In this document: positions 1 through 64,000 of the stretch, piece after piece | How positions within the stretch are numbered: position 1 is the stretch's first letter | Layout of the letters: each line of letters opens with the position of its first letter | DNA from: an uncultured Bacteroidales bacterium | GTDB taxonomy: Bacteria; Bacteroidota; Bacteroidia; Bacteroidales; UBA932 | DNA: 64,000 nt | Direction: 5' to 3' | NCBI GenBank assembly: GCA_900316955.1 | Contig: ONEX01000007.1 | Coordinates: 1 to 64,000, forward strand | Notes under the pieces: generated by a model | Seen by the model: only the letters and a program-made list of their open reading frames with translations | Database searches by the model: none | What the model was told of the DNA's origin: nothing | Program-made: the position numbers and the translations under genes

Positions 1-1
1 A

Positions 2-76
2 AACATCGCGGGGAAGGTCTTCATTGAGTATGGCGTAGGCTCATCTCTCGCCGGGAACGTCTGGGCTGTACGATAA
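2..76 (+). CDS. C-terminal end of an unidentified protein (partial)
   Basis: The first 25 codons read open in one frame and end at TAA 74-76. They give 24 residues ending in GSSLAGNVWAVR. The alternating hydrophobic and polar pattern would suit a beta-strand end, but this is too short to assign a family. The gene begins outside the window, so the frame could also be accidental. Confidence 0.3.
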   Translation, partial: NIAGKVFIEYGVGSSLAGNVWAVR

Positions 77-438
77 TTGGATTTATAGAGGAAATATAAG
101 ACAATCAGCTGAAAAGAAAAAGGGCACAGGGCCGGTTTCTTCGAGGTGAATCTGCCTAGCGGAGTCTATGAAGCGCACGGTGAAGACTTTCCCTTCGAGC
201 CGTTTCGCCTGCCAGTCCATTCCGCCGGCAGGGTTTTTCAGGACGATACAGAGGTCTGCGGAAGATGTTCTATTATCTTCTTGATTGTCAGGTTGTTATG
301 GACGATCAAACCACAGACCTGCCAGAAAAAGACGGGGTTTGCAGAGCGAGGTTTCGTAAGTTATTCTTTGTCAGGATGTTATAAACTCGTCGGCCGCAGA
401 CCATCCCCCGCAACGGAAAAACGGTGACGGGAGGGGGT
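77..438. other. Gene-free stretch, possibly degraded sequence
   Basis: About 360 nt with no convincing gene. It is less GC-rich than the neighbourhood and has stops in most frames. A short minus-strand frame (220 down to 83, 45 codons) and a plus-strand frame from GTG 146 are both open, but neither has a recognisable product, a promoter or a partner gene. It may be the worn remains of a former gene. Confidence 0.3.
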
Positions 439-486
439 CTGGGGGTCTTCCCCCAGTCGCCCCCTTGGGGGCAGCCGCGAAGCGGC
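439..486. repeat. Cluster of three consecutive GC-rich hairpins
   Basis: Three perfect inverted repeats follow each other: 439-445/450-456 (7 bp, loop TCTT), 459-464/467-472 (6 bp, loop TT) and 474-478/482-486 (5 bp, loop GAA). A fourth, weaker one (CCCA/TGGG) lies at 501-510, just before the tRNA terminator. The arrangement resembles a REP-type extragenic element. No second copy is present in this window. Confidence 0.5.
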
Positions 487-514
487 GGGGGGTGGAAGGG
501 CCCATCTGGGCACC

Positions 515-543
515 AAAAAAGACCGCTCGCGGCGGTCTTTTTT
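515..543 (-). terminator. Rho-independent terminator after tRNA-Leu
   Basis: A-run 515-520, stem GACCGC (521-526), loop 527-531, stem GCGGTC (532-537), then a T-run to 543. The structure is symmetric, so it can work on both strands. It sits 3 nt beyond the 3' end of the minus-strand tRNA-Leu, where a tRNA terminator is expected. Confidence 0.8.
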
Positions 544-546
544 GCG

Positions 547-631
547 TGCCCAGAGCGGGGCTCGAACCCGCACGTCTTTAAGGGACACTGGATTTTGAGT
601 CCAGCGCGTCTACCAATTCCGCCATCCGGGC
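547..631 (-). tRNA. tRNA-Leu (anticodon CAA)
   Basis: Read on the minus strand, the acceptor arms GCCCGGA and TCTGGGC pair over seven positions, the discriminator is A and the T-arm contains GGTTCGAGCCC. The anticodon loop CTCAAAA presents CAA, read as leucine. The long variable arm expected of tRNA-Leu is present, giving 85 nt. CCA is not encoded. Confidence 0.93.
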
Positions 632-701
632 AGAGAGATGGTCTCAGGGGAGACGGATTGCAAATGTACCTCAAAAATGGGGAATTGCCAAATTTTTCAA
701 G

Positions 702-709
702 TATCTTTG
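702..709 (+). promoter_or_regulatory. Bacteroidetes -7 box TATCTTTG for aroB
   Basis: TATCTTTG matches the TAnnTTTG consensus and ends only 7 nt before the aroB ATG at 717. No good TTTG -33 box lies 19-21 nt upstream. Transcription would start at or beside the start codon, so the mRNA is probably leaderless. Confidence 0.65.
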
Positions 710-716
710 TATTCTT

Positions 717-1769
717 ATGAAGAAGGAGTATATCGTTACTGTCGATGGGAAGCCGGCCGGCCGGGTGGTCGGCCGCGAACGGCTGGGGGAGATCGCCCCG
801 CTGGTGGCGGAAGAGTCGGAAGTGTTCGTCGTTTACGACGCGAACGCGGCGGAGGTGGCGGCCGAGGTGATCGAGGCCGTGCCCGGCGTGCGGGGGAGCA
901 TCGCCCTCGAGACATCCGAGGAGGACAAGTCCATGGACACGGTCCTGCTCATCGAGCGTTCGCTGCTGGAGGCGGGGGCGTCCCGTAAGGCGCTGGTGCT
1001 CGCCGTCGGCGGCGGGATCACGACGGACCTCGCGGGTTTTGCCGCGTCCATCTACAAGCGCGGCGTGCGATATGCCAATGTCCCTACCACCCTGCTTGCC
1101 CAGGTCGATGCAGCCGTAGGCGGCAAGACGGGGGTGAATTTCGACGACTATAAGAACATGCTGGGCGTGATCGTCCAGCCTGTATTCACTTTCGTGTGCG
1201 CGGACGCGCTGCGCACGCTGCCGCGCCGCGATTTCCTGTCGGGGGCGGCGGAGCTGCTGAAGACATTTATTATCGAGAACGAAGACGACCACTACGGCCG
1301 CGCGGTGCGCTGGCTGGCCGAAGGCGGTGCCGCGGCCGAGCTCCAGGAGCTCGCGCTCGCCGCCGCCGGCGTGAAGGCCGCCATCGTCTCGCGCGATCCG
1401 TTCGAGGCCGGCGAACGCCGGAAGCTCAACCTGGGCCACACGTTCGCCCACGCCATCGAGCACGAGGCGCTCCGGCGCGGGGACGACATCACGCACGGCG
1501 AAGCCGTCGCGATGGGCATCGTCCTCGCCGCCCGGCTCTCCGACGCGCTGGGCGTGTCGGCCGGCCTGGAGGCCCGCCTTGCGGCGGATTTCGCCGCCGC
1601 CGGCCTCCCCACGCAGGCCCCCTACCCGGTGGAAACCCTCGCCGGCGCCATGGACAAGGACAAGAAAGCCGAGGGCTCCCTCGTGCACTTCGTCCTTGCC
1701 GAACGCATCGGCTCCGTCCTCATCCGCGACCTGACCGTCGCAGAAGCGCTTAAAGCATTGACATTATGA
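717..1769 (+). CDS. aroB: 3-dehydroquinate synthase
   Basis: Second step of the shikimate pathway: converts DAHP to 3-dehydroquinate using NAD and zinc, in the cytoplasm. The 350 residues are of normal family length. The NAD-binding VGGGITTDLAGF segment is followed by YANVPTTLLAQVDAAVGGKTG, and the zinc ligands are visible as the Glu of GAAELLK, the His of LNLGHTFAH and the His of HGEAVAMG. The ATG at 717 is the first after a strong -7 box. The stop overlaps the next start (ATGA at 1766), so translation is probably coupled to the AroD-AroA fusion. Nothing is missing from the active site. Confidence 0.95.
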   Translation: MKKEYIVTVDGKPAGRVVGRERLGEIAPLVAEESEVFVVYDANAAEVAAEVIEAVPGVRGSIALETSEEDKSMDTVLLIERSLLEAGASRKALVLAVGGGITTDLAGFAASIYKRGVRYANVPTTLLAQVDAAVGGKTGVNFDDYKNMLGVIVQPVFTFVCADALRTLPRRDFLSGAAELLKTFIIENEDDHYGRAVRWLAEGGAAAELQELALAAAGVKAAIVSRDPFEAGERRKLNLGHTFAHAIEHEALRRGDDITHGEAVAMGIVLAARLSDALGVSAGLEARLAADFAAAGLPTQAPYPVETLAGAMDKDKKAEGSLVHFVLAERIGSVLIRDLTVAEALKALTL

Positions 1770-3868
1770 TTTGTACATCCATACAAGGCAAGACGCTGGA
1801 GGAGATCCTCGAGATCCTGGAAAGCGGCGAAGTGGAGATGGCGGAGATCCGGCTGGACCTCTGCGACCTGGATGAGGAGGAGATCGAAGAGCTCTTCACG
1901 CAGTCCGACGTGCCGCTCGTCGCGACGTGCCGGATCGCCAGCCTCGCGCAGCGCGTCGCCGCGGAAGGGGACCCGCTGGACGACGCCGGCCGGGTGCTCT
2001 CCGAGCAGGGACTCTACGCCTCCCAGCCGCGCAAGGGCCGCAATCCGGCCGAAGAACTCGCTGAAAACCAGCTGCTCAAGGCCATCGAGGCCGGCGCCAA
2101 ATACGTGGACCTGGAAGTGGAGGCCCCGCCCATGATGGGCCGCAAGATCCGCCAGGCCTGCCAGGAATACGGCACGATGCTCATCCGCTCGTTCCACGAT
2201 TTCGAAGGAACGCCGCCGGAGGCCACGCTCCTGTCCCTGCTGGAAAAAGGCCGCCGCTTCGGGGGCGAAGTGGTCAAGATCGTGACCACGGCCACCTGCA
2301 AGGCCGATGCGGACCGCGTGATGGCCCTCTACCGGGAGGCCGAGCCCGGCACGCTCGTGGCGTTCTGCATGGGCCCCGAAGGCCGGGAATCCCGGCTGGA
2401 AGCCCTCAAGCAGGGCGCGCCCTTCACCTACGCCTGCCTCACGGCGGAAGAGGCCACGGCCCCCGGCCAGTGGACCGCCGCCGAGATGGACGAGGCCGTG
2501 TACGGCAACTTCCGCTTCATCGGCACGGACGAGACGCTCGAGATGCCGGCGTCCAAGAGCTTCGCGCAGCGGGCGATCGTCGCCGCCGCGCTCGCCCAGG
2601 GCACCTCGCACCTCGCCGGCTATTCCCCCTGCGGGGACAACGAATCGGCCCTCGCCGCCGCCCGGAAACTCGGCGCGCGGGTCGCCGTGAACGGCTCCGA
2701 GCTGGAAATCACCGGCATCGGCGCCTTTGAAAAGTGCCTGACCATCAGCCAGATGCCGGTGGGCGAGTCGGGCTTCCTCACCCGGATGCTCATCCCGGTC
2801 CTGTCGGTTATCGCCGATGGCCCGGTCCGCGTGACGGGCGAGAAGACCCTCCTCGGTCGCCCCCTCGCAGGGGCGCACGACATCATGGCCTCGTTCGGCG
2901 TGAGGCTCGTTCCGGAGAACATTCCGGAAGATAGCCGCAAGGGCGACTGCTTCATCCCCCTGACCGTCAAGGGACCGCTGGTCCCGGGCCGGGCCGACGT
3001 GTCCGGCAAGGGCGGCTCGCAGCTCATCTCCGGTCTGCTGGCGGCCCTCCCGCTCGCCGGGAACCGCTCCACGGTCTATGTCCATGACCCCCGCAGCATC
3101 CCCTACATGTTCATCACCGTGGACGTGCTCCGCAAGTTCGGCATCGAGATCGGCTCGGAGATGGAGGGGGGCGACGATTTCCTGCAGACGCAGGACTGGA
3201 CCCTGTGCTCCGGCCTGACCTTCAAGATGCGCGGCCAGCAGCACTACCGTGCGGCGGACTTCCGCATCGAAGGCGACTGGTCCGGCGCCGCGAACTTCCT
3301 CGTGGCCGGCGCCATCTTCGGCGACGTGGAGGTGGAAGGGCTGGACACCCAGTCTCTCCAGGCCGACATCTCCATCATGGACATCCTCATGGATGCCGGG
3401 GCGAGCATGTCCCAGCTGGAAGGCGACACGCCCACGACCGGGCCCATCCATGTGGCCCGCGCGCCGCTCTGCGCCTTCGAAACGGACCTGAACAACTGCC
3501 CGGACCTCTTCCCGATCGTGGCCGTGCTGGCCGCCTTCTGCCCGGGCGAGAGCCGCATCCGCGGCGTGGAGCGCCTCCGCCACAAGGAGACCGACCGCGC
3601 CGCCGCCATCGTGGACATGCTCACGCAGATGGGCGTTCCCGTCCAGGTCGACGAGGACGAAATGACCATCGAAGGCATGGCCCTCCCGCAGCGTCTCCTC
3701 ACCGGGAACCTGCTCAAGGGCGGCCGGTATACTTCTCACGCCGACCACCGCATGGTGATGGCCCTCAAGGTGGCCGCGCTCGGCGCGGACGGCCCCGTGG
3801 ACATCGACGACACCGCCTGTGTCGCCAAGTCCTTCCCGGGATTCAACGACTTATTTGACAGACTATGA
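1766..3868 (+). CDS. aroDA: Bifunctional 3-dehydroquinate dehydratase / EPSP synthase fusion
   Basis: One 700-residue chain holds two shikimate enzymes. Residues 1-245 are a type I dehydroquinase: H144 in SFHDFEG and the Schiff-base lysine K171 in VVKIVTT match the known catalytic pair, with E27 in AEIRLDL. Compared with typical members there are about 30 extra residues after the CR motif (roughly 64-95). From about 250 the chain is EPSP synthase (AroA): K264 in PASKS, GESGFLTRM, the RHKETDR segment, HADHRMVMAL and a KSFPGF ending. No stop or frameshift separates the halves. It overlaps aroB and aroC by ATGA at each end. The operon thus covers steps 2, 3, 6 and 7; aroE and aroK are not in the window. 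Confidence 0.92.
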   Translation: MICTSIQGKTLEEILEILESGEVEMAEIRLDLCDLDEEEIEELFTQSDVPLVATCRIASLAQRVAAEGDPLDDAGRVLSEQGLYASQPRKGRNPAEELAENQLLKAIEAGAKYVDLEVEAPPMMGRKIRQACQEYGTMLIRSFHDFEGTPPEATLLSLLEKGRRFGGEVVKIVTTATCKADADRVMALYREAEPGTLVAFCMGPEGRESRLEALKQGAPFTYACLTAEEATAPGQWTAAEMDEAVYGNFRFIGTDETLEMPASKSFAQRAIVAAALAQGTSHLAGYSPCGDNESALAAARKLGARVAVNGSELEITGIGAFEKCLTISQMPVGESGFLTRMLIPVLSVIADGPVRVTGEKTLLGRPLAGAHDIMASFGVRLVPENIPEDSRKGDCFIPLTVKGPLVPGRADVSGKGGSQLISGLLAALPLAGNRSTVYVHDPRSIPYMFITVDVLRKFGIEIGSEMEGGDDFLQTQDWTLCSGLTFKMRGQQHYRAADFRIEGDWSGAANFLVAGAIFGDVEVEGLDTQSLQADISIMDILMDAGASMSQLEGDTPTTGPIHVARAPLCAFETDLNNCPDLFPIVAVLAAFCPGESRIRGVERLRHKETDRAAAIVDMLTQMGVPVQVDEDEMTIEGMALPQRLLTGNLLKGGRYTSHADHRMVMALKVAALGADGPVDIDDTACVAKSFPGFNDLFDRL

Positions 3869-5061
3869 ACGCATTTGGTAACATATTCAGAGTAAGCATC
3901 TTCGGCGAGTCGCACGGCGAGCAGATCGGCGTGGTCGTGGACGGCCTCGCGCCGGGCATCCCGCTCAGCGAGGCGGACTTCGCGGCGGACATCGCCCGCC
4001 GCCGGAGCGGCGCGAAGGGCACGACTCCGCGCGTGGAGGCGGATGAGCCGCAGATCCTCAGCGGCGTCTATGAAGGCTATACGACGGGCGCCCCGCTTGC
4101 CATCGTCTTCCACAATACGAACACCCGCAGCCAGGACTACGAGGCCCTGCTGAACGTCCCGCGTCCAGGCCACGCGGACTACACCGCGAACCTCAAGTAC
4201 GGCGGCTTCCAGGATCCGCGCGGCGGCGGCCATTTCTCCGGCCGCCTGACGCTCCCGGTCGTCGCCGCCGGCGTCATCGCGAAGAAACTGCTCTTCGCGA
4301 CCATCGCCGGCGCCACCCGCGGCCGCGTCCAGTTCCGCTGCGACGCGAAGCTCGTCGAGATCGGCGGAATCGCCGACCCGGCGCAGTGGGATGCCGCTTT
4401 GGACCAGGCGCAAAAGGAAGGCGATTCGCTGGGCGGCGTCGTGGAGTGCGTCGTTTCCGGCGTTCCCGCCGGGCTCGGAGAGCCCTTCTGGGACAGCGTG
4501 GAATCCCGCCTCTCGCACGCTCTCTTCGCCATTCCCGGCGTCCGCGGCGTGGAGTTCGGCGACGGCTTTGCCGCTGCCCGGATGAAGGGTTCCGAGCACA
4601 ACGACGTCTATGCCCCCGCCGGCTGCGGCAGCCATGGACACGGCGGCTGCCACGAGCACGGCGCGGACCACGAAGGCTGCTGCCATGAGCACGGCGAAGG
4701 CGAAGGCTGCTGCCACGGCGGCGAAGAGCACGACCACGAAGGCGGCTGCTGCCACGGGGGCGAAGGCCACCACGAGGGCGGCTGCTGCGGCCACCACCGC
4801 AACCACCTGGTGACGCCCGCCACGAATCACGCCGGCGGCGTGAACGGCGGCATCACCAACGGCAATCCGCTGGTGTTCCGCGTCGCTTTCAAGCCCACTT
4901 CCAGCATCGCCAAGGCCCAGGAAACCTACGATTTCGCCAAGGGCGAGATGACGTCTCTGCAGGTCCCCGGCCGGCACGATACATGCTTCGCCTTGCGCAC
5001 GCCGGTCATCGTGGAAGCCATGGCGGCCATCGTCCTGTCGGACCTGGTCGGCATGGCTTAA
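3865..5061 (+). CDS. aroC: Chorismate synthase with a His/Cys-rich insertion
   Basis: Last shikimate step: EPSP to chorismate, using reduced FMN. The N-terminus (GNIFRVSIFGESHGEQIG), RPGHADYT, GGGHFSGRLT, the NHAGGVNGGITNG loop and the C-terminal RHDTCFALRTPVIVEAM are classic. The odd part is residues about 250-313 (4612-4803), between the EHNDVY and NHAGG motifs, where a short loop is usual. It is built of Gly, His, Cys and Glu, with 16 His and 10 Cys, including four CC pairs and repeated GCCHGGE units. This looks metal-binding. The reading frame is intact, and both flanks are normal enzyme sequence. The enzyme assignment is firm; the role of the insert is unknown. Confidence 0.95.
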   Translation: MNAFGNIFRVSIFGESHGEQIGVVVDGLAPGIPLSEADFAADIARRRSGAKGTTPRVEADEPQILSGVYEGYTTGAPLAIVFHNTNTRSQDYEALLNVPRPGHADYTANLKYGGFQDPRGGGHFSGRLTLPVVAAGVIAKKLLFATIAGATRGRVQFRCDAKLVEIGGIADPAQWDAALDQAQKEGDSLGGVVECVVSGVPAGLGEPFWDSVESRLSHALFAIPGVRGVEFGDGFAAARMKGSEHNDVYAPAGCGSHGHGGCHEHGADHEGCCHEHGEGEGCCHGGEEHDHEGGCCHGGEGHHEGGCCGHHRNHLVTPATNHAGGVNGGITNGNPLVFRVAFKPTSSIAKAQETYDFAKGEMTSLQVPGRHDTCFALRTPVIVEAMAAIVLSDLVGMA

Positions 5062-5136
5062 TCGAAATTATCAGGTTTTTACCTGTGATACCCCGGGATT
5101 TCATTGAGAAAAATCGGGGTTTCATTGAATGTTTGG

Positions 5137-5151
5137 CCCCCCCCGGGGGGG
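5137..5151. repeat. C8G7 homopolymer palindrome
   Basis: Eight C (5137-5144) are followed directly by seven G (5145-5151). It lies between aroC and the suf promoter, 6 nt before the TTG of that promoter's -33 box. It may act as a crude terminator for aroC or be prone to slippage. Just upstream, TTTCATTGA occurs twice (about 5099-5128). Confidence 0.6.
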
Positions 5152-5157
5152 CTTGAA

Positions 5158-5189
5158 TTGGAATAATTAAAAAATTTACACTAACTTTG
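5158..5189 (+). promoter_or_regulatory. Promoter of the suf operon
   Basis: TTG at 5158-5160 and TAACTTTG at 5182-5189 are 21 nt apart, the normal Bacteroidetes spacing. The predicted transcript starts near 5195, leaving about 20 nt before the sufB ATG. Confidence 0.65.
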
Positions 5190-5217
5190 TTCAAGTTCGA
5201 CAGGGTTAGTTTTTTTA

Positions 5218-6660
5218 ATGGGCGAAACCGATAGAATTATACAGGAATTCACCTCCGGCGAATACAAGGAAGGATTCGTGACGGACGTGGAGCAGGAATT
5301 CGTTCCCAAAGGTCTGAACGAGGACATCATCCGGACCATTTCCCGACTCAAGGATGAGCCGGAGTGGCTGTTGGAGTTCCGCCTCGACGCCTTCCGGAAA
5401 TGGCAGGCGATGGAAATGCCCCGCTGGCCCCATCTGGACCTCCCTGAAATCGACTTCCAGGACATCATCTACTACGCCGCTCCCAAGAAGGACAAGGACC
5501 GTCCGAAGGAGATCGACCCCAAGCTGGCCGAGACCTTCGAGAAGCTGGGCATTCCCCTCAAGGAGCGCGACGTGCTCGCCGGCGTGGTCGCCGTCGACGC
5601 CGTCTTCGATTCCGTCTCCGTCACGACGACGTTCCGCAAGACGCTTGCGGAGAAGGGCATCATCTTCTGCTCGTTCTCCGAGGCGGTGAAGGAGCATCCG
5701 GACCTGGTGCGCAAGTACCTCGCGTCCGTGGTCCCGGCCGGCGACAACTATTTCGCGGCCCTGAACAGCGCCGTGTTCTCCGACGGATCGTTCTGCTACA
5801 TCCCCAAGGGCGTCCGCTGCCCGATGGACCTGTCCAGCTATTTCCGGATCAATGCGAAAGGCACCGGCCAGTTCGAGCGCACGCTCATCGTGGCCGACGA
5901 GGGCTCTTTCGTGAGCTATATGGAGGGCTGCACCGCGCCGATGCGCGACGAGCAGCAGCTCCACGCCGCGGTGGTGGAGATCATCGTGGAGAAGGATGCC
6001 GACGTCAAATACTCCACCGTCCAGAACTGGTATCCCGGCGACGCGGACGGCAAGGGCGGCATCCTGAACCTCGTCACCAAGCGCGGCATCTGCAAGGGCG
6101 ACGGGGCGCACCTGAGCTGGACCCAGGTGGAAACCGGCTCCGCCATCACCTGGAAGTACCCGTCCACGATCCTCAAGGGCGACAACACCGCCTCGGAGTT
6201 CTATTCCGTCGCGGTCACGAACAACTGCCAGCAGGCCGACACGGGCACCAAGATGATCCACATCGGCCGGAACACCCGTAGCCGGATCGTGTCCAAGGGC
6301 ATTTCCGCGGGCCGCAGCCAGAACAGCTACCGCGGCCTCGTGCGGATGGGCGCCGGCGCGAAGAACGCCCGCAACTACTCCCAGTGCGACAGCCTCCTGA
6401 TCGGCTCCAAGTGCGGGGCCCATACCTTCCCGGTCATCCGCTCCGACAACCCGACGGCCATCGTCGAGCACGAAGCCACGACCTCGAAGATCAGCGAGGA
6501 CCAGCTGTTCTACTGCAACCAGCGCGGCATCGGCCCAGAAGAGGCCGTGGGCCTGATCGTCAACGGCTATGCGCGCGAAGTCCTCTCCCGCCTCCCGATG
6601 GAGTTCGCGGTGGAGGCCCAGAAACTTTTGCAAGTATCCCTTGAAGGCTCGGTCGGATGA
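5218..6660 (+). CDS. sufB: Fe-S cluster assembly scaffold SufB
   Basis: Component of the SufBCD scaffold that builds Fe-S clusters in the cytoplasm. At 480 residues it has normal SufB length. Typical segments are [49 protein letters not shown] and [14 protein letters not shown], followed by [17 protein letters not shown]. The ATG at 5218 is the first after the promoter. The stop overlaps the pnuC start (ATGATG at 6657). SufS and SufE, which supply sulfur, are not in the window. Confidence 0.95.
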
Positions 6661-7289
6661 TGGATTGGATCAATATCGCTTTGTTCGAACTCGGCGGGAA
6701 GCCGGTGCTGCTGGTGGACCTCGTCAGTTCGCTGCTGGGCTTGACGACCGTGTTCCTCGCCGGGCGGAACTCGAAGTACAACTTCTGGGTGGGCTACCTG
6801 TACACGGCCGCCCTGTTCTTCCTGTTCTGGTCCCGGAACCTGTACGCGAACCTGCTGCTCCAGCCCATCTCCCTCGCCATCAACGTGTTCGGCCATTGGC
6901 GCTGGACGCATCCCAAGGCGGAGGAGCGCTCTTCGGAGGACGCGAGCAAGCTGAAGGTCAGCATGCTGACCTGGCCGCAGCGGGGATTCACCGTCGCGGC
7001 GATCCTCGTCATCGCCCTCCTCTGGGGCTGGGTGATGAAGACCTTCTTCCCGGCCAATCCGGCCCCGTACCTGGACTGCTGCGTGACGGTCCTGATCCTC
7101 ACGGCGCAGCTCCTGTCGGCCCTCAAGAAGTGGGACTGCTGGATGGCCTGGCTCATCGTGAACGTCACCCAGATCATCCTCCACGTGAGCGTGGGGAACG
7201 TGTTCATGCCCATCGTCTGCGGCCTGTACCTGGTGAACGGCCTGTGGTCGCTGTATTCCTGGATGAAACTGTACAAGAAAAATGGATAA
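6657..7289 (+). CDS. pnuC: PnuC-family vitamin/nucleoside transporter
   Basis: Inner-membrane protein of 210 residues with about seven hydrophobic segments and the family signature around [15 protein letters not shown]. PnuC relatives import nicotinamide riboside; some Bacteroidetes paralogues carry thiamine or riboflavin instead, and the sequence does not settle which. The gene is inserted between sufB and sufC, overlapping sufB by ATGA and sufC by 8 nt. It is therefore translated as part of the suf operon, an unusual position. No vitamin riboswitch is visible upstream. Confidence 0.8.
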
Positions 7290-8025
7290 GTTGCTCGAAA
7301 TAAAGAATCTGCACGCCCGGATCGGGGAGAAGGAGATCCTCAGGGGGATCGACCTGTCCATCGGCCGCGGCGAAATCCACGCCGTGATGGGCCCGAACGG
7401 GGCGGGGAAGTCCACCCTGAACGCCGTCCTCACCGGCCGCCCGGACTATGAGGTGACGGAAGGATCCATCGTCTATGACGGCAAGGACCTGCTGTCGATG
7501 GCGCCGGAAGAGCGCAGCTGGGCGGGCATTTTCCTGAGCTTCCAGTACCCGGTGGAGATCCCCGGCGTGACCATCACCGCCTTCATGAAAGCGGCCGTCC
7601 AGGCCCGCCGGAAGGCGCAGGGCCTGCCGGAGATGAAGACGCCGGAGTTCCTGAAGCTCCTCAAGGAAAAGATGGCTTTCGTGCAGATGAAGCCCGAATT
7701 CGCCAAGCGCGAGGTGAACGTGGGCTTCTCCGGCGGCGAGAAGAAGCGCAACGAGATTTTCCAGATGGCCCTGCTGGACCCGACCCTGTCCATCCTGGAC
7801 GAGACCGATTCCGGCCTGGACGTGGACGCCCTCAAGATCGTGGCGGACGGGGTGAACGCCCTCCGCTCGCCCGAGAAATCGGCCATCATCATCACGCATT
7901 ACCAGAAACTCCTGGAATATGTCCGGCCCGATGTGGTGCACGTCCTCAAGGACGGCCGCATCGTCCGCACGGGCGGCCCCGAGCTGATCGAGGCCATTGA
8001 AAAGGGAGGATTCGACCAGTTTTAG
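7282..8025 (+). CDS. sufC: Fe-S cluster assembly ATPase SufC
   Basis: ABC-type ATPase that drives the SufBCD scaffold. At 247 residues it shows Walker A GPNGAGKST, Q-loop FLSFQYPVEIPG, the SufC-type signature GFSGGEKKRNEIFQ, Walker B SILDETDSGLD, and the switch His in IIITHYQKLL. It begins inside the end of pnuC and lies 3 nt upstream of sufD. Confidence 0.95.
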   Translation: MDKLLEIKNLHARIGEKEILRGIDLSIGRGEIHAVMGPNGAGKSTLNAVLTGRPDYEVTEGSIVYDGKDLLSMAPEERSWAGIFLSFQYPVEIPGVTITAFMKAAVQARRKAQGLPEMKTPEFLKLLKEKMAFVQMKPEFAKREVNVGFSGGEKKRNEIFQMALLDPTLSILDETDSGLDVDALKIVADGVNALRSPEKSAIIITHYQKLLEYVRPDVVHVLKDGRIVRTGGPELIEAIEKGGFDQF

Positions 8026-8028
8026 GAA

Positions 8029-8634
8029 ATGGGTTACGGGAACTACATAGATCCTTTCGCCGCGCTCCGTCCGGACTACACTGTCGGGGCGGGGGAGAAG
8101 CTCGAACTGACGTTCGTGGTCCTGCCCGGCGAGTCCCGGGACATCGACGTCGCCATCGACCTGGTGGGCGAAGGCGCGGAGGTGTCCTTGAAGGGGCTGT
8201 ACCTGTGCGGCGGCGACGAGAGGGTGAATTTCCGCATCCTGATGCACCACCGTGCGGGCGGCTGCGTCTCGCGCCAGCTGTTCAACGGCATCGCGGGCGG
8301 CACGTCCCGGGTGACCTTCGACGGCCGCATCATCGTAGCTCCGGACGCCCAGCAGACGGAAGCCTACCAGGAGAACCACAACATCGTCCTGACGGACGGC
8401 GCCCATGTGGAGACGACCCCGCAGCTGGAAATCTATGCCGACGACGTGAAGTGCTCCCACGGCGCCACCACCGGCCGCCTGGACGAGGACGCGCTGTTCT
8501 ACATGCGCACCCGCGGCGTCCCGGAAGCGGAAGCGAAGGTCCTGCAGATGATCTCCTTCCTGTCCCCGGTGACGGAGTCCCTGTCGGAGGCCGAACGAGA
8601 AAGAACCAATCAAAAAATCATAACACTACTATGA
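8029..8634 (+). CDS. sufD: SufD-like scaffold protein, short form
   Basis: This SufD/SufB-family protein has only 201 residues, less than half of a usual SufD of about 430. It keeps the C-terminal core: GRIIVAPDAQQTEAYQ, LEIYADDVKCSHGATTG and LDEDALFYMRTRGV. The usual N-terminal half is absent, and no remnant of it precedes the ATG, which is 3 nt after sufC. It may be a minimal but functional partner for SufB, since the conserved Cys and His of KCSH are present. Its stop overlaps the next small ORF by ATGA at 8631. Confidence 0.85.
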   Translation: MGYGNYIDPFAALRPDYTVGAGEKLELTFVVLPGESRDIDVAIDLVGEGAEVSLKGLYLCGGDERVNFRILMHHRAGGCVSRQLFNGIAGGTSRVTFDGRIIVAPDAQQTEAYQENHNIVLTDGAHVETTPQLEIYADDVKCSHGATTGRLDEDALFYMRTRGVPEAEAKVLQMISFLSPVTESLSEAERERTNQKIITLL

Positions 8635-8777
8635 AGAACCTTTACGAAAAACCGACCAGCGAAAGCTTGACGCTTTTGATGGAAGAAACTATTCTCCAAT
8701 CCAGAAAAGGTGGAGAGCCTATCAAGGACAATCCCATGCCGCCCATTAAAACTCCCGAATATGAGTACGATTATTAG
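8631..8777 (+). CDS. Small peptide 1 (48 residues) preceding an M64 peptidase
   Basis: A 48-codon gene overlaps the sufD stop by ATGA and the next gene by 17 nt. It has no signal peptide or membrane segment. It shares a pattern with the second small peptide at 10820: Tyr-x2-Pro-x8-Met-Glu-acidic-Ser/Thr-aromatic or Ile-Leu, then a Pro-rich tail ending in acidic and aromatic residues (here PEYEYDY). Both copies lie directly before an M64-type lipoprotein, which supports a real gene. The function is unknown; a peptidase substrate, a secreted signal or a regulator are possibilities. No promoter of its own was seen, so it may be transcribed from suf. Confidence 0.65.
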   Translation: MKNLYEKPTSESLTLLMEETILQSRKGGEPIKDNPMPPIKTPEYEYDY

Positions 8778-10806
8778 GACCAGTAAATTCTGGAGATGGC
8801 TGGGGGCGCTGCTGCTGCTCTCCGCTTGTTCAGAGGATGTCGTTAATATTCCTCAACCCGTTTATGAGGTGAAGGTTTTCATGGAAGGCGATGACCCCGA
8901 GACGAGGTCGCGCTTGAAACTGTACGACGGCTACAGCGATGTCGTATGGACGAGAGGCGACGCCTTTACGATGGTCGGATATTCGGGCAGCGGTTTCTAC
9001 ACGGCCTATTTCACCACGCAGAATGACGGGACGACGTCGGCCACTTTCACGACCAAAAACAGTCTGGAAGGCTTCTCTCCGACCTACAGCCTGTATCCGA
9101 AATCGAAGATTCGGTACGTGTACAGTGGCGGCGAAGTCGTGTTGAGCGCGCCGGTCTATCCGGAGCAGAAGGCGGTCGCCGGCGGTATCGAAGAGGGTGT
9201 CAACATTGCCGCGGCCTATTCCAACTATTGGCTGGACAACATCTATTTCATGAACGTCCTGACCTATGTCCGGTTCCGCATGACGGGCAACGCGGTGAAC
9301 ACGCTCGCCTCCGTCACCTTCGATGCGGGCAAGACCATCGCCGGCGATATGACCATCCGCTGGCGGGACGGCGAGCCGGTGGCCAGTTTCGACCGGAGCT
9401 GGAATCCGGTCATGGCGGAGCGGTCCACGTCGGTCACCCTGAACGGCCCCTTCCAGCAGGACAAGGACTATTTCATCGCCCTGGCGCCTACGCAGATAGA
9501 CGGCTTTTACCTGACCTTCAAGGACAAGGAAGGCCGGACGCTCGTCAAGCATTCCGACGTGTCCGTGGACATGAAACGTTCCAACTCCTATAATTTCGGC
9601 ACCATCAACATCGGCGACAAGTTCGAAGAGCCGACAGACCGGGAAGTGATCCAGTACATGAAGCAGACCAAGGGCAGCAAGCCGAACGTGCTCGCCGTCA
9701 TCTCGGAAGGCTACCAGCGGGACGAGATGGACCAGTTCATCAGCGAGGCCGAGAGCGGCATCGACTTCCTGTTCAACACCGAGCCGTTCAAGACCTACAA
9801 GGATTACTTCACCGTGTACTTCCTGACGGTTCCTTCCGAGGAATCCGGCGCTTCCGTCACGGACGGCAACGGCACGGTGACCGACGGCAAGAAGACCTTC
9901 TTCAACGCCCGCTGGGGCGAAGGGACCTTCGGCGACATGAAGGCCGACGACGACGTTGTCAATGAATTCGTGGCCGCGCAGTGCCCCGAGATCGCCAACG
10001 GCACCCTCACCCTGGACGACGTTCCCATCTTGATGATCATCAACGATCCCCGGTACGCCGGCATCACCCGTTTCACCACCAACGACGGCCGGGCCTACTC
10101 CATGATTCCGGTTTCCCGGGATGATGAAGGCAATATCCGGAAACTCATGTGGAGCTTCCCGCAGGTCATGCCCAAGCAGGAAACGCCCATCCCGAGTTCG
10201 ACTGTCATGTACAACTACTACCGGACGACGTCGGACGCCGTCTGGAAAGAAATCGGCGGCCAGAGCTATGGCGACTGGCGGTACACCCTCCTGCACGAGT
10301 TCGGCGGCCACGCTTTCGCGCGCTTCACGGATGAATTCTGGTCCGGCATCAGCTATGCCTCCAATCCCATCGCTTCCCATTCCTGGGCCGTTCCCTATGC
10401 CTTGAACGTGGCTACGGATTATAATGCCGTCCAGTGGCAGGAGCCCCTGCTGGACCACAAGGAGACCCTCGTGAAGAGAGATCCCCACTATGAACGGATG
10501 GGTATCTTCCAGGGCGGTGACCGGTACATGTTCAACCGCTGGCGCTCGGAACGGGTCAGCTGCATGGTCGACTACCGGGCCTATTTCTCGGCCTGGCAGC
10601 GCCTCCTGATCGTGCAGCGCATCATGGACAAGGTGGGTGGCTACTTCTCCCTGGATGAATTCCTGGCGGCGGACAAGACGAACGACCCGATGCGGGACGA
10701 GGCCTCGAGCGGCTCCCCGGGCATCGATATGTCCAACGTCATGGTAATCGATTTGTATGAAAAGGGTTATCCTTCCCCCGTCTTTGGCGTAATGGAAGAA
10801 AAATAG
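8761..10806 (+). CDS. Fimbrillin-like/M64-type metallopeptidase lipoprotein 1
   Basis: The start at 8761 gives an SPII signal (LLLLSACSE, Cys23); an earlier in-frame ATG at 8710 would spoil it. Residues 25-290 resemble the fimbrillin/Mfa-like fold (TRSRLKLYDGYSDVVWTRGD). From about 300 the chain looks like an M64 (IgA peptidase) domain, with HEFGGH at 512-517 followed by FARFTDEF. The spacing is H-E-x3-H, one residue longer than HExxH, and the second copy at 10955 has the same motif. It is expected as a surface or periplasmic zinc peptidase of 681 residues. It overlaps small peptide 1. The target is not known. Confidence 0.8.
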   Translation: MSTIIRTSKFWRWLGALLLLSACSEDVVNIPQPVYEVKVFMEGDDPETRSRLKLYDGYSDVVWTRGDAFTMVGYSGSGFYTAYFTTQNDGTTSATFTTKNSLEGFSPTYSLYPKSKIRYVYSGGEVVLSAPVYPEQKAVAGGIEEGVNIAAAYSNYWLDNIYFMNVLTYVRFRMTGNAVNTLASVTFDAGKTIAGDMTIRWRDGEPVASFDRSWNPVMAERSTSVTLNGPFQQDKDYFIALAPTQIDGFYLTFKDKEGRTLVKHSDVSVDMKRSNSYNFGTINIGDKFEEPTDREVIQYMKQTKGSKPNVLAVISEGYQRDEMDQFISEAESGIDFLFNTEPFKTYKDYFTVYFLTVPSEESGASVTDGNGTVTDGKKTFFNARWGEGTFGDMKADDDVVNEFVAAQCPEIANGTLTLDDVPILMIINDPRYAGITRFTTNDGRAYSMIPVSRDDEGNIRKLMWSFPQVMPKQETPIPSSTVMYNYYRTTSDAVWKEIGGQSYGDWRYTLLHEFGGHAFARFTDEFWSGISYASNPIASHSWAVPYALNVATDYNAVQWQEPLLDHKETLVKRDPHYERMGIFQGGDRYMFNRWRSERVSCMVDYRAYFSAWQRLLIVQRIMDKVGGYFSLDEFLAADKTNDPMRDEASSGSPGIDMSNVMVIDLYEKGYPSPVFGVMEEK

Positions 10807-10814
10807 TATATTTG
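10783..10814 (+). promoter_or_regulatory. Promoter of small peptide 2
   Basis: TTTG at 10783-10786 and TATATTTG at 10807-10814 are 20 nt apart, matching the Bacteroidetes consensus. The ATG follows 5 nt later, so the mRNA is probably leaderless. The promoter lies inside the end of the upstream peptidase gene. Confidence 0.75.
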
Positions 10815-10819
10815 CCGTT

Positions 10820-10948
10820 ATGAATAACGAGCAGAAACCTTATGTAATACCTTCCATCCGGATTGTCCCCGTCCGGATGGAAGATTCTTTTCTGACGGCC
10901 AGTACGGAGCCGATACCGGTAGAGCCCTTCGATCCCGAATTCGAGTAG
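10820..10948 (+). CDS. Small peptide 2 (42 residues) preceding an M64 peptidase
   Basis: A 42-codon gene with a consensus promoter 5 nt upstream and the next gene 6 nt downstream. It aligns with small peptide 1: YVIPSIRIVPVRMEDSFL carries Tyr-x2-Pro and the Met-Glu-Asp-Ser-Phe-Leu block at the same spacing, and the tail PFDPEFE is acidic and aromatic. It resembles the short KP-rich peptides often found beside surface proteins in Bacteroidetes, whose role is not established. No secretion signal is visible. Confidence 0.75.
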   Translation: MNNEQKPYVIPSIRIVPVRMEDSFLTASTEPIPVEPFDPEFE

Positions 10949-10954
10949 CGGACC

Positions 10955-12982
10955 ATGGCCAGCGCATCCCGACTTCTTTTGATAGCCGGCCTTTTGCTGG
11001 CGGCGTCCTGTTCCCGGGTGGAGCAGGACATCATCCCTGCGCCCACGCCGCCTGTCTATACCATCCGGGCCGGGTTCGCCGGGGAAGAAGCCGGGACCCG
11101 TTCCCGGCTGGACTTCGACGAAACATACGCCAAGGTCCTCTGGACCGGCGGAGACGCCTTCAAGATGTATAAGATGTCGACCGGCGGTTATTCCCAGACG
11201 ACCTATACGACGGAGGATGACGGGACGGAAGTGGCTACTTTCACGTCCACGAAGAGACTGGGTGAGGATGATTCCTACACCAGCATCTATCCGGCCCAGC
11301 AGTATGGGGTGTATAAGAAGAATGACGACGTCCTCCTCCGGATACCCGTCCCTCCCGTCCAGACCGCCGTTCCCGGCGGGATTGCGGAGGGCTTGAATTT
11401 GGCCGCCGCCTGGTCATCCACGCAGGATGCGGACCTGCAATTCAAGAATCTGCTGTCCTTCGTCCGTTTTCGCCTGGAAGGGGATGCGGTCTCCTCCCTG
11501 AAGTCCATCATTTTCGATGCCGGAACGACGGTCGCCGGTGACGCCGCCCTCTATTTCCAGGAAGGCGAGTTGAAATTCGGTTATACGTCGAATTTCGGTA
11601 CATCCGTCACGTACGAGCGGTCCAATACCGTGACCTTGTCCGGAACCTTCGTGGAGGGACAGGACTATTGCATCGCGATGGTCCCGGCCAGTCTGACCGG
11701 CGGCTTCACCCTGACTTTCAACGACGGGGAAGGCCGTATCATCCAGAAGCATTCCTCGAAGGCGCTGACGCTCAAGCGCTCTCGGATCGTGGATTTCGGA
11801 ACGATCGACCTGGGGGATGCCTGGAGTTCCGATGACCAGGTCATCCGGTATTTCACGCAGACGAAGGGCCGGAAGAAGAACGTCGTCGCGGTCCTGGCCG
11901 ATGGCTTCCGGGCGGAAGAACTGGACCTGTTCGAATCCCTGGCGAAGGACGCCGTCGACTACATGTTCTCCGTGGAGCCGTACAAGACGTATCAGGAGTA
12001 TTTCACCGTCTATCTCTGCCGGGTGGCTTCCAATGAGTCCGGCGCCGGTATCACCGACGAGAGCGGAAAAATCCTGACGCCGGTGGACAATTATTTCGGT
12101 TCCCGCTGGCCGGAAAAATCTTACAGCAACATGACTGCGAACGAAGAAACCGTCAAGTCTTACCTGAGTTCGCACATCCCGGAGATCGTATCCGGCGAAC
12201 TGGCCCAGAAGGATGTCCCGGCGGTGCTGCTCATCAATGACAACCGGTACGGCGGCGTCTGCCACGTCAAGGGTACCGGCTGGAGTTACGCCCAGGTTCC
12301 CTATCAGTATGCCGGCCGGTCGATCCGCTGGTCCTTCCCGTCGGTCCAGGCCGTCAACGTGCAGGATGATTCCCAAGGATCGCGTTCGACGACCGATGAG
12401 GAGAAGGACGAGATGGGACGGATGGTCGGAGACTGGCGGAATACCTTCCTCCACGAATTCGGCGGCCACGGGTATGGCCGGCTGGCGGACGAATATTGGA
12501 GCTCGAAGACCGTGTACACGGCGCCAGGCCCTATCGCCGGGCACACCTACACGGTCAAGTATGCCTTGAATGTCTCCGGTTACTATGGCAGCGTGCCCTG
12601 GAAGGCGGACCTGCTGGACCACCTGGACGAATGGACCGCCCGGAATCCGGATTATGGACGGATCGGCATCTGGCATGGCGGGCACACCTCTCTCTATTAC
12701 CGCTGGCGGTCGGAGAAGACCAGCTGCATGATCGACAACCGGCCCTATTACTCCGCCTGGCAGCGGATCCTCATCGTCCGCAAGATCATGGAGAAGACGG
12801 GCGAGACCTTCGACATGGACGAGTTCATCGCCAAGGACGTCACGCTGGATCCGATCCGGCCCGTGGTGCCCGCGACCGCAAGTCCCGAAGAGCGTAGTCA
12901 GATACTCATGCGGGCCCGCAGCCAGGCGCTGCTCGTTCCGGAAATGCCCATGCTGCCGCCTCCTGTCCTGGAGGATGAGTAG
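10955..12982 (+). CDS. Fimbrillin-like/M64-type metallopeptidase lipoprotein 2
   Basis: Paralogue of the lipoprotein at 8761, 675 residues. SPII signal LLLAASCS near Cys19, a fimbrillin-like region (TRSRLDFDETYAKVLWTGGD) and the M64-type domain from about 295. The zinc motif HEFGGH is at 500-505, followed by GYGRLADEYW, a better match to the usual M64 ADEY than in copy 1. Other shared blocks are EPYKTYQEYFTVYL and YRWRSEKTSCMIDNRPYYSAWQR. The copies are clearly diverged, so the duplication is not recent. It lies 6 nt behind small peptide 2 and is probably co-transcribed with it. Confidence 0.82.
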   Translation: MASASRLLLIAGLLLAASCSRVEQDIIPAPTPPVYTIRAGFAGEEAGTRSRLDFDETYAKVLWTGGDAFKMYKMSTGGYSQTTYTTEDDGTEVATFTSTKRLGEDDSYTSIYPAQQYGVYKKNDDVLLRIPVPPVQTAVPGGIAEGLNLAAAWSSTQDADLQFKNLLSFVRFRLEGDAVSSLKSIIFDAGTTVAGDAALYFQEGELKFGYTSNFGTSVTYERSNTVTLSGTFVEGQDYCIAMVPASLTGGFTLTFNDGEGRIIQKHSSKALTLKRSRIVDFGTIDLGDAWSSDDQVIRYFTQTKGRKKNVVAVLADGFRAEELDLFESLAKDAVDYMFSVEPYKTYQEYFTVYLCRVASNESGAGITDESGKILTPVDNYFGSRWPEKSYSNMTANEETVKSYLSSHIPEIVSGELAQKDVPAVLLINDNRYGGVCHVKGTGWSYAQVPYQYAGRSIRWSFPSVQAVNVQDDSQGSRSTTDEEKDEMGRMVGDWRNTFLHEFGGHGYGRLADEYWSSKTVYTAPGPIAGHTYTVKYALNVSGYYGSVPWKADLLDHLDEWTARNPDYGRIGIWHGGHTSLYYRWRSEKTSCMIDNRPYYSAWQRILIVRKIMEKTGETFDMDEFIAKDVTLDPIRPVVPATASPEERSQILMRARSQALLVPEMPMLPPPVLEDE

Positions 12983-13000
12983 GAATCCGAAGATTGTTCG

Positions 13001-13008
13001 TATCTTTG
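13001..13008 (+). promoter_or_regulatory. -7 box TATCTTTG for the DUF6377-like regulator
   Basis: TATCTTTG ends 4 nt before the ATG at 13013, the shortest spacing in the window, so the transcript is very likely leaderless. No clear -33 TTTG was seen. Confidence 0.6.
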
Positions 13009-13012
13009 CGGC

Positions 13013-14647
13013 ATGCAATCGCTCTGTCGCATAGGAGTTTGGCTGGCTGTCGCCCTCGGGGTGGCGGCCTGCCGGCCTGCGCCGCGCCCGGACCGGGAGA
13101 CGCAGCAGCTCCTGCTCGAGCTGGACGGCTACATCAGCGCCAGCAACATGTACGTGGCCCGGAAACTGGACCAGATGGACGCCCTGGGCATGCTGGCCCG
13201 CTCCACGCGGGACCCGCTCCGGCGCTATGAGCTGGAGATGAACATCGCCCGGGAGTTCTTCGCCTTCAGCTTCGATTCCACCCAGTTCTATCTGAAGCAT
13301 TGCCAGGAACTGGCCCGGGACGTGCTGGACGACCAGGACCTGTACAACGAGGCTTCCGTCCTGCTGGGGCATCTGTATGCCAAGGCCGGCAGCTACCTGG
13401 AAGCCTCCCAGCTCCTGTACGGCGGTCTGGACACGGCCACCTTCTCTCAGCCTTTGATGGCTGACTATATGTGGGCCCTGTACGATTACAGCAAGGACCT
13501 GGCGGGCAACTCCGGCATGGTGGAAAAGCTGTCCATCCCGCCGGACTCTTCGTTCCGTCCCCGTCTGTACCAGCTCCTCCCCAAGGATTCCGACCGGTGG
13601 CGTTCCGTGCTGCGGGACGAGTTCATGGCGCAGGGCCGGCTTGCCTCCGCCGACAGCGTGAACCGGCTTCTGCTCTCGACGGTGAAGCCGGAGGACCGGA
13701 ATTTCGCCATCTTTGCCTATTTCGAGTCTGAAATCGAGAATCTGAAAGGGAACCAGACCGAGCGGATCGCCTGGCTCATCCGCTCCGCGGAATGCGACAT
13801 CGTGAACGCGGTGAAGGACTACGCCTCCCTGACGATGGTGGCGCAGAACATCCTTCCCCTGGACGTGGACCGGTCGTTCCGCTATCTCCGCATGGCGCAG
13901 GAGGACGCGGTGCTGTACAACGCCAAGCTGCGTCCCTGGCAGATCTCCCGCTTCCTGATGGAGGTGGAGAAGGCCTATGCCGTCCGGCAGGACCGGCAGA
14001 ACAAGGCTTCCGTGGTCTCTTCCATCCTGCTGGCCATCCTGGTGCTGGTGCTGTCCCTGATCACCTATTTCCTGGTCGTCCGCTCCCGGAAACTGTCCCG
14101 CATGCAGAAGGCCCTCGCGGACAGCAACGCTCGGCTGGCCGCGGCCAATGAGGAACTCAGCGTGCTGAACCGGCAGATCTCCAAGGCCGACAAGGTGAAG
14201 GACGCCTATATCATGGACTTCCTGCAGGGCCTGTCGGAGCAGGTGGCCCAGATCCGCTCCCAGGACAACCGGTTCCGGAACCTGCTGAAGCAGGGCAAGT
14301 CGGACCAGCTGTTCCGCGAACTGGCCATTTCCGAACGCTCGGAGAAGGCGCTGGAGGATTTCTACCGCAAGTTCGACGAGACTTTCCTCGCCCTGTATCC
14401 GGACTTTGTGGAGCAGTTCAACGCCCTGCTGCAGGAGGACGCGCGCATCGTCCCGCCCCCGGGAAGGCTCACGACGGAGCTCCGGATCTTCGCCCTGATT
14501 CGCCTCGGCGTGGACGATTCCAAGAAGATCGCGACGATGCTGGACTACTCCGTCAGCACCATATATAACTATAAGGTCTCGGTCAAGAATGCGGCCCTCG
14601 GGGACCGTGACAAGTTCGAGGAACAGGTGAAAATGATTGGAAAGTAG
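13013..14647 (+). CDS. DUF6377-like membrane-anchored transcription regulator
   Basis: This 544-residue protein has an N-terminal SPII-like signal (VALGVAACRP), a helical TPR-like region to about 330, one membrane helix (SSILLAILVLVLSLITYFLV), a coiled coil (SRMQKALADSNARLAAANEE), and a C-terminal helix-turn-helix (RLGVDDSKKIATMLDYSVST). This is the layout of the Bacteroidetes DUF6377 family: periplasmic sensor outside, DNA-binding tail inside. If the N-terminus is a true lipoprotein signal, topology becomes harder to explain, so it may instead be an uncleaved or SPI signal. It lies just upstream of the PUL on the same strand and is the best candidate for its regulator. Confidence 0.75.
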   Translation: MQSLCRIGVWLAVALGVAACRPAPRPDRETQQLLLELDGYISASNMYVARKLDQMDALGMLARSTRDPLRRYELEMNIAREFFAFSFDSTQFYLKHCQELARDVLDDQDLYNEASVLLGHLYAKAGSYLEASQLLYGGLDTATFSQPLMADYMWALYDYSKDLAGNSGMVEKLSIPPDSSFRPRLYQLLPKDSDRWRSVLRDEFMAQGRLASADSVNRLLLSTVKPEDRNFAIFAYFESEIENLKGNQTERIAWLIRSAECDIVNAVKDYASLTMVAQNILPLDVDRSFRYLRMAQEDAVLYNAKLRPWQISRFLMEVEKAYAVRQDRQNKASVVSSILLAILVLVLSLITYFLVVRSRKLSRMQKALADSNARLAAANEELSVLNRQISKADKVKDAYIMDFLQGLSEQVAQIRSQDNRFRNLLKQGKSDQLFRELAISERSEKALEDFYRKFDETFLALYPDFVEQFNALLQEDARIVPPPGRLTTELRIFALIRLGVDDSKKIATMLDYSVSTIYNYKVSVKNAALGDRDKFEEQVKMIGK

Positions 14648-14778
14648 CGGAAAAACGTTTCTCATTCCACTACTTTTTTAGCCTATTAAAAACTTTTAAT
14701 TAGCTGTCTTACAATAAGATGGCTACTACTTTGCAGTACTTTTATTTTCTTATGCGCACGGGGTGTGCCTGCCTGGTG

Positions 14779-14786
14779 TAATTTTG
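14779..14786 (+). promoter_or_regulatory. -7 box TAATTTTG of the PUL; 14648-14852 intergenic
   Basis: TAATTTTG matches TAnnTTTG and would give a leader of about 60 nt before susC. The 205-nt gap also holds an AT-rich block (14680-14755) that could carry an operator for the regulator upstream. No clear hairpin terminator was seen after the regulator gene. Confidence 0.5.
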
Positions 14787-14852
14787 TGGTGAACCCAGCG
14801 AAAGAACACGATTCATTTAACAATAACCAACGCAAAACCAAACCAATCGCGT

Positions 14853-17800
14853 ATGAAAAAATTTGCTTCCCTGATCCTTGCATTAGGATTGAGCCTGGCA
14901 GCACTCGCGCAGAATGTCACCGTCAGCGGTGTCGTTCTCGACGATGCGCGCCAGCCGGTTGTCGGCGCCTTTGTCGTCGAGCAGGGAACCAGCAACGGTA
15001 CCGTGACCGGCGCGGACGGAGCTTTCTCCTTCCGCGTGGCCTCCGGCGCCGTCCTGGAAATCTCCTGCATCGGCTATGTGACCCAGACCGTTCCGGCCTC
15101 CCCGGACCGCATCCTGGAAATCCTCCTGAAGGAGGATGCCGAGATGCTGGAAGAGACGGTCGTCATCGGCTACGGCGTCCAGAAAAAGTCCGTGGTGACG
15201 GCCTCCATCTCCTCGGTGACCGCCGATGACCTGAAGGTCCAGTCCCAGAACCGGGTGGACAACATGCTCCAGGGCATGACCTCCGGTGTCCAGGTCACCC
15301 AGAACTCCGGCGCCCCGGGCGCCAGCTCCACGGTCATCGTCCGCGGTGTCGGCTCCATCAACCACGCGTCCCCGCTCTACATCGTGGACGGGATGCCGGC
15401 CGGCAGCATCGACTACATCAACCCGAACGACATCGAGCGCATCGACGTCCTCAAGGACGCCGCTTCCGCCGCCGTCTATGGCGCCCGCGCGGCCGACGGC
15501 GTGGTCCTCGTGACCACCAAGTCCGGCTCCGAAGGCAAGACCGTCGTCAACTACAACTTCTCCTATGGTATGCAGAATCCCTGGCGCAAGCCCTCCGTGC
15601 TGAACGCCACCGAATATGCCATCATGATGAACGAAGGCCAGCTCAACGCCGGCAACGCCCCCATCTACGACGATCCCTATTCCCTCGGGAAGGGCACCGA
15701 CTGGGTGGAAGCCATCTTCGACAAGAACGCCCCCGTCGTCAAGCACGACCTGAACGTTTCCGGCGGCAACAGCCGGGTCAATTACAGCGTGTCCGGCGGC
15801 TACCTTTCCACGAAGGGTACCATCGGTGGCCGCTTCGACCAGTCCTATTATGACAGGATGACCCTGCGCGAGAACATCGGCATCACCCTGTTCGACCACT
15901 CCGCCTCCCGCAACTGGCTGAACAAGCTGACCGTCAGCAACCAGGTTTCCTTCGCGCACATCAAGTCCGCCGGCATCTCGGCCAACTCCGAGTACGGCTC
16001 CCCGCTGGGCTCCGCCCTGGGCATGTCCCCGCTGGATCCCATCTATGCCGACGAAGCCGAAGAGGCCCGCTACCGCTCCCTCTACCCGGCCGGCTATCCG
16101 TACATCATCCGCAACGACAAGGGCGTGGCCTACTTCATCGCCGACGGCGGCACCTACAACGAGCAGGCGAACCCGATCGCCATGCTGGACCGCCCGCACG
16201 GCTACAGCAGCACCGACAAGATCGTCGGCGGCCTGACCACCGAGCTCCAGCTCATCGACGGCCTGAAGTTCCGCAACGCCGTCACCCTGGACCTCTCCTA
16301 TGTCTATGGCCACAGCTACACCAAGCAGTACTTCCTGACCTCCAAGAGCTACAGCCTGGATACCGTCACGGACACCAAGGTGTATGACAAGGACGGCAAG
16401 GAATCCACCGTTTCCAAGATCAACTACGGTTCCTCCGCTTCCCAGAGCATGAACCGCTACTACAGCTACCAGGTGGAAAACACCCTGACGTACGACAAGG
16501 TGTTCGGCAAGCACGCCTTGAACGTGGTGCTCGGCCAGTCCGCCTACATGTCCTCCTCCTCCTATCTGGGCGCTTCAGCCCTGGGTCTCGTCTATCCCGA
16601 CGATCCCTGGAAGATCAGCGTGGACAACACCCTCGGCCAGCAGAAGGACGGCGACCGCAACGGCTGGGGCCGCTGGAATTCCATTCCTTACAGCATCCTG
16701 TCCTACTTCGGCCGCGTCTCCTACAACTTCGACGAGCGCTTCATGGCGCAGGCCACCGTCCGCCGGGACGCCTCCTCGCACTTCGGCCCCAGCAACAAGT
16801 GGGGTACCTTCCCGTCCGCTTCCATCGGCTGGAACATCAAGAACGAGGAGTTTCTGCGGTACAACCCCGTCATCTCCATGGCCAAGCTCCGCGCTTCCTG
16901 GGGTATCAACGGTAAGGACAACCTGGGCGACTTCCTGTATGCCGTGTACTCCCAGTCCGGCAACAACTACGTGTTCGGTTCCGGCGCCAACGGCACCGAG
17001 AGCATCAACATCGGCGTGAAGGCCTCCGGCCTCGCGAACCCGAACGCCAAGTGGGAGCAGTCCATCCAGACCGACTTCGGCGTGGACCTGGGCCTGCTGG
17101 GCAACCGGATCACCGCCACCCTCGACTACTACATCAAGGACGCCTCCGGCATGCTGATGGAGATGCAGGTTCCGACCTACGCGGGCGACTCCGCCCCGAC
17201 CGGCAACGTGGGCACGATGCGCAACCACGGTTTCGAGATGGATCTCGGCTTCCGCGGCGCCATCGGCACCTTCAACTACGGCATCAAGGCCAACGCTTCC
17301 TACAACGTCAACAAGCTCACCAAGCTGGCCGACGACTCCTCCTACATCACCACCTCCAGCCACAAGATCGGCACGCTGACCCGCGGCGAAGTGGGTGAAG
17401 TGTTCCCGTACTTCTGGGGCTGGAAGACCGACGGCGTGTTTCAGAACTGGGACGAGATCAACAGCTACGTGAACGCCGAGGGCAACAAGATCCAGCCCAA
17501 CGCGCAGCCCGGCGACTTCCGCTGGAAGGACATCAACAATGACGGCGTCATCAACGACGACGACCGCACGAAGCTCGGCAAGGGCATTCCGGACTGGACC
17601 TTCGGTCTCACGCTCACGATGGACTGGATGGGCTTCGACTTCAGCATGCTCCTCCAGGGCCAGCTCGGCGCCCAGACGCTCAACGTCACCCGCCGTACCG
17701 ACCTGTACTACATCAACCTTCCGAAGACCATCCTCAACCGCTGGACCGGCGAAGGCTCCACCAACAAGTATCCGCGTTTCGCCTTCGATTCGGCCAACGA

Positions 17801-18071
17801 GAACTACCGGGTCTCCGACTACTGGATGGAGGACGCCTCCTTCCTGCGCGCCCGCAACATCCAGCTGGGTTACACCCTGCCGCAGAACCTCACCAAGCTC
17901 GCCTTCATCTCCCGCCTGAGAGTGTATGGGCAGGTGGAGAACGCGTTCACCCTCACCAAGTACTCCGGCTGCGATCCGGAAGTGTCCGGCGGTTTCCGCG
18001 AAGTGGGCGTCGACCGCGGCGTCTATCCCCAGAACAGGACCGTCACCTTCGGTGTCAATGTAACCTTCTAA
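14853..18071 (+). CDS. SusC/RagA-family TonB-linked outer-membrane transporter
   Basis: Outer-membrane barrel that imports oligosaccharides together with SusD. At 1072 residues it has the family's normal length. It has an SPI signal (LGLSLAALAQ), a carboxypeptidase-regulatory-like domain (VTVSGVVLDDARQPVVGAFV), the TonB-box region (LEETVVIGYGVQKKSVVT), a plug domain (GVGSINHASPLYIVDGMPAG, KDAASAAVYGARAADGVVLV) and a barrel ending in aromatic VTFGVNVTF. It is first in the PUL, with susD 12 nt downstream. Confidence 0.95.
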   Translation: MKKFASLILALGLSLAALAQNVTVSGVVLDDARQPVVGAFVVEQGTSNGTVTGADGAFSFRVASGAVLEISCIGYVTQTVPASPDRILEILLKEDAEMLEETVVIGYGVQKKSVVTASISSVTADDLKVQSQNRVDNMLQGMTSGVQVTQNSGAPGASSTVIVRGVGSINHASPLYIVDGMPAGSIDYINPNDIERIDVLKDAASAAVYGARAADGVVLVTTKSGSEGKTVVNYNFSYGMQNPWRKPSVLNATEYAIMMNEGQLNAGNAPIYDDPYSLGKGTDWVEAIFDKNAPVVKHDLNVSGGNSRVNYSVSGGYLSTKGTIGGRFDQSYYDRMTLRENIGITLFDHSASRNWLNKLTVSNQVSFAHIKSAGISANSEYGSPLGSALGMSPLDPIYADEAEEARYRSLYPAGYPYIIRNDKGVAYFIADGGTYNEQANPIAMLDRPHGYSSTDKIVGGLTTELQLIDGLKFRNAVTLDLSYVYGHSYTKQYFLTSKSYSLDTVTDTKVYDKDGKESTVSKINYGSSASQSMNRYYSYQVENTLTYDKVFGKHALNVVLGQSAYMSSSSYLGASALGLVYPDDPWKISVDNTLGQQKDGDRNGWGRWNSIPYSILSYFGRVSYNFDERFMAQATVRRDASSHFGPSNKWGTFPSASIGWNIKNEEFLRYNPVISMAKLRASWGINGKDNLGDFLYAVYSQSGNNYVFGSGANGTESINIGVKASGLANPNAKWEQSIQTDFGVDLGLLGNRITATLDYYIKDASGMLMEMQVPTYAGDSAPTGNVGTMRNHGFEMDLGFRGAIGTFNYGIKANASYNVNKLTKLADDSSYITTSSHKIGTLTRGEVGEVFPYFWGWKTDGVFQNWDEINSYVNAEGNKIQPNAQPGDFRWKDINNDGVINDDDRTKLGKGIPDWTFGLTLTMDWMGFDFSMLLQGQLGAQTLNVTRRTDLYYINLPKTILNRWTGEGSTNKYPRFAFDSANENYRVSDYWMEDASFLRARNIQLGYTLPQNLTKLAFISRLRVYGQVENAFTLTKYSGCDPEVSGGFREVGVDRGVYPQNRTVTFGVNVTF

Positions 18072-18083
18072 CAGACTACGGAA

Positions 18084-19589
18084 ATGAAAAAGATAGTTAT
18101 TGCACTCAGTGCCCTCGCCGTCCTGCTGACCGCCTGCTCCAAGGATTTCATCAATCCCCGGCACAACAGCTCCGAACCGCTGGACGAGTACTTCAATTCG
18201 CCGGAGCGCCTGTTCCAGTGCCTGGTGGCCGCCTACGACCCCCTCGAGTGGTACGACTATGCGTTCGGCCAGTATGACAACCTCCACCTGATCTTCGACG
18301 TGATGGGCGACGACGTGTACGCCGGCGGTTCCAACGAAGGCGACCAGCCGATCATCGTGAAGACGCACTACTATACGGCCACTTCCACCGACCTTCCCAA
18401 CCAGATGTGGACGGTCAACTATTCCGGCATCAACCGCGCCGCGACGCTCATCAAGTACGTGGACGGAGCCGAGGGTGTTTCCGACGAGACCAAGAAGCTG
18501 TATGTGGCCGAGGCCAAGGTCCTGATGGCCTACTATTACAATATGCTGTGGAAGCTCTGGGGCAACGTCCCGTACTGGGAGGAGCTCCTGGAGGCCCCGT
18601 ACATCGCCCCGCAGCTGGGCCACGACGAGGTCTATGCAAACTTCATCAAGCTGATCGAGGACGCCATCGCGATGAATGTCCTTCCGATGAAGGCGAACGT
18701 CGGTGACGAAGGCCGCGTGACCAAGGCCATGGCCTATATGCTGTACGCCGAGGCCGTCCTGTACCAGAACGACCAGTCCCGCTACCAGACCGCCCTGAAC
18801 TATATGAAGGAGATCATCTCCAGCGGCCAGTATTCCCTCGTGTCCGACTTCGCCGGCATCTGGGAGGAGAGCGGCGAGTGGTGCTCCGAGTCCATCTGGG
18901 AGATCAACTACATCTCCGAAGGCGGTATCCGCGACTGGGGCAACTCCATCGCGACCGGCGGCCAGGTGAACTCCATCCTCACCGGCATCCCCGCCCCGAA
19001 GAACGTGCCCGACTACCACGAAGGCTGGGGCTTCGGCACTATCGCCAAGAGCGCCTACGACATGTATGACGACGACGACATCCGCAAGGATGGCGGCATC
19101 CTGAACTTCGCGAAATACGCGGAGGAGCACCCCGGCGCTGAATACACCCCGCGTTGGCAGGATACCGGTTACTGGAACCGCAAGTACATCGCCCGCGAAG
19201 GCGGCAACCACGGTTACAAGGCTTCCGACAACGTGAACTACTGCAACAACGAGCGCATCTACCGCTACGCGGAGACCCTGCTGAACGCCGCCGAGCTTTC
19301 GGTCCTCCTGGGACAGGACGGCAGCGCCTACCTCCAGCAGGTCCGCGACCGCGCCCACTGCCACGACACCGGCGTGTCCCGCGAGGACATCATCCAGGAG
19401 CGCCACAAGGAGTTCGTGGGCGAGGGCAAGCGCTACTGGGACCTCGTCCGCAGCGGCCTGGCTCCGACCGTCCTCAAGGCGGCGAACCACGAGTACCGTC
19501 AGAACGACTGGACCGAGAACAAGAAGTACTGGCCCATCCCGCAGGGTGAGATCGACAAGGATCCGAACCTCGTGCAGAACAACTATTAA
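18084..19589 (+). CDS. SusD/RagB-family nutrient-binding lipoprotein
   Basis: Surface lipoprotein that caps SusC and binds glycan; 501 residues with SPII signal (AVLLTACSKD). SusD features include the N-terminal DFINPRHNSSEPLDEYF segment, TPR-like helices (RAATLIKYVDGAEG, EAKVLMAYYYNMLWKLWGNV) and the C-terminal ERHKEFVGEGKRYWDLVRSG with KYWPIPQGEIDKDPNL. It lies between susC and the surface-binding protein gene, 12 nt from each. Confidence 0.95.
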   Translation: MKKIVIALSALAVLLTACSKDFINPRHNSSEPLDEYFNSPERLFQCLVAAYDPLEWYDYAFGQYDNLHLIFDVMGDDVYAGGSNEGDQPIIVKTHYYTATSTDLPNQMWTVNYSGINRAATLIKYVDGAEGVSDETKKLYVAEAKVLMAYYYNMLWKLWGNVPYWEELLEAPYIAPQLGHDEVYANFIKLIEDAIAMNVLPMKANVGDEGRVTKAMAYMLYAEAVLYQNDQSRYQTALNYMKEIISSGQYSLVSDFAGIWEESGEWCSESIWEINYISEGGIRDWGNSIATGGQVNSILTGIPAPKNVPDYHEGWGFGTIAKSAYDMYDDDDIRKDGGILNFAKYAEEHPGAEYTPRWQDTGYWNRKYIAREGGNHGYKASDNVNYCNNERIYRYAETLLNAAELSVLLGQDGSAYLQQVRDRAHCHDTGVSREDIIQERHKEFVGEGKRYWDLVRSGLAPTVLKAANHEYRQNDWTENKKYWPIPQGEIDKDPNLVQNNY

Positions 19590-19601
19590 TACCGGGCAAC
19601 C

Positions 19602-22073
19602 ATGAAAAGAATCTGGCAATATATCGCAATCGCGGCGCTGGCCGTTTCCGCCGCCGCCTGCACCCCTGAGTACCCGATTCCCAACCAGGCCGGCCTGCCG
19701 CAGGCTTCCGATCTGGACGTGAACATCATCGTGGACCAGGAGACCAACTACGTCACCTTCGTGATGAACAACAAGGGAGTCGTCCCCGTGTGGATCTTCG
19801 GCGACCAGAAGATCGACGGAAAGGCTTCCAAGAAGTACTCCTATACCGACAACAACGTGTCCCTCCGCTTCCGGGACGCGGGTGAATACACCGTGGAAGT
19901 GAAGGCCTACAACGCCAACGGCATTTCCCAGGGCTCCCTGGTGAAGACCTTCACCCTGGACAACACCTACCGCGATCCGTTCGATCCGGCTCCGTACGTC
20001 AAGGCCATCTCCAACGGCTCTTCCCAGACCTGGATCTGGAACAGCGCCGAGGCGGGGCACATCGCCTGCGGCCCCGCCGGCGACCCGAAGGGCTGGTGGC
20101 AGGTCGAGCCCAACGGCAAGAAGGGTTTCCTCTATGACGATCTGATGACCTTCGCCTCCGACGGTACCTACACCTACGATCCGGTCGACGGCCAGGCCTA
20201 TGCCAAGAAGGACGCCGAGTATCCCGCGGGTCACGAGATCCTGGACGACGACTACCTCTTCCCGGCCGAGAAGAAGACCACGAAGTTCACCTTCGAGAAC
20301 AACTGGAACGACGCCGGCATCGAGGAGATCTTCCTCGTGCTCGACCCGGGCAGCATCCTGTCCTATGTCGTGCACAAGTCCCTCGTGGACGAGCCGCGCT
20401 ACCAGATCCTGGAGACCAAGACCAGCGCGATGAAGAAGAAGCTGCAGTTCATGGCGACCGCCTCGACTCCGACCAACGCGGACGGCATCTCCTTCTACTA
20501 CGAGTTCGTTCCGGAAGGTTCCATCGCCGGCGCCGACGACCCGCTCTTCGGCAAGGAGAGCAAGGCCTGGGTCCTGGACAACGAGTCCGCGGGCTACATG
20601 GGCTGCGGCGGAAGCCTCGGCAATCCGCTCGAGTGGTGGAGCGCCGCTCCGCACGAGAAGGATGACAAGGGTGTGACGGACGATGTCCTGACCTTCTTCA
20701 AGGACGGCAAGTACGTGTTCGACCCGGGCGCCGACGGCGTGGTCTACTGCAACTGGGAGTCCGACTATCACCACGAGCTGTGGGACGGCGGCCAGAACAG
20801 CGACTATGACGCCCCCGCCGAGGTCCAGACCTCGACCTACACCCTCGGCTCCGACGCCGACGGCGACTACATCGAGCTTCCGGCCGGCATCTTCTTCAGC
20901 TATGTGGCCAACAAGGCCATCCTGAGCGAGCCCACCCGCCTGTACGTCACCGAACTGACGGAGACGAAGATGGTCCTCGTCGCCAAGTTCGACGGCATCT
21001 GCTGGCAGCTGATCTTCAAGCCCCGCGACGGCGCGCCCGTCGCCGAGGATCCCCTCTTCGGCGTCACCAGCAAGACGTGGGTCTATGACAACGAGTCCGC
21101 GGGCTACATGGGCTGCGGCGGCAGCCTCGGCAATCCCACCGAGTGGTGGAGCGGCGGCCCGCACGAGAAGGACGCCTACGGCGTGAAGGATGACGAACTG
21201 ACGTTCTTCGCCGACGGCAAGTACACCTTCAACCCCGGCGCCGACGGCGTGGTCTACTGCAACTGGGAGTCCAACTATCACCACGAGCTGTGGGATGGTG
21301 GCCAGAACAGCGACTATGACGCTCCCGCCGATCCGCAGGAGGCGACTTACACGCTGGACGGCGACGACGACGGCGACTACATCGAGCTCCCGGCCGGCAT
21401 CTTCTTCGGCTATGTCGCGAACAAGGCTATCCTGGATACGCCTACGAAGCTCTACATCAAGGAACTCACCCAGAACAAGCTGGTCGTGGTGGCCAAGTTC
21501 GACGGCATCTGCTGGCAGATGATCTTCCGTCCCAAGGAAGGTCAGGGCGGCGGTGGCGAACCCGGTTCGCTGGACGAGGCGATCGTCGGCACCTGGGCCT
21601 GGGATCCGGACCAGAACGGCCACTTCGGCTGCGGCCCCGACCTGGGCAACCCCCTGGGCTGGTGGAACGGCGAGGCCCATTGCAAGGACAACGCCCACAT
21701 GTACGACGACACCATCACCTTCACGGCCGACGGCAAGTACACCCTGGACCCGGTGGACGGTTTCTCCTACATGAACAAGGACGTGACCTTCCTGAACGAC
21801 CGCAAGGGCGACTCTCCCTATGGCGACGACTTCCTCTACACGAACGAGAAGACGACCTGGAGCTACACCCTCGATGAAGAGAATGACCTCGACGTGATCA
21901 AGCTCGCCGACGGCGGCCTCTTCACCTACATCCCCAACAACGCCTTCGAGGACGAGCCCTGGCTCTATGTCAAGTCCTGCACGGCCGACCAGCTGGTCCT
22001 GATGACCTACACGGCGACCGGTAACAACGGCGGCTCCATTGCCTGGCAGTACGTCTTCAAGCGCGTCAAGTAA
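19602..22073 (+). CDS. PUL surface lipoprotein with four tandem aromatic-rich modules
   Basis: This 823-residue SPII lipoprotein (VSAAACTPE) occupies the SusE/SusF-like slot after SusD, so it probably binds glycan at the cell surface. Residues about 30-125 look like a PKD/Ig fold. Four related modules follow, at about 137-310, 313-482, 483-652 and 658-823. Each opens with a TW/AW motif, then a Gly/Cys loop (MGCGGSLGNP), WW, a YDD/DD-LTF stretch and a closing beta hairpin. Modules 2 and 3 are nearly identical, including at DNA level. The exposed Trp pairs would suit sugar stacking. It is not a known catalytic family. Its stop overlaps the GH16 start by 1 nt (TAATG). Confidence 0.8.
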   Translation: MKRIWQYIAIAALAVSAAACTPEYPIPNQAGLPQASDLDVNIIVDQETNYVTFVMNNKGVVPVWIFGDQKIDGKASKKYSYTDNNVSLRFRDAGEYTVEVKAYNANGISQGSLVKTFTLDNTYRDPFDPAPYVKAISNGSSQTWIWNSAEAGHIACGPAGDPKGWWQVEPNGKKGFLYDDLMTFASDGTYTYDPVDGQAYAKKDAEYPAGHEILDDDYLFPAEKKTTKFTFENNWNDAGIEEIFLVLDPGSILSYVVHKSLVDEPRYQILETKTSAMKKKLQFMATASTPTNADGISFYYEFVPEGSIAGADDPLFGKESKAWVLDNESAGYMGCGGSLGNPLEWWSAAPHEKDDKGVTDDVLTFFKDGKYVFDPGADGVVYCNWESDYHHELWDGGQNSDYDAPAEVQTSTYTLGSDADGDYIELPAGIFFSYVANKAILSEPTRLYVTELTETKMVLVAKFDGICWQLIFKPRDGAPVAEDPLFGVTSKTWVYDNESAGYMGCGGSLGNPTEWWSGGPHEKDAYGVKDDELTFFADGKYTFNPGADGVVYCNWESNYHHELWDGGQNSDYDAPADPQEATYTLDGDDDGDYIELPAGIFFGYVANKAILDTPTKLYIKELTQNKLVVVAKFDGICWQMIFRPKEGQGGGGEPGSLDEAIVGTWAWDPDQNGHFGCGPDLGNPLGWWNGEAHCKDNAHMYDDTITFTADGKYTLDPVDGFSYMNKDVTFLNDRKGDSPYGDDFLYTNEKTTWSYTLDEENDLDVIKLADGGLFTYIPNNAFEDEPWLYVKSCTADQLVLMTYTATGNNGGSIAWQYVFKRVK
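20538..21557 (+). repeat. Two 510-bp tandem in-frame repeats
   Basis: Unit 1 runs 20538-21047 and unit 2 runs 21048-21557, each 170 codons, beginning with DPLFG. Long stretches match exactly: for example, 20581-20612 and 21091-21122 share the same run. This points to a fairly recent internal duplication of one module in the surface lipoprotein. Confidence 0.9.
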
Positions 22074-23197
22074 TGCGTCTGGTCTCGAATATCAAAGGGT
22101 TGCTGCCGCTCTGCGCGGCAACCCTTTTCAACTTCTCCTGCGGGTGCGGTTCCGAGCCGGTCCCGTCGGCCTCCGAGGCCACGCTGACGGTCAGCCCCTC
22201 CAGCGTCAACGCCAGTTACGAGGCGCAGACGGCGGTCCTGTCCGTCAATGCGACCGGCGACTGGGGCGTATCCTCCGCCGACAAGGACTGGTGCACGGTG
22301 ACCCCTTCGGGCGGCATCAAGGGCGCCTCGGAGGTGAAAGTCAATCTGCTCACCAACCGGACCGGCAAGGAGCGGGAGACCACCGTCACCTTCCGGTACG
22401 GGGCCAAGACGCTGGAAGTCCCTGTGAAGCAGGGCTTCAGCGACGAAGACCTCCCGCCGGACCCGGGCGAGATCGTGGTCCCGGACGGCTACGTGCTGGA
22501 CTGGCACGAGGAGTTCGAGGACGACGGGAAACCGTCGCTGGCGGACTGGTGGTACGAGACCGGCGCCGGCGGCTGGGGCAACAACGAGATCCAGAACTAC
22601 GTGGCCGGCTCCAAGGACGGGATTGACCTGGCCTTCATCTCCGAGGGCACGCTGAAGATCCAGACCCGCCGGATCGGCACCGAGGTCAATTCCATCCGGA
22701 TGAACACCCAGCGCGCCTGGCAGTACGGCTGGTTCGAGGCCCGGATCAAGGTCTCCGACGTGAAGGGCACCTGGCCCGCCTTCTGGATGATGCCGAAGAA
22801 TTTCAAGACCTGGCCCGGTGACGGCGAAATCGACATCATGGAGTACGCCATCAGCACCCAGGGCAAGGACAAGAGCTCTTCCAGCATCCATTGCAACGCC
22901 TACAACTGGCCGGACGGGACGCAGAAGACGCATGTCCAGCCCGTGGCGAACGCGGCCACCGAATTCCACGTCTATGCGCTGGAATGGACGGCCTCCGAAA
23001 TGAAATTCTTTGTGGACGGAAAGCAGCACCTGACCTTCAAGAACGAAGGAAAGGGGTATGACACCTGGCCTTTCGACGCCCCCTTCTACCTCAAGTTCAA
23101 CATGGCCTGGGGCGGAAACATGGGCGGCGCGACGGACCCGAACGGCCTTCCGGCCACCTACGAAGTGGACTACGTCCGCGTTTTCAAGAAGAAATAA
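22073..23197 (+). CDS. GH16-family beta-glucanase lipoprotein with BACON domain
   Basis: Endo-acting beta-1,3- or mixed-linkage beta-glucanase, 374 residues. SPII signal with Cys23 (LFNFSC), then a BACON-type domain at about 38-122 (DWGVSSADKDWCTVTPSGG). The GH16 catalytic domain starts near 140 (LDWHEEFEDDGKP). The signature E-I-D-I-M-E gives nucleophile E252 and acid/base E257; the extra Met between the strands is typical of laminarinase-like GH16. It starts at the stop of the preceding gene and is followed 3 nt later by GH3. Endo-cleavage at the surface would feed SusC. Confidence 0.93.
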   Translation: MRLVSNIKGLLPLCAATLFNFSCGCGSEPVPSASEATLTVSPSSVNASYEAQTAVLSVNATGDWGVSSADKDWCTVTPSGGIKGASEVKVNLLTNRTGKERETTVTFRYGAKTLEVPVKQGFSDEDLPPDPGEIVVPDGYVLDWHEEFEDDGKPSLADWWYETGAGGWGNNEIQNYVAGSKDGIDLAFISEGTLKIQTRRIGTEVNSIRMNTQRAWQYGWFEARIKVSDVKGTWPAFWMMPKNFKTWPGDGEIDIMEYAISTQGKDKSSSSIHCNAYNWPDGTQKTHVQPVANAATEFHVYALEWTASEMKFFVDGKQHLTFKNEGKGYDTWPFDAPFYLKFNMAWGGNMGGATDPNGLPATYEVDYVRVFKKK

Positions 23198-23200
23198 ACG

Positions 23201-25444
23201 ATGAAAGCAATCCGCATCCTTTTCCTGGCGTCCCTGTTGGCGGCGACCCTCTCCTGCACCGAGCGCAAGCCTTCCACCGTGGGGGCGACGCCCGAGGTGG
23301 AGCGCCGCGTGGACCAGCTCCTGTCCCGGATGACCCTGGCCGAGAAAATCGGCCAGATGAACCAGGTCTCCGCCGGCGGGGAGGTGGCCAACTATGCCGA
23401 CGCCCTCCGCAAGGGCCAGATCGGGTCCATCCTGAACGAGGTGGATCCAGTGAAGGTCAATGAGTTCCAGCGCATCTGCGTGGAGGAGTCCCGGCTCGGG
23501 ATTCCGCTCCTCGTGGGCCGGGACGTCATCCACGGATTCCATACCGTGTTTCCCATCCCGCTGGGCCTGGCGTCGACCTTCGACCCCGCCCTCGTGGAGG
23601 CGGGAGCCCGCGTGGCGTCCGTCGAGGCGACCGGGCAGGGGGTCCGATGGACCTTCTCGCCGATGCTGGACATCGCCCGGGACCCGCGCTGGGGCCGCAT
23701 CGCGGAAGGAAGCGGAGAGGACACCTGGCTGGACGCCCGGATGGCCGAGGCCATGGTCCGGGGCTATCAGGGCGCTACGCTGGACGCCACGTCCATGGCG
23801 GCCTGCATCAAGCATTTCGCCGGCTACGGCGCCGCGGAAGGCGGACGGGACTACAACAGCACGTTCCTGACGGAACGGCAGCTGCGGAATGTGTACCTCC
23901 CGCCTTTCGAGGCGGCCGTGAAGGCCGGAGCGCTGACGCTGATGACCTCCTTCAACGACAATGACGGCGTCCCGTCCACGGGCAACGTCTTCCTCGTGAA
24001 GGACGTCCTCCGCGGCGAATGGGGCTTCGACGGCCTCGTGGTCACCGACTGGAATTCCATGGGCGAGATGATCAACCACGGTTTCGGCGTGGACCGCAAG
24101 GACGTGGCCCGGAAGTCGCTGGAAGCCGGGGTGGACATGGACATGATGACCTACGGCTACCTGTCGCACCTGGAAGAGCTCGTGCACAGCGGAGCCGTCA
24201 AGGAATCCGACATCGACCAGGCCGTGCGCAACATCCTGCGCGTGAAGATCCTCCTGGGCCTGTTCGAGAACCCGTATGTAGACGTGGAGGCCGGCCGGGC
24301 GGTCCAGTATGCGCCGGAGCACCTGGCGGCGGCGCAGAAGACCGCGGAGGAGTCGGCCATCCTGCTCAAGAACGACGGCGTGCTGCCGCTCAAGGCCGAT
24401 GCCATCCGCAACATCCTGGTGACGGGCCCGATGGCCGATGCGCCGCATGAGCAGCTGGGCACCTGGGCTTTCGACGGTCAGTCGTCCCACACCGTCACTC
24501 CGCTTAAGGCCCTGCAGGAGCGTTTCCCGGGGAAAGTGACCTATGTCCAGGGACTCAAGAACAGTCGCAGCCGGCGGGAGCGTTTCGACGACGTGGTCGC
24601 CGCCGCGCGCCGCGCCGATGTCGTCCTGGTGTTCCTCGGCGAGGAAGCCATTCTCTCCGGCGAAGCCCATTCCCTGGCCGACCTGAACCTGAAGGGCGCC
24701 CAGAGCGCGCTGCTCGCCGCCCTGAAGGCCGCGGGGAAGCCGGTCGTCGCGACCGTGATGGCCGGGCGTCCGCTCACCATCGAGCGTGACCTGCCTTACT
24801 GCAACGCGCTGCTGTACGCGTTCCATCCCGGAACGATGGGCGGTCCGGCGCTGGTGAACCTTCTGACCGGAGCGGTGAATCCGTCCGGAAAGACCCCGAT
24901 TACGTTCTTGCGCACCGTGGGCCAGGCGCCGCTCTATTACAGCCACAACAGGACGGGACGTCCCTACAACGGGGAAACCCTGCTGGACGACATCCCGGAA
25001 GAGGCCGGCCAGACCTCCTTGGGCAATACGTCCTATTACCTGGACTACGGCGCCTATCCGCTGTTCCCCTTCGGCTATGGCCTGAGCTACACGACCTTCG
25101 CCTATTCGGGCATCGCCCTGGACCGCAAGACGTACGCGACGGAGGATACCGTGCAGGTTTCCTTCACGCTGGCCAACACCGGCGCCTGCGCCGGCACGGA
25201 GGTTGTGCAGGTGTACGTCCGGGATCTGGTGGGTTCCATCACCCGTCCGGTCAAGGAACTGAAGCACTTCGAGCGCGTCGCCCTGGAACCGGGGGAGAGC
25301 CGGACCTTGACGGTCGGCATTCCGGTCCGGGACCTGGCCTTCGTGGGCCTGGATGGCGTGAAGAAAGTGGAACCCGGCGAATTCCAGCTGTGGGTGGCCG
25401 GGGACAGCGCCTCCGGCGAACCGGTCTCCTTTGAGGTTAAGTAA
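23201..25444 (+). CDS. GH3-family beta-glucosidase
   Basis: Exo-acting enzyme that releases glucose from beta-gluco-oligosaccharides, 747 residues. SPII signal LLAATLSCT (Cys19). The N-terminal barrel has RWTFSPMLDIARDPRWGR and the substrate-binding KHFAGYG; the nucleophile is D283 in GLVVTDWNSMG. A second alpha/beta domain and a C-terminal fibronectin III-like domain (FPFGYGLSYTTFAYSG) complete the common three-domain layout. It should act in the periplasm on products of GH16 brought in by SusCD. Confidence 0.95.
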   Translation: MKAIRILFLASLLAATLSCTERKPSTVGATPEVERRVDQLLSRMTLAEKIGQMNQVSAGGEVANYADALRKGQIGSILNEVDPVKVNEFQRICVEESRLGIPLLVGRDVIHGFHTVFPIPLGLASTFDPALVEAGARVASVEATGQGVRWTFSPMLDIARDPRWGRIAEGSGEDTWLDARMAEAMVRGYQGATLDATSMAACIKHFAGYGAAEGGRDYNSTFLTERQLRNVYLPPFEAAVKAGALTLMTSFNDNDGVPSTGNVFLVKDVLRGEWGFDGLVVTDWNSMGEMINHGFGVDRKDVARKSLEAGVDMDMMTYGYLSHLEELVHSGAVKESDIDQAVRNILRVKILLGLFENPYVDVEAGRAVQYAPEHLAAAQKTAEESAILLKNDGVLPLKADAIRNILVTGPMADAPHEQLGTWAFDGQSSHTVTPLKALQERFPGKVTYVQGLKNSRSRRERFDDVVAAARRADVVLVFLGEEAILSGEAHSLADLNLKGAQSALLAALKAAGKPVVATVMAGRPLTIERDLPYCNALLYAFHPGTMGGPALVNLLTGAVNPSGKTPITFLRTVGQAPLYYSHNRTGRPYNGETLLDDIPEEAGQTSLGNTSYYLDYGAYPLFPFGYGLSYTTFAYSGIALDRKTYATEDTVQVSFTLANTGACAGTEVVQVYVRDLVGSITRPVKELKHFERVALEPGESRTLTVGIPVRDLAFVGLDGVKKVEPGEFQLWVAGDSASGEPVSFEVK

Positions 25445-25452
25445 ACGATCCG

Positions 25453-27075
25453 ATGAAGAAGAGCCTTTACGCGATCCTGTGGGCGGCGCTTGTCGTGGTC
25501 GCCTGTTCGGGAAAGGAAGAGCCCGCCGACAAGAGTCCGGTGGTGCGCACGGTGCGCGTGGAGGCTTCTTCCCTGGAAATACCTCCCGGGGGGAATGTCG
25601 CCCTGCCCTTCGTCGTGGAGGACAAGGAGGCGTCTTTCCAGGAAGTGAAACTGCTGCAGGACGGCGGCCGGGAGCCGGACGAGTTCTCCCTCCGGGAAAT
25701 TGTCCGGGGCGCGGAAAAAGGCGTGTATCAAGCCGTCATCCAGGACGCCGGGAAGGGGAAGAACTATGACCTGAACGTGCGTCTGGCCATCATCCAGCGC
25801 AATGCGTCCACCGGGAACGAATACGTCGTCCAGTCCTCCGCCTTCCGGGTGTTCTCCGAGGTGGATCCGCCGGGGACCGTCAAGACCGGTCTGCCCGTCG
25901 TCTATGTCGATACCCAGGGAAGCCGGCCCATCACTTCCAAGGAAGAGTATGTGAAGGCGACCCTGAAGATCAAGGGGACGGAGCAGCTCGAAGGCCTGGA
26001 CGCCGCTTCCTGCGAAATCCGCGGCCGCGGCAACACGACCTGGTACTGGCCCAAGAAGCCGTATCTGATCAAGCTGGACGAGAAGCAGCACATTTTCGGG
26101 ATGCACAAGCACAAGCGCTGGGTGCTGCTGGCCAATTTCATGGACAGGACCCTCATGCGGAACCTCGTGTCCATGAAGGTGGCGTCGATGATGTCCAACC
26201 TCGCCTGGACGCCCGGCTGCCAGCCGGTGGAGCTGGTCCTGAACGGGAAGCACGTGGGCTCGTACCTGCTGATCGAGCAGGTGCGGGTGGACAACCACCG
26301 GGTGGCCATCACCGAGATGACGCCGCAGGACAACGTCGGCGACGCCGTCACCGGCGGCTACCTGCTGGAACTGGACTTCCACTATGACAACGAAGTCCAA
26401 TGGACCGATCCCCACGGGCACAACAACCAGTGGGGGAACGGAATCCCGTTCGGCATCAAGTATCCTGACCCGGACGACCTCACCACGCAGCAGCAGACCT
26501 ACATCCAGGGTTACATCTCCGAGACGGCCAATGTGCTGTACGGCAGCAATTTCAAAGATCCCGACAAGGGGTATGCGAAGTACATCGACGTGGACTCGTT
26601 CATCGACTACTGGATCGTGTTCGAGGTGATGGGCAATCATGAGCTGGGCAATCCCGGCAGCGTGTTCATGCACAAGGACCGCGGCGGCAAGCTGGTCGCC
26701 GGCCCCTGCTGGGACTTCGACTGGGGTGTCCTTTCGTACAGCACCTCGCCCCAGGCCCGGACAGGTCTCGTGAACGGCAATGCCATCTGGTACGGCCGCC
26801 TGCGGCAAGACCCGGCCTTCGAGGCGAAGCTGAAGGCCCGGTTCCAGGAGCTCCTGCCCCTTCTGGAGACCATCCCGGACTACATGGACGAGTGCGAGCG
26901 GCTTCTGACCGAGTCGGCCAAGCTCAATTTCGCGATGTGGAATCCCGCCGAAGACGCCTCCCAGAACGGGGGATGGATCATCAACGGCGACGAGAACATG
27001 ACCTTCCACGACGCCGTCGCGCGCCTGAAGTCCATCTATAAAGAGCGGTTGCAGGTGATTCCCACCAAGCTTTAA
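25453..27075 (+). CDS. CotH-like kinase-family lipoprotein
   Basis: This 540-residue lipoprotein (LVVVACSGK) has an Ig-like N-terminal part (about 30-145) and a CotH domain from about 165: IRGRGNTTWYWPKKPYLIKL, MDRTLMRNLVS and the acidic ending GPCWDFDWG. CotH proteins phosphorylate serines on spore coat proteins in Bacillus; in Bacteroidetes PULs their role is unsettled. It is the last gene of the PUL, 8 nt after GH3. Its TAA shares a TTAA with the convergent tsaE stop. Confidence 0.82.
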   Translation: MKKSLYAILWAALVVVACSGKEEPADKSPVVRTVRVEASSLEIPPGGNVALPFVVEDKEASFQEVKLLQDGGREPDEFSLREIVRGAEKGVYQAVIQDAGKGKNYDLNVRLAIIQRNASTGNEYVVQSSAFRVFSEVDPPGTVKTGLPVVYVDTQGSRPITSKEEYVKATLKIKGTEQLEGLDAASCEIRGRGNTTWYWPKKPYLIKLDEKQHIFGMHKHKRWVLLANFMDRTLMRNLVSMKVASMMSNLAWTPGCQPVELVLNGKHVGSYLLIEQVRVDNHRVAITEMTPQDNVGDAVTGGYLLELDFHYDNEVQWTDPHGHNNQWGNGIPFGIKYPDPDDLTTQQQTYIQGYISETANVLYGSNFKDPDKGYAKYIDVDSFIDYWIVFEVMGNHELGNPGSVFMHKDRGGKLVAGPCWDFDWGVLSYSTSPQARTGLVNGNAIWYGRLRQDPAFEAKLKARFQELLPLLETIPDYMDECERLLTESAKLNFAMWNPAEDASQNGGWIINGDENMTFHDAVARLKSIYKERLQVIPTKL

Positions 27076-27497
27076 TCCTTCCAGAAGAGGGTGCGGGAGC
27101 CGTCCGGATTCACCCGGATATGGACCTTGAGGGTTTCCTCGGGGAGGAGTTCCTCGATGTTCTCCGGCCATTCCATCAGGCACAGGCAACCGCTGTCCAG
27201 GTAGTCGTACAGGCCGATGTCATAGGCCTCTTCCAGCCGTTCGATCCGGTAGAAATCGAAATGATACAGCGGCTCGCCCGAGCCGGTGCGATATTCGTTC
27301 ACGATGGCGAAGGTGGGGGAGCTCACGGCGTCTTCGCGCACGCCGAGCCGCTTGCATACGGCCGTGGTGAAAGTCGTCTTCCCGGCCGCCATCGGCGCGT
27401 AGAACGCGATCAGTTTCCGGTCCCCGACGGCCTCGAGGAATTCCCCCGCGGCGCGGTCCAGGTCCTGCAGGTCCTTGATATGGATTTCGTGCATCAT
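27072..27497 (-). CDS. tsaE: tRNA threonylcarbamoyladenosine biosynthesis ATPase TsaE
   Basis: Part of the t6A37 tRNA modification machinery. At 141 residues it matches the family. Walker A is present as APMAAGKTTF, followed by SSPTFAIVNEY, YHFDFYRIE and a C-terminal LMEWPENIEE. Two adjacent ATGs (27497 and 27494) are possible; the first is 7 nt after a -7 box, so the mRNA is probably leaderless. Confidence 0.93.
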   Translation of the reverse strand: MMHEIHIKDLQDLDRAAGEFLEAVGDRKLIAFYAPMAAGKTTFTTAVCKRLGVREDAVSSPTFAIVNEYRTGSGEPLYHFDFYRIERLEEAYDIGLYDYLDSGCLCLMEWPENIEELLPEETLKVHIRVNPDGSRTLFWKD

Positions 27498-27504
27498 AGC
27501 CGTG

Positions 27505-27512
27505 CAAAGATA
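27505..27512 (-). promoter_or_regulatory. -7 box TATCTTTG for tsaE
   Basis: Minus-strand TATCTTTG lies between the yifB stop at 27514 and tsaE. The gap to the ATG is 7 nt. Any -33 box would lie within yifB. Confidence 0.6.
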
Positions 27513-27513
27513 A

Positions 27514-29079
27514 TCATAAATCCAGAATATTCCTTCGGTCCAGGAAGCGGTAGCCTGCGGCTTCGAGGAGGTGGCCCGGCTGGATGTCGGGGAGGCCGGC
27601 GAGGTCGGCGATGGTGCGGGCGATCTTGATGATGCGGGTATAGGCCCGGGCGGACAGGCCCAGGCGGTCGATGATGCGTTCCAGGGTGGCCTTGCAGTCG
27701 GCGGAGAGGGGACAGAAGCGCTCCAGGAGCTTGGAGGACATCTCCGCGTTGGTGAAGATGCCGGTGCCGGCGAAGCGCTTCCGCTGGACTTCGCGCGCCT
27801 GCTGCACCCGTGCGGCGATGGCAGCGGAAGGCTCGCCCTTGCGCCCCTCGATCAGGGCGCTGGTCTCGACGGGATGGATCCACAGCTGCAGGTCGATGCG
27901 GTCCATGATCGGGCCGCTGAGCTTCGAGAGATAGGCCGCCCGCGCCCCGACGGAGCAGGTGCAGCGCTCGCCCTCGCCGTAATAGCCGCAGGGGCAGGGG
28001 TTGGAGGCGGCGACGAGCATGAAAGAGGCGGGATAGACGATCTTCGCCTTGAGCCGGGAGATGGTGACCTTGCGGTCCTCCAGCGGCCCGCGGAGGGCTT
28101 CCAGCGTGGATTTTGGGGCCTCGCAGAACTCGTCGGCAAAGAGGACGCCGCCCGACGCCAGACTCACTTCCCCGGGCAGGATGTTTTCCCCGCTGCCCCC
28201 GCCCAGGATGGCCGCCTTGGAGGCCGAGATGTGCGGGGCGCGGAACGGCCGCCGCCGCATGAGCCCCAAATGGCCCGTTGTTTTGCCTGCGACCGACCAG
28301 ATTTTGCTGGTGACGGACGATTCTTCCCGTGTCATCGGCGGCAGGATGCCCGCCATGGCCTTCGCCATCGAGCTCTTGCCCGAGCCGGGCGCGCCGATGA
28401 AAATGAGGTTGTGGCCGCCCGCGGCCGCGATTTCCACGCCTCGCTTCGCGCTCTCCTGACCGAGGATGTCGGCAAAGTCCATATAATCGGCCGTCACGGG
28501 TCGCTCCCGCTCCTCCCGGAGGGCGGCGCCATAGCATTCCGTGTTCCAGATGAGAAGGTCCGAGGAGTCTTCTTTCTCCTCCAGGATCCGCAGGACGTCG
28601 TCCAGCGTCCGGACGCCGTAAACGAGCGTTTCATCGAAATCCACCGCCTCCAGGGCCGACCGCTCCGGGAGGATGGCCCCCTTGAATCCGTTCTGGACGG
28701 CGAGTTCCACCATGGGCAGGGTTCCCGCCACGTAGCGGATGCTTCCGTCCAGACCCAGCTCGCCCATGATCAAGTACTTCTCCAGCCCCGGGAGGGCCCG
28801 CTGCTCTGATGCGGCGATGATGCCCAAGGCAATGGGCACGTCGTACCCGCTGCCCTGCTTGTGCAGGTCCGCCGGCGCCAGGTTGATGACGATCTTCTTT
28901 CCCGGGATGCGGAACCCCTTTGCCTGCAGGGCCGTCACTGTCCTGAGCAGGCTCTCTTTTACGGCCGCATCGGCCAGACCTACCAGATGGATCCCGATTC
29001 CCAGAGTGATATCCACCTCCACCGTCACCGGGACCGCCTGGATCCCGACGCACTTCGCTCCATGTACATATACCAGCAT
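27514..29079 (-). CDS. yifB: YifB-family Mg-chelatase-like AAA ATPase
   Basis: This 521-residue protein is often linked to ComM-type helicases for natural transformation and to DNA recombination. It has an N-terminal ChlI domain with Lon-protease-like fold (VGLADAAVKES, KIVINLAPADLHKQGSGYDV), a central AAA domain with Walker A GAPGSGKSSMAKAM and Walker B VLFADEF, and a C-terminal Mg-chelatase helix bundle (ARAYTRIIKIARTIADL). The start at 29079 (MLVYVHGAKCVG) matches family N-termini; an upstream in-frame ATG adds unrelated residues. Confidence 0.92.
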   Translation of the reverse strand: MLVYVHGAKCVGIQAVPVTVEVDITLGIGIHLVGLADAAVKESLLRTVTALQAKGFRIPGKKIVINLAPADLHKQGSGYDVPIALGIIAASEQRALPGLEKYLIMGELGLDGSIRYVAGTLPMVELAVQNGFKGAILPERSALEAVDFDETLVYGVRTLDDVLRILEEKEDSSDLLIWNTECYGAALREERERPVTADYMDFADILGQESAKRGVEIAAAGGHNLIFIGAPGSGKSSMAKAMAGILPPMTREESSVTSKIWSVAGKTTGHLGLMRRRPFRAPHISASKAAILGGGSGENILPGEVSLASGGVLFADEFCEAPKSTLEALRGPLEDRKVTISRLKAKIVYPASFMLVAASNPCPCGYYGEGERCTCSVGARAAYLSKLSGPIMDRIDLQLWIHPVETSALIEGRKGEPSAAIAARVQQAREVQRKRFAGTGIFTNAEMSSKLLERFCPLSADCKATLERIIDRLGLSARAYTRIIKIARTIADLAGLPDIQPGHLLEAAGYRFLDRRNILDL

Positions 29080-29174
29080 ATTCCGTTTTTGCCCGAACCT
29101 ACGGAAATCTTCCGGGACCGGGGGCAAGAAACGTAAAAATGTGGCGAATTTTTTTTGGTTGTTTCAAAGAAACA

Positions 29175-30014
29175 TCAATCCCGGTAGAGGGCGAACAGGG
29201 CGGAGCCGCTGCCGGACATGGCCGCATAGACGGCGCCGGCGTCATAGAGGGACTGCTTGATTTCCGCGAGACGCGGATATTTCGCGAAGACGGTGGTTTC
29301 GAAATCGTTCACTACGAGACCCTTCCACTCCTCGACGGGAAGCCGGAGCGCGTCCCGCAGCGGGACTTCGGGGACATTCGGGACGATGCCGCGATAGGCG
29401 TCGGCCGTGGACACGGCGATGCCCTCCGGAACGGTCACTTCCAGACGGTAGCCGGACAGGTCGATGTCGAAGGGCTCGAGGATTTCCCCGCGGCCGGAGC
29501 CGAGCATGGGGCGGTTGTAGATGAAGAAGGCGCAGTCGCTGCCGAGGCGGGCGGCGAGCGCGGCGAGCTCCGCGTCGGAGAACGCCAGGCCGGCGAGTTC
29601 CGCGATCATCCGCAGGGCGAAGGCCGCGTCGGCGCTGCCTCCGCCGAGGCCGGCGCCCACGGGCGAGGTCTTCTCCAGGTAGATCTTCATCGACGGCAGC
29701 TTGTGCTGCTCCGCCAGCAGGCCGTACGCCCGGGCCGTCAGGTCCTTCAGCGGGTCCCAGTCCACCCCTTCCTTCCGGGCGAGGCTAATCATCAGCTTCC
29801 CGTCGGGCGTGATGCCCTGCGCGAGCTGCGCCCCGGCATACGTCTCCTGGAGATGGGCCGACGTGCGGCTGTAGTCGTCGCCGGTGATGATTTCCAGCGT
29901 GTCGTGGAAGCTGTTGCAGGGAATGAAGAGGGTGTCCAGGTCGTGGTAGCCGTCGGGGCGGCGGCGCAGGACCCGCAGGCCCACGTTCAACTTGACGTTC
30001 GGGTACGCTATCAT
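29175..30014 (-). CDS. ispE: 4-diphosphocytidyl-2-C-methyl-D-erythritol kinase
   Basis: GHMP kinase of the MEP isoprenoid pathway, 279 residues. The N-terminus (YPNVKLNVGLRVLRRRPDGYHD) and the ATP loop SPVGAGLGGGSADAA are diagnostic; the C-terminal AMSGSGSALFAL is the third GHMP motif. The start at 30014 is 5 nt after a TATCTTTG box, again suggesting a leaderless mRNA. Confidence 0.95.
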   Translation of the reverse strand: MIAYPNVKLNVGLRVLRRRPDGYHDLDTLFIPCNSFHDTLEIITGDDYSRTSAHLQETYAGAQLAQGITPDGKLMISLARKEGVDWDPLKDLTARAYGLLAEQHKLPSMKIYLEKTSPVGAGLGGGSADAAFALRMIAELAGLAFSDAELAALAARLGSDCAFFIYNRPMLGSGRGEILEPFDIDLSGYRLEVTVPEGIAVSTADAYRGIVPNVPEVPLRDALRLPVEEWKGLVVNDFETTVFAKYPRLAEIKQSLYDAGAVYAAMSGSGSALFALYRD

Positions 30015-30019
30015 ACCCG

Positions 30020-30027
30020 CAAAGATA
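30020..30027 (-). promoter_or_regulatory. -7 box TATCTTTG for ispE
   Basis: Minus-strand TATCTTTG in the 18-nt gap between the lipoprotein stop (30033) and ispE. Spacing to the ATG is 5 nt. Confidence 0.65.
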
Positions 30028-30032
30028 GCAAA

Positions 30033-31232
30033 TTATTCCACAGTAACGGACGTGAAGTAGCCGTTGAAAGGGATGTCCGTGTGGACGCCGTCCTCCTGGA
30101 GGCGGTTCGGCGCTCCGTCGCGCCCCGTCAGAGCGAGGAAGAGGCGCCCGCCGCGGAGCAGGGCGCAGCGGCCGGAGACGAGGAATCCGCCCGTCCCTTC
30201 CGTCACGCCGCCGTCGCTCCAGCGGACGCGGAGGAGGTCGCCCCGTCCGTCGGTCACGGTCCATCCCATCCGTTCTCCGTCGGACAGCACGTCCGAGACG
30301 GTTTCTCCGGAGAAGGGGGTGAAGGTCTTCCCGCCGGCCGTCTGCAGGAAGAACCGTTTCGCTCCTGCGGCTTGGGCGCAGACGAGGGCCACGACATCCT
30401 CCTCCCAGGCCGCGAGCCGGCTCCAGAGGCAGACTTCCCGGCCGTTGAGCGGCAGCCGGGTTTCCTTCCCGTCCACTTCCAGGACCAGGCTGCGGGGTTT
30501 CGACAGCACGCGGGAGACTTTCCCGCCCGAGAAGAGGACATCCAGCGTCCATTCCGAGGTGGGGAAGGACTGATACCGTTCCGCATTCCGCATCACATGG
30601 TACTCCTTGCCCCGTTCCGAAGGCAGGCAGCAGACATAGAAGACGTCTTCCCCGAATTCCGTCAAGGCGCCGCCTGCCGCGCCGGGCGCGTCCGGACCGC
30701 CCAGGACGGCCCCCGTCTCGCTCCGGTACAGGGTGCGTCCGTCGATCCGGTAGGTAAAGCCGCTCCCGTCCCGGTCCTGGCCCAGGGTATGGATCCCGTC
30801 CTCCCGGACCAGGAAGCCCCGGATCGCCTCCCGGCCCTCGAACCGGAACAGTTCCGCCCCGTCGCGGGAGAGGACGGTCTCGGTGTCCGTGGACCAGTCG
30901 GTGTACAGGTGTCCGCCCGTGTACCGGTGCATGTCCGGGTGCACGCTCGCACCCGCGGGCTGGCTCCGGACCATCTCGCCGTCCCGGTACAGGTCGATCC
31001 AGACCTCGCCGTCCACGGCGCAGGTGTCCAGGTCCCACGCGAATCCGTCCGGGAAGCGGACGGCCGTGAGCCAGACGTGTTCCTCCGGCGGGCGCGTGTC
31101 CGTGCCGGTGGAGTCCGTCCGCCGGCCGGCGCCGGGTTCGTGGGAGCTTCTGGGGGTGCCGGGAAACAGAGGGTCCCGGATGCAGGCCGCCGCAAGGAGG
31201 GCTAGGCCGAGGGTTCCGATGAGTTTGCGCAT
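30033..31232 (-). CDS. Unknown lipoprotein, beta-propeller-like
   Basis: This 399-residue protein begins at 31232 with a clear SPII signal (GLALLAAACIRD); an upstream in-frame ATG would bury the signal. The rest alternates short beta strands with polar turns, in repeating blocks such as EFGEDVFYVCCLP, SGGKVSRVLSK and RGGRLFLALTGRDG, suggesting a propeller. It ends NGYFTSVTVE, a tail I associate with Bacteroidales lipoproteins of unknown role. No catalytic motif was recognised. Confidence 0.7.
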   Translation of the reverse strand: MRKLIGTLGLALLAAACIRDPLFPGTPRSSHEPGAGRRTDSTGTDTRPPEEHVWLTAVRFPDGFAWDLDTCAVDGEVWIDLYRDGEMVRSQPAGASVHPDMHRYTGGHLYTDWSTDTETVLSRDGAELFRFEGREAIRGFLVREDGIHTLGQDRDGSGFTYRIDGRTLYRSETGAVLGGPDAPGAAGGALTEFGEDVFYVCCLPSERGKEYHVMRNAERYQSFPTSEWTLDVLFSGGKVSRVLSKPRSLVLEVDGKETRLPLNGREVCLWSRLAAWEEDVVALVCAQAAGAKRFFLQTAGGKTFTPFSGETVSDVLSDGERMGWTVTDGRGDLLRVRWSDGGVTEGTGGFLVSGRCALLRGGRLFLALTGRDGAPNRLQEDGVHTDIPFNGYFTSVTVE

Positions 31233-31266
31233 ATCCTTTTTTTGCCCAAGATAGCGCCCCGAAACG

Positions 31267-31302
31267 AAAAACAACACAAGCTGTGGATAACTTGTGTTGT
31301 TT
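31267..31302 (-). terminator. Hairpin terminator with a DnaA-box sequence in its loop
   Basis: A perfect 12-bp inverted repeat (31269-31280/31291-31302) lies 22 nt beyond the stop of the barrel gene and is followed on the minus strand by a short T-run. The 10-nt loop contains TGTGGATAA (31282-31290), the exact complement of the DnaA box TTATCCACA. Confidence 0.65.
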
Positions 31303-31324
31303 CAGTATGTATTTTATGTGTTTC

Positions 31325-32527
31325 TTATCTTCCGAGGGAGAACCGCAGGCCCGCTTCGAAGTCCATGCGCAGCGGCTGGATGGTCCGGATCGAGCGCGGC
31401 TGGTTGCCGTTGAAGTAGTAGCGGAGGGTGGGGTCGAAGTAGATGCCCACGTTCGGGGAGAACTTGAACTCGAGGCCCACGCCCACGCCGGCGGAGAACT
31501 GCAGGCCTTCCGCCTTCTGGTGGAGATGGAGGTCCCCGGCGCTGTCGTGGACGAGGAAGTGGTTGTCCACCAGTTTCTCGCCCATGCCGTCCAGCCGCAC
31601 GTGGAAGTTCCAGTTGCCGGTGTTCACGATGTTGAAGAACACGTTCACGGGAATGCCGATATAATGCTGCTGGTTGGTGATGTCCGTGTCGTAGAGCATG
31701 GAGATGGTCCCGTCCTCGAGCTGCTTGCCGTAGTCGCCCAGGAAGGACCGGCTCAGGTTCGTGTACACGACGCCCGTGCCGATGCCCCAGCGGGGATTGA
31801 AATCATACCGCAGGCCGATACCGGCGGAAACCGGGAGGCCGAAGCTGAACTCGGTGCCTTCGCGGGCGATGCCGGGCTTGGTGGGCATGGGCGCGAGGAA
31901 GGAACCGGAGGTCCGGCGGACCTTGTTGGTGGGCCCGTCGGGGCGGGTGTTGGACTGGATGTTCCCGAGGACGCTCATGGACATTTCCCCCTTGCGGTGC
32001 GTCTTGTGCTCCTCGAAGGCGAGCTGGCGCAGGGCGTCGTCATCGGAGGCGAAGGCGTCCTGCTCGTTCGCCTTGGGATTGATGGCGATGTCCGGACGGC
32101 GGGTGGCCGGCTCTTCGGGCGCTTCCACGGCCACGGGGAGTTCCTCCTCTGTCTCGGGGACGACGGGAACTTCCAGGACCTGGGCTACGCGGCCCTGCAG
32201 CCGGACAACCTGCTTCTGGATGGGGGTGACGTCGTCCTCTTCCGGCTGGGTAACAGCCGGAAGAGGGGCGTCTGTCGCCTGGGCGACGGGTTGTTGTATG
32301 GTTGGTTGGTTAGAAAGGTTCTGCGCGGGACGCAGCAGCACGAAGGCGGCCGCGGCGGCAGCGACGGCGGCGGCGGCAACGCCGCGCCAGAGCCACGCGG
32401 GAACCGTGCGCTTCCGGGCGGCCCGGTCCAAGCCGGCCTCCACGCCCTTCCACACGTCCGGCGAGACGGATTCCTCCGCCCCGGCCATCAGGTTCCTTAC
32501 ATATATGTCAAACTCGTTCTCTTTCAT
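31325..32527 (-). CDS. Probable dual membrane-spanning anti-sigma factor with outer-membrane barrel
   Basis: A 400-residue protein with an unusual layout. Residues 1-46 are a small helical region like the sigma-binding end of anti-sigma factors. One membrane helix follows (WRGVAAAAVAAAAAAFVLL, about 47-65), then about 140 residues of Pro/Glu/Gln-rich, probably disordered chain, and an outer-membrane beta-barrel of about 195 residues (FSFGLPVSAGIGLRYDF; ending in FEAGLRFSLGR). This matches the dual membrane-spanning anti-sigma (Dma) proteins known from Bacteroides, which bridge both membranes and hold an ECF sigma factor. The ECF gene is directly upstream, with an ATGA overlap at 32524-32527. 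Confidence 0.8.
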   Translation of the reverse strand: MKENEFDIYVRNLMAGAEESVSPDVWKGVEAGLDRAARKRTVPAWLWRGVAAAAVAAAAAAFVLLRPAQNLSNQPTIQQPVAQATDAPLPAVTQPEEDDVTPIQKQVVRLQGRVAQVLEVPVVPETEEELPVAVEAPEEPATRRPDIAINPKANEQDAFASDDDALRQLAFEEHKTHRKGEMSMSVLGNIQSNTRPDGPTNKVRRTSGSFLAPMPTKPGIAREGTEFSFGLPVSAGIGLRYDFNPRWGIGTGVVYTNLSRSFLGDYGKQLEDGTISMLYDTDITNQQHYIGIPVNVFFNIVNTGNWNFHVRLDGMGEKLVDNHFLVHDSAGDLHLHQKAEGLQFSAGVGVGLEFKFSPNVGIYFDPTLRYYFNGNQPRSIRTIQPLRMDFEAGLRFSLGR

Positions 32528-33126
32528 TTTTTCTCCTGTTCCTTGATCATTTCCTGCAGCCTGATCCGCGCCCGCTGGAGCTTGGAACGCGAGGTGGCCT
32601 CGTTGAATCCCAGCGCTTCCGCTATTTCCTTGTGGGAATATCCTTCGATCACGTACATGTTGAAGACGGTGCGGGCGTCGGCGGGGAGCCGTTCGATGAG
32701 GGCCATCAGTTCCCGGTATCCCATTTTCTGGACGGGCGTAGCCTCCTCCGTGAAAAGCCCGCGGGCTTCGCCGATGTCGTCACTGAGTTTCAGGGCGTCC
32801 GTCTTCCGCAAATGCATCAGGGCAGTATTGACAAAGATCCGTCGCGCCCAGCCTTCGAAGGAACCTGCCCCCGAATAGCTGTCGAGCCTGGAAAACAACG
32901 TGACGAACCCGTCCTGAAGCACGTCCTCGGCCGTGGGCCGGTCTCCGACATAGCGGAGGCATAGTGCCATCATCTTGGGGGCGAGGGCGTCGAAAAGCCG
33001 CTTCTGCGCTTTCCGGTCACCGCTCCGGCAGGCCGGAACCAGTCGTTCCAGGGAACTGCCGCCCGCAGGGGGATCATCGGTTGTCGTCCAGGTAATAAGA
33101 TGCAATTTGACGCTCAAACGTTTCAT
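32524..33126 (-). CDS. ECF sigma factor (sigma-70 family)
   Basis: This 200-residue sigma factor directs RNA polymerase to an unknown regulon. Region 2 is visible as LRYVGDRPTAEDVLQDGFVT and SYSGAGSFEGWARRIFVNTA, and region 4 as YSHKEIAEALGFNEATSRSK. I chose the start at 33126 (MKRLSVKL); a longer frame reaches 33261 but crosses the divergent promoter region and adds unlikely residues. It overlaps the anti-sigma barrel gene by ATGA, so the pair should be made together. Confidence 0.92.
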   Translation of the reverse strand: MKRLSVKLHLITWTTTDDPPAGGSSLERLVPACRSGDRKAQKRLFDALAPKMMALCLRYVGDRPTAEDVLQDGFVTLFSRLDSYSGAGSFEGWARRIFVNTALMHLRKTDALKLSDDIGEARGLFTEEATPVQKMGYRELMALIERLPADARTVFNMYVIEGYSHKEIAEALGFNEATSRSKLQRARIRLQEMIKEQEKK

Positions 33127-33183
33127 CCGCCCTGGAAAAAAGTATGCGAACACAAATTTGGTAATTTTTTCCGTGATTTGTAT

Positions 33184-33191
33184 TATTTTTG
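33184..33191 (+). promoter_or_regulatory. -7 box TATTTTTG for the TPR/EnvC-like operon
   Basis: TATTTTTG fits TAnnTTTG; TTTG at 33157-33160 is 23 nt upstream, slightly too far. The divergent sigma gene starts at 33126, so this 100-nt gap must serve both directions; no convincing -7 box was found for the minus strand. Confidence 0.5.
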
Positions 33192-33226
33192 TAAGCGGAC
33201 TTATGAACAACGGACAGTCATCGAAC

Positions 33227-34912
33227 ATGAGAAGAAGGATTTTGCTGGCCGGCCTGCTCATCCTGCTGAGTTCCTTCGCCTTCGCGCAGAACGTCGAAAA
33301 CCAGCTGATGGACGCGGTGGCCCTCTACAATAACCGCAACTTTGCGCAGTCCCGCACCCTGCTCCAGACCCTTTCCAAGGCGGCTCCCGACAACGACGCC
33401 GTCTGGTACTACCTGGGCCTGGACGAGGCGATGCTGGGGAATGCCGACGCCGCCATCTCCCATCTCCGCAAGGCGGCGGAGCTGGACCCGCACAACTACT
33501 GGTACAAGCGCCGCCTGGCGGATCTCTACCAGGCTGCGGGCGAGGACGAGATGGTCATCCAGATGGACGAGAGCATCCTCGCGGAATTCCCGGACAAGAC
33601 GGAGGTCCTGTACGACCTCCTGGGCCTGTATCTGAAGCAGCAGTCATACGAGAAGGCGCTCCGCGCCCTCGACGACATCGAGAAGACCGCCGGCCCCAGC
33701 GAGCAGGCCACCCGGACGCGCTACGACATCCTGCGGCAGCTCAGCCGCGACGAGGAAGCCATCCAGGCCCTCGTGGACTTCAACGACCAGTTCACGTCCC
33801 CCTCCATCCTGTCGATGATGGGCGACTACTATCTCTCCGAGCACAAGGATTCCCTCTCGCTCGCCTGCTATGACGAGGCGCTCCGCACGCAGAGCGACTA
33901 TGTCCCCGCCATCCTGGGCAGGTCCGAGGTGTTCCGCCTCGCCCGGCGCTATCCCGAGTATTTCGCCGCGCTGGACGCGTTCATCGACAATGGCAACGTT
34001 CCCGTGGAGGCCAAGGGCATGTATGTGGGGAATGTGGTCCGCAGCCTGGACCCGAAGCTCATCAGCCTGCACCGCGACGGTTTCGACGAGGTGGTGGACC
34101 GTCTCGTGACCCGGCATCCGTCCGACACGGCGGCCCTCTCCACCGCGGGTGGCTACTTCTACGCGACCGGCCGGCTGGACAAGGGCGTGGACTGCTTCAC
34201 GAAAGCGGCCGACCTCTATCCCGAAAGCCTCAACCAGACGGTCTCCTGCATCCAGATCCTGATGATGGCCGAACGCTGGCCGGAGGTGCGGGACCGCTGC
34301 ATCGCCGCCTTCGACCGTTTCCAGGAGCTGGGTTTCATGGAATACCTGAACTCGGCGAACTACTACCTGAAGGATTACGACGCCGTCATCCGGAACTGCC
34401 GCTACCTGATCGCGCGGGAGCCCCGGAACATGGACCTCGTCAAGAACTGCTGGTCGCAGATCGGCGACATGCACCATCTGCTGGGCGATTCGAAATCGGC
34501 CTACAAGGCCTATGACAAGGCCTTGAAGATCGACCCGTCCTACGCGCCGGTCCTGAACAACTACGCCTACTACCTCAGCGAGGAGGGCCGGCAGCTCAAG
34601 AAGGCGCTGTCGATGTCCAAGAAGACGATCGAGGCCGAGCCCGACAACGCCACCTACCTGGACACCTACGGCTGGATCCTGCATCTGCTGGGGAAGGACA
34701 AGGAGGCGAAGCCGGTCTTCAAGCACGCGATGCTGTACGGCGGCAAGGACAGCGCCGTCCAGCTGGACCACTATGCCGAGGTCCTCTACGCCCTCGGCGA
34801 ATACGACCTGGCGCAGGTGTACTGGAGCCAGGCCAAGGCCAAGAACACGGAAGGGGAGATCCCCGACCTGGACCAGCGGGTGGCCGCCCGCCTCAAGGCC
34901 ATCGGCAAATGA
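33227..34912 (+). CDS. TPR-repeat periplasmic protein
   Basis: This 561-residue exported protein has SPI signal LLILLSSFAFAQ and TPR repeats along most of its length, for example DAVWYYLGLDEAMLGNADAA, LAGYFYATG-like helices and APVLNNYAYYLSEEGRQ. TPR proteins scaffold complexes; the target here is not known. ATG 33203 is also in frame, but 33227 gives the better signal peptide. It overlaps the next gene by ATGA at 34909. Confidence 0.82.
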   Translation: MRRRILLAGLLILLSSFAFAQNVENQLMDAVALYNNRNFAQSRTLLQTLSKAAPDNDAVWYYLGLDEAMLGNADAAISHLRKAAELDPHNYWYKRRLADLYQAAGEDEMVIQMDESILAEFPDKTEVLYDLLGLYLKQQSYEKALRALDDIEKTAGPSEQATRTRYDILRQLSRDEEAIQALVDFNDQFTSPSILSMMGDYYLSEHKDSLSLACYDEALRTQSDYVPAILGRSEVFRLARRYPEYFAALDAFIDNGNVPVEAKGMYVGNVVRSLDPKLISLHRDGFDEVVDRLVTRHPSDTAALSTAGGYFYATGRLDKGVDCFTKAADLYPESLNQTVSCIQILMMAERWPEVRDRCIAAFDRFQELGFMEYLNSANYYLKDYDAVIRNCRYLIAREPRNMDLVKNCWSQIGDMHHLLGDSKSAYKAYDKALKIDPSYAPVLNNYAYYLSEEGRQLKKALSMSKKTIEAEPDNATYLDTYGWILHLLGKDKEAKPVFKHAMLYGGKDSAVQLDHYAEVLYALGEYDLAQVYWSQAKAKNTEGEIPDLDQRVAARLKAIGK

Positions 34913-36102
34913 GGCGTTTCCTTCCTATCGTCCTGGGGCTGCTCCTCGTGGGGGCGGCGGCGTCCGCGCAGGACACCCGCCGCCAGGAATCCCGCAAGGC
35001 GCAGCTGGAGAAGGAGATCGCCGCCATCAACCGGCAGCTCAAGGACAACGCCCGCTCCTCGAGCCGGGCGCTGACGGACCTCGCGCTGGTGCGGCGGAAG
35101 ATCGCCGCCCGGCAGGAGCTCATCGCCGAGAGCGACCGTGAGATCCGCGCCCTGGACGATTCGATGAAGGTCCGCCAGCAGGAGATCGACCGCCTGCAGG
35201 CCCGTCACGACACCCTGTCCCTGTACTACAACCGCCTGGTGCGGGGCGCCTACAAGAACCGCGACAGCCGGCTCTGGTACATGTACATCCTCTCCAGCGA
35301 GAACATCGGCCAGGCCGTCCGCCGCTTCGGCTACCTGAAGGGCCTGTCCCGGAACATGTCGGAGCAGGCGAAGCGGATCCAGGAGACCGCCGCCGCGCTC
35401 GAGCTCGAGAAGGAGCGCCTGGCGGGGCTAAAGGAGGAGGCGCAGGTCCTGCGCGGCCAGCGCCAGGCCGACGTGGACGCCCTCCGCGGCGAGGAAGGGG
35501 AGTCCGCCGGCCTCGTCGCCCGCCTGGAGAAGGACCGCCGGAAATACCAGAGCGACCTCCGGAAGAAGAACCGGGAAGTGGAGGCCCTGAACCGCGAGAT
35601 CGCGGAGATCATCCGCAAGGCCACCGCAAAGCCCAAGTCCGGCGGCAAGACCTCCAAGGGCGGGAAGACCACCTCGACCGCCGTCGACGAGAAGCTCTCC
35701 AGCAGTTTCGCCGCCAACAAGGGCCGCCTGCCCTGGCCCGTCGAGGGGACGGTTATCGAGTCCTACGGCCAGCACTACCACCCGGTGTACAAGAACGTCA
35801 AGCTGCCGTTCAACAACGGCGTCACCCTCGCCGTCTCCCGCGGCGCCCAGGCCCACGCGGTCTTCGACGGGACGGTCGCGCAGGTGGTCGTCATCCCCGG
35901 TTACAACCAGTGCGTCCTGGTCCAGCACGGGTCTTACTTCACCTTCTACTGCAAGCTGAAGTCGGTCACCGTCAAGGCCGGCGAGAAAGTGAAGACCGGC
36001 CAGGCGCTCGGCACCGTGGACACCCTCTCCGGCGAGGACCAGTTCCACTTCCAGCTCTGGCAGGAGCGCACCCCGCAGAACCCCGAGAACTGGCTTCGGT
36101 AG
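34909..36102 (+). CDS. EnvC-like murein hydrolase activator (degenerate M23)
   Basis: This 397-residue protein has an SPI signal (LLLVGAAASAQ), a long coiled coil (about 25-240) and a C-terminal LytM/M23 domain beginning LPWPVEGTVIESYGQHYHP. The catalytic His-x3-Asp is replaced by NNGVTLAVS and the later HxH is reduced to FHF, so it cannot hydrolyse peptidoglycan by itself. EnvC/NlpD-type proteins with this loss activate amidases during cell division, the probable role here. It is coupled to the TPR gene, suggesting a shared envelope task. Confidence 0.88.
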   Translation: MRRFLPIVLGLLLVGAAASAQDTRRQESRKAQLEKEIAAINRQLKDNARSSSRALTDLALVRRKIAARQELIAESDREIRALDDSMKVRQQEIDRLQARHDTLSLYYNRLVRGAYKNRDSRLWYMYILSSENIGQAVRRFGYLKGLSRNMSEQAKRIQETAAALELEKERLAGLKEEAQVLRGQRQADVDALRGEEGESAGLVARLEKDRRKYQSDLRKKNREVEALNREIAEIIRKATAKPKSGGKTSKGGKTTSTAVDEKLSSSFAANKGRLPWPVEGTVIESYGQHYHPVYKNVKLPFNNGVTLAVSRGAQAHAVFDGTVAQVVVIPGYNQCVLVQHGSYFTFYCKLKSVTVKAGEKVKTGQALGTVDTLSGEDQFHFQLWQERTPQNPENWLR

Positions 36103-36413
36103 GACCTCCCGCCGCCCCTTGTTGAAAACTCCCGCCCGGAAGTAACAAGAAAGTTCCAATTTAGAACGATTCAAAATTAAATAATTTTACAATAGTTTGA
36201 AAGTCAGTGAATTAACAGTGTTTTGGGGTGCCTGTTGATAACTTTTTCCGGGAGAAACCGTTTTTATTTGCAGGGAAAGAATTATCTTTGTCCCTGCGGT
36301 CCCTAGCCCCCACACTCGGACCCCCTGAAACGTAAGTAACAACATAAACATAAACCTGATGGCATCCGGCCTCGAAAAAGCGCCGGCGCTGTCTCTAACT
36401 GACACATAACGCT
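36103..36413 (+). promoter_or_regulatory. nrdD upstream region with -7 box TATCTTTG
   Basis: This 311-nt gap carries no gene. TATCTTTG at 36283-36290 would give a leader of about 115 nt. The leader includes a GC-rich part and ACGTAAGTAACAACATAAACATAAAC. I do not recognise a riboswitch or an NrdR box. A weak hairpin GTTC-x7-GAAC occurs at about 36152-36166. The upstream half is AT-rich. Confidence 0.5.
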
Positions 36414-38624
36414 ATGGTAAAACGTGTACTGAAACGCGACGGAAGACACGTCGAATTCAACAACCAGAAAATCGTAGCCGCCATCCTCAAGGCGATGGAT
36501 GTCACCGAAGCCGGTGAAGACATCGTGCTCGCCGCCCAGATCGCCCACGCGATCTCCACCCTCGACAAGGAGGAGATGACCGTGGAGGAGATCCAGGACG
36601 TCGTGGAGAACCAGCTGATGAACAGCCCCCGCCAGGAAGTGGCGAAGGAGTACATCCGCTACCGCAACAAGCGGAACATGGCCCGCAAGGCGAAGACCAA
36701 CGAGATCTTCCAGACCATCATCGACGCGCAGGTGAACGACATCACCCGCGAGAACGCGAACATGAACGCCGACACCCCCGCCGGCATGATGATGAAGTTC
36801 GCCTCCGAGGCCACCAAGAGCTACGTGGACGAGTGCCTCCTTTCCGACCCGGTCCGCGAGGCCGTCGCCAAGAACTATATCCACATCCACGACAAGGACT
36901 ACTATCCCACGAAGTCCCTCACCTGCATCCAGCACCCGCTGGACCTCATCCTCGAGCACGGCCTGAAGGCCGGCCACGGCGAGTCCCGCCCGGCGAAGCG
37001 CATCGAGACGGCGTCCGTCCTCGCCTGCATCTCCATGGAGACGGTGCAGAACGAGATGCACGGCGGCCAGGCCATCCCGGCGTTCGACTTCTACCTCGCC
37101 CCGTTCGTGCGCAAGACTTTCGAGGAGGAGGTGGACCAGGTCAGCGACCTGTTCAACACCGACTACAGCGACCTCAAGAAGGCGGAGATCGACGACTACA
37201 TCAAGCGTGACCTCATCGGCCTGCAGGGCCGCGATCGCGCCTTCCAGCACGCCATCAACCAGACGGTGGGCCGGGTCCACCAGGCCATGGAGGCGTTCGT
37301 GCACAACATGAACACCATCCACAGCCGCGGCGGCAACCAGGTCGTCTTCTCCTCCATCAACTACGGTACCGACACTTCCGCCGAGGGCCGCTGCATCATC
37401 CGCGAGATCCTGAACACCACCTACGAGGGCGTGGGCAACGGTTCCACCGCCATCTTCCCGATCCAGATCTGGAAGAAGAAGCGGGGTGTGAGCTACCTCC
37501 CGGGCGACCGCAACTACGACCTGTACCGCTTCGCGTGCAAGGTGAGCGCCCGCCGTTTCTTCCCGAACTTCCTGAACCTCGACGCCTCCTACAACCAGGA
37601 TGACGCCTGGAAGCCGGACGATCCCCGCCGCTTCGAGCACGAAGTGGCCACGATGGGCTGCCGCACCCGCGTGTACGGCAACAAGTTCGGTCCCAAGACC
37701 TCCATCGGCCGCGGCAACCTCTCCTTCACCACGATCAACATCGTGAAGCTGGGTATCGAGGCCATGCAGGAAGAGGAGGACAAGAACCTCCGGATCCAGA
37801 AGTTCTTCCAGAAGCTGGACGCGACCCTCGAGATCGCCGCCCGCCAGCTGAACGAGCGCTTCGACTTCCAGAAGACCGCCCTCAAGAAGCAGTTCCCGCT
37901 GCTGATGAACGGCCTCTGGCTGGGCTCCGAGAAGCTGGACGACGAGGACTCCATCGAGGCCGTCATCAACCAGGGCACCCTCTCCATCGGCTTCATCGGC
38001 CTCGCGGAGTGCCTGATCGCCCTGATCGGCAAGCACCACGGCGAGAGCGACGAGGCGCAGGAGCTGGGCCTTCGGATCATCTCCCACATGGCGGAGAAGG
38101 TCAATGGCTTCGGCGAGACCTACCAGCACAATTTCACCCTGCTCGCCACCCCGGCGGAAGGCCTCTCCGGCAAGTTCACCAAGCGTGACAAGAAGACCTT
38201 CGGCATCCTCCCGGGCATCACCGACAAGGACTACTACACGAACTCCAGCCACATCCCCGTGTACTACAAGTGCACTCCGGAGCACAAGGCGAAGATCGAA
38301 GGCCCTTACCACAAGTACGAGAACGCCGGCCACATCTTCTACGTGGAGATCGACGGCGACGCCACCCACAACCCGGAGGCCATCATGCAGATCGTGGACC
38401 TGATGGACAAGTACGACATCGGCTACGGCTCCGTGAACCACAACCGCAACCGCTGCCTGGACTGCGGTTACGAGAACGCCCAGAAGGACCTCCACGAGTG
38501 CCCGCACTGCCACGGCCACCACATCGACACCCTGCAGCGCATCACCGGCTACCTGGTGGGCACCACCAACCGCTGGAACTCCGGCAAGCTGGCGGAGCTG
38601 AAGGACCGGGTGATTCACGAGTAA
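36414..38624 (+). CDS. nrdD: Anaerobic ribonucleoside-triphosphate reductase
   Basis: Oxygen-sensitive class III enzyme that makes dNTPs using a glycyl radical. At 736 residues it has an N-terminal ATP-cone (KRDGRHVEFNNQKIVAAILK), the glycyl radical core (GGNQVVFSSINYGTD), a C-terminal zinc site (CLDCGYE with CPHCHG) and the radical Gly in QRITGYLVG. Full length with no defect. The activase gene follows after 2 nt. This fits anaerobic life. Confidence 0.96.
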   Translation: MVKRVLKRDGRHVEFNNQKIVAAILKAMDVTEAGEDIVLAAQIAHAISTLDKEEMTVEEIQDVVENQLMNSPRQEVAKEYIRYRNKRNMARKAKTNEIFQTIIDAQVNDITRENANMNADTPAGMMMKFASEATKSYVDECLLSDPVREAVAKNYIHIHDKDYYPTKSLTCIQHPLDLILEHGLKAGHGESRPAKRIETASVLACISMETVQNEMHGGQAIPAFDFYLAPFVRKTFEEEVDQVSDLFNTDYSDLKKAEIDDYIKRDLIGLQGRDRAFQHAINQTVGRVHQAMEAFVHNMNTIHSRGGNQVVFSSINYGTDTSAEGRCIIREILNTTYEGVGNGSTAIFPIQIWKKKRGVSYLPGDRNYDLYRFACKVSARRFFPNFLNLDASYNQDDAWKPDDPRRFEHEVATMGCRTRVYGNKFGPKTSIGRGNLSFTTINIVKLGIEAMQEEEDKNLRIQKFFQKLDATLEIAARQLNERFDFQKTALKKQFPLLMNGLWLGSEKLDDEDSIEAVINQGTLSIGFIGLAECLIALIGKHHGESDEAQELGLRIISHMAEKVNGFGETYQHNFTLLATPAEGLSGKFTKRDKKTFGILPGITDKDYYTNSSHIPVYYKCTPEHKAKIEGPYHKYENAGHIFYVEIDGDATHNPEAIMQIVDLMDKYDIGYGSVNHNRNRCLDCGYENAQKDLHECPHCHGHHIDTLQRITGYLVGTTNRWNSGKLAELKDRVIHE

Positions 38625-38626
38625 CC

Positions 38627-39133
38627 GTGCGCATCCGGGTTCTCAAAATACTCGAACAGACAATGGCGGACGGCCCGGGTTTCCGGACGTCCGTCTATTG
38701 TGCTGGGTGCAAGCATGCGTGCAAGGGATGCCACAACCCCCAGTCGTGGGACTTCAATGCGGGGGAGTGGATGGAGGTCGATGACATCCTCGCAAAGATC
38801 AAGGCCGATTCCATGTCCAACGTGAGCTTCTCCGGCGGCGACCCCTTCTATCAGGTGGAAGCCTTCACGGAGCTCGCCCGCCGCATCAAGCAGGAGACCA
38901 CGAAGACCATCTGGTGCTGGACCGGCTTCACCCTGGAGGAGATCCAGGCCGACCCGTCCCTCGCGCAGATGCTGCCCTGGCTGGACGTCCTCGTGGACGG
39001 CCCCTTCATCCTGGAGCAGCGCGACACGGAACTCCTGTTCCGCGGCAGCCCCAACCAGCGGATCATCTACCTGCACGGCGAACCGCCGGAGGACGTGATC
39101 CCCGGCACGGTACCGCTGGAAAAGTTGCGATAA
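38627..39133 (+). CDS. nrdG: Anaerobic NTP reductase activating protein (radical SAM)
   Basis: This activase uses a 4Fe-4S cluster and SAM to create the glycyl radical on NrdD. It has 168 residues from a GTG start at 38627, 2 nt after nrdD. The start is chosen because VRIRVLKILEQTMADGPGFRTS matches NrdG N-termini; an ATG at 38663 would remove the first strand. The radical-SAM motif C-x3-C-x2-C is in CKHACKGCHNPQSWDF, and FSGGDP is also present. Confidence 0.93.
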   Translation: MRIRVLKILEQTMADGPGFRTSVYCAGCKHACKGCHNPQSWDFNAGEWMEVDDILAKIKADSMSNVSFSGGDPFYQVEAFTELARRIKQETTKTIWCWTGFTLEEIQADPSLAQMLPWLDVLVDGPFILEQRDTELLFRGSPNQRIIYLHGEPPEDVIPGTVPLEKLR

Positions 39134-39137
39134 AACA

Positions 39138-39170
39138 AAAAGACCCTGGCAACTTCGCCAGGGTCTTTTG
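39138..39170. terminator. Bidirectional terminator between nrdG and mdh
   Basis: A 9-bp perfect stem (39143-39151/39158-39166, GACCCTGGC type) with a 6-nt loop is flanked by A-run and T-run. It lies 10 nt after nrdG and 18 nt after the convergent mdh, and can stop both. Confidence 0.9.
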
Positions 39171-39187
39171 TCAGATAGCAAGCCGCC

Positions 39188-40213
39188 TTATTTCATGCGG
39201 GGCAGACGACGGTTCCAGAGGTATGGGTTCATCTTGTGCCACTCGTCCACCGGCGGGATGATGCCCAGCTCGATGATCTGGTCGCGCAGGTCCACCAGGT
39301 GCTCGTAAGAGGCCTTGAGGTCCGCCATCTCCTCCTTGTTGCCTTCGGGCATCGTGTAGTGGATGCCGGTGGCGTCCATGAAGGTAGGCATCGCCATGAA
39401 CACGTGGCTGAACTCGTGCGTGTCCACATAGGTGCCGGAAGGCCAGGGGAACTGGTCGCCGCCCGGCATCGCGGCCTCGATGGCCTTGATGGACAGGAGG
39501 GCCGGGCTCTGGATGGAGCTGCGGCCGCGCAGCTTGATGATCTCGGCGCCACCCTGGATGGTGTCGTGCTTGATGGCCTCGATGCGTTCCTTGGTCAGGC
39601 CCATCCGGGCGATCGGGGTGCCGCAGATGGTGGCCTTGGACATGAACACCGCCATGGACTCGCCGTGACCGCCGTAGGTGAAGGCGTTCTCCACGTCGGA
39701 CTGGCGGACGCCGAACTCCTTCGCGAGGTTGGTCTGCAGACGCGTGCTGTCGAGGGCGGCCAGGGAGGACACCCGGCACGGACGGAGGCCGGAGTGGATG
39801 AGGACGGTGAGGGCCGTGACGTCAGCCGGGTTGAAGATGATCATCACGTGCTTGACTTCCGGACAGTACTTGCGGATATTTTCGCCGAGGCCGGCGGCGA
39901 TTTCGCAGTTGCCTTTCAGCAGGTCTTCACGGGTCATGCCTTCCTTACGGGGAGCACCGCCGGAGGAGACGATGTACTTTGCGCCGGTGAAGGCTTCCTT
40001 CGGGTCCGTCGTGGCGATGAACCGCATGCGCGGGAAAGCGCTGTGCTGCATCTCGAGAAGGACGCCGTTGTTACCGGGCTCGTACACATCGTAAAGGCAG
40101 ACGTTCGGTGTCAGGCGCAGCATGGCAGCGATCAGGGCCATATTGGAGCCGATCATACCGCCGGCGCCGACGATCAGAAGTTTTTCATCCGTAAGAAAAT
40201 TACCAGTAGCCAT
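39188..40213 (-). CDS. mdh: Malate dehydrogenase
   Basis: NAD-linked interconversion of malate and oxaloacetate. The 341 residues include the Rossmann GAGGMIGSN, the substrate loop GGAPRKEGMTREDL (with the Arg residues that mark malate rather than lactate dehydrogenase) and the catalytic His in TYGGHGESMAVF. It follows a typical Bacteroidales form that is longer than E. coli Mdh. Its promoter is at 40242-40249, divergent from the RNA candidate. Confidence 0.9.
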   Translation of the reverse strand: MATGNFLTDEKLLIVGAGGMIGSNMALIAAMLRLTPNVCLYDVYEPGNNGVLLEMQHSAFPRMRFIATTDPKEAFTGAKYIVSSGGAPRKEGMTREDLLKGNCEIAAGLGENIRKYCPEVKHVMIIFNPADVTALTVLIHSGLRPCRVSSLAALDSTRLQTNLAKEFGVRQSDVENAFTYGGHGESMAVFMSKATICGTPIARMGLTKERIEAIKHDTIQGGAEIIKLRGRSSIQSPALLSIKAIEAAMPGGDQFPWPSGTYVDTHEFSHVFMAMPTFMDATGIHYTMPEGNKEEMADLKASYEHLVDLRDQIIELGIIPPVDEWHKMNPYLWNRRLPRMK

Positions 40214-40241
40214 AAGAATACGTTCGTTTTGAAATAGCGTG

Positions 40242-40249
40242 CAAAGATA
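40242..40249 (-). promoter_or_regulatory. -7 box TATCTTTG for mdh
   Basis: Minus-strand TATCTTTG, 28 nt from the mdh ATG, giving a short leader. It stands back to back with the plus-strand box at 40281. Confidence 0.7.
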
Positions 40250-40280
40250 CGAAAAATTATTAGTTTTTATAAAAAAAGAT

Positions 40281-40288
40281 TATCTTTG
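40281..40288 (+). promoter_or_regulatory. -7 box TATCTTTG for the candidate structured RNA
   Basis: TATCTTTG with an AT-rich upstream region. It predicts a transcript start near 40295, directly before the paired region described next, and 160 nt before the nearest ATG. Confidence 0.65.
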
Positions 40289-40294
40289 CGGAGT

Positions 40295-40445
40295 TAATTG
40301 GTAACAAGCTATATGGAGCCTCCCAGTCCCGTCTCGACAATTCTAGGGGTCGTCAGTTCTGACGAACCTCCGTTGCGACGCACTTACATACTGGAACACC
40401 CGGACCTCTAGGGGCCCCGGGCGCGGTTTCGTATCTTGTTCAAAT
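40295..40445 (+). ncRNA. Candidate structured RNA, possibly 6S-like
   Basis: About 150 nt with its own promoter and no ORF. Long-range pairings are visible: AACAAG 40303-40308 with CTTGTT 40435-40440, and CCAGT 40323-40327 with ACTGG 40390-40394. Between them lie a hairpin TCGTC/GACGA (350-354/361-365) and a second, CCCGG/CCGGG (399-403/417-421). A closing stem around a large internal bubble is what 6S RNA looks like, and its size fits. No U-run terminator separates it from the gene at 40456, so it could instead be a long structured 5' leader. Confidence 0.5.
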
Positions 40446-40455
40446 CAACTTTTAA

Positions 40456-41094
40456 ATGGGACTATATCTTAAGAAGGAACTTGAAAACGAAGCGGTGATC
40501 GGCGTCTGGCAGATCACGGAAACCGAAGAGGAGCTCAAGGAACTCAGCTCCACCCCCAGCGACGAGATGGAGGAGATCTCGTTCATCCGCAGCGAATCCC
40601 TGCGGAAGCAGCGCCTGGCCGTGCGCGCCCTCCTCAACACGCTGTTCGACGACAAGGTGTACCTGAGCCACCACGACAACGGCAAGCCCTACCTGGAGAA
40701 CAACCCGGTGAACATCTCCATCACCCATACCGAAAAATACGTGGCCGTGATCCTGCACGAGGAGGAGAACGTGGGCATCGACATCGAGTCCCTGGACCGC
40801 GACTTCTCCGCCGTGGAGAAGAAGGCCCTCTCCGAGGACGAGATCGACGACCTGGAGGACGACAAGCGCAACGAGCAGCTCGCCATCTACTGGTGCGCCA
40901 AGGAAGCCGTCTTCAAGCTCCTGAGCCGCTACAACGTGGATTTCGCCGAGCAGATCGAGATCGAGCGCTTCCGCCCCCGCGGCGAAGGCGAGCTCGAGGC
41001 CACCTTCACCGGCAAGAAAGACGAAGAAGAGGAGTTCGACCTCGAATACATCACCTTCGACCGTCACGTCCTCGTGTGGGTCGTGGGCGAGTAG
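40456..41094 (+). CDS. 4'-phosphopantetheinyl transferase
   Basis: Sfp/Gsp-type enzyme that attaches the phosphopantetheine arm of CoA to carrier proteins such as ACP. The 212 residues carry the two metal and CoA motifs, VGIDIESLDRD and YWCAKEAVFKLL, with the expected separation, plus HHDNGKPYLEN upstream. The C-terminal 40 residues are unusually acidic (KKDEEEEFDLEY). It lies just after the RNA candidate and may be expressed by readthrough. Confidence 0.9.
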   Translation: MGLYLKKELENEAVIGVWQITETEEELKELSSTPSDEMEEISFIRSESLRKQRLAVRALLNTLFDDKVYLSHHDNGKPYLENNPVNISITHTEKYVAVILHEEENVGIDIESLDRDFSAVEKKALSEDEIDDLEDDKRNEQLAIYWCAKEAVFKLLSRYNVDFAEQIEIERFRPRGEGELEATFTGKKDEEEEFDLEYITFDRHVLVWVVGE

Positions 41095-41120
41095 CCCTTC
41101 CGCGAAATATACCAACTTAT

Positions 41121-41156
41121 GGGGATTGAATCTTTGGTTCAATCCCCTTAACTTTG
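41121..41156 (+). promoter_or_regulatory. feoAB promoter with 10-bp palindrome
   Basis: GGGGATTGAA (41121-41130) and TTCAATCCCC (41138-41147) form a perfect 10-bp inverted repeat with a 7-nt spacer. The -7 box TAACTTTG follows at 41149-41156, so the palindrome occupies the -33 to -7 interval. It could be a repressor operator or the terminator of the upstream gene; there is no U-run, which favours an operator. Confidence 0.6.
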
Positions 41157-41183
41157 CGCCGTCAAAGCGCAAAAGAAGAAACT

Positions 41184-43562
41184 ATGAAGCTTTCCGAACT
41201 CCAGACCGGGGAGAAGGCGGTCATCGTGCGGGTCCATGGTCACGGATCCTTCCGGAAGCGGCTCATCGAGATGGGCTTCATCCAGGGGAAGGAAGTGACG
41301 GTGGTCTTGAACGCGCCGCTCAAGGACCCGATCGAATACGAGATCATCGGTTACAAGATATCCCTCCGCCGGGAAGAGGCGGAGCGCATCGACGTGGTGA
41401 ACGAGGCGGAGGCCCGCGAGGCGCTCGTCAGCGACGAGCACCTGCAGGGGCTCCCCGAGGACCTCGCCGAGCGCGAACGCCTGGACCGCGCCCTCGCGCA
41501 CCTGGCCGAGGAGCGGAACCACGTGATCCGCGTCGCCCTGGTGGGCAACCCCAACTGCGGCAAGACCTCCCTTTTCAATATCGCGTCGGGCGCGCACGAG
41601 CACGTGGGCAACTATTCCGGCGTGACGGTTGATGCGAAAGAGGGCCATTTCCACCACAACGGCTATGACATCACCCTGGTGGACCTGCCCGGCACCTATT
41701 CCCTGTCGGCCTATTCCCCGGAGGAGCTGTATGTGCGGAAGAACCTCGTCGATGCGATGCCGGACGTCGTGGTCAACGTCGTGGACGCCTCCAACATCGA
41801 ACGGAACCTGTACCTGACGACGCAGGTCATCGACATGAACCTCAGGACCGTGGTGGCCCTGAACATGTACGACGAGCTGCAGCACAAGGGCGACAAGCTG
41901 GACACGGACCAGCTGGGACGCCTGCTGGGCATGCCCGTGTGCCCGACGGTGAGCCGCGACGGCCGGGGTATCCCGGAACTGTTCGACACCGTCATCAAGG
42001 TCTATGAGCAGTCCGACCCCACGCTCGCCCGCCACATCCACATCAACCACGGCGCGGAAATCGAGAAGAGCATCGTCCGCCTGCGCGACCTGATCTTCGA
42101 GAACGAGGAGGTCCGATCAAAGTATTCCACCCGCTATCTCGCGATCAAGTACCTGGAAGGGGACCGCGACATCGAGCAGGTCGTCGCGAAATTCCCGAAC
42201 CGGGAGGCGCTGGAAGCCGCCCGGAAGGAGGAGACCGAGCGCATCGAGGCGCTCCTGCACACCTCGCCGGAGGCGGCCATCGTCGACGCCAAGTACGCCT
42301 TCATCCAGGGCGCCCTGGCGGAGACCTATGAGAAATACCAGGAGGAGAAGCCGCGGCGGACCGTCACCGACCGCATCGACGCCATCGTCACCAACAAGTG
42401 GCTGGCGTTCCCGATCTTCCTCCTGCTGCTGTGGTTCACCTTCTGGGCCACCTTCACCATCGGCCAGTACCCGATGGACTGGATCGACTGGCTCGTCGGG
42501 AAGTTCGGCGACTTCGTGGGCGCATTCATGAAGGAAGGCTGGCTCAAGGACCTCCTCGTGGACGGCATCATCGCCGGCGTGGGCAGCGTCCTGGTATTCC
42601 TGCCGAACATCATGATCCTGTACCTGTTCATCTCCCTGATGGAGGACAGCGGCTACATGGCCCGCGCAGCCTTCATCGTGGACAAGCTCATGCACCGGAT
42701 CGGCCTGCACGGCAAGTCGTTCATCCCCATGGTGATGGGCTTCGGCTGCAACGTTCCGGCCATCATGGCCACCCGCTCGATCGAGAGCCGCAAGTCCCGC
42801 CTCATCACCATCGCCATCATCCCGTTCATGTCCTGCGCGGGCCGGCTGCCGATCTTCGTCCTCTTCGCGGGGGCGTTCTTCCCGCACAGCGCGGCGACGG
42901 CGCTCCTTTGCATCTACCTGCTGGGCGTCGTGCTCGCCATCCTGAGCGCGAAGGCGCTGCAGCAGTTCGTGAAGGACGACGACCTCCCGTTCGTGATGGA
43001 ACTCCCGCCGTACCGCGTTCCTACCGGCAAGGCCATCTGGCGCCACACCTGGGAGAAAGGCAAGCAGTACCTGGAGAAGATGGCGACGACCATCCTGCTG
43101 TTCTCCATCGCCATCTGGTTCCTCGGCTATTTCCCGCGGAACGAGGAGAAGGGCATGGCCTATCAGCAGGAGCATTCCTTCATCGGGATGCTCGGCAAGA
43201 CCGTGGAACCGGCCCTCGAGCCCCTCGGCTTCAACTGGAAGATGGACGTGGGCCTGCTCGCCGGCGTGGGCGCCAAGGAACTGGTGGTCAGCACCCTGGG
43301 CGTGATGTACGCCGGGGACGAGGGCGCGGAGGCCGATGAAAACAGCACCGCCCTCCAGAGCGCGCTGAAGGGCGATGTCCCGCTGGCGGCCGCGGTGGCC
43401 TATATGGTGTTCGTGCTGTTGTACTTCCCGTGCATCGCCACCTTCGTGGCGATCAAGAACGAGACGGGCAAATGGCGCTGGGCCATCCTTTGCGCCCTGT
43501 ACACGATCCTCGTAGCCTGGATCTTCGGCTTCGCCGCCTACCGGCTCTTCCTGCTCCTCTAA
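41184..43562 (+). CDS. feoB: FeoA-FeoB fusion, iron(II) transporter
   Basis: Inner-membrane Fe2+ uptake system. Residues 1-80 are a FeoA (SH3-like) domain (LSELQTGEKAVIVRVHGHGS). The G-domain follows with GNPNCGKTSLFN, the switch region YSGVTVDAKEGHF and VDLPGTYSL; then come the helical GDI region and a membrane part with the repeated gate motifs (GYMARAAFIVDKLM; MSCAGRLPIFVLFAGAFF). The 792 residues start at 41184, which fits FeoA N-termini better than the ATG at 41154, which lies within the -7 box. Fused FeoAB is common in Bacteroidetes. Confidence 0.95.
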   Translation: MKLSELQTGEKAVIVRVHGHGSFRKRLIEMGFIQGKEVTVVLNAPLKDPIEYEIIGYKISLRREEAERIDVVNEAEAREALVSDEHLQGLPEDLAERERLDRALAHLAEERNHVIRVALVGNPNCGKTSLFNIASGAHEHVGNYSGVTVDAKEGHFHHNGYDITLVDLPGTYSLSAYSPEELYVRKNLVDAMPDVVVNVVDASNIERNLYLTTQVIDMNLRTVVALNMYDELQHKGDKLDTDQLGRLLGMPVCPTVSRDGRGIPELFDTVIKVYEQSDPTLARHIHINHGAEIEKSIVRLRDLIFENEEVRSKYSTRYLAIKYLEGDRDIEQVVAKFPNREALEAARKEETERIEALLHTSPEAAIVDAKYAFIQGALAETYEKYQEEKPRRTVTDRIDAIVTNKWLAFPIFLLLLWFTFWATFTIGQYPMDWIDWLVGKFGDFVGAFMKEGWLKDLLVDGIIAGVGSVLVFLPNIMILYLFISLMEDSGYMARAAFIVDKLMHRIGLHGKSFIPMVMGFGCNVPAIMATRSIESRKSRLITIAIIPFMSCAGRLPIFVLFAGAFFPHSAATALLCIYLLGVVLAILSAKALQQFVKDDDLPFVMELPPYRVPTGKAIWRHTWEKGKQYLEKMATTILLFSIAIWFLGYFPRNEEKGMAYQQEHSFIGMLGKTVEPALEPLGFNWKMDVGLLAGVGAKELVVSTLGVMYAGDEGAEADENSTALQSALKGDVPLAAAVAYMVFVLLYFPCIATFVAIKNETGKWRWAILCALYTILVAWIFGFAAYRLFLLL

Positions 43563-44131
43563 CCCTCCGACACATGGATCAGCGCCTTCACGGGCGCGAG
43601 GTCTTCGATGACCTTGCGGCCGGGGAGGTCGTCGATTTCCACCAGGAACACGAAGTCGGTGACTTTCACGCGGTACTCTTTCCCGTCGATGACGACCTTC
43701 TGCGCGTTGAGGCTTTCCGCGATGCCGCGGGCCGTGCCGCCCGTCGCGAGGATGTCATCGAAGAAGGTGATCGGGATGACGTCGCCCTCGGGCTTGCCGG
43801 CGGCCAGGTCGGAGATGCGGTAGAACACCTGGTCCTTCCCGTACTCCTTGACGATGTCCACGGCGACGAGGTCGCCCTCCGAGAAGGGAAGTTTCCCCTT
43901 CTTGCGGATGGGAATGACGTTCTCCGCCATGCCGTTGTACAGCAGCGGCGCCGTGAACAGGAAGCCGCGGGCTTCGGGCGCGACGATGTTCGGGGAGGCG
44001 CAGGCCTTGCCGATGTCGTCGATCAGCTCCTTGAAGACGCCCTTGTCCTGCAGGAAAGGGATGATGTCCACGAAATTGACCCCGTGGATGGGGAAGTTCG
44101 GATAGAACTTCAGGACTTCCTTGTACTCCAT
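43559..44131 (-). CDS. apt: Adenine phosphoribosyltransferase-like protein
   Basis: Purine salvage enzyme converting adenine and PRPP to AMP. Its 190 residues include PNFPIHGVNFVDIIPFLQD, the base-binding APEARGFLFTAPL and the PRPP motif ITFFDDILATGGTARG. It is slightly longer than classic Apt because of an insertion before VTDFVFLVEI. The start overlaps the stop of the hemerythrin regulator by 1 nt (TAATG), and its stop shares CTAA with feoB. Confidence 0.88.
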   Translation of the reverse strand: MEYKEVLKFYPNFPIHGVNFVDIIPFLQDKGVFKELIDDIGKACASPNIVAPEARGFLFTAPLLYNGMAENVIPIRKKGKLPFSEGDLVAVDIVKEYGKDQVFYRISDLAAGKPEGDVIPITFFDDILATGGTARGIAESLNAQKVVIDGKEYRVKVTDFVFLVEIDDLPGRKVIEDLAPVKALIHVSEG

Positions 44132-45066
44132 TATTCGATGGTGTTGATGTCGATGAGGTTGTTCAGGAGGGCGTAGACCGTCAGGCCGGCGACCGTCTTG
44201 ATGCCCGTCTTGCGGGTGATGTTCTTGCGGTGCGTGATGACCGTGTGGATGGAGATGTTCTCCGCATCGGCGATTTCCTTGTTCAGCATGCCCTTGGCCA
44301 CGCACACGAGGATTTCCTTCTCGCGGGCGGAGAGTTCCTCCCCCTTCTCGCCCGGGGTGTCGAACCGGCTTTCCAGCTCGGTGTGCATCCGACGGTTGAC
44401 GATGGGGACGAGGATGCCGTCCTCCACGAGGATGTGCCGGGACAGGTCCTCCTGCAGGGAGAAGATGCAGGTCAGGGCCCGGTAGATATCCTGCTGCCCG
44501 CACACGGGCGGCATGTATTTCATCACGAGGTTCTTCAGGTCCTCCAGCTTCTCTTCCACATGGGAGTGGTTCTCCTCGTAGTCGTCCGGGGTGGAACGCC
44601 CGTTGTGGAGGGCGGCCTCCGCCTGCGGGAAGACGATGTTCTCCTCGTATTCCAGGTGCTTGAAAAGCTCCTCCTTGTACTCGTTGAAGAACTTCCGGAT
44701 GATGTTCCGGTGCCGTTCGTCACAGGGTTCGGTGAGGGCCACCAGGGCGGCGGTGATCTCCTGCATCGCCACCTCCATATAATAGGCGTGCGAGCGCCGG
44801 AGGTACTTCAGGACATCCTTCAGGTCCGCCTTCCGGATGCGTTCCTTCGCGGGCAGGCTGCCGTCGCCGGCATAGACGCTGCAGATCAGGAGGAACGTTT
44901 CAGGGTCCGTCCCGTTCCGGCGGCACACTTCCTCCACCGTCTCGTCCCCGAACCCGAAGGGGATGCCCATGCGTGTGAGCACCCCCGGCAGGCTGGGACT
45001 GACGGCGATCAGCTTCGCCATCTTCATCGACGGAGTCGGGATGAGCTGTTCGGCGGGACGGACCAT
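44131..45066 (-). CDS. Hemerythrin-like diiron protein fused to a LuxR-type DNA-binding domain
   Basis: A 311-residue probable redox-sensing regulator. Residues 15-70 resemble the ScdA N-terminal domain (DUF542) but lack its Cys pair. Residues 85-220 are a hemerythrin-like four-helix bundle. H93, H137, E141, H167, H211 and E215 have almost the same spacing as the diiron ligands of YtfE (H84, H129, E133, H160, H204, E208). Residues 240-305 form a LuxR helix-turn-helix (LSAREKEILVCVAKGMLNKE). It should sense O2, NO or iron state and bind DNA. It is upstream of apt with a 1-nt overlap. An alternative start at 45027 would shorten the N-terminus. Confidence 0.85.
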   Translation of the reverse strand: MVRPAEQLIPTPSMKMAKLIAVSPSLPGVLTRMGIPFGFGDETVEEVCRRNGTDPETFLLICSVYAGDGSLPAKERIRKADLKDVLKYLRRSHAYYMEVAMQEITAALVALTEPCDERHRNIIRKFFNEYKEELFKHLEYEENIVFPQAEAALHNGRSTPDDYEENHSHVEEKLEDLKNLVMKYMPPVCGQQDIYRALTCIFSLQEDLSRHILVEDGILVPIVNRRMHTELESRFDTPGEKGEELSAREKEILVCVAKGMLNKEIADAENISIHTVITHRKNITRKTGIKTVAGLTVYALLNNLIDINTIE

Positions 45067-45076
45067 CGGGAAAAGC

Positions 45077-45598
45077 TTAGAAGCGGACGGCGAGGCCGAC
45101 GCCGTACGGCGTGGCGCCGAGGTCGAGGGAATAGCCCTTGGCGGCGTTCGCCTGGCCTTCGACCCAGTCGAGGCGCTTCTTACCGATGGTCTTGAGCACG
45201 ATACCGGCGGAGAGGGCGGAGGCGCCCAGACTCATCACTGCGGTGCTGCCCAGGTACATGGCGGCGATGGACGAGTCGTTCTTGAGGGCCGTCTCGACAT
45301 CGTTATAGTTGGCCTTTCCGACCTTGATGCCCGTGAGGACGGCTCCGGCGAGGCCGAGGCCGATGCCGGCGACACCACCCCAGAGGAAGCCGTTACCGGC
45401 CTTGTACTGCTTGCGGGCGCCGACGACCGTCTGCTGGAAAACGTCATTGCCGACGAGGTTGATGAGCTGGGAGTCCGACAGGACATAACCGCTCTTGTCC
45501 ACGATGTTGGCGCCCTGACGGGCGTACTGGGCGTTGGCATTCTGCGCGAGGCAGAGGAAGGCGGCGACGAGGCCGCAGAGAATCAGGAGTTTTCTCAT
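45077..45598 (-). CDS. Small exported protein of unknown function
   Basis: This 173-residue protein has an SPI signal (VAAFLCLAQNANAQ) from the start at 45598. The mature part has two Gly/Ala-rich hydrophobic segments (GFLWGGVAGIGLGLAGAVL and AMYLGSTAVMSLGASALSAG) and ends in ATPYGVGLAVRF, an aromatic end common in outer-membrane proteins. No family was recognised. It lies 10 nt before the hemerythrin regulator and may share its mRNA. Confidence 0.7.
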   Translation of the reverse strand: MRKLLILCGLVAAFLCLAQNANAQYARQGANIVDKSGYVLSDSQLINLVGNDVFQQTVVGARKQYKAGNGFLWGGVAGIGLGLAGAVLTGIKVGKANYNDVETALKNDSSIAAMYLGSTAVMSLGASALSAGIVLKTIGKKRLDWVEGQANAAKGYSLDLGATPYGVGLAVRF

Positions 45599-45628
45599 TT
45601 TCTTCAGTTTTTTATAGTTTCGTATATA

Positions 45629-45636
45629 CAAAGATA
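45629..45636 (-). promoter_or_regulatory. -7 box TATCTTTG for the small exported protein
   Basis: Minus-strand TATCTTTG, 30 nt before the ATG at 45598. It may also drive the hemerythrin regulator and apt. Confidence 0.65.
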
Positions 45637-45734
45637 GTCATTTTGGCGGGGAAAAGCAATCGGATGGCAGTTTTTGCAGTTGGCTTGATTTTTGTAATCA
45701 AATGGGAAACATTTTAAACCTTAATAAAAAGCGT

Positions 45735-46370
45735 ATGAAAAAATTTTTTTCCACCCTTCTGGCCGCATCCCTGATGCTGCTCGGCACCCAGGCTTTCGCC
45801 CAGATGTCCGTTAACGCCGGCTACCTGAACTCCACCCAGAGCTTCCAGGATTCCAACTCGAAATCCATCAACTCCAACGGCGCCTATGCCGGTGTCTCCT
45901 TCAACATTCCGGTCGCCGGCGAGTTCGGCTTCGCCCCTGGTGTGTACTATTCCCTGATCACCAACAAGAGCGGCGGCGCCGGCACCATCCTGGGTATCCC
46001 CGCGTCCGCTTCCTCCACCTTCATGGAGCATGCGATCAACGTTCCCCTGTACTTCAACTACGGAAGGGACCTCGCCCGTGACACCAATGTCTTCGTCTAT
46101 GCCGGTCCTACCCTCCAGTACGGCCTTGCTTCCACCACGAAGCTCGCCGGTGGCGTCGGTGAATTCAGCGGAGACAGGACGTACAACAACTACGACAACC
46201 AGAACTACAACCGCTTCAACGTGTATCTCGGCGGCGGTATCGGTTTCCAGGTGTCCGCGATCCAGATCACCGTGGGCTATGACTACGGCATGATGAATCT
46301 GTACAAGGGCGACAACGCCACCAAGACCCACCGCTCCAACCTGAAGCTCGGTCTCGGCTTCGTGTTCTAG
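45735..46370 (+). CDS. Outer-membrane beta-barrel protein
   Basis: This 211-residue protein has an SPI signal (LMLLGTQAFAQ) and eight or so alternating strands, such as AYAGVSFNIPVAGEFGFAPG and FNVYLGGGIGFQVSA, ending LKLGLGFVF, a barrel end recognised by BAM. It belongs to the general PF13568-like class of small porin-like proteins. Function unknown. Its stop TAG overlaps that of the convergent queH on a shared CTAG. Confidence 0.8.
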   Translation: MKKFFSTLLAASLMLLGTQAFAQMSVNAGYLNSTQSFQDSNSKSINSNGAYAGVSFNIPVAGEFGFAPGVYYSLITNKSGGAGTILGIPASASSTFMEHAINVPLYFNYGRDLARDTNVFVYAGPTLQYGLASTTKLAGGVGEFSGDRTYNNYDNQNYNRFNVYLGGGIGFQVSAIQITVGYDYGMMNLYKGDNATKTHRSNLKLGLGFVF

Positions 46371-46963
46371 AGAGATTCCGGGTCAAGCCCGGAATGACGT
46401 GAAAATTCGCATCCGCAGTAGAGCTGGTTGTAAAACCGCTCGCTGCGGATGATTTCGTTCCGGCGCTCCTGCAGCCCGCCCTTGCGCCAGTTCCGGGGCC
46501 ACCAGACGACCCCTTCCACCTGGCTGCAGGCCCATTCCCCGGCTTCATTGACTTGCTCGAGACTCTTCCAGCGGGAGGAGGCGAGGGTGGTCGTGAGGAC
46601 GGGGAAGCCGTTTTCCGCGGCGTAGCGGGCGGCGCGGAGGAGGCGGTACTTGAAGCATTGCAGGCAGCGTCCGCCGCGCTCGGGCTCGTTCTCGAGCCCT
46701 TCCGCGCAGCCGCCCCAGTCCCCGTGGTCGTACACGTCGTCCACGATGGGGATGCCCCATTCCCGGGCGTAGCGGATGCACTCGTTCAGCCGGTGGTCGT
46801 ACTCCTCCTTCGGAAAGATGTTCGAGTTGGAGTAGAAGATGGTCGTCTCGACGCCATTGTCCATGAGGCACTCCACCACCGCGCTGGAGCACGGGGCGCA
46901 GCACGCGTGCAGGAGCACGCGTTTCGCCCCGAGGGGCACGTCGAGACGGACATTCGGTTTCAT
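46367..46963 (-). CDS. queH: Epoxyqueuosine reductase QueH
   Basis: Last step of queuosine tRNA modification, non-QueG type (DUF208). The 198 residues have the iron-sulfur ligands HACCAPCS and YNQLYCGCEFS with GGRCLQCFKYRL between them. The start at 46963 is 6 nt after a -7 box (leaderless); an upstream ATG at 47023 would lie before that promoter. The last ten or so residues (HSGLDPESL) are encoded by the palindromic repeat at 46374-46398, which has entered the end of the gene. Confidence 0.93.
   Translation of the reverse strand: MKPNVRLDVPLGAKRVLLHACCAPCSSAVVECLMDNGVETTIFYSNSNIFPKEEYDHRLNECIRYAREWGIPIVDDVYDHGDWGGCAEGLENEPERGGRCLQCFKYRLLRAARYAAENGFPVLTTTLASSRWKSLEQVNEAGEWACSQVEGVVWWPRNWRKGGLQERRNEIIRSERFYNQLYCGCEFSRHSGLDPESL
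46374..46398 (-). repeat. Dispersed 25-nt palindromic repeat, copy A
   Basis: Palindromic core ATTCCGGG..CCCGGAAT with end ATGAC. It differs from copy B (52833-52857, opposite orientation) at a single position. It forms the end of the queH coding sequence. Confidence 0.8.
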
Positions 46964-46969
46964 CAAGGG

Positions 46970-46998
46970 CAAAGGTACGGAATCTTTTCGTATCTTTG
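46970..46998. promoter_or_regulatory. Divergent -7 boxes for queH and the antiporter
   Basis: Minus-strand TACCTTTG (46977-46970), 6 nt from the queH ATG, and plus-strand TATCTTTG (46991-46998), 23 nt from the ATG at 47022. Their -33 regions overlap each other. Confidence 0.65.
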
Positions 46999-47021
46999 TA
47001 AACATCCCCAAACGAACTGTC

Positions 47022-48350
47022 ATGGCTATCCATACCGAGAATCCCCAAGAGAACCTGCCTGTCGGAAAGAAGATGAACGGCTGGCTCGCCCTGAGCCCGC
47101 TCCTGGTGTTCCTGCTGGTGTACCTGGTTTCGTCCCTCGTGGCGCGGGACTTCTACAAGGTCCCGGTCGCGGCGGCGTTCATCATCGCGTCGGCGTATGC
47201 GATGCTCATCACGCGGAGCGTGGACAAGACGGACGACAAGATTTCCATCTTCTCGTCCGGGGCGGGGAACCGGAACGTGCTCCTGATGATCTGGATCTTC
47301 GTGCTGGCGGGGGCGTTCGCGGCGACGGCGAAGGATATCGGTGCCATCGACGCGACGGTGAACGCCACGCTCCGGATCCTGCCCGGGAAGCTCATTTTCG
47401 CGGGGCTTTTCCTCGCGGCCTGTTTCATCTCGATGGCCATCGGCACCAGCGTGGGCACGATCGTGGCCTTGGTGCCCATCGCGGCGGGCATCGCCTCGGA
47501 AACGGGCGTGGGCGTGCCCCTGATGACGGCGGTCGTCATCGGCGGGGCCTTCTTCGGCGACAACCTGTCCTTCATTTCCGATACGACGGTGGCGGCCACC
47601 AAGAGTCAGGGCTGCTCCATGCGCGACAAGTTCCGCGCGAACCTGTGGATCGCCGCGCCGGCCGCGCTCCTCGTGACCGTGCTGTACGTGATCATGGGCC
47701 TGAAAGTGGAGGCGGCGCCCGCCGTGCAGAGCGTGCAGTGGCTGGGCCTGGTGCCGTACCTGCTCGTGATTGGCCTCGCCCTGGCGGGGGTGAACGTGGT
47801 GACCGTGCTCACCATCGGCATCATCGTGAACGGAATCCTCGGCTGGATCACGGGCGCCTACGACTGGATCGGCTGGATGACCTCCATCGGCACCGGGATC
47901 GGGTCGATGGGCGAGCTCATCATCGTCTCCCTGCTCGCGGGCGGCATGCTGGCGCTCATCCGGTACAACGGCGGCCTGGACTTCATCATCGACGGCCTCA
48001 CCCGGCGCATCCGGGGGCCGCGCGGGGCCTATTTCTCCATCGCCGGCCTGGTGTCCCTCGTGAACTTCTGCACGGCGAACAACACCATCGCCATCATCAC
48101 CGTGGGTCCGCTGGCGAAGGACATCTCGGACCGGTACAACCTGGACCCGCGCAAGACGGCCTCCATCCTGGACACGTTCTCGTGCCTCGTGCAGGGAATC
48201 ATCCCCTACGGTGCGCAGATGCTGATGGCCTCCGGCCTCGCCGGGGTCTCCGCCGCCGCCATCACGGGCTACCTCTATTATCCCTTCGCCCTGGGCCTCG
48301 TGGCCGCCCTCTCCATCGTCTTCCGTTTCCCGCGGAAATACAGTCGCTGA
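47022..48350 (+). CDS. NhaC-family Na+/H+ antiporter
   Basis: Inner-membrane antiporter of 442 residues with about 11-12 membrane segments. The family signature AIGTSVGTIVALVPIAAGIA and GGAFFGDNLSFISDTTVAA includes the conserved GDNLS-ISDTT motif. Probable role in sodium and pH balance; some NhaC relatives exchange malate or lactate, which cannot be excluded. The start at 47022 is 23 nt from a -7 box. Confidence 0.88.
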   Translation: MAIHTENPQENLPVGKKMNGWLALSPLLVFLLVYLVSSLVARDFYKVPVAAAFIIASAYAMLITRSVDKTDDKISIFSSGAGNRNVLLMIWIFVLAGAFAATAKDIGAIDATVNATLRILPGKLIFAGLFLAACFISMAIGTSVGTIVALVPIAAGIASETGVGVPLMTAVVIGGAFFGDNLSFISDTTVAATKSQGCSMRDKFRANLWIAAPAALLVTVLYVIMGLKVEAAPAVQSVQWLGLVPYLLVIGLALAGVNVVTVLTIGIIVNGILGWITGAYDWIGWMTSIGTGIGSMGELIIVSLLAGGMLALIRYNGGLDFIIDGLTRRIRGPRGAYFSIAGLVSLVNFCTANNTIAIITVGPLAKDISDRYNLDPRKTASILDTFSCLVQGIIPYGAQMLMASGLAGVSAAAITGYLYYPFALGLVAALSIVFRFPRKYSR

Positions 48351-48361
48351 CCCGCGGATTT

Positions 48362-48395
48362 TTTGCCGGATTTTTGCCGTTTTTTGCTACCTTTG
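48362..48395 (+). promoter_or_regulatory. guaB promoter
   Basis: TTTG at 48362-48365 and TACCTTTG at 48388-48395, 22 nt apart. The stretch repeats TTTTTGC three times. The leader to the guaB ATG is about 12 nt. Confidence 0.6.
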
Positions 48396-48410
48396 CAAAA
48401 ATCTGCGTGA

Positions 48411-51465
<3,055 letters not shown>

Positions 51466-51495
51466 AACGAAATTAACAATCAAGCATTTACGATC

Positions 51496-52479
51496 ATGAC
51501 TACTGGTAACGTTCGTCCCGCGGACATGGAGCGGATCACGACCCCTGCGCTGGCGCAGAAATTCATCGAAGAACAGGTCAAGGAGCTGCGTGCGCAGATC
51601 GGCGACAAGAAGGTGTTGCTCGCCCTGTCGGGCGGTGTGGACTCCTCCGTCGTCGCGGCGCTCCTCATCAAGGCGGTGGGCAAGCAGCTGGTTTCCGTCC
51701 ATGTGAACCACGGACTCCTCCGCAAGGGCGAGCCCGAGCAGGTGGTGCGCGTGTTCCGTGACGAGCTGGACGCCAACCTCGTGTATGTCGATGCCGTCGA
51801 CCGCTTCCTCGACAAGCTCGCCGGCGTGGCCGATCCCGAGCAGAAGCGCAAGATCATCGGCGCGGAATTCATCCGCGTGTTCGAAGAGGAAGCCCGCAAG
51901 CTGGACGGCATCAGCTTCCTGGCCCAGGGTACCATCTATCCGGACATCGTGGAATCCGGCCCCGTGAAGTCCCACCACAACGTGGGCGGTCTCCCCGAAG
52001 ACCTCCAGTTCGAGCTCGTGGAGCCCATCAAGCTCCTCTTCAAGGACGAGGTCCGCGTCATCGGCAAGGAACTCGGCCTCCCTGACAACATGGTCTTCCG
52101 CCAGCCGTTCCCCGGCCCCGGCCTGGGCGTCCGCTGCACCGGCGCCATCACCCGTGACCGCCTGGAGGCCCTGCGCGAGAGCGACGCCATCCTGCGCGAA
52201 GAATTCGCGAAGAACGGCCTGGAAGGCAAGGTCTGGCAGTACTTCACCATCGTCCCCGACTACAAGTCCACGGGCGTCAAGGACAACAAGCGCAGCTGGG
52301 ACTGGCCGGTCATCATCCGGGCCGTCAACACCCGCGACGCGATGACCGCCACCATCGAGGAAATCCCTTACGAGCTCCTGCACCACATCACGAAGCGCAT
52401 CATCACGGAAGTTCCGGGTGTGAACCGCGTCCTCTACGACCTCACCCCGAAGCCCACGGGCACCATCGAGTGGGAGTAA
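51496..52479 (+). CDS. Second GMP-synthase-like protein without amidotransferase domain
   Basis: This 327-residue paralogue starts at the ATP-pyrophosphatase domain (LALSGGVDSSVVAALL) and continues to the dimerisation domain (PKPTGTIEWE). It has no glutaminase part, and none is encoded nearby as a separate gene. Sequence blocks differ from the first copy (FPGPGLGVRCTGAITRDRLE against [20 protein letters not shown]), so it is not a recent duplicate. It may use free ammonia or borrow the amidotransferase of the first GuaA, or act on a different substrate. It lies 30 nt after guaA, on the same strand. Confidence 0.88.
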   Translation: MTTGNVRPADMERITTPALAQKFIEEQVKELRAQIGDKKVLLALSGGVDSSVVAALLIKAVGKQLVSVHVNHGLLRKGEPEQVVRVFRDELDANLVYVDAVDRFLDKLAGVADPEQKRKIIGAEFIRVFEEEARKLDGISFLAQGTIYPDIVESGPVKSHHNVGGLPEDLQFELVEPIKLLFKDEVRVIGKELGLPDNMVFRQPFPGPGLGVRCTGAITRDRLEALRESDAILREEFAKNGLEGKVWQYFTIVPDYKSTGVKDNKRSWDWPVIIRAVNTRDAMTATIEEIPYELLHHITKRIITEVPGVNRVLYDLTPKPTGTIEWE

Positions 52480-52535
52480 GCCGGGACTGACCGCATCTTT
52501 TTTCGATCTTCTTCCGCTTTTTTTCCGAAAACGGC

Positions 52536-52565
52536 TTGCACATTCGGAAAAAAGTAGTACCTTTG
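52536..52565 (+). promoter_or_regulatory. Promoter of tRNA-Gln
   Basis: TTG at 52536-52538 and TACCTTTG at 52558-52565 are 19 nt apart. The tRNA begins 20 nt after the -7 box. Confidence 0.7.
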
Positions 52566-52585
52566 CAGTCCCGAATTCGGGATAT

Positions 52586-52656
52586 TGAGATATGGTGTAA
52601 TGGTAGCACTACAGATTCTGGCTCTGTCAGTGAGGGTTCGAGTCCTTCTATCTCAA
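52586..52656 (+). tRNA. tRNA-Gln (anticodon CTG)
   Basis: Acceptor arms TGAGATA and TATCTCA pair; anticodon stem ACAGA/TCTGT encloses loop TTCTGGC with CTG, read as glutamine. T-arm GAGGGTTCGAGTCCTTC. 71 nt with discriminator A and no encoded CCA. Confidence 0.93.
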
Positions 52657-52659
52657 CTG

Positions 52660-52687
52660 AAAATCAGCCTTCGTCAAGCTGATTTTT
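52660..52687 (+). terminator. Terminator between the two tRNAs
   Basis: Nine-bp stem AAAATCAGC/GCTGATTTT (52660-52668/52678-52686) and a 9-nt loop, with a T-run. It is AT-rich, so termination may be incomplete. Confidence 0.65.
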
Positions 52688-52703
52688 ATTTTGAAAAAAC
52701 GAC

Positions 52704-52777
52704 GGCGGGGTAGCTCAGCTGGTTAGAGCGTCGGATTCATAATCCGGAGGTCGTGGGATCGTGACCCACTCCCGCTA
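52704..52777 (+). tRNA. tRNA-Met (anticodon CAT), unusual T-loop
   Basis: Acceptor GGCGGGG/TCCCGCT pairs with two G-T pairs at its ends; anticodon stem TCGGA/TCCGG with loop TTCATAA gives CAT. The stem lacks the three GC pairs of initiators, so it is probably elongator Met, although a lysidine Ile tRNA is not excluded. T-loop is ATCGTGA instead of TTCRANN: bases 54 and 58 are exchanged. 74 nt, no CCA. Confidence 0.88.
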
Positions 52778-52832
52778 CTGAAGACAAATACATAAGCAAT
52801 GGGACGAGTACGAAGTCCCTTGCAATCCACCC

Positions 52833-52857
52833 GTCATTCCGGGCTCGACCCGGAATC
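52833..52857 (+). repeat. Dispersed 25-nt palindromic repeat, copy B
   Basis: Opposite orientation to copy A with 24 of 25 positions identical. It stands between tRNA-Met and the small membrane protein gene, followed by a GC-rich hairpin-like stretch and a T7 run (52891-52897) that may be the tRNA-Met terminator. Confidence 0.8.
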
Positions 52858-52913
52858 CCAGATATCCCTCCGGCGCCTTGCAAGCGGCGGTTTTTTTGTT
52901 TATGGGGTGACCG

Positions 52914-52944
52914 TTTGATTCTTGGGAAAAGTTTCTTATCGTTG
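52914..52944 (+). promoter_or_regulatory. Promoter of the small membrane protein
   Basis: TTTG at 52914-52917 and TATCGTTG at 52937-52944, spaced 19 nt; the -7 box has one mismatch to TAnnTTTG. The leader to the ATG at 52969 is about 18 nt. Confidence 0.65.
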
Positions 52945-52968
52945 CGGAGCGAACTAATAACCAATACC

Positions 52969-53088
52969 ATGAACATTCTCATCACCCTGCTCTTCGGAGC
53001 CATCGCCGGCTGGCTGGCCGGGTTCTTCGTCATCGGCGCCGTAGTCCTGATCCTGGTCTGGCGCCTGGTCAAGAAGCTGCTGAAGTAA
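52969..53088 (+). CDS. 39-residue single-pass membrane protein
   Basis: A small gene with a good promoter. The product starts MNILITLLFGAIAGWLAGFF and ends in a basic WRLVKKLLK tail, so it should cross the inner membrane once or form a hairpin. The GAIAGWLAG block recalls the transglycosylase-associated (GlsB/YeaQ) small proteins, though it is shorter. Function unknown. Confidence 0.7.
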   Translation: MNILITLLFGAIAGWLAGFFVIGAVVLILVWRLVKKLLK

Positions 53089-53112
53089 GGTATTTGCCGG
53101 TATTCCGATCGG

Positions 53113-54435
53113 CTACAGCTGATTGATGATATCTCTCACGAGGGCGTTCCAGTCGACCACCCGGTCGGGTTTCGGGGAATAGCCCAGGACGACTACGACC
53201 AGGTCCTTGGAGGGGATGATGAAGATTTCCTGGCCGTCGTGGCCCTGGCAGTTGAACATGTCCTTGGGGATGTCCGGCCAGAAGCCGTCCTTGTTCAGCC
53301 AGAAGAAAGAGCCGTATCCGTCGTTGCTGGCGGATGCGGGGGTGACGCTGTATTCCACCCAGCCTTCGGGAAGGATCCGACGGTCCTGGAAGACGCCGTC
53401 GCCGAGGAACAGCTGCCCGAAGCTGGCGAATTCACGGGCGGTGATGTACAGGTAGGACGAGCCCACCGGGGTGCCGCTCATGTCCGGCTCGAAAACCGCG
53501 TTGTGGATGCCCAGCGGGGCGAAGAGCCGCTCGCGCACATAGGTCAGGAACTCCGCGTCGGAGGCGAACTTCCCGCGCAGGTAGCGCATGACGATGTTCG
53601 TGCTGCCGCTGGAGTAGTACCAGAAAGTGCCGGGTTTGTGCTCGAGAGGTTTGTCGATGGCGTACAGGCCCATGTCCTTTTCCCGGTGCAGCATCAGGTT
53701 CACGTCGGACCGGTTGCCGTAGTCCTCGTTCCACTCAAGGCCGCTCTGCATCTGCATCAGGTCGTTGAGCGTGATGGCGGACCGCTCGTCGCCCTGCCAC
53801 TCGGGAATGCCCGTGGGGGCGAAGATGTCCACCAGGCCGTCGCCGTACATCAGGCCGGCGAGGGCGTTCGTGAAGCTCTTGGCCATGCTCCAGCTGAGGA
53901 GCCGCGTGCGGGCGGAGAGGCCTTCGCGGTACCGCTCGGCCACCACCTTGCCCTCGTGCAGGACGACGAAGGCGAAAGGCGTCCCGTTGTAGGCGTGGTC
54001 GTCGACCAGGGCCTGGGCGATGGGCGCGAGCCGCGCCGTGAGGGCGGAGTCGCCGGGCTCCAGAAAGTCCGGGCCTTCGGCCTCGGGGACGAGGGGATAT
54101 TTCTGGGCCTGGAATTCCGCGGCCTTCTTGCCGCGGAGCAGCGTGACGCCGTATCCCTCGCGCCAGGCGGCGACGGACTTGCCCCAGAGGAAGCGGCTCG
54201 TCACCGTCTTGTTCTCGAAGTCCACCTTGTTGCGGGTGAACTTGATGAAGGAGAAGTGGAGGTCGAGGGCCTCCACGTCCGCCGGTTCCCGCCCGGAGAC
54301 GAAAACGTCCGACGCAAGGTTCTTGGCTGCATAGCCCGTGATGATGGGCAGCAGGGAATTCAGGTAGAGGCAGCCGCCGAGAATCGCGGCCGCGAGCACC
54401 GCGAGGACGATGCGCAGGATCGTTTTCTTCTTCAT
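53113..54435 (-). CDS. Serine hydrolase of the class C beta-lactamase fold
   Basis: A 440-residue protein anchored by an N-terminal membrane helix (IVLAVLAAAILGGCLYL; possibly lipid-anchored at Cys22). The catalytic SxxK is S183-M-A-K186 and the second motif is Y274-S-S. The pattern resembles 6-aminohexanoate-dimer hydrolases and penicillin-binding-like esterases rather than true beta-lactamases. Substrate unknown. It is the last gene of the minus-strand operon, 28 nt after nagB. Confidence 0.85.
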   Translation of the reverse strand: MKKKTILRIVLAVLAAAILGGCLYLNSLLPIITGYAAKNLASDVFVSGREPADVEALDLHFSFIKFTRNKVDFENKTVTSRFLWGKSVAAWREGYGVTLLRGKKAAEFQAQKYPLVPEAEGPDFLEPGDSALTARLAPIAQALVDDHAYNGTPFAFVVLHEGKVVAERYREGLSARTRLLSWSMAKSFTNALAGLMYGDGLVDIFAPTGIPEWQGDERSAITLNDLMQMQSGLEWNEDYGNRSDVNLMLHREKDMGLYAIDKPLEHKPGTFWYYSSGSTNIVMRYLRGKFASDAEFLTYVRERLFAPLGIHNAVFEPDMSGTPVGSSYLYITAREFASFGQLFLGDGVFQDRRILPEGWVEYSVTPASASNDGYGSFFWLNKDGFWPDIPKDMFNCQGHDGQEIFIIPSKDLVVVVLGYSPKPDRVVDWNALVRDIINQL

Positions 54436-54463
54436 ATCTCCGAACAGTGGTTACAGGTTGGGT

Positions 54464-55258
54464 TTACCGGTTCTCCGCGGCCTCGACGGCCTTGAAGTAG
54501 CGGTAGCTGTTGACCTTCACCTCGCCGATGGACGCCTCGTCGCAGACGATGGTGCCGGCGGGGTGGTTCTGCAGGCCGCTGAGGGTGCAGTAGTGGGACA
54601 TCGGCCCCTCGATGGCATCCTTCAGGGCGCGCGCCTTCTTGGAACCGAAGGCGAGGATGACGACCTCCTTGGAGGACAGGACGGTGGCGACGCCCACGGT
54701 GAGCGCCTGGGCGGGAACCGCCTCCGGATCGCCGTCGAAGAAGCGGGCGTTGACCTCGCGGGTGTCCTGGGTGAGCGTCACGACGCGGGTGCGGGAGCTC
54801 AGCGAGGAGAAGGGCTCGTTGAAGGCGATGTGGCCGTCTTCGCCCACGCCGCCGAGGAACAGGTCGAAACCGCCGGCATCGACGATGGCCTGCTCATAGG
54901 CCGCGCATTCGGCCTCGGTGTCGGGCGCGTTTCCGTCCAGGATGTGGATGTTCCCGGCCGGTTCGTCGATGTGGTCGAACAGGTAGCGGTGCATGAAGGA
55001 GTGGTAGCTCTCGGGATGGTCCACGGGAAGGCCCACGTACTCGTCCATGTTGAAGGAAATCACGTTCTTGAAGGAGACCTCGCCGGCCTTAACCATGCGG
55101 ATGAGCTCGGCATAGGTGTCGATCGGGGTGGAGCCGGTGCAGAGGCCCAGCACGAAAGGCTTGTCGGAGACTTTGGCCTTCTCGTTGATCTTGGACGCGA
55201 TGTAGTGCGCCGCCCAGAGGGAGCCCTGTTTCGCGTTGTCACGGATGATGACTTTCAT
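54464..55258 (-). CDS. nagB: Glucosamine-6-phosphate deaminase
   Basis: Converts glucosamine-6-phosphate to fructose-6-phosphate and ammonia. The 264 residues match the family: LCTGSTPIDTYAELIR, the MDEYVGL loop and GVGEDGHIAFNEP with the catalytic Asp and His intact. It lies 30 nt downstream of the NagB-LmbE fusion gene and is the likely active deaminase of the pair. Confidence 0.95.
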   Translation of the reverse strand: MKVIIRDNAKQGSLWAAHYIASKINEKAKVSDKPFVLGLCTGSTPIDTYAELIRMVKAGEVSFKNVISFNMDEYVGLPVDHPESYHSFMHRYLFDHIDEPAGNIHILDGNAPDTEAECAAYEQAIVDAGGFDLFLGGVGEDGHIAFNEPFSSLSSRTRVVTLTQDTREVNARFFDGDPEAVPAQALTVGVATVLSSKEVVILAFGSKKARALKDAIEGPMSHYCTLSGLQNHPAGTIVCDEASIGEVKVNSYRYFKAVEAAENR

Positions 55259-55288
55259 GATGCTAAGTAAGTTAAATATACACTGGAA

Positions 55289-57226
55289 CTAACAGAGTTT
55301 CAGGAAAACCTCGATGGCCTGGTATTCCGCCATGCCCAGCTGGTCGTAGAGCCGGGCGGTGTTCTGTGTGCGCTCTTCGGCGCGCTGCCAGAACTCGCGG
55401 GGATCCTCGCCCGGGAACGGGACGATGTCCTTCTGCGAGAGGTGGCGGAAGATGGCGTGGCGCTTCTTGACGACCTCGTCCGGGCTCAGCGGGACGGCCA
55501 TGTCCACGCGGCCGAGCTCCCACTCCATCCAGGCGCCGCGATAGAGCCAGATGTGGGTGTCGGCAAGCCAGTCGTTGCCCTCGGCCTTGAGCTGCTCGAC
55601 TGCGTCGAGCGCGGCCTCGGTGCACACGCGGTGCGTGCCGTGCGGGTCCGCCAGGTCGCCTGCCATGAAGATCATGTGGGGCTTCAGCCGGACGATGAGC
55701 TCCTTGATGATGTCCACGTCGGCCTGCGTGCGCGGATTCTTCTTGATGCCGCCGGACTCGTAGAACGGGAGGTTCAGGAAGTGCGCGTTGGTGTTGTCGT
55801 TGAGGCCGAAGGAGCGGACCGCGCCGCGTGCTTCGCTGCGGCGGATGGCGCCCTTCATCTCCAGCAGGGCCCGGGGTTCGGGCTCGCCGGGACGCTTGCT
55901 CTCCACGAGGGCCTTGGCCTCGTCGAACTTGTCGGCGAAACCCAGCTGGAAGGCGGCGTCCATGTGCTGGAGCACGACGTCGTCGTGGACCGCCACGTTG
56001 CCGGAGGTCTCGTAGGCGACATGCACGTCGTGGCCCTGGGAGGCCAGGCGGATGAAGGTGCCGCCCATGGAGATCACGTCGTCGTCCGGGTGCGGGGAGA
56101 AGATCAGGACGGTCTTCGGGAACGGCTTGGCCGACACGGGCCGCGTGGCGTCCTCGGCCTCGGCGCCGGGCTTGCCGCCCGGCCAGCCCGTGATCGTGTG
56201 CTGGAGGTCGTTGAAGACGTCGATGTTGATCTTGTCGTAGGGGCCGTATTTCTCGAGCAGTTCGCCGAGGTTGTTCTCCAGATAGTCCTTTTCCGTGAGC
56301 TTGAGGATCGGCTTGCCGACGGTCTGGCACAGCCACACGACCGCCTTGCGGACGAACTTGGGCGTCCAGTCGCAGGGACCCACGAGCCAGGGGGCGACCA
56401 CGCGGGTCAGGAGGCTCGCGGCGGTCTCGTCCACGAAGAAGTGGATGTGGTCGTGGCGCTGCAGCAGGGAGGCCGGGCAGGCGGAGGTCATCTCGCCTTC
56501 GGCGATGGCCTTGACGGCCCGGGCCTTGTCCTCGCCCCAAGCCATCAGGACGATGCGGCCGGCGGTGAGCATGGTGCCGATGCCCATCGTGATGGCGCTC
56601 TGCGGGGTGGCCGCGATGTCATGGTTGAAGTTCTTGGCCTGGCGCTTGCGGGACTTGTAGGAGAGGCGGACGGTGCGGGTGCGCGTCTTTTCGTTGCTGC
56701 CGGCTTCATTGAAGCCCACCTGGCCGTCCTCGCCGATGCCGATCACCAGCAAGTCCAGGTTCCGGGCCTTCTTGTCGAATTCGGCGCAGTACTGGGAGAC
56801 GAACTCCTGGGGGACGGTGCCGTCGGGGATGTGGATGTTCTCCTTGCGGATGTCCACCTTGTCCAGCAGCATCTCGTGGAGGCGGTGGTTGCGGCTCTGG
56901 ATGGCGTCCTCGGAGGACGGATAGTACTCGTCGATGGACACGACCTCGACGTTCCGGAAGGAGACCAGCCCGGACTGGTAGCGGCGGGCGAGCTCGTTGT
57001 ACAGGGAAGTCGGGGTGGTGCCGGTCGTCAGGCCCAGGCGGAACAGCCGCCCTTCCGGGGTGGCCTTGATGGCATCGACCACGAGGTCGGCCACCGCATA
57101 GGAGGCGGGCCGGGATTCGGCATAGATCTCGGTCCAGATTTTTTCATAGTTGTGCAGGATGCCCTTCGGGAGATTCTTCTCGATCAGGCCTCCCTCGTAA
57201 GGTAAGGTGAAGTGTTTCTTGCTCAT
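55289..57226 (-). CDS. NagB-like/LmbE (PIG-L) fusion protein
   Basis: This 645-residue fusion has an N-terminal NagB-like domain (1-260; LTTGTTPTSLYNELARR, SIDEYYP) and a C-terminal LmbE/PIG-L deacetylase-like domain from about 380 (IFSPHPDDDVISMGG, the zinc motif HPDD). Such fusions are typical of Bacteroidetes. In the NagB half, the catalytic His of G-x-D-G-H is Gln (Q169 in GIGEDGQVGFNEAG), so deaminase activity is doubtful. The LmbE half may deacetylate an amino sugar. The start overlaps the ypfJ-type gene by ATGA. Confidence 0.9.
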   Translation of the reverse strand: MSKKHFTLPYEGGLIEKNLPKGILHNYEKIWTEIYAESRPASYAVADLVVDAIKATPEGRLFRLGLTTGTTPTSLYNELARRYQSGLVSFRNVEVVSIDEYYPSSEDAIQSRNHRLHEMLLDKVDIRKENIHIPDGTVPQEFVSQYCAEFDKKARNLDLLVIGIGEDGQVGFNEAGSNEKTRTRTVRLSYKSRKRQAKNFNHDIAATPQSAITMGIGTMLTAGRIVLMAWGEDKARAVKAIAEGEMTSACPASLLQRHDHIHFFVDETAASLLTRVVAPWLVGPCDWTPKFVRKAVVWLCQTVGKPILKLTEKDYLENNLGELLEKYGPYDKINIDVFNDLQHTITGWPGGKPGAEAEDATRPVSAKPFPKTVLIFSPHPDDDVISMGGTFIRLASQGHDVHVAYETSGNVAVHDDVVLQHMDAAFQLGFADKFDEAKALVESKRPGEPEPRALLEMKGAIRRSEARGAVRSFGLNDNTNAHFLNLPFYESGGIKKNPRTQADVDIIKELIVRLKPHMIFMAGDLADPHGTHRVCTEAALDAVEQLKAEGNDWLADTHIWLYRGAWMEWELGRVDMAVPLSPDEVVKKRHAIFRHLSQKDIVPFPGEDPREFWQRAEERTQNTARLYDQLGMAEYQAIEVFLKLC

Positions 57227-58089
57227 AACTGGCTGTCACTGAGTTCAAAGGTGTTGCCCTGGCGGAGGTCACCCGTCTGCAGGCCCTTCTTGAGCCATTT
57301 CATGCGCTGGGTGGCGGTGCCGTGGGTGAAGGACTCCTCGACGGCGTAGCCCTGGGCTTTCTTCTGGAGGTAGTCGTCGCCGATCTTGGAGGCGCAGTTG
57401 ATGGCCTCCATCAGGTCGCCGTCCTCCAGCGAGCCGAACATCTGGCTCTCATAGTGGCCCCAGACGCCGGCATAGAAGTCCGCCTGGAGTTCGATGCGGA
57501 CGCTCACGCGGTTCGCGTCGGCCTTGTTCATCCGGGCCATCTGCTGATGGGCCTGGCCCAGGGTGCCGAGCAGGTTCTGCACGTGGTGGCCTACCTCATG
57601 GGCGATGACGTACGCATAGGCGAAGTCGCCGTCGGCCCCGAGCTGCTGCCGCATGGTGGAGAAGAAGCTCAGGTCGATGTACAGTTTCTCGTCGCCGGAG
57701 CAGTAGAACGGGCCCATGGCGGCCTGTCCCGTGCCGCAGGCGGTGGCGGTGGCGCCGGAATACAGGACCAGGGTCGGCGCCCGGTACGTGCCGATGCCGG
57801 CCTCCCGGAAATAGGCGCTCCACACGTCTTCGGTGGAGGCGAGGATCTGGCGGGAGAACTTGGCGAGCGCCTCGTTCTCGGGCGTGGGTTCATAGCTGCT
57901 CTGCTGGGTCGTCTGGATGCCGCCGCTGTTGATCACGCTCTTGACCACGTCTCCGAGGGAGCCGCCCTGCAGGAGCACGATCAGCGCGATAAGGGCGACG
58001 CCGCCCAGTCCGATACCGGCGGCGGTGCCGCCGCTCATTCCTCTGCGGTCTTCCACATTGGAACTTTCCCGTCTTCCGTCGAGTCTCAT
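57223..58089 (-). CDS. ypfJ: YpfJ-type neutral zinc metallopeptidase
   Basis: This 288-residue protein has a cytoplasmic start, one membrane helix (GIGLGGVALIALIVLLQGGS) and the PF04228 domain. The zinc motif is HEVGHHVQN, and the family markers ACGTGQAAMGPFYC and ELQADFYAGVWGH are intact. It probably acts as a membrane-bound peptidase facing the periplasm. It overlaps the NagB-LmbE gene by 4 nt and follows the phosphodiesterase by 10 nt. Confidence 0.9.
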   Translation of the reverse strand: MRLDGRRESSNVEDRRGMSGGTAAGIGLGGVALIALIVLLQGGSLGDVVKSVINSGGIQTTQQSSYEPTPENEALAKFSRQILASTEDVWSAYFREAGIGTYRAPTLVLYSGATATACGTGQAAMGPFYCSGDEKLYIDLSFFSTMRQQLGADGDFAYAYVIAHEVGHHVQNLLGTLGQAHQQMARMNKADANRVSVRIELQADFYAGVWGHYESQMFGSLEDGDLMEAINCASKIGDDYLQKKAQGYAVEESFTHGTATQRMKWLKKGLQTGDLRQGNTFELSDSQL

Positions 58090-58099
58090 AATGCGTTGG

Positions 58100-59311
58100 T
58101 TATTTTAAGATTTGTTCGATTCGTCCGAGTTCCCCGTCCACCGGGGCCGGCTGGATGCCCAGCAAGTCGCAGAGCATCGGGTACAGGTCGATGTTCTTGA
58201 AGGCGGCGATGCGCCCTTCTTCGTAGGGATGGGCCTCGTAGCCCTTCTTGAAATCCGGGCCGACGGCGCGGAAGGCGACGAGCATGTCGGCCTCCTGCGG
58301 CGCGAAGCCGTGGGTGCCCTGGTTCCTGGAGGGGGCGAAATTGAACTGCCAGCCCAGGTCCGGGGAGACGATGAGGTCGCCCAGGCGGTCGGAGGTCCCG
58401 TAGTTCAGGGAATCCGGCAGTTCGCCGTGGCGGTATACGTTCAGGTGCGGAATCTTGGAAAGGGTCCGGTACGCCGTGTCCACGCAGCCTTCCTTGCAGA
58501 AGATGCTGGTGGGGATGGAACCGGTGATGTCCTCGATCCAAGCGTCATCCAGGGCCTCCGCCCAGGAGACGAAGCGGTCCGGGCTGATCTCCGTCATGCC
58601 GTGGTCGCCCGCCAGGATGAAGTTGATCTTCTTCCCATGGGGGAGCTTCATCAGCCGGAGGTAGAAGGCGTGCATGAGGCTGTCCATCCGGTGCGTCATC
58701 TCCGCCGTCTCGGCCGCGATCGGGCCATAGACGTGGCCGGTGTGGTCCGGCTCGTCGAAATAGACCATCAGCAGGCGCGGGCGCTCCTTCTTCGGGAGGC
58801 TCATCAGCCGCACGGCCTCGTCCACCCGCTCCTCGAACGTCCAGTGGGGCTGTTCGTTCCAGTTGCGCCAGTAGGTCGGGTACTGGCCCTGGATGGCGAC
58901 GTCGCCGCCCAGCCAGTAGATGTTGCCTGTGACCACGCCCTGCTTCTGGGCCGTGATCCAGATGGGTTCCTTCAGGTAGTATTTGGGGTTGAACCGCTTG
59001 GTGGAGTCGTTCATCGCATAGTGCGAGCCGTCGTCCGGATCGCGGAAACTGTTGTTCACGATGCCGTTGTGGTCCGGTACGCACCCCGTCGCCATCGTGT
59101 AATGGTTCGGGAAGGTCGAGGCCGGGAACGAAGGCTCCATGGCGGCCGAGACCCCCACGGTGGCGAGACTGTCGAAGAACGGCATCTCGTAGTACGCGGG
59201 ATAGTCCCAGCGATTGCCGTCCAGCGACACGATGACCGTATAGTGACCGTTCCTCCCGCAGGCGGAAGCCAGCAGGAGGGTGAGTCCCAGGATGGAGAGG
59301 AGTCTTTTCAT
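58100..59311 (-). CDS. Nucleotide pyrophosphatase/phosphodiesterase (ENPP-like) lipoprotein
   Basis: This 403-residue SPII lipoprotein (LLLASACGRN) belongs to the type I phosphodiesterase class of the alkaline phosphatase superfamily. The first metal site is IVSLDGNRWDYP; the catalytic Thr is in PASTFPNHYTMATG; later ligands lie in YFDEPDHTGHVYG and LAGDHGMTEI. It should hydrolyse phosphodiesters or nucleotides in the periplasm or at the surface. The DUF4369 gene is 9 nt upstream. Confidence 0.9.
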   Translation of the reverse strand: MKRLLSILGLTLLLASACGRNGHYTVIVSLDGNRWDYPAYYEMPFFDSLATVGVSAAMEPSFPASTFPNHYTMATGCVPDHNGIVNNSFRDPDDGSHYAMNDSTKRFNPKYYLKEPIWITAQKQGVVTGNIYWLGGDVAIQGQYPTYWRNWNEQPHWTFEERVDEAVRLMSLPKKERPRLLMVYFDEPDHTGHVYGPIAAETAEMTHRMDSLMHAFYLRLMKLPHGKKINFILAGDHGMTEISPDRFVSWAEALDDAWIEDITGSIPTSIFCKEGCVDTAYRTLSKIPHLNVYRHGELPDSLNYGTSDRLGDLIVSPDLGWQFNFAPSRNQGTHGFAPQEADMLVAFRAVGPDFKKGYEAHPYEEGRIAAFKNIDLYPMLCDLLGIQPAPVDGELGRIEQILK

Positions 59312-59320
59312 GGCCCGCGG

Positions 59321-59920
59321 CTACATCGCGCCACGCAGGCGGAGCTCCAGCTTGATCTTGTCGATGTGGCTGTCGTTCTGGACGGACTTGGAGGTCAGGG
59401 CGATGAGTTCGGACATCATGTCCGGTTTCATGTAACGCCGGGCCGACATGAGGGCGATGACGGCGGAGGGATCGTCGGGATGCTGGGTGAGGTAGTCGCG
59501 GTAGAGCTTGGACAGGGCCTCAGGTATAGCCTCCTGATTCTCGCGATTCGCCCGAATGGTCTCCTTGACCTGCTGGCTCAATTCGTAGAAAGCTTCGTTC
59601 AGCGGCGTCCCGCGGGGATAGCCGTTTTCGAAGGTGATCGTGCCTTTTTCCAGGACGATCGGTTTGTTGACCACTTTCTTGCCGGGCTCTTTCAGGGTGG
59701 CAACGATCGGCTTCACCACCCTTCCGGAGAAGGAGAAGGCCCCGTCCTTGACGGGAATGGTATAGATGTTGGGCAGGTCGTCGCTCACCAGGACCAGCGA
59801 GTCGGGGGACTGCTTGAAGTTCGCCGTTTCCAGGCTGCCTGTCAGGGTGTATTTCTTCCCTTTGCTACAGCCGGTGACGAGGATGGCCAGCGCGGCCATG
59901 ATCAGGGCAATTCGTTTCAT
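59321..59920 (-). CDS. DUF4369-like lipoprotein without a thioredoxin domain
   Basis: This 199-residue lipoprotein (LAILVTGCSKG) resembles the N-terminal DUF4369 domain that precedes thioredoxin/AhpC-type domains in many Bacteroidetes proteins (YTLTGSLETANFK; VSDDLPNIYTIPVKDGAFSF). It stops where the redox domain would begin, so the disulfide function is absent. Starts at 59938 and 59926 are also in frame; the chosen one gives the most typical signal. First gene of the minus operon. Confidence 0.75.
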   Translation of the reverse strand: MKRIALIMAALAILVTGCSKGKKYTLTGSLETANFKQSPDSLVLVSDDLPNIYTIPVKDGAFSFSGRVVKPIVATLKEPGKKVVNKPIVLEKGTITFENGYPRGTPLNEAFYELSQQVKETIRANRENQEAIPEALSKLYRDYLTQHPDDPSAVIALMSARRYMKPDMMSELIALTSKSVQNDSHIDKIKLELRLRGAM

Positions 59921-59948
59921 ATTCATCTTGTCTTTCATATTCAAACTA

Positions 59949-59956
59949 CAAATATA
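59949..59956 (-). promoter_or_regulatory. -7 box TATATTTG of the six-gene operon
   Basis: Minus-strand TATATTTG, 10 nt before ATG 59938 and 28 nt before ATG 59920. It is placed directly after the upstream terminator. Confidence 0.65.
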
Positions 59957-59989
59957 ATAAAAACCCGGAACAAAGATTCTGTTCCGGGT
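59957..59989 (-). terminator. Terminator of the two-domain esterase gene
   Basis: Ten-bp perfect stem ACCCGGAACA/TGTTCCGGGT (59963-59972/59980-59989) with a 7-nt loop, followed on the minus strand by TTTTTATTAT. It lies 10 nt past the esterase stop. Confidence 0.9.
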
Positions 59990-59999
59990 CCAAAACTCG

Positions 60000-61430
60000 C
60001 TACCGCATCCGCCAGACGGGCCGCTCCGGAATCTTGACGTCCGGGTCGATGACTCTGGCCACCGTCTCGGCCATCTTCCGGACGCCGGCGGCATTGGGAT
60101 GGATGCCGTCGTCCTGCATCATCTCCGGATGCCCCTCGAGGGCCGCGTGCAGGTCGATGATCCCTTCCAGCTTCTCCTTCTTCACGGCCTTTTCCAGCAG
60201 CGGGACGATCTCCCCGGTGATGACGGATTCGGAGATGGTCCAGCTGTCCTTGAGGGCGGGGACGGGCTTGCAGAGGTAGATCTTGGGCTTGGACGGGAGC
60301 GCCTGGAGGGCGTCCAGCATCTTCTTCAGGTCGCCCTCGAAGTCTTTCTTGTGGACCCAGTTGTAGCCCTTGGAGTCGTTGGTGCCCAGCATGATGACGA
60401 CGACGTCCGGCTGGAAGGCGAGGGCGTCCTGCCAGATGCCCTCGTTCATGTACGGGAGGTCGCCCGAATGCATGAGCGTACGGGCGCTGAGGCCGAAGTT
60501 CCGGACGTGGTATCGCTCGCCGAGCAGCTTCTGCATTTGGGCGGGATAGCCGTTCACGTCCCGGAGGTCGATGCCGTGGCCGTCGGTGATGCTGTCGCCG
60601 ATGCAGGCCACCTTGATGGCGTCCGGGGCCGGGGCGGGCAGCTTGTCCAGCCAGGCGGAGAGGTCGGAGAGCATCTGCTCCCGGTAGGCGAAGAAGGGCA
60701 TGTAGCCGTAGCCGTGGCCGCCGGAGGGGTACACGTGCAGCGAGCAGCTGATGCCCTCGTTGTGCATGGCGCTGTAGTAGGCGATGGCGTTGGGAACGGG
60801 CGGAACGAGGCCGTCGTCATCGGAGAGGATGATGATGGCGGGCGGCGTCTGGTGCGTCTTCACCTGGAACTGGTTGCTGTACAGGCGGACCAGGTCGGGA
60901 TCCTTCTGCTGGTCGCCCAGGAGGCCGTCCAGTGAGCCCTGGTGCGTGCCGGGGCCCATCGTGATGACGGGATAGATGAGGATCTGGAAGTCCGGCCGGA
61001 GTTCGTACGGGGTGTGGGTGGCGATGGTCGATGCCAGGTGTCCGCCGGCGGAGGAGCCCATGATGCCGATGTCGCGCGGGTTGAGGTGCCAGACGGCGGC
61101 GCTGTCGCGCATCGTGCGCATGGCCCGCTCGGTGTCGCCGATGGGAAGGGTGCGGTCCCCGTGCGGGATGCGGTAGTTCACCAGGGCGAAAGCGATGCCC
61201 TTGGCGTTGAAGAACTCGGACCAGGCGGCCCCTTCGTGCGTATTGGACAGGACGGCGTAGCCGCCGCCGGGGCAGCAGACGACCGCCCGGCCGGTGGGCT
61301 GTTCAGGCAGATAGACAACGAGTTGCGCCACGCCGTCATCGCTCAGGGGGAGGGTGAACTGGCGTGCAGTCTGGGCGGGGGCGGCCAGGCAGGCGGCCGC
61401 CAGCAGCAGGGAAATGATAAACTTCTTCAT
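60000..61430 (-). CDS. Two-domain esterase: alpha/beta hydrolase plus SGNH hydrolase
   Basis: This 476-residue exported protein (SPI signal LAAACLAAPAQ, start at 61430) joins two esterase folds. Residues 25-275 are an alpha/beta hydrolase with oxyanion PGGGYAV, nucleophile in GSSAGGHLAS and final His in PSGGHGYG. Residues 285-476 are SGNH/GDSL-type: GDSITDG, LGTNDSKGYN and DGIHPNAAG. Both catalytic sets look intact. It probably removes acetyl or other acyl groups from plant polysaccharide, with the two domains acting on different bonds. Confidence 0.9.
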   Translation of the reverse strand: MKKFIISLLLAAACLAAPAQTARQFTLPLSDDGVAQLVVYLPEQPTGRAVVCCPGGGYAVLSNTHEGAAWSEFFNAKGIAFALVNYRIPHGDRTLPIGDTERAMRTMRDSAAVWHLNPRDIGIMGSSAGGHLASTIATHTPYELRPDFQILIYPVITMGPGTHQGSLDGLLGDQQKDPDLVRLYSNQFQVKTHQTPPAIIILSDDDGLVPPVPNAIAYYSAMHNEGISCSLHVYPSGGHGYGYMPFFAYREQMLSDLSAWLDKLPAPAPDAIKVACIGDSITDGHGIDLRDVNGYPAQMQKLLGERYHVRNFGLSARTLMHSGDLPYMNEGIWQDALAFQPDVVVIMLGTNDSKGYNWVHKKDFEGDLKKMLDALQALPSKPKIYLCKPVPALKDSWTISESVITGEIVPLLEKAVKKEKLEGIIDLHAALEGHPEMMQDDGIHPNAAGVRKMAETVARVIDPDVKIPERPVWRMR

Positions 61431-61503
61431 AATCATACCCGGATGATACAAATAATGACAGGATTGGATACACAAATGTATGAAGAAATCCGTAAGATTT
61501 TTT

Positions 61504-61511
61504 TATTTTTG
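61504..61511 (+). promoter_or_regulatory. -7 box TATTTTTG for the Gfo/Idh/MocA gene
   Basis: TATTTTTG, 23 nt before the ATG at 61535. The 104-nt gap (61431-61534) also serves the divergent esterase; no clear minus-strand box was found. Confidence 0.55.
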
Positions 61512-61534
61512 TGCAATACATAACACTGAAACTT

Positions 61535-62971
61535 ATGGAATCTCTTTCCCGACGCAACTTCCTGAAGACGGCCGGCCTCGGCACGGCCGGCGCCATCCTC
61601 GGCGTGCAGCACCTTTCCGCCCAGGGCCTCGGCGGCTCCTCCCCGGCGCCCGCCAAGGGGGCCAAGGTGCGCCTCGCCGCCATCGGCATCGCGAACCGCG
61701 GCGCCCAGATCATCGACGATTTCACCCGGACCGGCCTCTGCGACATCGTCGCCCTGTGCGACGTGGACCCGGAGAGCGCCGAAAGCCGCAAGACCATCGC
61801 CAAGTTCCCCAAGGCGAAGCTCTTCAAGGACTTCCGCAAGCTCTTCGACGAGTACGCGGACCATTTCGACGCCGTGTGCGTCGCCATCCCGGACTTCGCG
61901 CATTTCCCCGTCGCGATGCTCGCCCTCCACTGCGGCAAGCACGTGTATGTGGAAAAGCCCATGGCGCGCACCTTCCACGAGTGCGAGCTGCTGATGGCGG
62001 CCGCGCGGAAGCATCCCGAGCTCGCCACGCAGGTGGGCAACCAGGGCCACTCCGAGGCGAACTACTTCCAGTTCAAGGCCTGGAAGGACGCCGGCATCAT
62101 CAAGGATGTCTACAAGATTGTCGCGCACCACAACGACTGGCGCCGCTGGCATCCCTATGACGTGAATATCAAGAAGTTCCCGGAAGCGGAGCCCCTTCCT
62201 CCGGGCATGGACTGGGACACCTGGCTCACCACGGCCCAGTGGCATGACTACAACGGGAAGTACCATCCCGGCAACTGGCGCGGCTGGTTCGACTTCGGCA
62301 TGGGCGCCATCGGCGACTGGGCGGCGCACCTGATCGACACGTGCCACCAGTTCCTGGAGCTGGGCCTGCCGTACGAGATCGACCCGCTGAAGCTCACGGG
62401 CGCGAACGACTTCTTCTTCCCGCAGGAGACCACCCTCCGCTTCAAGTTCGGCCCGCGCGGCGACATGCCGCCGGTGGAGATGATGTGGTACGACGGCCAG
62501 AAGAACTTCCCGCCGCTCCCGGCCGGGTATGGGCCCACCACCAACAACGCCGCGGATGTTCCCGCGACGAACATGGACGGCACCTTCACCCCGTCGGCCC
62601 TGAGCCCGGGCAAGATCATCTATTCCAAGGAGCTGACTTTCAAGGGCGGCAGCCACGGGGCGACCCTGGAGATCATCCCGAAGGAGAAGGCGGCCGAGAT
62701 GGCCTCCCGCCTGCCGGAAGTGCCCAAGAGCCCGTCCAACCACTTCGCGAACTTCCTCCTCGCCTGCCAGGGCCTGGAGAAGACGCGTTCCCCGTTCGAG
62801 CTGTTCGGCCCGATGTGCCAGACCTTCGCCCTGGGCGTGGTCGCCATCCGCACCGGCCGCAAGCTCACCTTCGACGCGGCCAGCAAGACCATCGTGAACG
62901 ATCCCTTCGCGAACGCCCTCCTCGTGGGCAATCCGCCGCGCAAGGGTTGGGAAGAATATTACAGGATGTAG
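61535..62971 (+). CDS. Tat-exported Gfo/Idh/MocA-family oxidoreductase
   Basis: This 478-residue protein begins with a twin-arginine signal ([19 protein letters not shown]), so it is folded with its cofactor before export to the periplasm. The Rossmann part includes [14 protein letters not shown] and [25 protein letters not shown] is the conserved EKP motif and [18 protein letters not shown] the C-terminal signature. Such enzymes often oxidise C3 of sugars with bound NAD. The DUF1080 neighbour supports a 3-keto-glycoside role. It lacks features that would make it a GH109. Confidence 0.88.
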
Positions 62972-62995
62972 ATTTCTCGACAAGCTCGAAATGAC
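62971..62995 (+). repeat. Dispersed 25-nt palindromic repeat, copy C (variant)
   Basis: Same length and ATGAC end as copies A and B. It reads ATTTC..GAAAT with TCGA..TCGA inside: the two arms differ from copy A in matched pairs, so the palindrome is kept. It fills the gap between the oxidoreductase and DUF1080 genes. Confidence 0.65.
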
Positions 62996-62999
62996 AATG

Positions 63000-64000
63000 A
63001 TGAAAAAGTTAGCACTGATCCTGGGCCTCGCGCTGGCGGGCCTGACCGCTTCCGCGCAGGAGTGGGAGCCACTGTTCAACGGAAAGAACCTCAAGGGCTG
63101 GAAGCAGGTGACCGGCACGGCGAAGTACGCCGCGAAGGACGGCATGATCGTGGGCACGGCCACCGACAGCAAGATCAATTCCTTCCTGGCCACCACGAAG
63201 GACTACGGCGATTTCATCCTGGAGTTCGACTTCATGACCGAGGGCATCAACTCCGGCGTGCAGCTCCGGAGCCACAAGGACAACGCCCGCGGCCTGGTGT
63301 ACGGCTACCAGTTCGAGATCGACCCGTCCCCGCGCGCCTGGACCGGCGGCATCTATGACGAGGCCCGCCGCCTGTGGCTGTACCGGATGACGGAGAACGA
63401 GCCCGCCCGGAAGGCCTACAAGGACGGCTGGAACCACGCCCGCGTGGAGTGCATCGGCACGCACATCCGCACCTGGGTCAACGGCATCCCCTGCACGAAC
63501 CTCATCGACGACGTGGATCCCACGGGCTTCATCGCCCTGCAGGTGCATGTAGTGGGCCCGGACCAGATGGGCAACAAGATCTGCTGGAAGGACCTCCGCA
63601 TCCTCACCAAGGACGTGGAGAAGTATGCGACGCCCACGACCGCCCCGTGCGTGAACTGCATCGCGAACACCCTCACCCCGGAGGAGGTCGCCGACGGCTG
63701 GAAGCTCCTGTTCGACGGCAAGACCGCGAACGGCTGGCAGAGCGCCCGTCCCCGGATGAACGGCGCCTTCCCGCACGAGGGCTGGAGCGTCGAGAACGGC
63801 ACGCTGTATGTCCATGCCGGCGACGGCGGCGAGAGCGTGAACGGCGGCGACATCATCACCACCCGCAAGTACCGCAACTTCATCCTCAAGGTCGATTTCA
63901 AGATCACGGAGGGCGCGAACAGCGGCATCAAGTACTTCGTGGACCCGTTCATGAACCAGGGCGGCGGCTCGGCCATCGGCTGCGAGTACCAGGTCCTGGA
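63000..64000 (+). CDS. Tandem DUF1080 (3-keto-disaccharide hydrolase) protein, cut by window end
   Basis: 333 codons are open to the end of the window. An SPI signal ([13 protein letters not shown]) is followed by a first DUF1080 domain ([28 protein letters not shown]) at about 22-200 and a second starting near 238 ([27 protein letters not shown]). Both have the LFNGK/LFDGK opening of the family. The linker carries CVNC. ATG 62997 is also possible. Members of this family hydrolyse 3-keto-glycosides; with the adjacent oxidoreductase it could form a two-step pathway. Confidence 0.88.

Follow-up and report, generated by a model that had tools for sequence, protein, structure and literature searches.

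A long His/Cys-rich loop in the chorismate synthase of gut Bacteroidales as a candidate metal-binding appendage

The DNA analyzed here is a stretch of 64 kb, which we call the window. It contains a chorismate synthase gene (aroC) in one overlapping gene run with aroB and an aroD-aroA fusion. The features of interest are as follows.

717..1769, plus strand: aroB, 3-dehydroquinate synthase, upstream of aroC in the same overlapping gene run
1766..3868, plus strand: aroD-aroA fusion (type I dehydroquinase and EPSP synthase), with a 4-base overlap with aroC
3865..5061, plus strand: aroC, chorismate synthase, 398 residues in one open frame, conserved motifs kept
4606..4833, plus strand: the loop from GSEHND (residues 242-247) to the GG of TNHAGG; residues 248-323, 76 residues
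4624..4803, plus strand: the His/Cys-rich insert, approximately residues 254-313; 60 residues, of which 15 are His and 10 are Cys, predicted to be disordered
4678..4683, plus strand: first vicinal Cys pair, C272-C273, in the sequence unit GCCHEHGE
4708..4713, plus strand: second Cys pair, C282-C283, in the sequence unit GCCHGGE
4747..4752, plus strand: third Cys pair, C295-C296, in the sequence unit GCCHGGEGHHEGG
4783..4788, plus strand: fourth Cys pair, C307-C308, in the 3' anchor CCG[RH]H, which resembles the anchor of the larger clade described below
5218..6660, plus strand: sufB-like gene of SUF Fe-S assembly, downstream; a neighbor of aroC with and without the insert

The product of aroC is matched over its full length by the Pfam family Chorismate_synt (PF01264; E 1e-113, 379.9 bits with a cut-off of 27). 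It is also matched by NF003793 (356.3 bits, cut-off 321). A preliminary description of this DNA, made from the letters alone, had pointed to an in-frame His/Cys-rich insertion of about 60 residues between two conserved motifs of AroC. Such an insert is indeed present, at residues 254-313, and it is rich in His, Cys, and acidic residues. The count of 10 Cys given for positions 4612-4803 was also correct, but the count of 16 His was not: there are 15 His among these 64 residues. The 338 residues of the protein outside the 60-residue insert include 9 His and 3 Cys. In all six frames of the 64-kb window, the aroC insert is the sole region with at least 4 His, at least 4 Cys, and at least 13 His+Cys per 60 codons.

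The loop lies between GSEHND and N-x-x-GG-x-x-GG, which are among the most conserved stretches of AroC. An AlphaFold2 model of the window AroC, built with 53 sequences, has a confident core (pLDDT of at least 90 at 243 of 398 residues) and a pLDDT below 50 over residues 254-313; the low-confidence insert is flanked by strands 249-251 and 316-318. The model of L065, a member of the larger clade, gives a similar but less sharp picture. In the two printed alignments with solved structures (5z9a and 7rca), query residues 254-316 are left without any aligned part.

The available text of PMC3509576 describes chorismate synthase as requiring reduced FMN and as having an active-site Asp and an active-site His. 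By our own assignment from sequence, these would be the Asp of GRHD and the His of RPGHAD. Among 53 AroC proteins with long loops, GRHD is present in all 53 and GESH in 52, the exception being a gene cut by a contig end. Exact RPGHAD is found in 49 of the 53 and exact HFSGR in 43. The best reading of these motifs is that the insert-bearing AroC is an otherwise normal and presumably active enzyme that retains the catalytic Asp motif.

Each junction in aroB / aroD-aroA / aroC overlaps by 4 bases, so these genes are probably transcribed together. Of the 49 long-loop loci of at least 3 kb, 48 have aroDA upstream and 30 have sufB downstream, many flanks ending before sufB would be reached. No insert-specific metal gene was seen beside aroC at the 49 long-loop loci. 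As aroDA and sufB flank many short-loop aroC genes too, the neighborhood gives no insert-specific clue to a metal.

The gap between aroC and sufB (5062-5217) contains a tract of a C-run and a G-run at 5137-5151 and the sequence TAACTTTG at 5182-5189. The latter resembles the Bacteroidetes -7 box, TAnnTTTG, and sufB may therefore have its own promoter. A terminator-like hairpin at 5180-5210 overlaps TAACTTTG; such hairpins are about as frequent in shuffled sequences. Further downstream, a gene for a pnuC-like NMN transporter (6657-7289) lies between the sufB-like gene and one for a sufC-like ABC ATPase and overlaps both, as in several relatives.

The loops of relatives were read by a script, which gave 172 loops (the window's included) from 176 loci. 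The pattern left four loci unread; on later inspection, two of them turned out to have short loops, while the third contains an in-frame stop and the fourth unread bases. We set the threshold for the long His/Cys-rich class ourselves, at 40 residues or more and at least 12 His+Cys. With this threshold 53 loops are long and His/Cys-rich, four are long but His/Cys-poor, and 115 are short. The 53 rich loops correspond to 49 distinct ones; four were obtained from a scan of genome contigs. The short loops have 9-27 residues (12-14 in 85 cases) and three His+Cys at most, and six loops from other families, taken from the first search, all have 14 residues. For the relatives read, this bears out the view that a short loop is normal for chorismate synthases at this place.

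The 53 rich loops are 44-96 residues long (median 64) and have 9-23 His and 5-13 Cys. His makes up 24.2% and Cys 13.2% of their residues, compared to 2.6% and 0.9% in the remainder of the same proteins. Together, His and Cys account for 30-47% of each loop, and their number correlates with loop length (r = 0.82). Vicinal Cys pairs are present at a mean of 3.0 per loop, and C-x-x-C is found in none of the 53 loops.

In the larger clade, the loop usually starts with PFPEHxC and ends with HHCCGRHKRPQPPVTNHAGG (i.e., PFPEHxC ... HHCCGRHK). Between these anchors lie units such as CCHGEHEEGHE and CHHDDPDHE, whose number varies by species. The loop of G338 has no inner units, and its sequence is PFPEHHCCGRHKHPQPPVTNHA. 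The loops expand and contract between the fixed anchors, and their His/Cys density stays high.

Another lineage of the genus has loops of 59-70 residues at the same site that are unrelated and His/Cys-poor (L004, L056, and L170; L062 repeats L056). Those of L004 and L056 contain GAERSEASGGAERSEASERP-like sequence, which is possibly another dispersed repeat.

A genome-wide habit of low complexity was also considered as a source of the insert. The codon pattern CCH[GDE]E has 28 matches in 16 insert-bearing genomes, 18 of them within aroC loops. The other 10 matches lie outside repeated His/Cys units; one of them, in L206, lies in a stretch of 75 codons with 8 His and 7 Cys. The exact pattern has no aroC match in G000 (the genome of the window), G003, and G389. 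A looser pattern gives two matches in aroC of G000 and two elsewhere, the latter not being His/Cys-rich. By the CCH[GDE]E pattern, which misses some His/Cys-rich frames, there is no sign of a genome-wide habit.

The nearest records with the same or nearly the same insert are metagenome-assembled genomes of Bacteroidales or Bacteroidia, namely RUG13040, RUG193, and RGIG6537 (sheep reticulum). The recurrence of the insert in many species and in these separately named assemblies rules out an artefact of a single assembly, a possibility raised in the preliminary description. The record of one more distant relative is labelled Candidatus Cryptobacteroides, and we infer that the surveyed genus is the Candidatus Cryptobacteroides group.

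A search with the whole protein gave a match in 373 of the 400 genomes of this genus (gut and rumen Bacteroidales). The profile A2, which covers the loop with its anchors and was built from 31 sequences, matched 62 of the 400. Seven of these matches (G093, G240, G255, G297, G318, G330, and G359) cover only the 3' flank, with E values of about 1e-7; these seven genomes have a 21-residue loop and are sisters of the window's clade. After their removal, 55 of the 400 genomes have a His/Cys loop, long or contracted. It is long in 52 of them (49 determined by script; L057, L243, and L245 by eye), contracted in two (22 residues in G338 and 32 in G078), and has unread bases in one. The loop of L243, with 41 residues, is in a truncated gene. 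In L057 there is an in-frame TAG inside the His/Cys loop, and in L245 the N-terminal part and the loop are in different frames, with an apparent frameshift upstream of the loop; each could be a sequencing error or a broken gene.

Profile A2 matched one of 393 genomes (206 genera) in the order and one of 395 (171 genera) in the phylum, in both cases the window's own; these sets contain few genomes of the same genus and family. Within the genus, the loop is shrunken or missing not only in G338 and G078, but also in L009 and L175 (13-14 residues) and in sisters of the window clade (19-21 residues). It is thus dispensable in some lineages.

On trees of AroC without the loop, the long loops fall into two groups, one of 7 rows that includes the window and one of 42 rows; the deeper forks are weakly supported. 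A single clade of all long loops was not rejected by the approximately-unbiased test (p 0.173). Sisters of the window group have loops such as CFTPDGIDGHEGLVTPATNHA. A string of 18 residues, CCHGGEGHHEGGCCG[RH]HR, is common to the window and to L036 from the larger clade, with 17 matches and partly different codons. Judging from the sequences, we lean towards one origin with later losses and contractions, rather than two.

At the sequence level, a clean marker of the larger clade (e.g., L036, L037, and L054) is a deletion that removes about 14 residues following KPT[SA]SIAK (around QETYDFAKGEMTSLQV in the window). It accompanies all 44 long loops of this clade and is also found in two short-loop relatives, L009 and L175. 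The deletion is absent with all 9 long loops of the window group, all 4 other long loops, and 105 short loops; eight short-loop rows were outside the pattern and were left unscored.

A repeat with the core CATTCTGAGCGCAGCGAAGAATC is scattered through many of these genomes, and copies of it (up to five substitutions) are found inside 12 loops, all of the larger clade. These are not 12 independent events, because some copies are shared by descent. By a 25-base pattern with up to two mismatches, 12 genomes contain from 0 to 87 copies of the repeat, with none in G389 and G093. All 12 loop copies read as (C)HSERSEESH. Four frames of the repeat are open, and this is the only one to encode Cys as well as His; a single copy has Gln at the His codon. 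The window's own insert showed no such copy; its genome, G000, has only three.

Selection was assessed in five species of the window clade with 76-residue loops (L001, L002, L031, L032, and L033). In the insert, 25 variable codons have only synonymous changes and four have nonsynonymous ones; in the rest of aroC of the same species these numbers are 87 and 16. The neutral expectation is 71-81% nonsynonymous (transition/transversion weights 8 to 1), which gives binomial p values of 2.3e-10 to 9e-15; they are nominal, because the five rows share ancestry, but the direction is plain. The insert does not differ from the rest of the gene (Fisher p 1.0), and two of its four nonsynonymous changes hit His, which is replaced by Gln or Asn. 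The insert of the window clade is under purifying selection and is constrained like the remainder of the enzyme. Purifying selection on amino acids does not by itself point to a particular function. For pairs from the larger clade, where the alignment is uncertain, the omega of the loop is scattered from about 0.01 to 0.46 where computable, compared to 0.04-0.27 before the loop, and it sometimes exceeds that of the enzyme. Taken over the relatives, the conservation that the preliminary description had proposed to look for is present: the insert is conserved in a clade, with His and Cys retained while the length varies.

We give about an even chance to the reading in which an otherwise normal, active chorismate synthase carries the insert as an expressed, disordered appendage that binds transition metals and so buffers or stores them. 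The composition of the insert does resemble that of known metal-binding appendages, as had been suggested from the start. The insert would be translated as part of AroC. Its His/Cys units would bind at least one metal ion of the soft or borderline class, most likely Zn or Ni, and the metal-loaded insert would buffer or store ions in the cytosol on a housekeeping enzyme, in the style of the HspA tail. Catalysis would proceed independently of the loop, because relatives manage without it and the conserved motifs are kept. The larger clade keeps the density of ligands rather than their exact position, so buffering at multiple sites fits better than one structured site.

Several other readings have to be weighed against this one. 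The metal bound by the loop could alter the activity or assembly of the enzyme, i.e., the loop could be a metal-gated or metal-stabilized lid through which metal status controls aromatic synthesis. The placement of the loop between highly conserved stretches suits a lid, the deletion seen in the larger clade with each of its 44 long loops indicates that the enzyme was remodelled nearby in sequence, and a metal-dependent enzyme is the product of aroB, which belongs to the same run of overlapping genes. We nevertheless regard a lid as unlikely, since loop and deletion do not always go together (all 9 window-clade sequences have only the former, and two short-loop relatives only the latter), and a length that ranges from 22 to 96 residues is hard to reconcile with a precise gate. 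Alternatively, the vicinal Cys pairs could form a thiol/disulfide or redox element that senses or protects the reduced state needed by an enzyme with reduced FMN (PMC3509576, in its available text). The mean of 3.0 CC pairs in the 53 loops agrees with this, and the two neighboring Cys pairs of HspA are described in the available text of PMC5116745 as forming two disulfides. A pure thiol switch does not need His, which exceeds Cys in the loops (24% versus 13%), and C-x-x-C is missing from all 53. In hosts that are presumably strict anaerobes, oxidation would be rare. A redox element is distinctly unlikely in our opinion.

The loop could also have no function and be the result of near-neutral expansion in a place tolerant to insertions, where dispersed repeats land in frame. 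The long unrelated His/Cys-poor loops of L004, L056, and L170 at the same place, the repeat copies inside 12 loops, and the omega of up to 0.46 in some pairs of the larger clade are in line with it, as are the in-frame palindromic insertions described for Wolbachia genes in the available text of PMC4224334. We see only a small chance for such an origin without function. His/Cys density survives large changes in length, 12 of 12 repeat copies are in the Cys/His frame, and the repeat is nearly absent from the two window-clade genomes tested (three copies in G000, none in G389). In the window's clade, neutral growth is disfavored by the selection result, with the insert as constrained as the enzyme (Fisher p 1.0).

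The last reading is a dedicated nickel store for HypA/HypB-dependent enzymes, which would substitute for the missing His-rich region of HypB. In the genome of the window, genes for HypA, a large Fe-S/pyridine-nucleotide oxidoreductase, and a HypB/CobW-family protein lie in a row (L246:9282-13132, contig C23 of G000), and the HypB-family protein of this genome has no His-rich stretch. In genomes hand-picked mostly by completeness, with one sub-cut-off match scored as absent, HypA (PF01155) was found in 37 of 51 long-loop genomes (19/24 and 18/27) versus 17 of 59 non-loop genomes beyond the near relatives; the initial comparison gave 19 of 24 versus 6 of 24. The loop genomes are less complete, so the bias runs against the association. 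HypA is also present in all four of G338, G078, G406, and G413, which have contracted, shorter, or partly unread loops. However, it is present in 6 of 6 loop-less near relatives of the larger clade (the loops of G172 and G241 being unread) and in 3 of 8 window-clade sisters with 19-21-residue loops, and it is missing from 14 of the 51 loop genomes, including G208 with a completeness of 96%. A tree of 66 rows, two of which stand in for genomes with an identical core, contains only 2-3 independent pairs, which do not suffice for a test, and ancestry can therefore explain the association. Searches for the urease alpha subunit (PF00449) in 48 genomes and for the large subunit of NiFe-hydrogenase (PF00374) in 42 genomes gave no match, also in the genome of the window, with control genomes positive; neither of the enzymes that usually explain a nickel store was thus seen. 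We consider a dedicated nickel store highly improbable. As the metal of the preferred buffering appendage, nickel is possible but is not supported over zinc.

A bolder proposal, which we find rather unlikely, is that AroC reads metal status. By binding Zn or Ni, the loop would set the output of chorismate and hence of aromatic amino acids and quinone precursors. The shikimate pathway would thereby have acquired a point of control by metal in a single genus, partly via a dispersed repeat tamed into ligand-coding units.

A central flavoenzyme is the carrier of a constrained, length-variable His/Cys segment in one large and mostly uncultured gut genus. Should this segment bind metal, rumen bacteria would buffer or control metal at a place where one would not look for it, namely aroC. 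With natural loops of 22-96 residues, the genus would offer a graded set in which to study the evolution of disordered metal-binding segments out of repeats. In its frame bias, the repeat also gives a tangible example of how dispersed copies can contribute new protein sequence.

Among the matches listed in a literature search, titles and abstract openings contain no description of such a loop in chorismate synthase. By sequence, the window AroC belongs to the same family as the chorismate synthases with solved structures (PF01264; 5z9a, 1um0, and 4lj2) and shares their conserved motifs. In the alignments with 5z9a and 7rca, residues 254-316 have no counterpart. Apicomplexan chorismate synthases also have internal insertions.

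Flexible His-rich regions that store or pass on metals are known from HypB, UreE, and SlyD. These regions, like that of Hpn, are on nickel maturation factors or stand-alone proteins. In Hpn the His-rich stretch serves for metal storage or transfer (PMC4671568, available text). In contrast, the AroC carrier is a shikimate-pathway enzyme, and Cys makes up a large share of the putative ligands.

In-frame insertions of palindromic repeats are known from Rickettsia (RPE). In Wolbachia, copies of the dispersed repeat WPE are located inside open frames and leave them unbroken, according to the available text of PMC4224334. The 12 AroC loops with a repeat copy in the open frame are similar. Unlike WPE, the copies form only a part of some loops, are in one Cys/His frame, and were not found in the window's insert.

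The nearest analogue is GroES/HspA of Helicobacter pylori. Its domain B contains 8 His along with 4 Cys, and each monomer binds two Ni (PMC5116745 and PMC4671568, available text). HspA has a short C-terminal extension on a chaperonin, while AroC has an internal loop of 44-96 residues (53 sequences) in a flavoenzyme. The host of HspA has urease and NiFe-hydrogenase. The AroC loop changes its length between species. In both cases a housekeeping protein carries a lineage-restricted His/Cys-rich stretch with neighboring Cys pairs. The likeness of the AroC loop to HspA lies in composition, predicted flexibility, and lineage restriction.
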